31,350 nucleotides of DNA from a virus: positions 1 through 31,350 of the IMG/VR virus record IMGVR_UViG_3300027849_000037. One strand, 5' to 3'. A program made the translations under genes and the position numbers. This document shows positions 1-31,350 of the stretch, piece after piece (within the stretch, counting starts at the first letter, position 1; each line of letters opens with the position of its first letter). The notes under the pieces were generated by a model. It was not told where the DNA came from. It ran no database searches and saw only the letters and a list, made by a program, of their open reading frames with translations.

Positions 1-53
1 ATTGGTATGATCACAAGTCAATGATTACTGCTAAACGTAGGAGGGTATTGTAA
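1..53 (+). CDS. 3' end of an upstream gene (partial)
   Basis: The frame beginning at base 3 is open to the window edge and ends at TAA 51-53, giving the tail WYDHKSMITAKRRRVL. The stop overlaps the next start as TAATG, the coupling used repeatedly in this arm, and the next gene's Shine-Dalgarno lies inside this tail. Too little is present to name a product; it could also be a chance open frame. Confidence 0.4.
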   Translation, partial: WYDHKSMITAKRRRVL

Positions 54-202
54 TGGGTACATGCTATTCAAAAAAGGATGCAAAGCAAATCCAATGGATA
101 AAATCCGCAGTGGTTAAGGTGGAGAACAAAAAAGCTAGGCTTATCCGTAGGCGTATTGAGGATAAATTAATTGAGATTAAATTAGCAGGGGGTTTAGCAT
201 AG
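53..202 (+). CDS. small basic hypothetical protein, 49 aa
   Basis: ATG at 53 follows a strong AGGAGGG Shine-Dalgarno (about 40-46) at good spacing and runs 49 codons to TAG 200-202. The product is Lys/Arg-rich with an amphipathic helical look in its second half (KKARLIRRRIEDKLIEIK). No family is recognised. The TAATG overlap with the upstream stop suggests translational coupling. It ends just before the consensus promoter at 212-241, so it belongs to the preceding transcription unit. Confidence 0.6.
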   Translation: MGTCYSKKDAKQIQWIKSAVVKVENKKARLIRRRIEDKLIEIKLAGGLA

Positions 203-211
203 GGGCTACAC

Positions 212-241
212 TTGACAAGAGTACCTACACTTTGATATAAT
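212..241 (+). promoter_or_regulatory. consensus sigma70-type promoter
   Basis: TTGACA (212-217) and TATAAT (236-241) are separated by 18 bases, a full match to both sigma70 hexamers. Transcription should start near 248 and drive the early rightward genes from 296. Two copies of the heptamer CTACACT sit at 206-212, touching the -35, and 225-231, inside the spacer; they could be operator half-sites. Because no phage RNA polymerase gene is visible, this is likely read by host polymerase. Confidence 0.85.
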
Positions 242-256
242 TAAATCAGTGATCAG

Positions 257-272
257 GGGAGGGGTTCCTCCC
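257..272 (+). promoter_or_regulatory. short GC-rich hairpin in the 5' leader
   Basis: GGGAGG (257-262) and CCTCCC (267-272) pair perfectly around a GGTT tetraloop. It would lie at the 5' end of the message from the 212-241 promoter, about 24 bases before the ATG at 296. There is no T-run after it, so it is not an obvious terminator; it may protect the 5' end or affect translation. Confidence 0.5.
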
Positions 273-295
273 ATATTTAAAAAGAGGTAGTAAAC

Positions 296-577
296 ATGAA
301 TATTTTAGACTTAGCATTAAAAGCACTGCCATTGAAGCAGGGAACAACTGACCATCAAGCGACCTTGTTTGGTCGGGCTTGCATCACCCGCTATCGCATG
401 TATAAGCACCGCACTGAGATTACGGACGGGCCTTGCTTTAGGGGCGTCCACTTGGGGCTTACCTCATTCTATGTAGCCAAGAAGGTTAGTAGATTTGATA
501 GTTCCAGCCTAGCTGGTATCAAGGATGATAAGGGCGTGGTGACTGTCTCAGTTACTAACATAAGCAAGCCGCAGTAA
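296..577 (+). CDS. hypothetical early protein, 93 aa
   Basis: First gene downstream of the consensus promoter, with AGAGGTAG as Shine-Dalgarno 6-8 bases before ATG 296. The product is basic, with no signal peptide, membrane segment or motif that I recognise. Its position as the first gene of the early transcript is typical for small phage proteins acting on the host takeover or the lysis-lysogeny decision, but that is inference from position only. It is followed by a hairpin (586-605) and the DUF932-type gene. Confidence 0.75.
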   Translation: MNILDLALKALPLKQGTTDHQATLFGRACITRYRMYKHRTEITDGPCFRGVHLGLTSFYVAKKVSRFDSSSLAGIKDDKGVVTVSVTNISKPQ

Positions 578-585
578 ACTAACAC

Positions 586-605
586 GCCTCCTGTAACAAG
601 GAGGC
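586..605 (+). promoter_or_regulatory. intergenic hairpin
   Basis: GCCTCC (586-591) pairs with GGAGGC (600-605) around an 8-base loop. No T-tract follows. The right arm contains the AGGAGG sequence but is 28 bases before the next ATG, so it does not directly mask that start. CTACACT (605-611) and a -10-like TATACT (615-620) follow immediately; an RNA-processing or weak terminator role is possible. Confidence 0.45.
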
Positions 606-633
606 TACACTAACTATACTTAAGGGAATACCT

Positions 634-1506
634 ATGAACGCATTAACTAAGATTTCAACATTACCATCATTACCAGAGCAGCTAAACTTTGAGCCAGTAC
701 GGGAACGTCAAGTACGCAATGGGCAGGAGGTGGCAGGTAAGTGGTGGACTATTAACCCATTGACTGATGAAGTTATCGGTGATGGTAAGCGTAACCATTT
801 ACCGCAGAACTTTTCTATCTTATGGGATTCCCTACGAGAAGGGCTATACCACTCTGGTTTACAGTTGGATGATGCGGAGACTAAATTCCGTAGCTTCAAC
901 AACAATGCAGGTATGAGGGCAGATATTATTCTACCTTATGAGAACTTTGATCTTATCGTGGGGGAGCCAACCCAACTTAAGATTTCTGTATGCAACAGCC
1001 ATGACCAAACACATAAGCTAAACATAGCGGCTATGATCTATCGTCTTTTCTGCACTAATGGTCAGTCGTCTATGTCAGAGAACACCTCACTGTCGCAGCT
1101 AAACACTCAAGGTGCAGAGCCAGAGCGTATCGGTGCGGTGGCAGCTAAGTGGCCTGAGTTTCTCCAGATGGATGCACATAAGATGAAGCGTATGCAGGGT
1201 GTGCCTGTGTCTCGCTATGATGCAATCAATTTCTACTCAACACATGTAGCAAGTACACAAACCCGTAGCGGTAAGGTAGTGAACCGAGCCATGCTGGATC
1301 GTATCATGGGTATTCACGATACATACAAGTCTTTGGGCGACACATCATATCGTGTGTACAATGTGCTTACTCATATGTCTACTCATGTGGAGTCTAAGGC
1401 TTGTGCTACCAAGAAGCAGTTGGTGATGGAGGATAAGATCAACTCCATAGTCAATGGTGCTGCCTTCCAAGAGTTAGCATTACCTTATGCATACTCTTGC
1501 GCTTAA
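634..1506 (+). CDS. DUF932-type phage protein, 290 aa
   Basis: The sequence has the hallmarks I associate with DUF932 phage/plasmid proteins: a central CNSHDQTHKLNIAAMIYRLF segment followed by CTNGQ, and a later SYRVYNVLTHMSTH segment. The family is widespread in phages and plasmids; its biochemical role is not established to my knowledge. ATG 634 is preceded by TAAGGGAA. It lies alone between two hairpin-containing gaps in the early region, and codon use matches its neighbours. DUF932 membership is judged by eye. Confidence 0.8.
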   Translation: MNALTKISTLPSLPEQLNFEPVRERQVRNGQEVAGKWWTINPLTDEVIGDGKRNHLPQNFSILWDSLREGLYHSGLQLDDAETKFRSFNNNAGMRADIILPYENFDLIVGEPTQLKISVCNSHDQTHKLNIAAMIYRLFCTNGQSSMSENTSLSQLNTQGAEPERIGAVAAKWPEFLQMDAHKMKRMQGVPVSRYDAINFYSTHVASTQTRSGKVVNRAMLDRIMGIHDTYKSLGDTSYRVYNVLTHMSTHVESKACATKKQLVMEDKINSIVNGAAFQELALPYAYSCA

Positions 1507-1517
1507 ACATACGCTTT

Positions 1518-1538
1518 GGTGTCCACTATCGGACACCT
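1518..1538 (+). repeat. perfect hairpin/palindrome, copy 1 of a dispersed inverted pair
   Basis: GGTGTCC (1518-1524) and GGACACC (1531-1537) flank the loop ACTATC. The 21 bases 1518-1538 are the exact reverse complement of 7133-7153. Both copies lie in a short gap between one gene's stop and the next gene's Shine-Dalgarno. As DNA this looks like a dimer-binding operator; as RNA it is a 7-bp stem whose loop complements the loop of the other copy. Confidence 0.75.
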
Positions 1539-1545
1539 CTTAAAT

Positions 1546-1565
1546 GGCCCCATTAACGTGGGGTC
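1546..1565 (+). promoter_or_regulatory. second intergenic hairpin
   Basis: GGCCCCA and TGGGGTC flank TTAACG, giving a 7-bp stem including one G-T wobble, directly after the 1518-1537 hairpin. No T-run follows, so a classical intrinsic terminator is unlikely. The pair of stems lies 20-70 bases before the start at 1589. Confidence 0.45.
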
Positions 1566-1588
1566 ATACTGGTTTACAGGAGTAGGTA

Positions 1589-1846
1589 ATGAACATCAAA
1601 ATTAGTAACACCAACGGAGCTAAGGACAACAAAAGCTACGTGCGTGTGTATGTTAACGGGGACAAGGTAGCGGAGGTGTCTCCTAGTAGACGCAACCCAT
1701 TGGGCTATCTTAGAACTTTGAAGAACTCCAAGCACTGGGGAGATATGCGTGTACAGTTAGAGTGTTGTGCCTTGGCTGGTATGTTTACCTTGAAGGAAGT
1801 TGACAGTATCATGAATGAGGTTAAGGGAGTAAGTAATGGAAGTTGA
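1589..1846 (+). CDS. hypothetical protein, 85 aa
   Basis: ATG 1589 has a strong CAGGAG Shine-Dalgarno. The N-terminal half (IKISNTNGAKDNKSYVRVYV) looks beta-rich; the second half looks helical and has two adjacent cysteines (ECCALAG). I recognise no family. The 3' end overlaps the next gene by 11 bases, so the two are probably translated together as part of the unit ending in the integrase. Confidence 0.75.
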   Translation: MNIKISNTNGAKDNKSYVRVYVNGDKVAEVSPSRRNPLGYLRTLKNSKHWGDMRVQLECCALAGMFTLKEVDSIMNEVKGVSNGS

Positions 1847-2072
1847 ATCAAGTAACAAGTGGAAGGGCGATACAGTTAACTTTGTGCTGGAGGATAACAT
1901 CTATCTTAGGTTAACCCCTGACGTTAGTGGTGAAGATGTGACTTGGCCCTTGGAGAATGTGCATGTATCCCCAACTGTAGTATGGTACAAGGCCATTGCT
2001 GGTGATAAGTTTCACCATGTATTGGATGATCGTAAACTCAATGAGGCATGGGAGGCACATGAAATTCAATGA
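1836..2072 (+). CDS. hypothetical protein, 78 aa
   Basis: ATG 1836 lies inside the previous gene and is preceded by AAGGGAGTAAG. The product is acidic and tryptophan-rich (four Trp in 78 residues, e.g. VVWYKAIAGDKFHHVLDD). No known motif. It overlaps the integrase start by 14 bases. A role as a small integrase partner, such as a directionality factor, is possible from position alone but nothing in the sequence shows it. Confidence 0.7.
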   Translation: MEVESSNKWKGDTVNFVLEDNIYLRLTPDVSGEDVTWPLENVHVSPTVVWYKAIAGDKFHHVLDDRKLNEAWEAHEIQ

Positions 2073-2952
2073 CCTAGTAGCAGAGTACATGCAGTCATAT
2101 GACTTCAATGCATGTAAGCCTGACACTCAACGTGATTACCTTTACTGGGCAGGTAGGCTAGGCAGTGTGCCTATTGGAGGTGGGGGCAGGTTGTTTGGAT
2201 ACATCCATGCTCATAAGATCAGCACCCCTGTAGCGCAACAAGCCTATGAGTATCTACTAAGCAGTGGGGTATCAATGGCTAATCATGTGGTAGGCTTGGG
2301 GTCTGTAGTCTTTGGTCATAGCATACGCCTTGGCACTGTGAACCATAACCCGTTTACTTATATCAAGCGTAGGTCTACACCTAACCGCAAGGTAGTGTGG
2401 AGTACTGAGGATATACAGGCTTACCTGACTACGGCATACAGTAAGTTCAAGTGGCGTAACATAGGACTGATAACTCAAATGTCCTACGAGTGGTGCCAAC
2501 GTCAGGGTGATATGCGTCTGCTACAATGGGAGCAGTATGATCTGGAGACAGGCATACTTACTCTGGAGCAGAGCAAGCGAGGTGCAGAGGTTACCTTGCC
2601 TACATCAGTGGGACTACAGGCCATGCTACGTAAGCAGCATACAGACTTTGGGTTCCAGAAGTGGATAGCCCCTAGACCAAGGCCAGTGGGTAGTTTGTAC
2701 CAGCCATACTCTATGCGAGGCTTGTCAGTACAGGCTAAGATAGTAAGGGAGGCATCGGGTATCTCTGATAAGTTACAGATCAGGGACATGCGTAGGACAG
2801 GCACAGTGGAGATGGTAGATGCAGGGGTAGACTTACCTCAGATCATGTCGGTGACAGGTCATGCTAATCCTGCCAGTGTTAAGCCTTACATGAAGAACAC
2901 ATTAAAATCATCCAGCATGGCTATGCAAGCCAGATGGGACAGTAAAGAATAA
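2059..2952 (+). CDS. int: tyrosine-family integrase/recombinase
   Basis: The 297-residue product has the ordered catalytic set of tyrosine recombinases: Arg148 in QRQGD, Lys173 in QSKRG, the RDMR box (Arg242 to Arg245, with Arg where His is more usual), His268 in VTGHAN, and the nucleophile Tyr277 in VKPYMKN. Residues 1-105 resemble a SAM-like core-binding domain. It should catalyse integration and excision between attP and a bacterial attB, implying a temperate or integrating phage. The start at 2059 is chosen over upstream in-frame codons because GGAGG lies 4 bases before it. The attachment site is unknown; the gap 2953-3111 is the first place to look. Confidence 0.93.
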   Translation: MKFNDLVAEYMQSYDFNACKPDTQRDYLYWAGRLGSVPIGGGGRLFGYIHAHKISTPVAQQAYEYLLSSGVSMANHVVGLGSVVFGHSIRLGTVNHNPFTYIKRRSTPNRKVVWSTEDIQAYLTTAYSKFKWRNIGLITQMSYEWCQRQGDMRLLQWEQYDLETGILTLEQSKRGAEVTLPTSVGLQAMLRKQHTDFGFQKWIAPRPRPVGSLYQPYSMRGLSVQAKIVREASGISDKLQIRDMRRTGTVEMVDAGVDLPQIMSVTGHANPASVKPYMKNTLKSSSMAMQARWDSKE

Positions 2953-3111
2953 CCTGAGAGTTAATACAGAGGGGGGTAGGACGGATGTTTAGTCTTTGCC
3001 CATATCAACAGTAGGGGTAGGTAACGTAGTGTTATACCCCCATCTATATTTAATGGAGTAATGTTTGTCCAGTTTTTTGTGCAAGAACCTGACAAAATTA
3101 AGGAGTAATGT
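2953..3111 (+). other. 159-base gap after the integrase; candidate attP/terminator region
   Basis: No convincing gene is present. It holds a G-rich start (about 2970-2985) and a long stem: GGGGTA (3014-3019) with TACCCC (3035-3040), continued by TAAC (3022-3025) with GTTA (3031-3034), a 2-base bulge and a 5-base loop. No T-run follows the stem. No tRNA 3'-end-like core was recognised. A terminator, RNA-processing site or attP are all possible. Confidence 0.35.
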
Positions 3112-3399
3112 ATGAAGATGTATAAAGTATTTGAAATGATGGGCTTTAAGTTTGAGCATGGTGGTGGTTGTTTCATCAAGGTGTATGATCTTAGTAGTGA
3201 TACGGGATTTGAGGAAGATACCATTGAGGAATATCATACTGTGTCGGATCGTGACATGGCTGCGAGATGCCTTGAGTGGTTGGAGAATCGTGGAATCATT
3301 GACGATGCCAGCCCCTACCTATCTTGGAATGAACCTGAGAAGAAGTATGGTTTAGAAGAGTTTCGTAAGTGGCAGGATATTTTAGCGGAGGAATTTTAA
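3112..3399 (+). CDS. hypothetical protein, 95 aa
   Basis: ATG 3112 is preceded by AAGGAG. The product is acidic; its C-terminal half is rich in Trp, Glu and Asp (CLEWLENRG, KKYGLEEFRKWQDI). No domain is recognised. It is joined to the next gene by a TAATG stop-start overlap. It lies between the integrase and a promoter region with repeated half-sites, where regulatory genes are often found, but it lacks a visible helix-turn-helix. Confidence 0.75.
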   Translation: MKMYKVFEMMGFKFEHGGGCFIKVYDLSSDTGFEEDTIEEYHTVSDRDMAARCLEWLENRGIIDDASPYLSWNEPEKKYGLEEFRKWQDILAEEF

Positions 3400-3605
3400 T
3401 GAAAGCAAAACTAGATAAGTCTGCAAATGTGTGGACACCTATTATCATCAACATCACTCTGGAAACAGAGAATGAGTACAATGCATTAAGGAACATCTAT
3501 GCAATACAGGAGGTCACCTCAATAGATGCAGAGCATAGGGTACGTGATCGTAATGTAGTCACAGGCTTAATCAATGCCATTATTGAGGCAATAGGTAGAA
3601 AATAA
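3399..3605 (+). CDS. hypothetical protein, 68 aa
   Basis: The start at 3399 overlaps the upstream stop (TAATG) and follows GGAGG at good spacing, which makes it preferable to the upstream in-frame codon at 3369. The product (MKAKLDKSANVWTPIIIN...) looks like a small alpha/beta protein and has no recognised family. It is the last gene before the promoter at 3614. Confidence 0.7.
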   Translation: MKAKLDKSANVWTPIIINITLETENEYNALRNIYAIQEVTSIDAEHRVRDRNVVTGLINAIIEAIGRK

Positions 3606-3613
3606 TTTAATGG

Positions 3614-3643
3614 TTGACGAGTGTTTCATTCACATGCTACACT
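3614..3643 (+). promoter_or_regulatory. sigma70-like promoter overlapped by inverted repeats
   Basis: TTGACG (3614-3619) and TACACT (3638-3643) are 18 bases apart, with TG two bases upstream of the -10 (TGC before TACACT). GAGTGT (3619-3624) and ACACTC (3639-3644) form an inverted repeat covering the end of the -35 and the -10. CTACACT (3637-3643) also has an exact inverted partner, AGTGTAG, at 3669-3675. This should drive the operon from 3709. Confidence 0.65.
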
Positions 3644-3697
3644 CCGTTACCCCCACCGCCAGTGTAACAGTGTAGGTGTACGATGTTTATCACCTAC
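3619..3697 (+). promoter_or_regulatory. cluster of AGTGTA-like half-sites and a leader hairpin
   Basis: Related half-sites occur at 3619 (GAGTGT), 3637 (as complement, CTACACT), 3661 (AGTGTAA), 3669 (AGTGTAG) and 3675 (GGTGTA). GTAGGTG (3672-3678) and CACCTAC (3691-3697) form a 7-bp stem ending just before the AGGAGG of the next gene. This density suggests an operator region controlling the promoter; the binding protein is unknown. Confidence 0.45.
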
Positions 3698-3708
3698 TAG
3701 GAGGCTGT

Positions 3709-4221
3709 ATGAGTAAAGCACCAAAGTATATGGACTATAAGAGGGTCAGTGAACTGTTCACCTATGATGAAGTTAATGGTGGAGTAATACGTAAGTCTGG
3801 ATGGTGGTTGGGTAAGCACCCATCACCTGAGAAAAATGGGTATGTAGTAATAAGTGTTTCTAGGGCAGCAGATGATAGAGATAGGCCGTCTGACTCAGGG
3901 CAGCAAAGGGATAGGTATAAAGAGCATAGGTTAGTATACCTACTTAATAATCCTGACATGGATCAGTCTCTGGATATAGATCATATTAATCATATAACAC
4001 ATGATAATAGGATAGAGAATCTTAGATTAGTTACATCACAAGAGAATGCATTTAACAAGAAAGTTTGGGGAGTTCACTTCAATCAGTGTCAGCAGATGTG
4101 GCGGTCAGCTATACGGGTTAGAGATAAGTACATATATTTAGGTAGGTGGGACAACGTAATAGATGCCAGAGCAGCATACCTTAGAGCCAAGAAGAAGTAC
4201 CATAAGATAGAAGAGAGGTGA
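3709..4221 (+). CDS. HNH endonuclease with AP2-like DNA-binding domain
   Basis: The 170-residue product has an HNH core: EHRLVY at 72-77, DIDHINH with Asp91-His92, and RIENLRLVTSQENAFNK with Asn residues near 114-116. Residues 118-165 (VWGVHFNQ...WRSAIRVRDKYIYLGRWD) fit the AP2/integrase-like DNA-binding fold that accompanies phage homing endonucleases. It should nick or cut DNA at specific sites and may be a free-standing selfish endonuclease. ATG 3709 has a perfect AGGAGG 5 bases upstream. It is followed by the primase gene. Confidence 0.88.
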   Translation: MSKAPKYMDYKRVSELFTYDEVNGGVIRKSGWWLGKHPSPEKNGYVVISVSRAADDRDRPSDSGQQRDRYKEHRLVYLLNNPDMDQSLDIDHINHITHDNRIENLRLVTSQENAFNKKVWGVHFNQCQQMWRSAIRVRDKYIYLGRWDNVIDARAAYLRAKKKYHKIEER

Positions 4222-4223
4222 GC

Positions 4224-4991
4224 ATGAACATACGACAGCACGTAATAGACTTGGAGATACCAGTAGGTCACTCGGTACGTAATGACTGCCCTGTATGCCA
4301 TAGGAAGAATACTTTTGGTGCATCTAATGATATGGGTATCCTCAAGTGGCAATGCTTTAGTGCCTCATGTAGTACCAGAGGTATAGGTGAGACTAACCTA
4401 TCTGCTATGGACATTAGAGCATTGATGAATCAGGCAGGTATTAGTGGGCAGTTATCAGCCATTGAGTTACCTATCAGTGTGACTAGAACTTTACCTGACG
4501 AGGCAGTCTCATGGCTACAGTACTGGGGTATACATGGTGTAGGTACACACTACTGGGACATAAAGGATTCACGGGTAGTGTTTCCTGTAGTTAAGAATCA
4601 CATACTGTATGATGCAACAGGTCGCACATTGAACAAGGTGGTGACACCTAAATGGAAGCGATACGGAGGCTCTGGCTTGCCGTTTGTAGTAGGTGAGGGT
4701 AACGTAGCCGTTGTAGTAGAGGATGCTATCAGTGCCAGTGTGTGTGCCTCTGAGGGGTATGTTGGTGTAGCCCTACTAGGTACTAACCTAATGGAGAGCC
4801 ATGCACTATCCTTGCTCAAGTATGACAAGGTTATCGTAGCACTAGACCCTGATGCCTCTATGAAATCTTTAGCTCATGTTAAGGAACTACGTAGGCACAT
4901 ACGGAAAGCAATTGCTTTGAAGTTAGACGATGATATTAAGTACCGCCTTGATGTGGACTTAGATAAGTTAAGGAGTATGTCTGATGGGTGA
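4224..4991 (+). CDS. DNA primase (zinc finger plus TOPRIM), separate from the helicase
   Basis: The 255-residue product carries a Cys4 zinc-binding module (C22, C25, C44, C49) followed by a TOPRIM domain: Glu166 in VVVEDAIS and Asp208/Asp210 in ALDPDAS, then Lys214. This matches the primase half of T7 gp4-type primase-helicases; it should synthesise RNA primers at specific template triplets. The RecA-like helicase half is absent and is encoded by its own gene at 8355. Start 4224 (ATG) is preferred to GTG 4218 because GAGAGG sits just upstream of 4218. The 3' end overlaps the next gene by 8 bases. Confidence 0.88.
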   Translation: MNIRQHVIDLEIPVGHSVRNDCPVCHRKNTFGASNDMGILKWQCFSASCSTRGIGETNLSAMDIRALMNQAGISGQLSAIELPISVTRTLPDEAVSWLQYWGIHGVGTHYWDIKDSRVVFPVVKNHILYDATGRTLNKVVTPKWKRYGGSGLPFVVGEGNVAVVVEDAISASVCASEGYVGVALLGTNLMESHALSLLKYDKVIVALDPDASMKSLAHVKELRRHIRKAIALKLDDDIKYRLDVDLDKLRSMSDG

Positions 4992-5616
4992 CTACACGAT
5001 AACGCCTGTAACTAGGGACGATTGCAAGCCATTCATCTTAGGTATCCACTATGCTAAGAGGTGGCCTAGCGTTAGCTTTAGGTATGGTCTATTCAAGGGG
5101 GAGGAACTGGTGGGTGTAGTTACCTATGGTACTCCAGCATCCTCTGGACTTAGGGCTGGCATAGCAGGTGATGCACATAAGGGTGAGGTGCTTGAACTTA
5201 ATAGGCTATGCTTGAAGTACAATGTAAAGAATGAGGCATCCATGTTGGTGGCTAAGAGTCTGACCATGTTGCCCAAGGGAAGGATCATTGTGTCCTTTGC
5301 TGATGGATCACAGGGTCATGTAGGGTACGTTTACCAAGCATGTAACTTTACCTATCATGGCCTTAGTGCCAAGCGTACTGATTGGAAGGTAAGGGGTAAG
5401 GAACATCTGCATGGTATGACTATCGCTGACGAGTTCAGAGGGGTAGCTAATCGTAGCCAAGCATTGAGGGATAAGTATGGTGATGATTTCTATTCAGCAC
5501 CTAGACCAAGGAAGCACAGGTACATTTTCTTAGTGGGCAGTAAGACATACAAACGTGCAGTTACTAAGCACATAAAGTATAAGCAGGAGCCATATCCAAA
5601 GGGGGTAGCAGTATGA
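4984..5616 (+). CDS. Mom-like (GNAT-fold) DNA-modification candidate
   Basis: The 210-residue product belongs to a conserved phage family that I recognise by its core: KPFILGIHYAKR near the N-terminus, YGLFKGEELVGVVTYG, VLELNRLCL, SFADGSQGHVGYVYQACNF, LSAKRTDWKV and TIADEFRG. Such proteins are often annotated as related to phage Mu Mom, which modifies adenines so that the DNA resists host restriction. A GNAT-like fold is plausible. The assignment is from memory. ATG 4984 overlaps the primase stop and has AAGGAG upstream. It may protect the phage DNA from host restriction. Confidence 0.7.
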   Translation: MGDYTITPVTRDDCKPFILGIHYAKRWPSVSFRYGLFKGEELVGVVTYGTPASSGLRAGIAGDAHKGEVLELNRLCLKYNVKNEASMLVAKSLTMLPKGRIIVSFADGSQGHVGYVYQACNFTYHGLSAKRTDWKVRGKEHLHGMTIADEFRGVANRSQALRDKYGDDFYSAPRPRKHRYIFLVGSKTYKRAVTKHIKYKQEPYPKGVAV

Positions 5617-6095
5617 AACATTACAGCACTCAGATGTTTAACAAGATAAAGTATTGCAAAGACTGCACTAAAGAATTAGTAGTGGATGGTAACACTAGTC
5701 AATCTATGCTGGATAAGTCTGACTATAGGTGCCTACCTTGCAGGAGAGTATGGGATAGACTGTACGATACTACTAGGAATAGAACACATCGTGACGAGGA
5801 CAATGCTAGGAAGCTACAGTGGAAGAGGGACAACATGGGGTATGTATCTCACATTAATAATATTCGTAGGGCTGCTAAGATTCAAAGAACTGTGCCTTGG
5901 GGTGATCCCGTAGCCATAAGAAATATGTATGAAGAGTGCGCCCTACTTAATTATAAGCATGGCAAAGGTATGTATCATGTTGATCACATACTACCTCTAC
6001 AGGGTAAGACAGTTAGTGGCCTTCATGTTGAAGGTAACTTACAAATTATGTTAGCTAAAGATAACTTAACTAAGAGTAATAAGTATTATGAATAA
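5613..6095 (+). CDS. HNH endonuclease with N-terminal zinc-binding cysteines
   Basis: The 160-residue product has two CxxC pairs (C15/C18 and C40/C43) and a C-terminal HNH core: YHVDHILPLQGKTVSGLHV with His122, Asp124-His125 and His138, followed by NLQIMLAKDN with Asn142 and Asn151. This is the common phage type of HNH nuclease, either a homing endonuclease or a nuclease for DNA processing. It is no terminase-associated HNH by context, since no terminase is nearby. The ATGA overlap with the upstream stop suggests coupled translation. Confidence 0.88.
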   Translation: MKHYSTQMFNKIKYCKDCTKELVVDGNTSQSMLDKSDYRCLPCRRVWDRLYDTTRNRTHRDEDNARKLQWKRDNMGYVSHINNIRRAAKIQRTVPWGDPVAIRNMYEECALLNYKHGKGMYHVDHILPLQGKTVSGLHVEGNLQIMLAKDNLTKSNKYYE

Positions 6096-6195
6096 ACTAA
6101 TTGAGTTCTTATATGGAGCAGGGTACATGGCTTGCATATTCACTGTAATTTATGTCACACTTGTAGTTGTTGATAACGCAATAGGAGTAAGGTAA
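6088..6195 (+). CDS. 35-aa single-pass membrane protein
   Basis: ATG 6088 lies inside the end of the HNH gene and the frame ends at TAA 6193-6195, itself overlapping the next ATG (TAATG). The product, starting MNKLIEFLYGAGY, has one clear hydrophobic segment of about 20 residues (MACIFTVIYVTLVVV). Both ends are coupled to neighbours, which supports it being real. It has no cleavable signal. Its role is unknown; a small membrane effector or lysis accessory are options. Confidence 0.65.
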   Translation: MNKLIEFLYGAGYMACIFTVIYVTLVVVDNAIGVR

Positions 6196-6431
6196 TGAGT
6201 ACTGCAACATTAGAGGCAGTAAGTAAGGTGTTCACATCTGAGGTCATAGACCTATTTCTTAGGGAAGGTCTAGTGGATTACTATGAGGTGGTTTCGTCTT
6301 TCTGTAAGGACAAGACTGCAACCGATGCGGAACTGGATAGGAACGAGAAGATGCAGAATGCCTTGACCATAGTGATTGAGGACTTCATGACACCTGATGA
6401 ATTTAAACAATGGCTTAAGGAGAGAACGTAA
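6195..6431 (+). CDS. hypothetical acidic protein, 78 aa
   Basis: It starts at the TAATG junction, with AGGAGTAAG as Shine-Dalgarno. The product appears all-helical and acidic (KTATDAELDRNEKMQNA, MTPDEFKQWLKERT). It has no recognised motif. It is joined by another TAATG-type overlap to the glutaredoxin gene, so the two are co-translated, but nothing links their functions. Confidence 0.75.
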   Translation: MSTATLEAVSKVFTSEVIDLFLREGLVDYYEVVSSFCKDKTATDAELDRNEKMQNALTIVIEDFMTPDEFKQWLKERT

Positions 6432-6721
6432 TGTCAGATACATTTAACCTATTCACGGGGAGCAACTGCTCTGCCTGTGCTACATTGAAGACTCGCCTTG
6501 AAGCATTGGGCATTAGCAAGGATCAGTACACTGAGTGTGATACAGTAGAGGATCGTCACAAGGATTCTATACTGGCTCTAGGCTACCGATCTATACCTGT
6601 GCTGGTTAAGTATGTGGATGGTAAGGTTGTTGATAGTATCAATGGCAGTATGCATTCTGACTCAGAGTTGTTTGACTTCTTTACTTGGGGTTTAGTTGGC
6701 CCCTTTGGAGAAGTTGAATGA
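6431..6721 (+). CDS. glutaredoxin/thioredoxin-like protein
   Basis: The 96-residue product has the thioredoxin-fold active site CSAC (Cys13, Cys16) in GSNCSACATLK after the first beta strand, and the cis-proline motif SIPVLV (Pro56). It should carry out thiol-disulfide exchange in the cytoplasm. The likely partner is the class II ribonucleotide reductase at 15099, whose C-terminal cysteine pair needs a reductant; that link is inference. The C-terminus extends past the usual fold with an aromatic tail. Start by TAATG overlap; the stop overlaps the next ATG as ATGA. Confidence 0.85.
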   Translation: MSDTFNLFTGSNCSACATLKTRLEALGISKDQYTECDTVEDRHKDSILALGYRSIPVLVKYVDGKVVDSINGSMHSDSELFDFFTWGLVGPFGEVE

Positions 6722-7131
6722 TCAGTGCAGTAATGTGCCTAGCACTCAACCTGTATTTCGAGGCAAGGGGTGAGCCTCTAGCTGGTCAGTTAGCCGTGGG
6801 CTTCAGCACTATGAACAGGGTGGCTGATGAACGCTACCCCGATACAGTGTGTGAAGTAGTGAAGCAAGCCAAGTATAACGCATGGGATATGGAGAACCCC
6901 ATCAGGCATCGTTGCCAATATTCTTGGTTTTGTGATGGCATGTCTGACGAGCCTAAAAATGGTAAGGCTATGCTTGAGGCTTCAATATTGGCACAGCACA
7001 TTTACTATGGTAAGGCTACTGACATTAGCCAAGGTGCTACGCACTACCATGCTACGTGGATTGATACGCCCTACTGGGCAGATGAAATGGATGTGGTACT
7101 CACCATAGACCAACATATATTTTATAGATAA
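6718..7131 (+). CDS. SleB-like cell wall hydrolase (putative endolysin)
   Basis: The 137-residue product matches the Hydrolase_2/SleB family: CLALNLYFEARGEPLAGQLA with the probable catalytic Glu15, NRV and a conserved PDTVCEVVKQ, and the C-terminal GATHYHATW...PYW...IDQHIFY. The family cleaves peptidoglycan glycan strands (lytic transglycosylase or amidase-type activity). No signal peptide is evident, so a holin or virion delivery would be needed. It lies in the early/middle arm, while a second muralytic enzyme (M15) sits in the late arm. Stop-start overlap with the glutaredoxin gene. Confidence 0.88.
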   Translation: MISAVMCLALNLYFEARGEPLAGQLAVGFSTMNRVADERYPDTVCEVVKQAKYNAWDMENPIRHRCQYSWFCDGMSDEPKNGKAMLEASILAQHIYYGKATDISQGATHYHATWIDTPYWADEMDVVLTIDQHIFYR

Positions 7132-7132
7132 G

Positions 7133-7153
7133 AGGTGTCCGATAGTGGACACC
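7133..7153 (+). repeat. perfect hairpin/palindrome, copy 2 of a dispersed inverted pair
   Basis: AGGTGTCC and GGACACC(T) flank the loop GATAGT. The 21 bases are the exact reverse complement of 1518-1538. It starts one base after the SleB-like gene's stop and ends 14 bases before ATG 7168, again just upstream of a Shine-Dalgarno. Confidence 0.75.
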
Positions 7154-7167
7154 TAATTGGAGGAAGC

Positions 7168-7527
7168 ATGGCTACAAAGAATGATGTTACGGGGGATACT
7201 ATTTTGAGTAAGGAAACTACTGATGCCTATAGAGATAACTATGACAATATCTTTGTAGGTAAGTCAGCACCTATAGGTGAGGACACTAGGCCAAAGGATA
7301 GGGTCAAGCTTGGCCTTAGTCCTAGCACTGTGGTAGAAGAGATGGACTCTACTAAGTTACTGCGTAGTAAGATGGTTCAAGCTTTGTGTGATTACAAGGC
7401 AGCTTATGATAACTCACCAGCACTAACGCCAGAGGAAGATACCGAACTGCAAAGACTGTACTATGCGTATGCAGATTTGTACAACGAATACATGGATAGA
7501 CTTGATAGAGAAGAGGAATATGTATGA
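7168..7527 (+). CDS. hypothetical protein, 119 aa
   Basis: ATG 7168 is preceded by TGGAGGAAGC. A GTG at 7135 is in frame but lies inside the hairpin and lacks a ribosome site, so it is rejected. The N-terminal half appears disordered and charged; the C-terminal third looks like a tyrosine-rich acidic helix (LYYAYADLYNEYMDRLDREEE). No family is recognised. It overlaps the next start by 4 bases (ATGA). Confidence 0.75.
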   Translation: MATKNDVTGDTILSKETTDAYRDNYDNIFVGKSAPIGEDTRPKDRVKLGLSPSTVVEEMDSTKLLRSKMVQALCDYKAAYDNSPALTPEEDTELQRLYYAYADLYNEYMDRLDREEEYV

Positions 7528-7802
7528 GCCTAGTATTTAAACCTAAGATCCCTAAAGACTTCTCTGGCTTACTTCCTACTAAGGTAGTAAAGGTAGTAGA
7601 GCCTAAGTACAAGCCCCGATGGTGGACAGCAGAAGAGAAGGATCAGCTTGTGGAACTACGTGCAATGGGAGTATCCTTCCATGACTGTGCCGATATACTT
7701 AGGCGAGGTCAGGGTAGTATAGCCCACATATTAAAGACATATGAATTGCATGGTGCCATATGGAATTTACGTCAAGCCAGCATAGATAGGATAATGAAAT
7801 GA
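7524..7802 (+). CDS. HTH-like DNA-binding protein, paralog 1
   Basis: The 92-residue product starts MSLVFKPKI and contains WWTAEEKDQLVELRAMGVSF followed by DCADILRRGQGSIAHIL, a helix-turn-helix pattern like the GcrA/Myb-type motifs of small phage regulators (residues 33-70). The adjacent gene at 7799 begins almost identically and shares the same HTH layout, so the two arose by tandem duplication. DNA binding is inferred from the motif; the target is unknown. Coupled by ATGA overlaps at both ends. Confidence 0.75.
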   Translation: MSLVFKPKIPKDFSGLLPTKVVKVVEPKYKPRWWTAEEKDQLVELRAMGVSFHDCADILRRGQGSIAHILKTYELHGAIWNLRQASIDRIMK

Positions 7803-8137
7803 GTATTGTATTCAAGCCTAAGATAGCTAATCACCTACGTAAGTCAGAGGGGCGGCATAGAGTGGATGGCTTTAGCAAGGAAGAGATAGCGGAGGTCATA
7901 CAACTGAGGGCTATTGGTACTTCCTATAAAGATTGCAGCCGCATAATGAGTAGGCCGAAAGGCAGTATAGGTAGCATGATTCATTACTACAACCTTCAAG
8001 GGGAGATTGATGCAGCTAAAGCATTACTCAAGTCCCCTTGTGTTGGTGTATGTAAGTTAGATGATAACCATGTATGTACAGGATGTGGTAGGACTATTGA
8101 GCAGATTACCAACCATCCTAAGTGTATGGTACTATGA
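7799..8137 (+). CDS. HTH-like protein fused to a DUF1289 zinc-binding tail, paralog 2
   Basis: The 112-residue product shares MSIVFKPKI and an HTH segment (FSKEEIAEVIQLRAIGTSYK, then DCSRIMSRPKGSIGSMI) with the preceding gene. It then adds a DUF1289-like C-terminus: SPCVGVCKLDDNHVCTGCGR with Cys81, Cys85, Cys93 and Cys96. DUF1289 usually occurs as a short stand-alone protein, so the fusion is a useful oddity. A zinc-stabilised DNA-binding regulator is the simplest reading. Overlaps of 4 bases at each end. Confidence 0.78.
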   Translation: MSIVFKPKIANHLRKSEGRHRVDGFSKEEIAEVIQLRAIGTSYKDCSRIMSRPKGSIGSMIHYYNLQGEIDAAKALLKSPCVGVCKLDDNHVCTGCGRTIEQITNHPKCMVL

Positions 8138-8268
8138 GCAGGACAGTGAAGAGAAAGAAAACTGGATCTAAAGCTGTGGCTCCTAGCTGTGGTAACAACA
8201 AGGGGTGTGGCTACTGCTTAGGTAATAAGATGCATAAGCATAAGAAGAAGCAAACAACTACTCATTAA
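8134..8268 (+). CDS. 44-aa basic Cys/His-rich peptide
   Basis: ATG 8134 overlaps the previous stop (ATGA) and the frame ends at TAA 8266-8268. The product begins MSRTVKRKKTGSK, has a compact cysteine cluster SCGNNKGCGYCLGN (Cys19, Cys25, Cys28) with nearby His34 and His36, and ends in a KKK-rich tail. It could bind a metal ion and nucleic acid. The overlap and the strong composition support a real gene. No family is named with confidence. Confidence 0.65.
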   Translation: MSRTVKRKKTGSKAVAPSCGNNKGCGYCLGNKMHKHKKKQTTTH

Positions 8269-8354
8269 AATATATACTATAATGTATATTTCTCATTAAA
8301 ATATATACTATAGTGTATACTGTAGTATACATTGTTAATTATAAGGAACATTTT
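8255..8354. other. AT-rich repeat region upstream of the helicase (candidate origin or regulatory site)
   Basis: This stretch is very AT-rich and contains two exact 21-base direct repeats (8261-8281 and 8292-8312, period 31) built on CTCATTAAAATATATACTATA, followed by the inverted repeat GTATACT-GT-AGTATAC (8315-8330). A TATAAT lies at 8278-8283 but no good -35 is placed upstream. A location next to the helicase gene and easily melted DNA fit an origin; a promoter with operators fits equally. Confidence 0.5.
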
Positions 8355-9581
8355 ATGGAACTTGCACTACTACGAACACTCATGGATAAAGACTTTCATG
8401 ACAATCACAAGGGGATACGTTGCCCCAATAATATCTTTAGTAAGGATGCTCGTAAGGTCAAGGCTACTATTGATACTGCTATCACCACATATGGTAGGTC
8501 AGTTACGCCTATAGAGGTGGAGGCATTGTTCTTTTCTAAGAACCCCACACTAACCACAGCACAGAAGGGTTCCTTTCAAACCATCTTTGATCAGGTAGAC
8601 AATGAAGTTGTCATGGGAGTGGACATAGCAAGTGATGTACTATCCGATATGTTCCGACAGCAGGTGGGGGAAGAGGTAGCTAACCTTGGATTTGAATACG
8701 TTAATGGTGAGCATATATCGCTTGAACCACTACGTGCTATCCTTGAGAACTACAATGAAGACTTTACACCTAACCTATCCGTTGAGTGGGCTGACATTGA
8801 TATGGAAGCACTGCTTAAGAAGTGTGACCTTGAGGCTCAGTGGACATTCAACCTGCCTACCTTGGCACGTAAGGTACAGGGTATCAATGGTGGTCACCTT
8901 ATTATGATAGGTGCTAGACCTGAGACAGGTAAGACTTCAAGCCATGCGTCATTCATTGCTGGCCCTAAAGGTTTTGCAGAGCAGGGCGCACAGTGTCTAG
9001 TCTTATGTAATGAAGAGGCAGTACACAGGGTAGCAGCACGTTACCTCAATGCATCCACAGGCATGACACTGAATCAGATACGTGACAATCCTGCATCAGC
9101 TACGGCTAAGTACCAGCGTATTAAAGATCATGTTAAGTTCATTGATGCAACAGGTAAGGATATGACATGGGTAGAGTCTGTTATTAAATCCTATACACCT
9201 GACGTTGTTGTACTGGACATGGGAGATAAGTTCGCTAGACTTAATGGTGCTGCCCGTGAGGACATGATGCTCAAGGCTAACGCTATCTATGCCAGAGACA
9301 TTGCCAAGCAGTATGGATGTGCCATGTTCTATATGTCACAGCTAAGTGCAGAGGCAGAGGGCAAGGTAATCCTTAACCAATCTATGATGGAAGGTTCCAA
9401 GACAGGTAAGGCATCTGAGGCTGACCTCATGCTACTGATTGCTAAGAACCCTGCACTCAGTGAGGATGATGCTATGGAAGATCCTATGCGTCACATAAAC
9501 ATAACCAAGAACAAACTAACAGGCTGGCATGGCAAGGTTACTTGTATGTTAGACGGGAGGATTGCAAGGTATGGTGTTTGA
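8355..9581 (+). CDS. replicative DNA helicase (RecA/DnaB-like fold)
   Basis: The 408-residue product has an N-terminal helical part (1-140) and a RecA-like ATPase: Walker A GARPETGKT (186-194), a catalytic-glutamate strand LVLCNEE (215-221), Walker B VVVLD (284-288) and the YMSQLS motif (326-331). It should be the ring helicase at the fork, working with the separate primase at 4224. ATG 8355 with AAGGA upstream is preferred over GTG 8313, which lies in the repeat region. The 3' end overlaps the endonuclease VII gene. Confidence 0.88.
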   Translation: MELALLRTLMDKDFHDNHKGIRCPNNIFSKDARKVKATIDTAITTYGRSVTPIEVEALFFSKNPTLTTAQKGSFQTIFDQVDNEVVMGVDIASDVLSDMFRQQVGEEVANLGFEYVNGEHISLEPLRAILENYNEDFTPNLSVEWADIDMEALLKKCDLEAQWTFNLPTLARKVQGINGGHLIMIGARPETGKTSSHASFIAGPKGFAEQGAQCLVLCNEEAVHRVAARYLNASTGMTLNQIRDNPASATAKYQRIKDHVKFIDATGKDMTWVESVIKSYTPDVVVLDMGDKFARLNGAAREDMMLKANAIYARDIAKQYGCAMFYMSQLSAEAEGKVILNQSMMEGSKTGKASEADLMLLIAKNPALSEDDAMEDPMRHINITKNKLTGWHGKVTCMLDGRIARYGV

Positions 9582-9996
9582 TCAGATAGAATTATTCGTG
9601 GATTTATATACTGCCCACCCTGAGTGTGAGGATGTTAAGGTATGCTCCAAGTGTAAGCATACTCTACCTAACTCTTCTTTTGGCCCATCAGGTGGAGGTA
9701 CTTATCTTAGGGCTGAGTGTAGGGCATGTAACAATGAGTTAGGTAAGGTGCGTAAGTATCTTAAGTCTATACATGGTCAGCCTCCTGATGGGTACGGATG
9801 CCCTATATGTTTATGCAGTGAAGAACAGGCAGAAGGAAGAGGGGGTAACTCAGGTGCATGGGTGCTAGATCATGACCATGAAACTGAGGACTTTAGAGGG
9901 TGGCTTTGCCATAGTTGCAACAGAGCATTGGGTGGATTCAATGATGATGTTCCTCGTATGAAGAGAGCCATTAAATATATTAGGGGTAAGTTATGA
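9571..9996 (+). CDS. recombination endonuclease VII-like nuclease
   Basis: The 141-residue product has zinc-binding cysteine pairs (C25/C28 with C50/C53, and C77/C80 with C113/C116) around the His-Me finger motif WVLDHDHETEDFRGWLCHSC (Asp100-His103 region), the signature of T4 gp49-type endonuclease VII. Members resolve branched DNA or act as HNH-like homing nucleases. Because a T7-type endonuclease I resolvase is also present at 14430, this copy may be a free-standing selfish nuclease lodged between helicase and polymerase. Start 9571 is inside the helicase end; ATGA overlap with the polymerase gene. Confidence 0.87.
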   Translation: MVFDQIELFVDLYTAHPECEDVKVCSKCKHTLPNSSFGPSGGGTYLRAECRACNNELGKVRKYLKSIHGQPPDGYGCPICLCSEEQAEGRGGNSGAWVLDHDHETEDFRGWLCHSCNRALGGFNDDVPRMKRAIKYIRGKL

Positions 9997-12062
9997 AAAA
10001 AGTTGTGATTACTGTATTGGATGTGGAGAACACCACCTGTAAGCGTGACGGGAAGCAGCACTTTGACCCCTTTGAGGCAGAGAATGAATTGGTAATGATA
10101 GGTATGCTATCTGAGGACATGGAGTATTATGCTGATGAAACTGTAGTTACCTTCACGCACTCAGATGAACCACCTACAGCTAACGGGGATATCATAACGC
10201 AGAACATACTGGATGCTACTACGCTACTGGTCTGTCACAATGCAGTGCATGACCTTACGTGGATATGGGAGTGTGGGTTTAAGTATGATGGTAATATATA
10301 CGACACCATGTTAGGTGAGTACATACTTAACAAGGGTGTAAAGTCCCCACTTAACTTGGGCTTTGTATCTGCACAGTATCAACTGGAAGAGCAGAAGCTA
10401 GATACCATGTCTGACTATTGGAAGTCTGGCACATCTACAAAGGACATTCCCTTTGACGAGTTAGACGAGTACCTACGCTACGACTTGCGCTCTACTCTTG
10501 GTGTCTACAAGAAACAGATGGCACGATTTGCTAATGAAGAGAACAGTAGTATGCTGTCTGTGCTTGATCTGACTATGGATACTTGCTATGAACTGGCTTT
10601 GATCTACAAGCGTGGGTTCAAGGTTGACATGGTAGAGTTGAACAAAGTAAAGACTGAGTTTGAAGAGGAACGGGCTGCACTATCAGAGGAACTAATGGCG
10701 TTTGTTGAGGAACTGATGGGTGATACACCATTCAACATCAACTCTCCAGAGCAGCTATCAGCATTGGTATTCTCCCGTAAGCCTACTGACAAGAAGATGT
10801 GGGCCTTGAGTGTCAATGCATTCATGTCTGACTCTGCATTCAAGGATGCTATGCGTTCTATGACTGGCCCTGTCTATAAGACTAAGGCTGCTAAGTGCTT
10901 CATGTGTAGTGGTACTGGCATGGTTCAGTTGCTTACTAAGAAGGGTACGCCCCGTAAGAACAAGAACATCTGCAAAGAATGTAACCGCCAAGGCTTTACT
11001 CTAAAGAACACTAAAGAACTGGCTGGCCTTAAGTTCACACCACCCAAGGCTACATGGGCTAGTGCTAGTGGATTCAGTACAGGTAAGGGTATACTTGAAA
11101 CACTTGAGGCTACAGCTAGGGCTAAGGGCATGGAGCGTGAGGGTAACTTCCTATCTAAGCTACGTAGGCTTAATGCTATTGAGTCTTACCTATCATCCTT
11201 TGTAGGTGGCATAGAGAAGTACACCAAGGCAGATGGTATGCTGCATGTACAGTTAACTCAGCACATAACCTCTACAGCTAGACTGTCAGGCCGTAATCCT
11301 AATATGCAGAACATGCCAAGGGGAGGTACGTTCCCTGTTAAGCGTGTGTTCATATCACGTTGGAAGGGTGGCAAGATAATGGAGGCTGACTTTGGACAGC
11401 TAGAGTTCCGTGTAGCTGCATACCTATCTCAGGATAAGGTAGCTATCAAGGAAGTCATTGAAGGCTTTGATGTACACCAGTACACGGCAGACATTATAAC
11501 TAAGGCAGGTCAGGCTATTGGCAGACAGAATGCTAAGATGCATACCTTTGCCCCGTTGTATGGAGCGTCAGGTTATGGTCGTACACCAGCAGAGGCAGAG
11601 TATTATACTCACTTCATGTATAAGTACAGAGGCATAGCGGAGTGGCACAAGAAGCTGGCTACTGAGGCTTTGTCTGAGAGAAAGATTACAACACCTTCGG
11701 GTAGGCAGTTTGCCTTTCCTGATGTGTCAAGAAGGCGTGATGGTACTGTTACAAACTTTACCATGATTAAGAACTATCCAGTTCAGTCATTTGCTACGGC
11801 AGATATAGTGCCAGTTGCACTGCTGATGATGGAGGAAACCATGAAAGAAAGAGGGCTAGTATCTTGCATAGTTAATACAGTACATGATAGTATGGTGATA
11901 GATGTACACCCTGACGAGCAAGCAGCAATGATTGCTGTTGTAGTGGAAGTAGAGAGTAAGTTAGTAAGCACAGTAAATACGCTGTGGGATATTGATTTCA
12001 ACTTACCTCTAACACTAGAAGCTAAGATGGGAAACAATTGGTTAGATCAAGTAGATTGCTAA
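9993..12062 (+). CDS. family A DNA polymerase with an inserted DnaJ-like zinc knuckle
   Basis: The 689-residue enzyme has an intact 3'-5' exonuclease (Asp10/Glu12; N83-D87; Y160-D164) and polymerase motifs A (DFGQLEFR 466-473), B (R511, K515, Phe519, YG 523-524) and C (HDS 631-633). Phe519 aligns with E. coli Pol I position 762. Between the domains, residues 302-334 contain CFMCSGTG and CKECNRQG, two CxxC pairs like a DnaJ zinc finger, a feature I know from HMO-2011-type marine phages. It replicates the phage genome with the primase and helicase. Start by ATGA overlap. Confidence 0.95.
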   Translation: MKKVVITVLDVENTTCKRDGKQHFDPFEAENELVMIGMLSEDMEYYADETVVTFTHSDEPPTANGDIITQNILDATTLLVCHNAVHDLTWIWECGFKYDGNIYDTMLGEYILNKGVKSPLNLGFVSAQYQLEEQKLDTMSDYWKSGTSTKDIPFDELDEYLRYDLRSTLGVYKKQMARFANEENSSMLSVLDLTMDTCYELALIYKRGFKVDMVELNKVKTEFEEERAALSEELMAFVEELMGDTPFNINSPEQLSALVFSRKPTDKKMWALSVNAFMSDSAFKDAMRSMTGPVYKTKAAKCFMCSGTGMVQLLTKKGTPRKNKNICKECNRQGFTLKNTKELAGLKFTPPKATWASASGFSTGKGILETLEATARAKGMEREGNFLSKLRRLNAIESYLSSFVGGIEKYTKADGMLHVQLTQHITSTARLSGRNPNMQNMPRGGTFPVKRVFISRWKGGKIMEADFGQLEFRVAAYLSQDKVAIKEVIEGFDVHQYTADIITKAGQAIGRQNAKMHTFAPLYGASGYGRTPAEAEYYTHFMYKYRGIAEWHKKLATEALSERKITTPSGRQFAFPDVSRRRDGTVTNFTMIKNYPVQSFATADIVPVALLMMEETMKERGLVSCIVNTVHDSMVIDVHPDEQAAMIAVVVEVESKLVSTVNTLWDIDFNLPLTLEAKMGNNWLDQVDC

Positions 12063-12082
12063 ATAGCAAAGAGGAATATAGT

Positions 12083-12952
12083 ATGAGTGAAGTATCTTTA
12101 AACCAAGTAAGTCAAGAAGAGTTAATGCGCCTGACAGGTATGGCTAACGAGTTAGGGGGTGGTGGTTCTAAGAACAAGCTACCTCGTCTACGCTTGTGGC
12201 ATACACCATTGATGGGTGTCGTTGATGTTGCTGGCAAGAAGAAAAAGATGGAGGTAGTAGAGGCAGGGCAGTATCGTTTAGAGCAGGAAAATGGAACCTT
12301 TGCGTATGCACCAGAGGCTAACGTCCGATTCTACATGCAAACTTTTATGTACAAGCGTTACATCAGTGACCCTTCCAACAGTCGTTATGTTAAGACTCTA
12401 ATGCATGATGATCTTAACTCTGATCTTAAAGATACAGATGGTGGGTTTAACTGTGGTAAGCCAGCAGGTTTCATTGAAGATTGGAACTCTGTACCCACAG
12501 AGATGAAGGATCTTATTAAGTCTGTTAAGCGTGTACGTGTACTGTTTGGAGAGGTCAACATGATCAATCCTGTAGACGAGAAGGGAGAGTCCATTGATGT
12601 ACCATCTACCCCATTCATTTGGGAAGTAGATAATCGTGAGGCATTCAAGACCTTTGGAGATTCATTCAAAGAGATTGCCAAGCGAGGCCGTTCCTTCATT
12701 CAATATGGTATTAACGTCAGTACCTTAGAGCGTGAGATGAACAATGGTCAGTCCTACTTTGTACCCAAGGTAGACGTTGACTTCTCTTCTGACCTAGCTA
12801 TTAACGAGCATGTACTAACCATGCACCGCAACAGTTCGGAATGGATCACGCAGTACAATGATTACATCAACTCAGAGTTTACTGCCAAAGCGGTAGAGAC
12901 TTTAAACACTGCAGATGAAAGTCTAGTTAATGAGTTTATAGATGTGGAGTAA
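12083..12952 (+). CDS. replication-associated protein, possible ssDNA-binding protein
   Basis: The 289-residue product sits directly between the DNA polymerase and the exonuclease and starts (ATG 12083) after GAGGAATATA. Conserved-looking segments are ELMRLTGMANELGGGG, LPRLRLWHTP, YMQTFMYKRY and GGFNCGKPAGFI. The C-terminus is acidic (ESLVNEFIDVE), as in SSB proteins that contact partners through their tails. I recall similar unnamed proteins in other marine phages. An SSB role is inferred from position and tail only; no OB-fold signature is readable by eye. Confidence 0.8.
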   Translation: MSEVSLNQVSQEELMRLTGMANELGGGGSKNKLPRLRLWHTPLMGVVDVAGKKKKMEVVEAGQYRLEQENGTFAYAPEANVRFYMQTFMYKRYISDPSNSRYVKTLMHDDLNSDLKDTDGGFNCGKPAGFIEDWNSVPTEMKDLIKSVKRVRVLFGEVNMINPVDEKGESIDVPSTPFIWEVDNREAFKTFGDSFKEIAKRGRSFIQYGINVSTLEREMNNGQSYFVPKVDVDFSSDLAINEHVLTMHRNSSEWITQYNDYINSEFTAKAVETLNTADESLVNEFIDVE

Positions 12953-12954
12953 GC

Positions 12955-13809
12955 ATGAACATACACGAATTAATGGTACAAAAATATCTTAATAGTGTAG
13001 TGGCAGGGAAGGGTGGCATGAGCCGCCCTGTCCTTGACTTCATGGTTAACGATGTTAAATTAGCGTTAGAAAAGCAACTCGTAGACTCACGTAATCCAGA
13101 CTTTAGATTGCGTATGTCAAACATAGGTCGTTCTTATTGCCAGCTTTGGTTTGATAAGAACCAGCCAACAGATGCTTTACCATTTCCCAACAGCTTCTTA
13201 ATTAACATGATCCTCGGTGATCTTGTGGAAGCGATCATGAAAGGTATCCTCACTGAGGCTGGTGTAATATGGCAGGATGGTGAACACTTAAAGTTAAACT
13301 TAGGTAAGCATGTTATCAATGGTACGCCTGACCTAATCATTGATGGTGCTGTATGGGATATTAAATCCTGTAGTCCTTGGGCATATACTAACAAGTGGAT
13401 AGACTTTGCTACTGTTAAGGAACATGATTCCTTTGGTTATGTAGGGCAGCTAGTAGGGTACAGTAGGGCGTTAGACTTAGACGCAGGTGGTTGGATAGTT
13501 ATCAACAAAGCAAATGGTCAGTTCAAGTTTATAACTGCTGACGGCATTGATATGCAAGCTGAGTTAGATAAGCTAGAGGTCAAGGCTAATCGTATAGTAG
13601 ATGGAGATTCTTTTGAAAGATGTTATGAGCCTATCAAAGAAACATTCCGCAAGGCAGAGACAGGTAACCTCAAGCTAGGTATTGAGTGTGGCTTCTGTCA
13701 ACACAAGTACAAGTGTTGGGATACTCTAGTAGAATTACCATCCATACCATCAAAGGCTAAGGTTCCTGCAATGGTTAACTACATACACATAGTAGAGGAA
13801 GCAGCATGA
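12955..13809 (+). CDS. Cas4/RecB-like PD-(D/E)XK exonuclease with putative Fe-S cluster
   Basis: The 284-residue product has a RecB-type nuclease core: Glu92 in GDLVEAI, Asp126 in GTPDLII, Asp135 and Lys137 in VWDIKSC, and Gln165-Tyr169 in GQLVGY. One cysteine before the core (Cys62 in SYCQLWF) and three after it (CGFCQHKYKC, Cys245, Cys248, Cys254) match the four-cysteine Fe-S arrangement of Cas4 and AddB nucleases. In this context it is a phage replication/recombination exonuclease, perhaps degrading host DNA; no CRISPR genes are present. Only 2 bases separate it from the SSB-like gene. Confidence 0.87.
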   Translation: MNIHELMVQKYLNSVVAGKGGMSRPVLDFMVNDVKLALEKQLVDSRNPDFRLRMSNIGRSYCQLWFDKNQPTDALPFPNSFLINMILGDLVEAIMKGILTEAGVIWQDGEHLKLNLGKHVINGTPDLIIDGAVWDIKSCSPWAYTNKWIDFATVKEHDSFGYVGQLVGYSRALDLDAGGWIVINKANGQFKFITADGIDMQAELDKLEVKANRIVDGDSFERCYEPIKETFRKAETGNLKLGIECGFCQHKYKCWDTLVELPSIPSKAKVPAMVNYIHIVEEAA

Positions 13810-14156
13810 TTGACATGGAAGAGAACGACTTCGGTGTAATATTACGGCCTGTTCTTTCAGAAGAGGACAAATGGGTTGGGGATGTTCAAGTCTCTGTGTT
13901 CAGTAACTTAATGCCTAAAGTGGATGATGAAACTCATGCACAGCTAATGTTTCTAGCATATAAAATGTCAGCAATGGTTCAGTTCTGTCAAGACAATGAA
14001 GACTTTGATGCAGCCTTAGAAGACTATACTATGGATATGGTTGAAGAGTTAGGTTTTGGAGAGGAAGAACCAGAACTTAGGACAAACAAGATAGTAGGGA
14101 GGGAAGGCAACGTAATAACACTGGACTTCAATACTAAATGTGAGGGGGAATGTTAA
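13806..14156 (+). CDS. hypothetical acidic protein, 116 aa
   Basis: ATG 13806 overlaps the exonuclease stop (ATGA). The product is strongly acidic (EDYTMDMVEELGFGEEEPEL) and begins with a beta-like segment (FGVILRPVLSEEDKWVGDVQ). I have the impression of similar genes beside replication modules of other marine phages, but no function is established. It may be a small accessory to the replication or recombination complex. An internal ATG 12 bases downstream is an alternative start. Confidence 0.75.
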   Translation: MIDMEENDFGVILRPVLSEEDKWVGDVQVSVFSNLMPKVDDETHAQLMFLAYKMSAMVQFCQDNEDFDAALEDYTMDMVEELGFGEEEPELRTNKIVGREGNVITLDFNTKCEGEC

Positions 14157-14157
14157 T

Positions 14158-14433
14158 ATGGATGTTCTACACACACCTACATTGGATGTGAATAGCCTTG
14201 ATGATGCGCTAGAAGATATAGTTAATCATCCCAACCATTACAAGTCAGAAGGGGAGGGTACAATAGAATGCATTGATGCTATACAGTCAGCATTAAGTGC
14301 AGAAGAGTTCCAAGGTTTCTGTAAGGGTAACGCAATCAAGTACACATGGAGGGCTAACAGAAAACAGGATGCACGTATTAACTTAGAGAAGTGCCGTTGG
14401 TATATTAATAAGCTACTGGATAACCTCTCATGA
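14158..14433 (+). CDS. DUF3310 (SaV-like) protein
   Basis: The 91-residue product fits DUF3310: VNHPNHYKSEGEGTIECIDA, EFQGFCKGNAIKYTWRA, then a Lys/Arg-rich helix and EKCRWYINKLL. Such domains are widespread in phages, and I recall a link to T7 gp1.7, a nucleotide kinase; whether this short protein has activity cannot be told. It starts at ATG 14158 after a GAGGGGGA ribosome site. It overlaps the endonuclease I start by 4 bases. Confidence 0.87.
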   Translation: MDVLHTPTLDVNSLDDALEDIVNHPNHYKSEGEGTIECIDAIQSALSAEEFQGFCKGNAIKYTWRANRKQDARINLEKCRWYINKLLDNLS

Positions 14434-14972
14434 GATACCCTGTTAAGAAAGCAAAGAAGCCAAAGCACCGCAAGGTAACGCCCAGTATCTTAGGTAAAAC
14501 CTGCGGCCTTGATTGTAAGGTTACGCCACCAGAGCCTTACCAATCATGGACTGAGTACCTCGCAATGAATCGTGACCAGCCTAAGCCCTACCGATCATGG
14601 TTAGAGTTTAGGTTGTTTTCCGATGGGCCTATGAAGGACATAGACTATGAGCCAATCAAGGTAGCATACGAGGTAGTAGAGAATAGAAAGTACACACCCG
14701 ATGGGGTGATGGGTAACGTCTGGTTTGAAGTTAAGGGTAGGTTTAGAACACGGCATGAGATGGATAAGTACATCCATGTGCGGAGGTCTAACCCCCTTGC
14801 AGTTATCGTATTTGTACTACACTCCGCTAATGTAGCACTACCTGGCGCACAGAAGCGTAAGAATGGGACACGTAGATGTATGGAGGATTGGCTTGAAGAG
14901 AACAAGTTTGCCTATACATACGAGAGTAAGATGCATCACTTTATGAAGAACTTTAATGAGGTATCCGCATAG
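14430..14972 (+). CDS. T7-type endonuclease I (Holliday junction resolvase)
   Basis: The 180-residue product carries the endonuclease I catalytic set: Glu59 in SWLEFRLF, Asp91 in KYTPDGV, and Glu100/Lys102 in WFEVKGRF, followed by the conserved VRRSNPLAVIVFVL strand. The N-terminal 35 residues are a basic extension absent from T7 gp3. It should cut four-way junctions and branched replication intermediates and help turn host DNA into nucleotides. It closes the replication/recombination block begun at 8355. ATG 14430 overlaps the DUF3310 stop. Confidence 0.9.
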   Translation: MRYPVKKAKKPKHRKVTPSILGKTCGLDCKVTPPEPYQSWTEYLAMNRDQPKPYRSWLEFRLFSDGPMKDIDYEPIKVAYEVVENRKYTPDGVMGNVWFEVKGRFRTRHEMDKYIHVRRSNPLAVIVFVLHSANVALPGAQKRKNGTRRCMEDWLEENKFAYTYESKMHHFMKNFNEVSA

Positions 14973-15034
14973 TGGAATATGTAATGATAGTAGTTATGCT
15001 AGGTCTATTTATTTACACTATGATTTGGGGATAA
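14972..15034 (+). CDS. 20-aa hydrophobic micropeptide candidate
   Basis: A GTG at 14972 shares its first base with the endonuclease I stop (TAGTG) and opens a frame to TAA 15032-15034. The product (MEYVMIVVMLGLFIYTMIWG) is almost entirely one membrane-spanning segment. A start at ATG 14984 would give 16 residues. It lies before the promoter at 15040. The coupling and the clean hydrophobic stretch argue for it, the tiny size against it. Confidence 0.4.
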   Translation: MEYVMIVVMLGLFIYTMIWG

Positions 15035-15039
15035 AGTTC

Positions 15040-15067
15040 TTGACATTTGAATCTAAATCAGTATAAC
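15040..15067 (+). promoter_or_regulatory. sigma70-like promoter for ribonucleotide reductase
   Basis: TTGACA (15040-15045) and TATAAC (15062-15067) are 16 bases apart. A second TATAAT at 15078-15083 lies nearer the gene but has no suitable -35. The promoter would start transcription about 25 bases before ATG 15099, giving the reductase gene its own expression in addition to read-through. Confidence 0.65.
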
Positions 15068-15098
15068 TGTACGACCCTATAATTTAACAGGACATCAA

Positions 15099-16949
15099 AT
15101 GGAAACATCAAACAAGATACTTAGCGACATAACAGTCTTCTCTAAGTATGCAAAGTATATCCCCTCAATGCAAAGGCGTGAGACATGGGAAGAGTTAGTA
15201 ACCCGTAACAAAGACATGCACAAGCGTAAGTACCCACACATGGTGGATGATATTGAATCTGCTTACAAGTTTGTGTATGAGAAGAAAGCCCTACCTTCTA
15301 TGCGTTCACTACAGTTTGGTGGCGCACCTATAGAGTTAGCACCCAACCGAATCTTTAACTGTGCTTACCTGCCAGTGAGTGAGGTGGAAGCCTTCAGTGA
15401 GACTATGTTCCTACTACTAGGTGGCACAGGCGTAGGCTATTCAGTACAGCGTCACCATGTTACTCAGCTACCAGAAGTACGTGGCCCTAAGAAACGTAAG
15501 CGTAGGTTCCTAGTGTCTGACAACATTGAAGGTTGGGCAGATGCAGTGAAGGTACTGATGGAGTCTTACTTTCATGGACAGATGCAGGTAGACTTTGACT
15601 ATCGTGACATACGCCCCAAGGGTGCTATGTTGATTACCTCTGGTGGTAAGGCACCTGGCCCTCAACCATTGAAGGATTGCATTCATCAACTGACTAAGGT
15701 GCTAGACAATGCACTAGGCCGTAACCTATCCACAATAGAAGTGCATGATCTTATGTGCTACATTGCAGATGCAGTACTGGCTGGTGGTATTCGTAGGGCA
15801 GCATTGATCTCCCTGTTCAGTATGGATGATCTGGATATGATGGCATGTAAGGCAGGTGAGTGGTACATAGACAACCCTCAGCGTGGTCGTGCTAACAACA
15901 GTGCTGTTATCCTACGGCATCGTGCTACTAAGGATGATTTCCTTAAGTTGTGGGAGCGTGTTGAAGCCAGTGGATCTGGAGAGCCTGGTGTCTACTTCAG
16001 TAATGATAAAGATTGGGGGACGAATCCATGTTGCGAAATCGGGTTACGTCCATATCAATTCTGCAATTTAGTTGAGTTAAACGTAAGTGACATAACCTCA
16101 CAGGAGGACTTGAATGAAAGATCCAAAGCGGCTGCTCTTATCGGTACGCTCCAAGCTGGCTACACTGACTTCCACTATCTCCGTGATGTATGGAAAGAAG
16201 CCACAGAGCGTGACGCACTTATTGGAGTCGGTCAAACTGGAATTGGCTCTGGCGTTATACTATCCTATGACCTCGCTGAAGCGGCTGAGATTGTTAAAGA
16301 AGAGAATGAGCGTGTTGCTGGTCTTCTTAATATTAATGTCAGTGCTAGGTGTACTACTGTCAAACCATCAGGCACCTCTAGTTGCGTACTTGGTACAAGT
16401 AGTGGCATCCATGCTTGGCATAATGATTATTACATTCGTAGGCAGAGACTAGGAAAGAATGAAGCACTCTACCAGCACCTAGCCAAGCACCACCCTGAGT
16501 TGATAGAGGACGAGTACTTTAACCCTGAGCAACAGGCTGTAGTAGAGATACCACAGAAGGCTCCAGAAGGCTCTATACTACGCACAGAGAATGCTTTGGA
16601 TCTACTGGAACGTGTACGTCTATTCAACACGGATTGGGTTCAGACAGGGCATAGAGAAGGTCAGAACTCACACAACGTAAGCTGCACTATCTCTGTTAAG
16701 GATGATGAATGGCCTGACGTAGGTGAGTGGATGTGGAAGAATCGTAACACCTTCAATGGCATTGCTGTACTACCATACAACGGAGGTACTTACACACAAG
16801 CACCCTTTGAGGATATTACTGAGGAACGATTCAACATGTTGGAGAGTAGCCTTAACGAGATTGACTTGACCAAGGTGATAGAGGCAGAGGACGAGACTGA
16901 CCTATCAGGTGAGGCAGCATGTGCAGGAGGTGCATGTGAAATCATTTAG
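15099..16949 (+). CDS. nrdJ: class II (B12-dependent) ribonucleotide reductase
   Basis: The 616-residue enzyme resembles monomeric adenosylcobalamin-dependent ribonucleoside triphosphate reductases. Cys88 (IFNCAYL), Cys311 and Glu313 (NPCCEI), Cys322 and the C-terminal redox pair Cys608/Cys613 (CAGGAC) fit the Lactobacillus enzyme's C119, C408, E410, C419 and C731/C736, with matching spacing. Cys312 replaces the usual Gly. It makes dNTPs for phage replication without oxygen or a metal-radical subunit, but needs host cobalamin. Codon choice changes from about 16010 to 16450 (CAA, AAA, ATT, GCT favoured), suggesting a recombined tract or a second reading frame. Confidence 0.92.
   Translation: METSNKILSDITVFSKYAKYIPSMQRRETWEELVTRNKDMHKRKYPHMVDDIESAYKFVYEKKALPSMRSLQFGGAPIELAPNRIFNCAYLPVSEVEAFSETMFLLLGGTGVGYSVQRHHVTQLPEVRGPKKRKRRFLVSDNIEGWADAVKVLMESYFHGQMQVDFDYRDIRPKGAMLITSGGKAPGPQPLKDCIHQLTKVLDNALGRNLSTIEVHDLMCYIADAVLAGGIRRAALISLFSMDDLDMMACKAGEWYIDNPQRGRANNSAVILRHRATKDDFLKLWERVEASGSGEPGVYFSNDKDWGTNPCCEIGLRPYQFCNLVELNVSDITSQEDLNERSKAAALIGTLQAGYTDFHYLRDVWKEATERDALIGVGQTGIGSGVILSYDLAEAAEIVKEENERVAGLLNINVSARCTTVKPSGTSSCVLGTSSGIHAWHNDYYIRRQRLGKNEALYQHLAKHHPELIEDEYFNPEQQAVVEIPQKAPEGSILRTENALDLLERVRLFNTDWVQTGHREGQNSHNVSCTISVKDDEWPDVGEWMWKNRNTFNGIAVLPYNGGTYTQAPFEDITEERFNMLESSLNEIDLTKVIEAEDETDLSGEAACAGGACEII
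16114..16452 (+). other. possible overlapping gene inside ribonucleotide reductase (+1 frame, 112 codons)
   Basis: ATG 16114 is preceded by AGGAGG at 7-base spacing and opens 112 codons in the +1 frame of the reductase gene. The hypothetical product has a basic N-terminal half and two hydrophobic stretches (VLLVFLILMSVLGVLL and LVAYLVQVVASMLGIMII), a layout seen in small holins. It coincides with the tract of unusual codon use. It may be a by-product of that base composition, so it is listed as a candidate only. Confidence 0.25.
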
Positions 16950-16997
16950 TGGCACAGGTATTGCAATGCACTACTGTACTGTCAAGGAGTTGTCACT

Positions 16998-17198
16998 ATG
17001 ACAGAAGAGACAGGGGTGTTCAGAGGTGAGGTTTATGTTAGACCTACACTCAACCAAGATCATGGTTCACTAGAGTTGGTATCAGGTGTCACGATGAATG
17101 GTATAGAGGAAGCCTTAAGTAGTAAGATAGTAGAGCTAGAAGACAAGGCAGTCAGAGCAGCTTTAATAGAGCAAGGATGGACACCGCCTAAGGAGTAG
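16998..17198 (+). CDS. hypothetical protein, 66 aa
   Basis: ATG 16998 has a clear AAGGAG site. The product is acidic with a predicted helix (EALSSKIVELEDKAVRAALIEQG) and ends GWTPPKE, an ending I associate with small phage proteins that have a helical segment before a GW-P motif. No function is known. It is the last rightward gene, 6 bases before the convergent terminator. Confidence 0.75.
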   Translation: MTEETGVFRGEVYVRPTLNQDHGSLELVSGVTMNGIEEALSSKIVELEDKAVRAALIEQGWTPPKE

Positions 17199-17204
17199 GC
17201 ATTA

Positions 17205-17240
17205 AAAAGCCCCAAAGCTAGTGATGGCAATGGGGCTTTT
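17205..17240. terminator. bidirectional intrinsic terminator between convergent arms
   Basis: AAAAGCCCCA (17205-17214) pairs perfectly with TGGGGCTTTT (17231-17240) around a 16-base loop. On the plus strand the stem ends in TTTT; on the minus strand it also ends in a U-run, so it can stop transcripts from both sides. It lies between the last rightward gene (ends 17198) and the last leftward gene (ends 17254). Confidence 0.9.
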
Positions 17241-17253
17241 CTTTGGGTGGAGT

Positions 17254-17796
17254 TTACTTCTCTTTGGTGCTGTACTTACGGCCTTCCCAAGTAAATGTTT
17301 TCTTACCTGCTTTCTTAGCTGCTGTAGTAGCTGCTCGGAAAGAACCTGCTGACTTAGTATCCTTCTTATATGTAGGAAAGTCTTTAGGGTTAACCTGTTT
17401 GGATGCTGAAGCTTTAGGCATACCTTTATTAACTTTATTCCTTGGATTCTCTGACTTACCTTTAGTTGTCGTGCTAGATGGTTTAGGTTTAGCCTTATCA
17501 CCTTTCATGGAAAGGGCAGTACCTGCTGTACCTATTCCAATTCCAGTAGCACCTGCTCTACGCATAGTAATTCTATTGTTAGTACTAGCGTTCTGTACGG
17601 GCCGCATCTTTTTAATGTTTGCAGCCTTCTCCGCAGTCTTTCCTCCATTCTTTTTGAACACATCGTCTGCGTGTTTCTTACCCTCGTTAACAGCCTTCTT
17701 TGTGAACTTCTTAATTGCTGCGCCTATTCCTTTTTTAGCAATGTATCTGGCTACTACGGGTGCTGCTGCTGCTATTAATGGTACGAATACTGGCAT
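17254..17796 (-). CDS. basic virion-associated protein candidate, 180 aa
   Basis: The product has a hydrophobic, Ala/Val-rich N-terminus (VPLIAAAAPVVARYIA), a long Lys-rich low-complexity middle, and a C-terminal motif with SFRAATTAAKKAGKKTFTWE and GRKYSTKEK. I recognise that ending (basic helix, then FTW-G-KY-T) from other phage structural genes. It may bind DNA or be packaged with it. It is the last gene of the late operon, with AAGGAAAG upstream. The hydrophobic plus-strand frame at 17243-17824 is its antisense shadow. Confidence 0.8.
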   Translation of the reverse strand: MPVFVPLIAAAAPVVARYIAKKGIGAAIKKFTKKAVNEGKKHADDVFKKNGGKTAEKAANIKKMRPVQNASTNNRITMRRAGATGIGIGTAGTALSMKGDKAKPKPSSTTTKGKSENPRNKVNKGMPKASASKQVNPKDFPTYKKDTKSAGSFRAATTAAKKAGKKTFTWEGRKYSTKEK

Positions 17797-17836
17797 AATT
17801 ACTTTCCTTATATTAATTAAATAAATTTAATACTGC

Positions 17837-20368
17837 TTAGTTTACTAATGATTTTATATCATCCCATATGGATGTTTCGGGTTTAACGTATTTCTCTGGC
17901 TCCCCTCTCTCAGTAAGAATATCTTGTGCTGCCCTAACTAACTGTTGCATATGTTTAGTTGCACCATAAATTTTATCAATGGGTGTACCATCTTTTATGT
18001 CTTTCTTAATTTTGTTTCTGTAATCATCATAGGTAGGGCCAACGGCATATTCCACTCCATCCCTTAACTTATACTTTTTTCGTGCTTCAATATCATCAAA
18101 CAGTTCAGTTCCTAACTCATTAGTTCTTCCGTTGTTTCGTAGAATAAACCTTGTAGCGTCCCTGCCATATTCTTTTGCAAAGGCTTCGGGGTTTTCCTTA
18201 GCTTTCTTCCTTACTATGTCCATCCCTCTATGCGTAAATTCGTGTGACCAAATAGGTTGTAATGCTATATCAGGAGTCATTAATACATCACCAGACTTAA
18301 CATTAGCTTTTTTTATTTCATCAAAAGTATACCCATTGTTCCTCATGTTTTCTATAATATCATCATCTTTCCAATCACCTGAGAATGTTTGAGCCACTGA
18401 ATCACGCCCTATGTATTCTTTTATACCCTTAGAACTCTGAACCTTACTTGCTTTAGGATCATAGCCTAATCTAGCTAAGGCGTTCCATGATAGTTGCTCG
18501 TCCAACTCTGCTCTAAACTCTAGGTCACCAAAGGCTTCTGAGGAATCTACATCACCCCCCTTTGCAAATCCCATTTCTTCCATCTCTTCTACTAGGCCAC
18601 CTTTGTTGAAGTTTTTCTTAGTGGGGTCAAGCACTGCTTTTCTTGCCAGTAATAGTGCGCCAACCTGTATTACTTCATCAGCCTCTAACACTGCCATACC
18701 TGAGTTTTCCCCACCACGAACATAAAAAGCACCCTGCCTTCTTGGGTCAAAGCCTACTTGAGTCCACTCAGGATCATTCAGTAGTTCATCTGCTTTCTTT
18801 CTTATTGCATCAGGATCTAAATCTTTAATAACTCCAGACACTGTAGCATAAGGTGTCTTTTCTTTTTCTCCTTTACCAATTCTCTCTCCCATCTTTTGAG
18901 AGGCAATAAACTTTACTGGCCCCCCATCCGTACCTTTGTAATGAATTGCCTTGGCGTAGTGTGTACCGCCTAGTCCTTTTGAGGTTCCTGAAACAACCCA
19001 TGTGTCATAGGTTTTGTAGGCTGTTATGTCTAACCTTCCACTGAAATTGTCGCCTATGGAAAGAGCAGATTTCTGTACCCCTAAACTTTTTGCAGCAGCA
19101 CTACCAAAAACAAAGCTACCTTTAGTTCTCTGACCCACATTGAGCGAGAATACAATTGTTTTATCTGAAGGCTCTCTAGGTACAGCAGTCCACTCTCTTA
19201 CAGGTTTGTACTTATCTACATTAGCTAGGTGTTCTTCACGGGTAATTTTAAGTTCACTAAGTTGTCTGGCAGACTCTTCTAGTTCTGGAGTTTTAACATC
19301 TGGATTATCAACCCTCTTCTCCGATACGTGCTTTCTTACAGTAGCTTGCCATTCATCTACATCATCTATCTCTTCAAACTTAGACCAAGTTGCGTCATAC
19401 TCTGATATAGTTTTCTGTAAATTAGAAGATTCCCCAATCTGCCTAGCTACTATACCTTTATACTTGGATGGTAATTCATTAGGCTCTATTGATAGTACCT
19501 CTGACATTGGATAAAGGAACTTTGTACCACCTTCTTTTATATCAAACTCAGATCCCTCTGCTACCATATGCTCGGATCTAAGTGCATCAAACATTTCTTT
19601 GTCTACTTCCAGTGGCTCTCCTACTGTAGCGTAACCTACTAAAGCAGCTTTCTCTTTGCCTGTCTTAACTATGCCCACATTCTTACCCACATAAGGATCT
19701 AATGAACGTGTGTCTCTAGTCTCGTACTTCTTATCTCCCTTTACAATAAGGTCAGCAAAATCTGTGCCGTCCTTACTCTCCCTGACATTTATTCCTAATG
19801 GGTTACCATTCTTGTGAACCGCAGAAGGTGCAGCCATTTCCTGCCTAGCACCCATAGCTCCTAGTCGCTCTTGAACAGGGAGGTATGCACTTTCATCAGG
19901 CACTTCGGATGCAGCATTATTTATTCTACGTACATCTGTTGCATTGTTTATGCCCTTCTTAGCTAGACTTGCAGCCTTACCCATAGGAAGTACTTCACCT
20001 ACAGTGGCAATGTTACCCAAGGCAAACCTAGTAGACTCGTCAAGATCATTCCATGTGTCCACTATGGAGCCTACAGTGTCCTTAATAGCGTCAGGTATGT
20101 CCTCTTCATTCTCATTGTAGTAATCTACTACAGCCTCAGCACCTTCTCCCATAGTTTTAAGGAAGCCCTCATTAGCAGACTTACCAGCATCGGTACGTGG
20201 GGCATAGTTTAAGAAGTCATTGTACTTCTCATTGTTGGCCTTCATTTCCTCAACTGTATTGTCAGTGAAGGTCTGCTCTGCAAGGGATGCTGCAGCAGCA
20301 CCGATAGGCCCAAAGGTTCCTGAGATTAAGTCTGCTGCTATGTCGGATACATTATTAACTACGCTCAT
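17837..20368 (-). CDS. large virion/ejection-type protein with ASCH-like segment and HExxH motif
   Basis: The 843-residue product appears to be a multi-domain polyvalent protein. Residues 191-300 resemble an ASCH (PUA-like) domain, including GDKKYETR (211-218) and ALVGYATVG. Residues 536-580 contain QVGFDPRRQGAFYV and EADEVIQVGALLLA, as in large phage polyvalent proteins. Residues 704-720 hold QPIWSHEFTHRG, a zinc metallopeptidase HExxH (709-713), with Glu residues downstream as possible third ligands. Its place after two large internal-type proteins suggests delivery into the cell with the DNA. Which activity is real is unknown. AGGA precedes ATG. Confidence 0.85.
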   Translation of the reverse strand: MSVVNNVSDIAADLISGTFGPIGAAAASLAEQTFTDNTVEEMKANNEKYNDFLNYAPRTDAGKSANEGFLKTMGEGAEAVVDYYNENEEDIPDAIKDTVGSIVDTWNDLDESTRFALGNIATVGEVLPMGKAASLAKKGINNATDVRRINNAASEVPDESAYLPVQERLGAMGARQEMAAPSAVHKNGNPLGINVRESKDGTDFADLIVKGDKKYETRDTRSLDPYVGKNVGIVKTGKEKAALVGYATVGEPLEVDKEMFDALRSEHMVAEGSEFDIKEGGTKFLYPMSEVLSIEPNELPSKYKGIVARQIGESSNLQKTISEYDATWSKFEEIDDVDEWQATVRKHVSEKRVDNPDVKTPELEESARQLSELKITREEHLANVDKYKPVREWTAVPREPSDKTIVFSLNVGQRTKGSFVFGSAAAKSLGVQKSALSIGDNFSGRLDITAYKTYDTWVVSGTSKGLGGTHYAKAIHYKGTDGGPVKFIASQKMGERIGKGEKEKTPYATVSGVIKDLDPDAIRKKADELLNDPEWTQVGFDPRRQGAFYVRGGENSGMAVLEADEVIQVGALLLARKAVLDPTKKNFNKGGLVEEMEEMGFAKGGDVDSSEAFGDLEFRAELDEQLSWNALARLGYDPKASKVQSSKGIKEYIGRDSVAQTFSGDWKDDDIIENMRNNGYTFDEIKKANVKSGDVLMTPDIALQPIWSHEFTHRGMDIVRKKAKENPEAFAKEYGRDATRFILRNNGRTNELGTELFDDIEARKKYKLRDGVEYAVGPTYDDYRNKIKKDIKDGTPIDKIYGATKHMQQLVRAAQDILTERGEPEKYVKPETSIWDDIKSLVN

Positions 20369-20371
20369 ACG

Positions 20372-23300
20372 TTATAGTCCTGGGAGAGATTTTGCTATTT
20401 GTATACCTGCTGCGTATGCGTTATCACCTTCCACAGTAGTTCCATACTTAGCCATGTATCTTTCATTAACTTCCTTACGCTGCCCTCTAGGTATGCGACC
20501 CCACTTAGCCCTATCACTTGGACTATAACCCTGCTTCTGACGGGCCTTACCAAAGTCTTCTTGCGCTCGTATCTTAGCAAACTTAATAACCTTTTTCTTT
20601 GCCTCACTTAGTAGGTTCTTCTGCCCTGTACTAGACATACCTTTATATGATTGTGATTTTATAATAGGAACCATGATAGCATCTATGAATTGTGGCATGT
20701 GCTTACGTATCATTGCATCTGCTTGTTTGTCTCCTGTAGGGGACAGCATCAAGTAAGGTTTAAAGCCTTTAGTAAGTAGCTCATTCTGAACTTCAGTACG
20801 GGCTGGTGTTATCTTCATACCTGTTATCTGTGTTAGTGCAGGTGCTACGTTGTACTGATCCTCACCTCGTACTGCATCCTGTTGTGCAGGTAAGGCTGAA
20901 CCATCTCTACCCTGTGAACTAGAGTAAGCTTCCTGTAACTGGTATGGCAGGTTAGCTGTAGCCTTATTAACAAAAGCATCTAGTGTTCTATCCCACCCTT
21001 TAGATACAGTAAGGTTAGCATCACGCTTAAGGTTCTGTTCTTCATCAAATGCAGCTAGTACATCTCGTACTACTTTAGCAGGAGTAAAGTACTGACCAGC
21101 TATATCGCCTATGTACTTACCAAAGGCTTCAGAAAACTTATCACTAGATACATTACCATCTACCCCAATGCCATTGTCAGTCATAACAGACATGAAGTTA
21201 TCTAAGAAGTAGTTAACACCAGAAGAACTAGCTTGATAGCCTGTGGCTGCTTGCATTATATCCGCAGATTTAACATTGCCTAAAGTTCCATCTCTACCCT
21301 TAACCATAAGATCACCTATCATGAGATAGAAAGGTAAGGGGAATACTGCACCAATACCCATAGTAGTTCCATCATCATTTAGTAGTTCATCATATGTGGT
21401 GGTATCCTGCTTATCTGATCTGTACCATATGGCAGCAGCTATAGCAGCAGTGCCTACAGTAGCATCATTGAATTGCCTATAAGCATCTTCAGTAAGTCTC
21501 TGGTAGCCAGCACCTTCTTTGCCTCCTGTAGCTAAGTACTTACCCTTCATACTCCTAGCAGCAATGCCTGTCTGTATAGCACCTAGAGCATTAATAGGTG
21601 AGTACCTAAACTGAAAGCTCATAGCGTTAGCCATAAATCGTGCAAAAGGCAATGCGCCTGTACCTATAACAGGAGCAAAGGGTAATGCTTCTACTACTTC
21701 TATAAAGTGTTTAGCTAATCCCTGCTTAGGCTTATTGGCAAAGGTTATGGCAAGAGCTTCTTCTACTGCCTTCTCAGCAATCCTTGTGTCTATACCATTA
21801 CCCCTAGCTAAATGCTCAGTAAGATCATCTATACCTTGAAGGTCTTTCATCTGACGCTTAACACTATTCATGAACACACCTGTACGCAAGAACTGATCTT
21901 GTGCAATGTTCAAAGAGTTAATCATTAGAACAGACTTAGGTAGGGTATTTATCCCTGCCTCCTGTGTAGTACGTAGTAGTTGATGATGAAGTATTGAATG
22001 ATCACCTAAAACTAAATCGACAAATTCTCTATTCTGACCATTGTTAAATATGTCACCTATCATAGAGAAGGCATCTTTTACTATATGTACTCCACCCTCG
22101 TATGTTCCACGGAAGGAAGGAGAAGCCCCATTAATGCCACCTAAAGCCTTTGCAGTGTCACCCATAGCAGCGTATGAGTTTCTTAGTAACCGACTAGCAA
22201 CGTGCATAGACACGGCAGACGTTCCTGATATTACGTTACGTGCCATAGTTGCAGGTTGAGAAGTCATTATGGCTCTGCGTATTCGGTCAGCTTTCTTTAA
22301 GTTACCATATCCAGCATTCAATACTCTAGCTGCCCATGAAGAGTTCAATATGTCTTCACGTTTAGCTACTGATGCTGCATCATTTGCAATCTTATTTGCA
22401 CCACCACTTATCTTATCTTGTATTTTAGATAGCTGGCTCTGCATGTTCAGCACCTTTCCGCTAGTAGATACATCTACATCCGCAATTCTACCAAATTGTG
22501 CAGGGCTAATATCCATATCTTTTAATTCTTGGTTAAGCCTACCCATAGCTTCATCAAAAGCCATACCTCTTGAGCCTTGCTTTAGACCCCCATCAATAAT
22601 TGCATCGTCTATTTCTTTTTGTAATGCATCGTCTGCATAGTGTAGTGAATAGAAAAGTCTATGTAATGCTGTGGTTACCCTTTCTCCTACTCTAGGTGCT
22701 AGGGCTGGTATTATGTCTGCTAGTTCAGCTACAATTATTTTAGAATCTTCGAGATTCTGTACTGTTATTCTGGTTCTAACATCTGCTGCATTGTTTAAGT
22801 TAATTTCATATGCATCATCAAATATAGTTGCTACATCTTGTAGCTGCTCATTGAGTGGTACATTTTCATCATAGACCCTTTCTTGTCCTGCCTTCTTAGC
22901 AGCACTGCCTTTGCTTACATCTCCCCCACTCTTTATAAATGCGTCACGTTTAGCAGCTATCTTTGCAGCAACCTTCTCTTTATACGTATCCTGCTTTAAT
23001 CCATGTGCAAACATACCCACATTAATAAGACCTGCAGTACCAGCAGATAATGCACCCATACCTAGTATGGTATTCCAATCTTTCTCAGTACGTAAATCTG
23101 CTTTCATCTCTAATGATTGTATATTACCAGCTTGCATAGCACCTAGTATGCCCTCTACACTTGCAGCACCTGCTATACGAACCTTGTTACTATTGATAGC
23201 AGACTTAAGTAATGTCTGAGCAGCAATTCTACCACCTAGTATCTTAAATCCTGTAGCAATACCTAGTGTGGCTACGTTAGTAGGATCTAGTACGACTGAT

Positions 23301-23947
23301 AAAACACTATCTAGTACACCATCAAAAGCATTACCACCCCCATCTTCATAGAAGGCTGGCATATCATTGAACTGAGTGTATAGAAGTCCAAAGTTTTGCT
23401 TGGTCTTTTCATCTGCTCCATTTAACCATGACAAACCTCTGCCTGTAGATGCAATGTTGTTCTGCATCCAGCGCATCTTAGTAAAGAATCTTTCGGAGTA
23501 TTCCTCTCTAGTTTCACCATCCTGTTTAATACCAGACTTACCATATCGGCTCTTCATAAACATGCCAATACTTGTCTGAGCATTATCCGACATGAAGAAA
23601 TCTTTATTAACTTGATCTTCATAAGATACGGGAGTACGTGAAGTTGTAGGTGTGGACAGCATAGAACTTGTTTCAGCTACGTACTCTGGCTCAGGCGTTA
23701 AACTTGGGGTAGGCTCATACCCTTCAGCCTCAACAGAAGATAAATCTAACTCTTCGGTATCAGTCATTAAACTAGAAGTGACCTCGTACCCTTCAGCCTC
23801 AACAGAAGAAAAATCTAACTCAGTCTCTGACTCAACAGAAGATAGGTCTAGGTCTGCACCAAATAGTACTTCGTTCCCACCTTCCATGTAAGTAGCAAAT
23901 GCTTTCTCTTCTTCATCACTTAAACCTAAGTCCAAAGTTTCAGCCAT
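20372..23947 (-). CDS. internal virion/ejection-type protein, 1191 aa
   Basis: This is the largest gene in the window. The N-terminus is acidic and has three copies of LD[LF]SSVE (residues 33, 44 and 67). The body is helix-rich with several Ala/Gly-rich hydrophobic segments (for example GILGAMQAGN, TILGMGALSAGTAGLINVGM) and a segment TSQPATMARNVISGTSAVSM that is typical of long phage internal proteins. By analogy with T7 gp15/gp16-like proteins it may be ejected and help DNA entry; homology is not visible by eye. The start is 0 bases from the upstream stop (TAA then ATG) after GGAGG. Confidence 0.85.
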   Translation of the reverse strand: MAETLDLGLSDEEEKAFATYMEGGNEVLFGADLDLSSVESETELDFSSVEAEGYEVTSSLMTDTEELDLSSVEAEGYEPTPSLTPEPEYVAETSSMLSTPTTSRTPVSYEDQVNKDFFMSDNAQTSIGMFMKSRYGKSGIKQDGETREEYSERFFTKMRWMQNNIASTGRGLSWLNGADEKTKQNFGLLYTQFNDMPAFYEDGGGNAFDGVLDSVLSVVLDPTNVATLGIATGFKILGGRIAAQTLLKSAINSNKVRIAGAASVEGILGAMQAGNIQSLEMKADLRTEKDWNTILGMGALSAGTAGLINVGMFAHGLKQDTYKEKVAAKIAAKRDAFIKSGGDVSKGSAAKKAGQERVYDENVPLNEQLQDVATIFDDAYEINLNNAADVRTRITVQNLEDSKIIVAELADIIPALAPRVGERVTTALHRLFYSLHYADDALQKEIDDAIIDGGLKQGSRGMAFDEAMGRLNQELKDMDISPAQFGRIADVDVSTSGKVLNMQSQLSKIQDKISGGANKIANDAASVAKREDILNSSWAARVLNAGYGNLKKADRIRRAIMTSQPATMARNVISGTSAVSMHVASRLLRNSYAAMGDTAKALGGINGASPSFRGTYEGGVHIVKDAFSMIGDIFNNGQNREFVDLVLGDHSILHHQLLRTTQEAGINTLPKSVLMINSLNIAQDQFLRTGVFMNSVKRQMKDLQGIDDLTEHLARGNGIDTRIAEKAVEEALAITFANKPKQGLAKHFIEVVEALPFAPVIGTGALPFARFMANAMSFQFRYSPINALGAIQTGIAARSMKGKYLATGGKEGAGYQRLTEDAYRQFNDATVGTAAIAAAIWYRSDKQDTTTYDELLNDDGTTMGIGAVFPLPFYLMIGDLMVKGRDGTLGNVKSADIMQAATGYQASSSGVNYFLDNFMSVMTDNGIGVDGNVSSDKFSEAFGKYIGDIAGQYFTPAKVVRDVLAAFDEEQNLKRDANLTVSKGWDRTLDAFVNKATANLPYQLQEAYSSSQGRDGSALPAQQDAVRGEDQYNVAPALTQITGMKITPARTEVQNELLTKGFKPYLMLSPTGDKQADAMIRKHMPQFIDAIMVPIIKSQSYKGMSSTGQKNLLSEAKKKVIKFAKIRAQEDFGKARQKQGYSPSDRAKWGRIPRGQRKEVNERYMAKYGTTVEGDNAYAAGIQIAKSLPGL
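23714..23850 (-). repeat. short tandem repeats coding the acidic LD-SSVE motif
   Basis: A roughly 39-base unit at 23714-23752 recurs with few changes at 23783-23821 (offset 69 bases), and its core returns at about 23831 (offset 33). The offsets are whole codons (23 and 11), so the reading frame is kept and the repeat encodes a short acidic motif near the N-terminus of the 1191-residue protein. Confidence 0.7.
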
Positions 23948-25930
23948 TTAGCTTTCCTCCAACTGTGTTAGCTTCGCTAGTTCCTCTGTACCAAATTTTA
24001 TCTGTTGCCAAGTAATGCCTTTTGTAGATAGTATTTCCAATGCTTCTTTCCTATCTTCAACAGTCATATTTTTACCCTTGGCAGTGCTAACCATCCCCAT
24101 AATTTCCATTATATCTTTTCTCTCGTCATTACTTGCTGACGAAAGATTTGATTCGGATAAGTCTAAGTATTCCTGTTGTTCCTCCGATATGGCAGGGGGT
24201 AGGGCGGCTATACGAGCAGCTTGTTTTTCTTCTCGTTCTCTAGTTCTCCTTTCAAATAGAGTTTCTTCCGTTGGTTTTTTATAAGGAATTTCCCTATATT
24301 GTTCCTGTGCAGATAGAGCTTGTTCATCAGAGTCTTTCTTTACCTGTAGTGCATCTGCTTCAACTTCATTTGAAGCTTTAACTTTAGCATCTGCAAGAGC
24401 TTGCGTTATTTTTTCTCCAGTAGCTACCCTGTACGCTTTTACTACAGGGACTTGAATTTCTCCAATCTCACCTGCAGCAGGTACATTCCATACAACTTTA
24501 CCCGATGCGGTTCTTACTTTCTTTGCCCCATCTATTCCTGAGGGTGCATCTACAACAAAAACGTATCTCTGTTTTGGATCTACATTATTAGCATCATATG
24601 CAGGTAGTGTTGCTAAGTCCTGAGCAGAGCCACCAAACATCTTTTGGTTTAACCCCATCCAATTTGTCATTTGTTGAGAAACAGGCTGACCTGTCTCCCT
24701 CATATTAGTAATCCAATTAGAAGCAGCTTGTTGTCGTGCATACTTTTCATATGCTTGAGCATTCATTTTTGTGTAATCAAAAGTTGCTACGCCATCACTA
24801 TATGTAAAATACTCATTCTCTCCAACATAGTCTTTTACAATTCTCTTTGCTTCTTCGTCAAATATAGCTTTGTATTGAGGGAAGCTAATCTCTGCTGATG
24901 AATCCTTTTTCAAAGCGGATTGTTCTGCTATTGTTTGGTGTAGGAAACTACGAGTAGCATACAAAGATTTTAGTTTTTCTTGATTTGGATTGTCCTTTAA
25001 CTCTTCCATCATTATGGCACGGGCTGTTATAAATATGCCATCGTAACTATCTGTGCCAAAGTCATAATCTGCTTGAGCTTTCCTTATTTCAGATAACTCA
25101 TTTTCTAACTCTTGCTGAGGCATGTTATTATCAATTTTAAATTGTAACGTCATCAAGTCTATTTGATTTATCTTCTCTTCTATTTTATATCTTTCATCTT
25201 TTCTTTGCCCGTCTGTTTCTGCTCGTTTATATGCAAGTAACTGAGCATCAGCCCCTTTCAATGCAATTTTCTCTGCTACCTCTAGGTTTATTTGTTGCAT
25301 CCTAGCAGAGGCAGACAAAGAAGAATCTACTAAATTAATAGTAGCGTCCGATCTTTTTCCATAGGTGTAAGCACCCTGAGATGCGGCAATTACATCGTTG
25401 TAACCAACACCTGTTATAGAAGACATTTCTTGTTCTGCTTTACCACGTAGACGCTCAAAACCATCATCCGATCCAGAATCATCTGATCCCATTAGACTAG
25501 ATAAAAGAGATTTACGAGCCACTGGCTTTGGTGTATTAAGAGATGGAGTGTCTATAGTACCCATCTGTACATCTTGCCAAGGAGTAATAGTTCCCCCTTC
25601 TTGCATGTTAATTTGTGAAGCTGGATCAAACTCAGTATTCATCTTCTTTTCTTTTATTGATCCGTCAATGAACTCTTGTATCTGTTTATCACTCTGGCCC
25701 ATAACAGCATTTACTTCATCTGGAGTAAGACCTAAGTTTGCTAGATCATTGGCTTGACCTGTAAGGGATCTTAAACGCTTCTGCCTTTCCCTGACAAAGG
25801 GTAAACCTGACTGATAGGCAAACTTCATATTGCTATCAATAGTATCCTTTGTTTCTTTATTCTGCTTTTCCATAAGGTCGCCAGCACCTTTAACGGCACC
25901 TGCTGCAAACGCTCCAAAGTTAAATCCCAT
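23948..25930 (-). CDS. virion structural protein candidate, 660 aa
   Basis: The product begins with a small hydrophobic/Gly-Ala stretch (GFNFGAFAAGAVKGAGDL), followed by long charged helical segments, for example around the RERQKRL and EKINQIDLMTLQFKIDN regions, with no enzyme motif. Its size, helix content and position between small and very large late genes suggest an internal or tail-tube-associated virion protein. No family is named. ATG 25930 overlaps the upstream stop (TAATG) and follows AGGAGG. Confidence 0.8.
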   Translation of the reverse strand: MGFNFGAFAAGAVKGAGDLMEKQNKETKDTIDSNMKFAYQSGLPFVRERQKRLRSLTGQANDLANLGLTPDEVNAVMGQSDKQIQEFIDGSIKEKKMNTEFDPASQINMQEGGTITPWQDVQMGTIDTPSLNTPKPVARKSLLSSLMGSDDSGSDDGFERLRGKAEQEMSSITGVGYNDVIAASQGAYTYGKRSDATINLVDSSLSASARMQQINLEVAEKIALKGADAQLLAYKRAETDGQRKDERYKIEEKINQIDLMTLQFKIDNNMPQQELENELSEIRKAQADYDFGTDSYDGIFITARAIMMEELKDNPNQEKLKSLYATRSFLHQTIAEQSALKKDSSAEISFPQYKAIFDEEAKRIVKDYVGENEYFTYSDGVATFDYTKMNAQAYEKYARQQAASNWITNMRETGQPVSQQMTNWMGLNQKMFGGSAQDLATLPAYDANNVDPKQRYVFVVDAPSGIDGAKKVRTASGKVVWNVPAAGEIGEIQVPVVKAYRVATGEKITQALADAKVKASNEVEADALQVKKDSDEQALSAQEQYREIPYKKPTEETLFERRTREREEKQAARIAALPPAISEEQQEYLDLSESNLSSASNDERKDIMEIMGMVSTAKGKNMTVEDRKEALEILSTKGITWQQIKFGTEELAKLTQLEES

Positions 25931-26424
25931 TACACTTTCCTCCTACTCATTATTCCTTCTGATTCAACTTCGGGTGTCTCTTCTACCATTACTTCTTCTT
26001 CAGTGCTTTCATCAAAGTAGGACTCACTAGATTTATCCACAGCTTTACGTACAAGAGATGAATCAGGCTTGTCGGACTTCTCTGTGCCTATCTTGTATTC
26101 TATATCTGCAAGTTGTGCTTGGGTGACTAGTAGTTCAACAAGTACAGGTGAGATCATAAGACCTACATCCAATGTATGAAGACCACTCATAACTCCAGAG
26201 GACTGAATCATATCCGCTACAGCAACAACAGTAGTACCATCTTCTATTGCATCCACCATAGGTGCCATAAGTTCTGCATCAGATAACCTTGGTATGTAAA
26301 AAGATAAAGCTTCTTCTGTAGTTGTATACTTAGGTGGTTGTTCCCACGGCCTACTCTTAGGTTCCGTAGTTAATGATTGTCCTGGTATTGGAGCATCAAG
26401 AAACTTTGAAGATGCATCAAGCAT
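25930..26424 (-). CDS. conserved virion-associated protein, 164 aa
   Basis: The product starts MLDASSKFLDAPIPGQSLTT followed by EPKSRPWEQPPKY, a Pro-rich motif I associate with proteins conserved in marine phages, including T4-like cyanophages, though without a known function. The middle (LMISPVLVELLVTQAQLADI) is hydrophobic and helical; the C-terminus is acidic and low in complexity. ATG 26424 is preceded by GAGGAAAA and overlaps the previous gene by 8 bases. Confidence 0.78.
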   Translation of the reverse strand: MLDASSKFLDAPIPGQSLTTEPKSRPWEQPPKYTTTEEALSFYIPRLSDAELMAPMVDAIEDGTTVVAVADMIQSSGVMSGLHTLDVGLMISPVLVELLVTQAQLADIEYKIGTEKSDKPDSSLVRKAVDKSSESYFDESTEEEVMVEETPEVESEGIMSRRKV

Positions 26425-26611
26425 ATGTTTTCCTCGCTTCTCTTATCTGTTTAACATAAGAGGTGATATTATCTTGGGTGTTCATGTTATTTGTAGCTCG
26501 TTCACCTGTACGACTAAGCAACCCACCACTAGGGGTAGTAGGTTTAGCACTTGCAGATTTACTTAAACTCATGTCAGTTTCTACTACAGCTTTAATTATA
26601 TGTTGGCTCAT
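26417..26611 (-). CDS. hypothetical small protein, 64 aa
   Basis: ATG at 26611 with AAGGAAT upstream is chosen over an in-frame start 27 bases earlier. The product (MSQHIIKAVVETDMSLSK...) has a Ser/Thr/Pro-rich middle and a basic C-terminal helix (VKQIREARKTYA). It probably belongs to the structural operon; no motif identifies it. Confidence 0.7.
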   Translation of the reverse strand: MSQHIIKAVVETDMSLSKSASAKPTTPSGGLLSRTGERATNNMNTQDNITSYVKQIREARKTYA

Positions 26612-26621
26612 TGTATATTCC

Positions 26622-28565
26622 TTATTTTGTCTTACCAAATGGGTTTATAGAACTAAGAAAAGTGCCACTCATATCCCCTAAGAATAGTTTAGCTAGTCCT
26701 TCTCCTGCTGAGACAGATGTTTTGTAGTCAGCTTCAATCTGAGCAATAGTTATACTGGTATCTGAAGACATACGCTGTATAGCCATTTGGGAGAACCTGT
26801 CTCTACCATTCTCTGCGCTCGTCCATGCCCACTCAGACTTATCTTTGTAGTCCTGCCATAGGTCATTGTAAGCACTGTTAGATATGTCTAGTAGAGCCTT
26901 AGCGTTGACTTCATTGGCTCGGTTAATAGCTGCTGTGTCTGCTGTAGCAATGTTTCTACGCCACTGTGCATTAGACTGATCAATTACTAACCTATTCTGT
27001 GCATTGAATTGATCACGTTGATTAGCAATTTCAGTGTTAAACTTGGAGATAGCATTACTCTCCCCCGTATTAAACTGCGATTGTGCATTAGCTTGAGTAG
27101 CATTAAACTGAGATACAGTAGTCTTTAAGTTAGAATAGAACTGATCTGTCTGCTGTTCTGATGTAGCATTAAACTGCCTAGAAGCATTCTCTGCTGCAGT
27201 GTCTGTTAACATAGATTGTATACGAGACTGTGCATCAAACATTACTGCTTGCTGTGCATTGGTAGTGTTAGTCATATCCATATCAAGAAAAGACTGAGCA
27301 TTTTGTTGTGCGGAGGCTTGTCTATTATTTAAACTGGCAGTCTCTAACTGTGACATAGTAGATGCTTCAGCCATAATAATAGCTTGCCTATTAGATAGGT
27401 TACTTAGTGCCATAGTATTTACAGCTTGAGAGTTCTCAAGTGCAATCTGTTGGTCTGCAGTGAACTGCATATTAGCTACTTCACTAATCTTGTTAGAGTT
27501 CAGTACCCGTGATTGGAATGCCTGATCAAACTCCTGACCCATAAAAGTAGCACGTTGTTGTGCAGATAACATAGCACGTTGTTGCTTGTTATTAAGGTTA
27601 GTCATTTCAAAAGTAGCAAAGGTCTGTGCATCAGCAGTAGCAATAGGCAAGGAAGACTCTAAGGCTGCTTGTATGAGTGCCTGACCTGCCATACTAGATG
27701 AACCAATACCACGGGCAGCTAACTGTGCAGTCACGTTACGCATAGCCCCTGCTGCCCATGCTGGTGTCTTACCTTCATCAAAGGAAGTCATTAATGTAGC
27801 AAGCTGACCTTGTACAGTAGCCCGTGAAGACGGATCTGCTTGTGCTGCTGTGATAGTTTCAGTGAAAGCTGCTGCTTTAGATGCGTCTGCTACTGGGTCA
27901 ACTAATTCACCACCTTCAAGAGTACGTGTGGGTGCGCCTCCTACTTGTGTGGCAGTTCCTTGTGCTGACTCTATTTGACCTACATTGGTAGTGCTTTGAG
28001 TCTGTGCTTCTACTTGTGCATCTTTACTCACTGAACCTGTAGCAGCAGTAGTACTTGCAACAGGAGTTGTAGTTGCTGCAGTTACTTGTGGAGCAGTAGT
28101 TACTGTAGGAGCAGCAGCTTGTGTTGTAGTTGCCTGTGTTGTTGTAGTATCGGCAACAGGTGCAAGCATAACTGCATTGGGGTCTTGCATTTGTTCAGAA
28201 GTAACAGGTGTAGACATTGCCATTGTAGCAGTGCCAGTGGATAGGCCAGGAGCAGAAGCCCTACTAGCAACAACATCCCCTAAGGATTTACCTTTAGTGG
28301 TTGCAGCAGGGGGTACATATCCACCAGCAATAGGTGTAGAAGGTTGGTTAGTTACAGTACCACCCACTGCATACTTATTTACATAACCACCAGCATACAT
28401 CTTCTTAATACTATCTTTCAAAGTATTGTACTGAGCAAATGCATTCTGATTAGAAGTTAGATAAGTATCAAATGTATCTAAGCCACCTGTATGTCCCAAC
28501 TTAGAAGCTATACGCTTCATCTGGTCTTCACTGTAACCTTTAAATTCTCTTTGTTCTTGAGACAT
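26622..28565 (-). CDS. structural protein with a 20-unit hendecad repeat, 647 aa
   Basis: Residues 1-65 are charged; 66-210 are low-complexity Thr/Ala/Gln/Pro; residues 321-540 form an 11-residue repeat array read as ten 22-residue lines, for example units starting QFNATQANAQS, QFNTGESNAIS and KFNTEIANQRD. Position 4 is small or hydrophobic (Leu, Ala, Phe, Ser, Thr) and position 3 is mostly Asn. Such hendecads suggest a long parallel helical or right-handed coiled-coil rod. A C-terminal helical segment (541-647) ends near FLSSINPFG. It could be a tail fibre, stalk or internal rod protein. Confidence 0.85.
   Translation of the reverse strand: MSQEQREFKGYSEDQMKRIASKLGHTGGLDTFDTYLTSNQNAFAQYNTLKDSIKKMYAGGYVNKYAVGGTVTNQPSTPIAGGYVPPAATTKGKSLGDVVASRASAPGLSTGTATMAMSTPVTSEQMQDPNAVMLAPVADTTTTQATTTQAAAPTVTTAPQVTAATTTPVASTTAATGSVSKDAQVEAQTQSTTNVGQIESAQGTATQVGGAPTRTLEGGELVDPVADASKAAAFTETITAAQADPSSRATVQGQLATLMTSFDEGKTPAWAAGAMRNVTAQLAARGIGSSSMAGQALIQAALESSLPIATADAQTFATFEMTNLNNKQQRAMLSAQQRATFMGQEFDQAFQSRVLNSNKISEVANMQFTADQQIALENSQAVNTMALSNLSNRQAIIMAEASTMSQLETASLNNRQASAQQNAQSFLDMDMTNTTNAQQAVMFDAQSRIQSMLTDTAAENASRQFNATSEQQTDQFYSNLKTTVSQFNATQANAQSQFNTGESNAISKFNTEIANQRDQFNAQNRLVIDQSNAQWRRNIATADTAAINRANEVNAKALLDISNSAYNDLWQDYKDKSEWAWTSAENGRDRFSQMAIQRMSSDTSITIAQIEADYKTSVSAGEGLAKLFLGDMSGTFLSSINPFGKTK
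26946..27605 (-). repeat. DNA encoding the hendecad array (residues 321-540)
   Basis: Twenty consecutive 33-base units encode the 11-residue repeat in the 647-residue protein. The units are degenerate at DNA level, so the periodicity is best seen in the protein: aligning residues 321, 343, 365, 387, 409, 431, 453, 475, 497 and 519 as line starts keeps the pattern in register over all 220 residues with no insertion. Confidence 0.8.
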
Positions 28566-28708
28566 ATATATAGACTCTCTTATTGATTGTATTGATTAGG
28601 AAGGGAAGTAGACACTGAGAGTGTGGTAACCTTATAGTATATATTCTATATGTATCACGGGGGGTGGGGGTTTCACTAGGGTAGCATATAGATTAAGATA
28701 TGTCAACA
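28566..28708 (-). promoter_or_regulatory. late internal promoter candidate in a 143-base gap
   Basis: On the minus strand TTGACA (28706-28701) is followed, 17 bases later, by TACCCT (28683-28678), a full -35 with a weak -10. The leader then contains a run of C and G (28661-28676 region) and an AT-rich stretch resembling the TATATACTATA sequence of the 8261-8312 repeats. It separates the lysis-type genes from the structural block and would drive the gene at 28565 onward. Confidence 0.45.
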
Positions 28709-29149
28709 CTATTTTAGTTTAATACCACCTAACTGCCCTGATACTAGTTTTGTAAGTAACCCACGTAAGCCAAACTTAACTACGTAGATACCAATGATTA
28801 GGTACTGATACCACTCTGGCATAGATGCAAAGGATTCAAACGCTGCTGTTATCTCTGCTTGATAGCCTAAGAAGGATGCTGCTATTGGTACTAATAGTAG
28901 AGCAATCATTATGTCATCAACATAACTCTTGTCCATCTGCTGCATAGCAATGTAGTCAAGGTTGTAGTCTTGAGTCTGTCCATTGTCTGCTAACTTGTGT
29001 GCTGCCTTAGCACTTGCAACCTTAACATCTGCATCTGCTTCAATGCCTATGATAGCTGCTGCTGACTTAGCCTTAGCAACATTGTTCTTACCTTCAAGAT
29101 AAGTCTTGCCTAGACCTGCAATTGGGTTTAAGAAACTTAACCAGCCCAT
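28709..29149 (-). CDS. holin-like membrane protein, 146 aa
   Basis: The product has two clear hydrophobic segments near the C-terminus (IMIALLLVPIAASFLGY and YLIIGIYVVKFGLRGLL) and a weaker one at the start (WLSFLNPIAGLG), separated by an Ala/Lys-rich helix. This is the layout of three-segment holins such as the gene-transfer-agent type. A holin would release the neighbouring M15 endolysin; the adjacent order (only 2 bases apart) supports it. Not proven from sequence alone. Confidence 0.75.
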   Translation of the reverse strand: MGWLSFLNPIAGLGKTYLEGKNNVAKAKSAAAIIGIEADADVKVASAKAAHKLADNGQTQDYNLDYIAMQQMDKSYVDDIMIALLLVPIAASFLGYQAEITAAFESFASMPEWYQYLIIGIYVVKFGLRGLLTKLVSGQLGGIKLK

Positions 29150-29151
29150 AA

Positions 29152-29541
29152 TTAATCCTTGATCTCAAAGTGAGGGTAATCCTGCCATGACTTCCATAAG
29201 CCTCCCCATTTAAGCTTATAGCCTAACTGGGATGATGCCTGTAACATTGCAGATGCTATAACAGCTAGGTGTAACTTATCCCATGAAGCTTTACCATCAA
29301 CGTAGGCATACACATCCATTGCTTTACCAGACTGATGATACGACTTGTTGTTCACCCCATCTGCTTTGGACACTCCATCTGCAAACAACTTGGCCTGGTC
29401 TGCTTCGGTTCGTAAGCCACCAGTGCTAGGCACACCGAAATCAATATTAGTAAGTTCAATAGCGAGATCCGCAATTGCAATAAGTCTTCCATCTACACCT
29501 GCCAAATTGTTGATACTGTTTTTACCTAGCTTAAAGCCCAT
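29152..29541 (-). CDS. M15-family peptidase, putative endolysin
   Basis: The 129-residue product matches M15 (VanY/endolysin-type) metallopeptidases: SYHQSGKAMDVYAYVDGKA with zinc ligands His69 and Asp76, and the third ligand His124 in YPHFEIKD. These enzymes cut peptide bonds of peptidoglycan, typically as L-alanyl-D-glutamate or D-Ala-D-Ala peptidases. No signal peptide, so export by a holin fits. AGGGGATAA precedes ATG. It lies in the lysis-like cluster with the holin-like protein downstream. Confidence 0.88.
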   Translation of the reverse strand: MGFKLGKNSINNLAGVDGRLIAIADLAIELTNIDFGVPSTGGLRTEADQAKLFADGVSKADGVNNKSYHQSGKAMDVYAYVDGKASWDKLHLAVIASAMLQASSQLGYKLKWGGLWKSWQDYPHFEIKD

Positions 29542-29551
29542 TGCTTATCCC

Positions 29552-29632
29552 CTATTTCTTTTTACTACACTGTCTACAAACTTTATGTCCTGATGCAACA
29601 TCATACGATCCACAGATTCTGCACAGTGTCAC
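29552..29632 (-). CDS. 26-aa zinc-ribbon micropeptide candidate
   Basis: GTG at 29632 overlaps the stop of the preceding minus-strand gene (GTGA) and the frame runs to TAG. The product (MTLCRICGSYDVASGHKVCR, then QCSKKK) has two CxxC pairs (Cys4/Cys7 and Cys19/Cys22) spaced as in a zinc ribbon. A precise Cys4 layout in so short a frame is unlikely by chance, so I consider it probably real. Role unknown. Confidence 0.55.
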   Translation of the reverse strand: MTLCRICGSYDVASGHKVCRQCSKKK

Positions 29633-29808
29633 TTAAACATACCACCTTCCATGAATAACCAAATAGCTGCAGCACCTGCACCGATTATCCACATGAGTTT
29701 CTTAGTTACAGATTTACCTACAGCAAGATAGAAACGATCATAGGCTTTATCAGCAGCCAGTTCCGCTATCTCGTTCTTCTCTTCCTGTGTTAACTTACGT
29801 TCAGTCAT
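29629..29808 (-). CDS. 59-aa single-pass membrane protein
   Basis: Starting MTERKLTQEEKNEIAEL, the product has an amphipathic charged N-terminal half and one C-terminal hydrophobic segment (LMWIIGAGAAAIWLFM) before EGGMFK. It lies between the 142-codon membrane-anchored gene and the M15 endolysin. The start is 1 base after the upstream stop. A small holin, antiholin or spanin-like partner in the lysis cluster is possible; no motif decides it. Confidence 0.7.
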   Translation of the reverse strand: MTERKLTQEEKNEIAELAADKAYDRFYLAVGKSVTKKLMWIIGAGAAAIWLFMEGGMFK

Positions 29809-29809
29809 T

Positions 29810-30238
29810 TTACAAAGTCCCTTTTATATAAATTAACACACCGACAAATGCCGCTAGAAAAAGTATAGTTAATAGTGTTACTACAAAACCTGTTTCTACA
29901 TTACTCTTTATCTTTTTGTTTCTTACTCTTTGTCTTGCTGCTTCTGCTTTCTGCTTCTTAAAAAACTCATCTCTGAATTGGCAGTACTTATAGTAGCCTT
30001 GAATAGACTGTTTGTTTAGCATCCATTCTAATTCTTTTTCCTGACGTTCTATTGCTTGCTTTGCTTGGTAAGCACCTAGTACATCTCCAGTACCAATGGC
30101 AGCTTTCTGCTGTATAGATTGACTTGCACTAAAGTATTTAGTTACAGCCGATCCAGCATCTGCTATCTCTCTACCATTAGATAGAGTCTGTTTAATAACT
30201 TGAAAGGCAGCATTCGCAATGGCTAGTTCCGCTAACAT
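29810..30238 (-). CDS. hypothetical protein with C-terminal membrane anchor, 142 aa
   Basis: ATG 30238 is preferred over ATG 30244 because AGGAGG lies 8 bases before it but only 2 bases before the upstream one. The product has Ala/Gln-rich helices, a basic stretch (AARQRVRNKKIKSN) and a C-terminal hydrophobic segment (VVTLLTILFLAAFVGVLIYI). This orientation resembles a tail-anchored protein. It precedes the lysis-type genes. I recall related unnamed proteins in other marine phages. Confidence 0.75.
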   Translation of the reverse strand: MLAELAIANAAFQVIKQTLSNGREIADAGSAVTKYFSASQSIQQKAAIGTGDVLGAYQAKQAIERQEKELEWMLNKQSIQGYYKYCQFRDEFFKKQKAEAARQRVRNKKIKSNVETGFVVTLLTILFLAAFVGVLIYIKGTL

Positions 30239-30414
30239 ATCCATACCCTCCTTGTGTATTCTTGGGGAATCCCATAAGGCTCCCTAGATGGTTGCACTAC
30301 GAGGTACTCTGCATTTACTGTGTGGGTCTGAGGTTCAATAAGAGGTCTATGACCTGCAGGAGATACATCAGGTGATACATGAACTGGGTATAGTTCTAAA
30401 GGACTTGACCACAC
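30232..30414 (-). CDS. hypothetical protein, 60 aa (GTG start)
   Basis: GTG at 30414 shares its first base with the upstream stop (TAGTG); no separate Shine-Dalgarno is visible, so translation probably depends on coupling. The product is Pro-rich (HVSPDVSPAGHRPLIEP, ...EPYGIPQEYTRR). Its end contains the AGGAGG used by the next gene. Codons and lack of any competing frame support a real gene; the function is unknown. Confidence 0.6.
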   Translation of the reverse strand: MWSSPLELYPVHVSPDVSPAGHRPLIEPQTHTVNAEYLVVQPSREPYGIPQEYTRRVWIC

Positions 30415-30581
30415 TACTTAGACTTTTGTGTAGGCTTCATAGATGCGCCACAGTTTACCATGCCACCTTTGGCATAACCCATAGTCTTCTTAGCCATACC
30501 ACCATGCTTGTATCCAGACTTAGGATGATCTGAATCTTTCATCATAGTTCCATCTGGCATTTTGTGATAACCCTTCTTCAT
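30414..30581 (-). CDS. 55-aa Gly/Met/Lys-rich small protein
   Basis: The product (MKKGYHKMPDGTMMKDSDHP... ending MGYAKGGMVNCGASMKPTQK SK) belongs to a class of tiny Gly/Met/Lys-rich proteins found in phage structural regions, with the recognisable GYAKGGMVNCGASM tail. No biochemical role is known to me. The stop overlaps the next start. It lies 12 bases downstream of the next small gene. Confidence 0.7.
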   Translation of the reverse strand: MKKGYHKMPDGTMMKDSDHPKSGYKHGGMAKKTMGYAKGGMVNCGASMKPTQKSK

Positions 30582-30593
30582 AGTAGTCTTCCT

Positions 30594-30728
30594 TTATTTC
30601 TTTTTCTTTGCAGCTTGCTTAAAGTTATTAGCAGTAGGTGCGCCTTTTGCTCCAACTTTTTTCATTGTTTCTTTAGAACCTGCTGCAATTCTTTTACGCT
30701 TTGCATGTATGTTAGAATATAATCCCAT
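30594..30728 (-). CDS. 44-aa basic small protein
   Basis: A short Lys/Arg-rich product starting MGLYSNIHAKRKRIAAGS and ending NNFKQAAKKKK. I recognise the MGLY-NIHAKRKRIAAGS opening as widespread in phage genomes, always tiny and basic, with no described function. AAGGAGATAGC is a strong ribosome site. It may bind nucleic acid or be packaged in the virion. Confidence 0.75.
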   Translation of the reverse strand: MGLYSNIHAKRKRIAAGSKETMKKVGAKGAPTANNFKQAAKKKK

Positions 30729-30737
30729 GCTATCTCC

Positions 30738-30965
30738 TTAAATACTCACTATATTCTTTACACAGAAAGCTGTGGTAGTTTTTGTATCTTCTACCTTAAC
30801 TACTCCGTACCCAACTATTGGACTATTCACAAATTCATAACCTCTTGCTGTGCCTATGCGTACCAGTTCAACTCTACAGTCATTCAAGGTACTATAATTA
30901 AATATTATTACAGGCACTTGAGGCTGCCCATTAGCTAACATTGTTGCAAGTATAATAGCGTACAT
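30738..30965 (-). CDS. hypothetical exported or membrane-linked protein, 75 aa
   Basis: ATG 30965 overlaps the upstream stop (TAATG), which favours it over a GTG 6 bases earlier. The N-terminus (MYAIILATMLANGQPQVPV) looks like a short signal peptide or membrane anchor, followed by two cysteines (Cys30 and one near the end) that could form a disulfide outside the cytoplasm. No family is recognised. Confidence 0.7.
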   Translation of the reverse strand: MYAIILATMLANGQPQVPVIIFNYSTLNDCRVELVRIGTARGYEFVNSPIVGYGVVKVEDTKTTTAFCVKNIVSI

Positions 30966-31243
30966 TACCACTTTTCCCTATCAGCCCAATATGCTGCACT
31001 CAATTTACCCTTAGCAATGTTCTTACCATGCCTAGCCTTGAAGGACTTACGCTTGGCTTTCATCTTATCTGACTCACCTGCCTTTGGTTTACCTGCTGTA
31101 CTAGCACCTTGCTCACCAAAACGTATCATCTTAATTGTAGATCCTTCTTTGGCGAGTACTACATGCGACTTTGTAGGATGCTTAGGTGTACGCTTAGGCT
31201 TGTTGTAGCCAGAGAAGGTTTCGCCCCTGTACTCTATGCTCAT
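30965..31243 (-). CDS. conserved basic phage protein, 92 aa
   Basis: The product starts MSIEYRGETFSGYNKPKRTP and includes THPTKSHVV-like (KHPTKSHVVLAKEG), IRFGEQGASTAGKPKAGES and KRKSFKARHGKNIAKG, ending AAYWADREKW. I recognise this as a widely conserved small phage protein whose role is unknown; it is strongly basic. ATG 31243 follows AGGAGTATATA. Coupled to the next gene by TAATG. Confidence 0.82.
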   Translation of the reverse strand: MSIEYRGETFSGYNKPKRTPKHPTKSHVVLAKEGSTIKMIRFGEQGASTAGKPKAGESDKMKAKRKSFKARHGKNIAKGKLSAAYWADREKW

Positions 31244-31258
31244 TATATACTCCTAATA

Positions 31259-31350
31259 TTATCTAAAGTTTTTTCCTTCTGCCCAAACTATTAATGACAT
31301 TCGTTTACCTTTTGTAACAGGAGTAACTCTATGATTTAAAAAAGATGGAA
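31259..31350 (-). CDS. 3' end of a 2OG-Fe(II) oxygenase (partial)
   Basis: The frame is open to the right edge and ends at TAA. The visible tail includes NHRVTPVTKGKRMSLIVWAE, matching the C-terminal signature of 2-oxoglutarate/Fe(II) dioxygenases: the distal iron-binding His and, ten residues on, the Arg that holds 2-oxoglutarate. Phage members hydroxylate proteins or nucleic acid bases; the substrate here is unknown. The N-terminal half with HxD lies outside the window. Confidence 0.7.
   Translation of the reverse strand, partial: PSFLNHRVTPVTKGKRMSLIVWAEGKNFR

Follow-up and report, generated by a model that had tools for sequence, protein, structure and literature searches.

The late region of IMG/VR virus record IMGVR_UViG_3300027849_000037 raises the question of what is built from a 647-aa protein whose middle consists of an unbroken run of 11-residue repeats (hendecads). 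The window, i.e. the whole 31,350-nt stretch analysed (positions 1 to 31,350 of that record), carries mainly rightward replication genes in its left half and leftward late genes in its right half, and the hendecad protein gene (26622..28565, minus strand) is a homologue of HMO-2011 gp25 (ADW08438) and CHOED_013. An earlier note on this DNA had described the repeat and had predicted from it a right-handed coiled coil and a rod of fixed length, such as a fibre shaft or an internal/tail rod.

The repeat itself was found as described. Residues 321-540 correspond exactly to window positions 26946-27605 (minus strand) and comprise twenty 11-residue units without gaps, with QFN[AT] in the later units and NLNN[KR]Q in the earlier ones. 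BLOSUM autocorrelation of these 220 residues against 5,000 shuffles returned significant signals at lags 11 (z = 5.2), 22 (z = 8.0) and 33 (z = 3.8), with the lags beside 11 and 22 depressed or negative; over the whole protein, the three strongest lags were 22, 33 and 11. No 11-residue period was detected by autocorrelation in six other late proteins of the window. The family profile also agrees with the composition noted earlier, as position 3 (said to be mostly Asn) is 69 % Asn or Gln, mostly Asn, and position 4 (said to be small or hydrophobic) is 83 % Ala, Leu, Phe or another hydrophobic residue. The units share only ~20-25 % of their residues, and TRF found no DNA-level tandem repeat in the window array, suggesting that the units are old and diverged.

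The AlphaFold2 (AF2) monomer model places helices at residues 292-342, 349-431 and 438-621, which amounts to an extended helical structure rather than a globular one, with moderate confidence (pLDDT 70-90) only for about residues 450-570. Curli-like 22-residue beta repeats, which the Asn/Gln content and the 22-residue spacing had suggested, were rejected on account of the near absence of Gly, the many charged residues and the AF2 helix. Searches of PHROGs and Pfam with the hendecad protein returned no match, and phmmer against PDB sequences gave none at E<=1, and hence no homology to phiX174 H by sequence. Foldseek searches with the model found nothing in the PDB at E<=0.001 and three matches at that threshold in BFVD, all uncharacterised.

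Relatives are nevertheless numerous in viral contigs, with 272 in our first collection and hundreds overall, mostly from uncultivated contigs. Among phage records, tblastn located the hendecad gene in 27 of 50,697, the best being CRP-1 (50 %) and HMO-2011 (49 %). These records comprise HMO-2011, eleven CRP-series roseophages, Pelagibacter phages HTVC033P/103P/104P/115P, Vibrio phage CHOED, Aeromonas phages MQM1 and 1233, Pseudoalteromonas phage Slicky01, Sinorhizobium phage phiM6, Rhizobium phages and one spring-water podovirus. Most of the genes in these records are annotated 'hypothetical protein'; HMO-2011 gp25, CHOED_013 and other such proteins of HMO-2011-type and related phages are directly homologous and share the array. 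The HMO-2011 type ranks among the ocean's most abundant phage groups (PMC9038755), and papers on such phages (PMC9038755, PMC6918029, PMC8528129) make no mention of the hendecad protein.

Outside the array, the protein is modular. An N-terminal helical domain (residues 1-60; 28386..28565, minus strand; AF2 pLDDT ~80 for residues 10-50) is followed by a low-complexity Thr/Ala/Gln/Pro linker (residues 61-200; 27966..28385, minus strand) that differs among relatives, as seen in its high column entropy; AF2 pLDDT is <50 at residues 58-91 and from 167 onwards. We considered whether the N-terminal domain is a shared virion anchor, and rejected this since its HMM matched 174 hendecad proteins and 0 other ORFs in the loci examined. 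At the other end, the C-terminal part measures 53-115 residues in the 74 members aligned first (88-115 in all but one). Its variable tail (residues 596-647 plus the stop codon; 26622..26780, minus strand) is swapped for a Peptidase_S74 domain in the CRP-3 clade and for a 'CWVAREVYG...' module in HMO-2011 (L021/L082) and in loci L152, L164 and L169. Swapped N-terminal domains also occur (DUF4214, EF-hand/dockerin-like and LysM, in the hendecad proteins of L007, L022 and L094, the last being CRP-235).

The gene is encoded in a late block together with candidate ejection genes. A small 73-aa ORF (26417..26638, minus strand), known from the ORF list and annotated relatives, lies between the hendecad gene and a linked partner gene of 164 aa (25930..26424, minus strand; APIPGxSLTxxPxxxPWExPP), and a small gene (about 65-145 aa) occupies the equivalent place in several relatives. 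By tblastn, the partner has relatives in precisely those 27 of 50,697 phage records that contain the hendecad gene, and the partner gene is downstream of the hendecad gene in 209 of 214 loci. AF2 predicts a compact helical fold for it, with a confident core (pLDDT ~96 for residues 31-110); Foldseek gave no match at E<=0.001, and the best VIA-align Z among the families listed there was only 4.0. A suspected resemblance between the partner and proteins of T4-like cyanophages found no support, as tblastn matched the same phage group only. Beyond the partner lie a 660-aa gene (23948..25930, minus strand) and a 1191-aa gene (20372..23947, minus strand), which we regard, by synteny in relatives, as candidate ejection proteins of the T7 gp15 and gp16 size classes, respectively. 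Neither protein matched any family of known function or any known ejection protein, and the 1191-aa gene is fast-diverging, with relatives in only 8 phage records. The order is kept in annotated relatives: the hendecad gene, in many a small gene, and then genes of about 165-190, 365-930 and 820-1,900 aa. Pelagibacter phage HTVC115P has, immediately after its hendecad gene, a gene annotated 'toxin-activating lysine-acyltransferase' (L085:9675-10124). Podoviruses of Rhizobium, Sinorhizobium, Aeromonas, Vibrio and Pseudoalteromonas (L083, L084, L086, L088 and L092) also carry the block of hendecad and 164-aa genes, and its sharing with the HMO-2011-type ocean phages suggests one wide structural lineage.

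With moderate confidence, we propose that the hendecad protein serves HMO-2011-like short-tailed phages as a DNA-ejection (pilot-type) protein, helping to form a conduit for DNA across the envelope. Gene order and the S74 domain of one clade favour this reading over a tail fibre. The Peptidase_S74 C-terminus is found in CRP-3, CRP-738, CRP-235 (which also bears a peptidoglycan-binding LysM domain) and CRP-212, and is absent from the window protein and the other relatives scanned. Most matches to the S74 part of the CRP-3 clade are 'DNA ejection/injection proteins', whose family (phrog_4287) includes SU10 gp22 and Proteus phage Privateer gp18, the latter a virion protein verified by mass spectrometry. 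SU10 gp20-24 are present in the virion and missing from the genome-release intermediate, which makes them ejection proteins by composition (PMC9509320). The hendecad protein resembles the phrog_4287 family (7-11 gp20, SU10 gp22, Privateer gp18) in its Ala/Gln/Asn-rich body and Gly-rich hydrophobic end, in the S74 tail of the CRP-3 clade only, a domain that the Grimontviridae members of phrog_4287 carry, and in its similar gene block, which in Salmonella phage 7-11 continues with genes of 299, 181, 545 and 650 aa. It differs in having a hendecad period, for which 7-11 gp20 shows no sign (lag 11 z = 0.7), and the bodies are not significantly alike (hhalign score of the hendecad body against the SU10 gp22/7-11 gp20 family 14.1, shuffled maximum 18.5).

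The faces of the helix bear on which kind of assembly is to be expected. Classical coiled coils need one hydrophobic stripe, and in ideal hendecad coiled coils 0.60-0.74 of the variance in hydrophobicity falls in the first helical harmonic (11/3). In a mod-11 profile of 100 representatives (21,967 residues), this share was 0.00-0.01 (median 0.01 over the 100 sequences), which does not fit a right-handed hendecad coiled coil with a single stripe and disfavours a simple two- to three-stranded fibre shaft. The second harmonic held 0.31-0.41 of the variance, with seams at about 130 and 310 degrees, a share that is by itself not strong statistics with only 11 positions. The pattern of the two harmonics implies that each helix makes hydrophobic contacts along two opposite sides, an arrangement more in keeping with the wall of a sheet or barrel than with a two- or three-stranded rope. 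The charge moment (238 degrees) and the amide moment (72 degrees) are 166 degrees apart, and their separation is at least 120 degrees in 88 % of the 100 sequences. Positions 7 and 11 form the charged edge and positions 5 and 9 a largely uncharged Gln/Ser/Asn edge; amide residues are abundant in the seams too (positions 3, 6 and 8), besides the presumed lumen face.

This layout is reminiscent of the pilot protein H of phiX174, in whose tube hendecads 1-3 span residues 151-183 and 18 of 23 lumen residues are Asn, Gln or Arg (PMC7354561). In the H hendecads, taken from the sequence in that paper, charge and amide moments lie 163 degrees apart, close to the value for the hendecad family, so that both proteins combine an 11/3 helix with a Gln-rich or amide face opposite a charged one in a helical array long enough to span the envelope. 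We regard the resemblance as an analogy in design and claim no homology. In H, 3 hendecads give way to heptads and both ends carry membrane segments, whereas the hendecad family has 10-48 hendecads, belongs to dsDNA tailed phages and has no sequence similarity to H. Unlike in H, no clear transmembrane helix was seen: of 97 sequences, a Kyte-Doolittle 19-residue mean of >=1.6 was reached by one C-terminal tail and one N-terminal region.

The best-surviving alternative is an external trimeric fibre or tail-needle shaft, in which the array would form an extended coiled-coil stalk on the virion exterior, with end domains that vary. Such trimeric coiled-coil needles occur in SU10 and P22 (PMC9509320), and tail-fibre genes are located upstream of the hendecad gene. 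Peptidase_S74, which serves trimeric tail spikes and fibres as a chaperone, forms the C-terminus in one clade, and in some members the N-terminus bears DUF4214 or EF-hand domains; S74 and DUF4214 are found in tail fibres too. However, a trimer needs a single hydrophobic stripe (a share of 0.6-0.74 in the ideal case, against 0.01 here), and the positions that a trimer would leave exposed (2, 6 and 10) are uncharged and rich in Phe, Val and Ile. S74 is also missing from most members, that of the window included, and the hendecad gene stands first in a set of large late genes that is kept together in phages of several bacterial groups. We therefore consider an external fibre unlikely. Of the two locations put forward in the earlier note, the internal one, as an ejection protein, is favoured, short of proof, by gene order and domain company.

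The prediction of a fixed length holds among close relatives and fails across the family. In our first alignment, the array was exactly 220 residues in 72 of 74 members. To compare more distant members, we measured the span between HMMs of the two flanks (residues 240-322 and 526-580), which correspond to a conserved N-flank module (residues 230-320; 27606..27878, minus strand; PxWAAG...RGxGSSSxAGQA...PIAxxDAQ) and a C-flank module that overlaps the end of the array (residues 526-595; 26781..26990, minus strand; QSNAQWRR...LWQ...WAWxSxENxxDR). Multiples of 11 were found in every one of the first sixteen distant relatives in which both anchors were reliable, and among 247 unique sequences the span was 212 + 11n in 247/247. 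Fourteen values were recorded (102, 124, 135, 146, 157, 168, 201, 212, 267, 300, 322, 410, 432 and 520), with 153 sequences at 212, and the array content ranges from 10 to 48 hendecads across the family. A second C anchor outside the repeat (residues 556-595) returned 212 + 11n in 246/246, one sequence giving no hit; this agreement, and second-best anchor scores of ~14 against ~60-70, speak against slipping of the C anchor along the repeat. Contigs from bacterial assemblies, held out of anchor building, obeyed the rule in 13/13 loci, some of which are near-copies of each other, and added a class of 234, making 15 length classes and 0 exceptions in 260 measured arrays.

A tree of 100 representatives, inferred from flank sequence only, requires at least 16 length changes; length is constant among close relatives and varies by whole units across the wider family. 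The remainder of the protein is under no such restriction, with net indels of -1, 2, 3, 4 and 5 residues in the N anchor in 44 of 247 sequences and 33 different lengths of the tail after the C anchor within the 212 class. Within the array, a shift of 1-5 residues fitted better in 0 of 2,295 local stretches (153 sequences, 43-100 % identical to the window). Host as the sole determinant of array length is not supported, because arrays of 14 and of 28 units both occur in Pelagibacter phages, as do arrays of 14 and of 20 units in roseophages. Such strict quantisation of length is an unusually strong structural signature to be readable from sequence alone, and it predicts that loss of 11 or 22 array residues would be tolerated and loss of 5 would not.

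Whole-unit variation in an 11-residue array is also known from the tape measure proteins of siphophages, which have Trp/Phe-marked 11-residue units whose number varies among relatives (PMC3271669, PMC5099701), and the window protein has Phe or a Phe-like residue at every 11th position from 465 (465, 476, 487, 498, 509 and 520). The array could accordingly be a tape-measure-like or internal scaffold rod, a core protein joined to the portal, with a helix that determines how long an internal structure becomes but forms no DNA conduit. The hendecad phages have short tails, however, and a tail tape measure is unlikely given that the MQM1 tail measures 9.2 nm (PMC10410586), compared with ~26 nm for a helix of its 16 units. 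The hendecad protein further differs from tape measure proteins in its Asn/Gln-rich composition and its strict two-segment layout with a node, and has neither a matching tail length nor any sequence or family match to them, leaving this explanation improbable. Least probable of all is that quantised length is a mere by-product of repeat mutation by unequal exchange of 33-base units: duplication and deletion within repeats are naturally unit-stepped, and the long array of L238 still shows a 66-base tandem repeat, but the window array has none at the DNA level, L178 has only a short 9-base one, the units are as diverged as noted above, and no 1-5 residue shift occurs in arrays of 43-100 % identity while the flanks of the same proteins change freely.

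The array is divided in two by an invariant node (residues 450-480; 27126..27218, minus strand; LxDQAAxNAAxQFNATSxNQxDQFxANL), whose HMM matches 239 of the 247 relatives. The node straddles the boundary between segment I (residues 321-452, 12 hendecads; 27210..27605, minus strand), made of pairs of the form '[LM]xNLxNxQQxx [LIV]xNAQxxxxx', and segment II (residues 453-540, 8 hendecads; 26946..27209, minus strand), made of 'QFNAxQxNxxx' units. The two segments change length in different steps. Segment I shows changes of -10, -8, -6, -4, +6, +10, +16, +20 and +26 hendecads, all even and hence 22-residue steps, except in L180 (odd) and two L199-type sequences, in which the node match is doubtful. 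Segment II changes by single hendecads (-1, +1, +2, +3, +4, +11 and +12).

The tandem repeat of L238 (L238:2610-2751) is a leftover of 2.2 copies of the 66-base unit with 75 % match, at a locus whose array has 48 units; it is possibly a recent 22-residue duplication.

Returning to the ejection protein, we can outline how such a protein might work. The middle of the protein would be one long alpha-helix of exact 11/3 geometry, and several copies would pack laterally, each helix contacting its neighbours through its two opposite hydrophobic seams. Judged by composition, the Asn/Gln-rich face would be turned towards the lumen and the charged face, on the opposite side, outwards. After leaving the head, which presupposes a place in the virion, the protein may build or line a tube with its 164-aa partner and the two large neighbouring proteins, and the DNA would cross the envelope through it. 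We propose that lengths change by whole units because neighbouring helices must stay facing in phase: helices held in this way could be lengthened or shortened only by complete 11-residue units of three turns. More tentatively, the conduit wall may be a ring of such two-faced, Asn/Gln-lined helices, with a reach (about 16 to 79 nm of helix) that the unit count would fix digitally, each of the two segments being tuned separately on its side of a fixed node. If the helices do form a tube, the amide-lined pilot-tube design of phiX174 would extend to dsDNA tailed phages, and the family would supply naturally occurring conduits in a graded range of lengths.

Two further features of the late region were recorded. 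The 146-aa protein encoded at 28709-29149 (minus strand) matches phrog_2524 (unknown function), contains a hydrophobic stretch and looks like a holin; its ORF adjoins an M15-peptidase endolysin gene (29152-29541). An 843-aa late protein encoded at 17837-20368 (minus strand), which was assigned to no family, contains an HEFTHRG motif and has a weak ASCH-like match.
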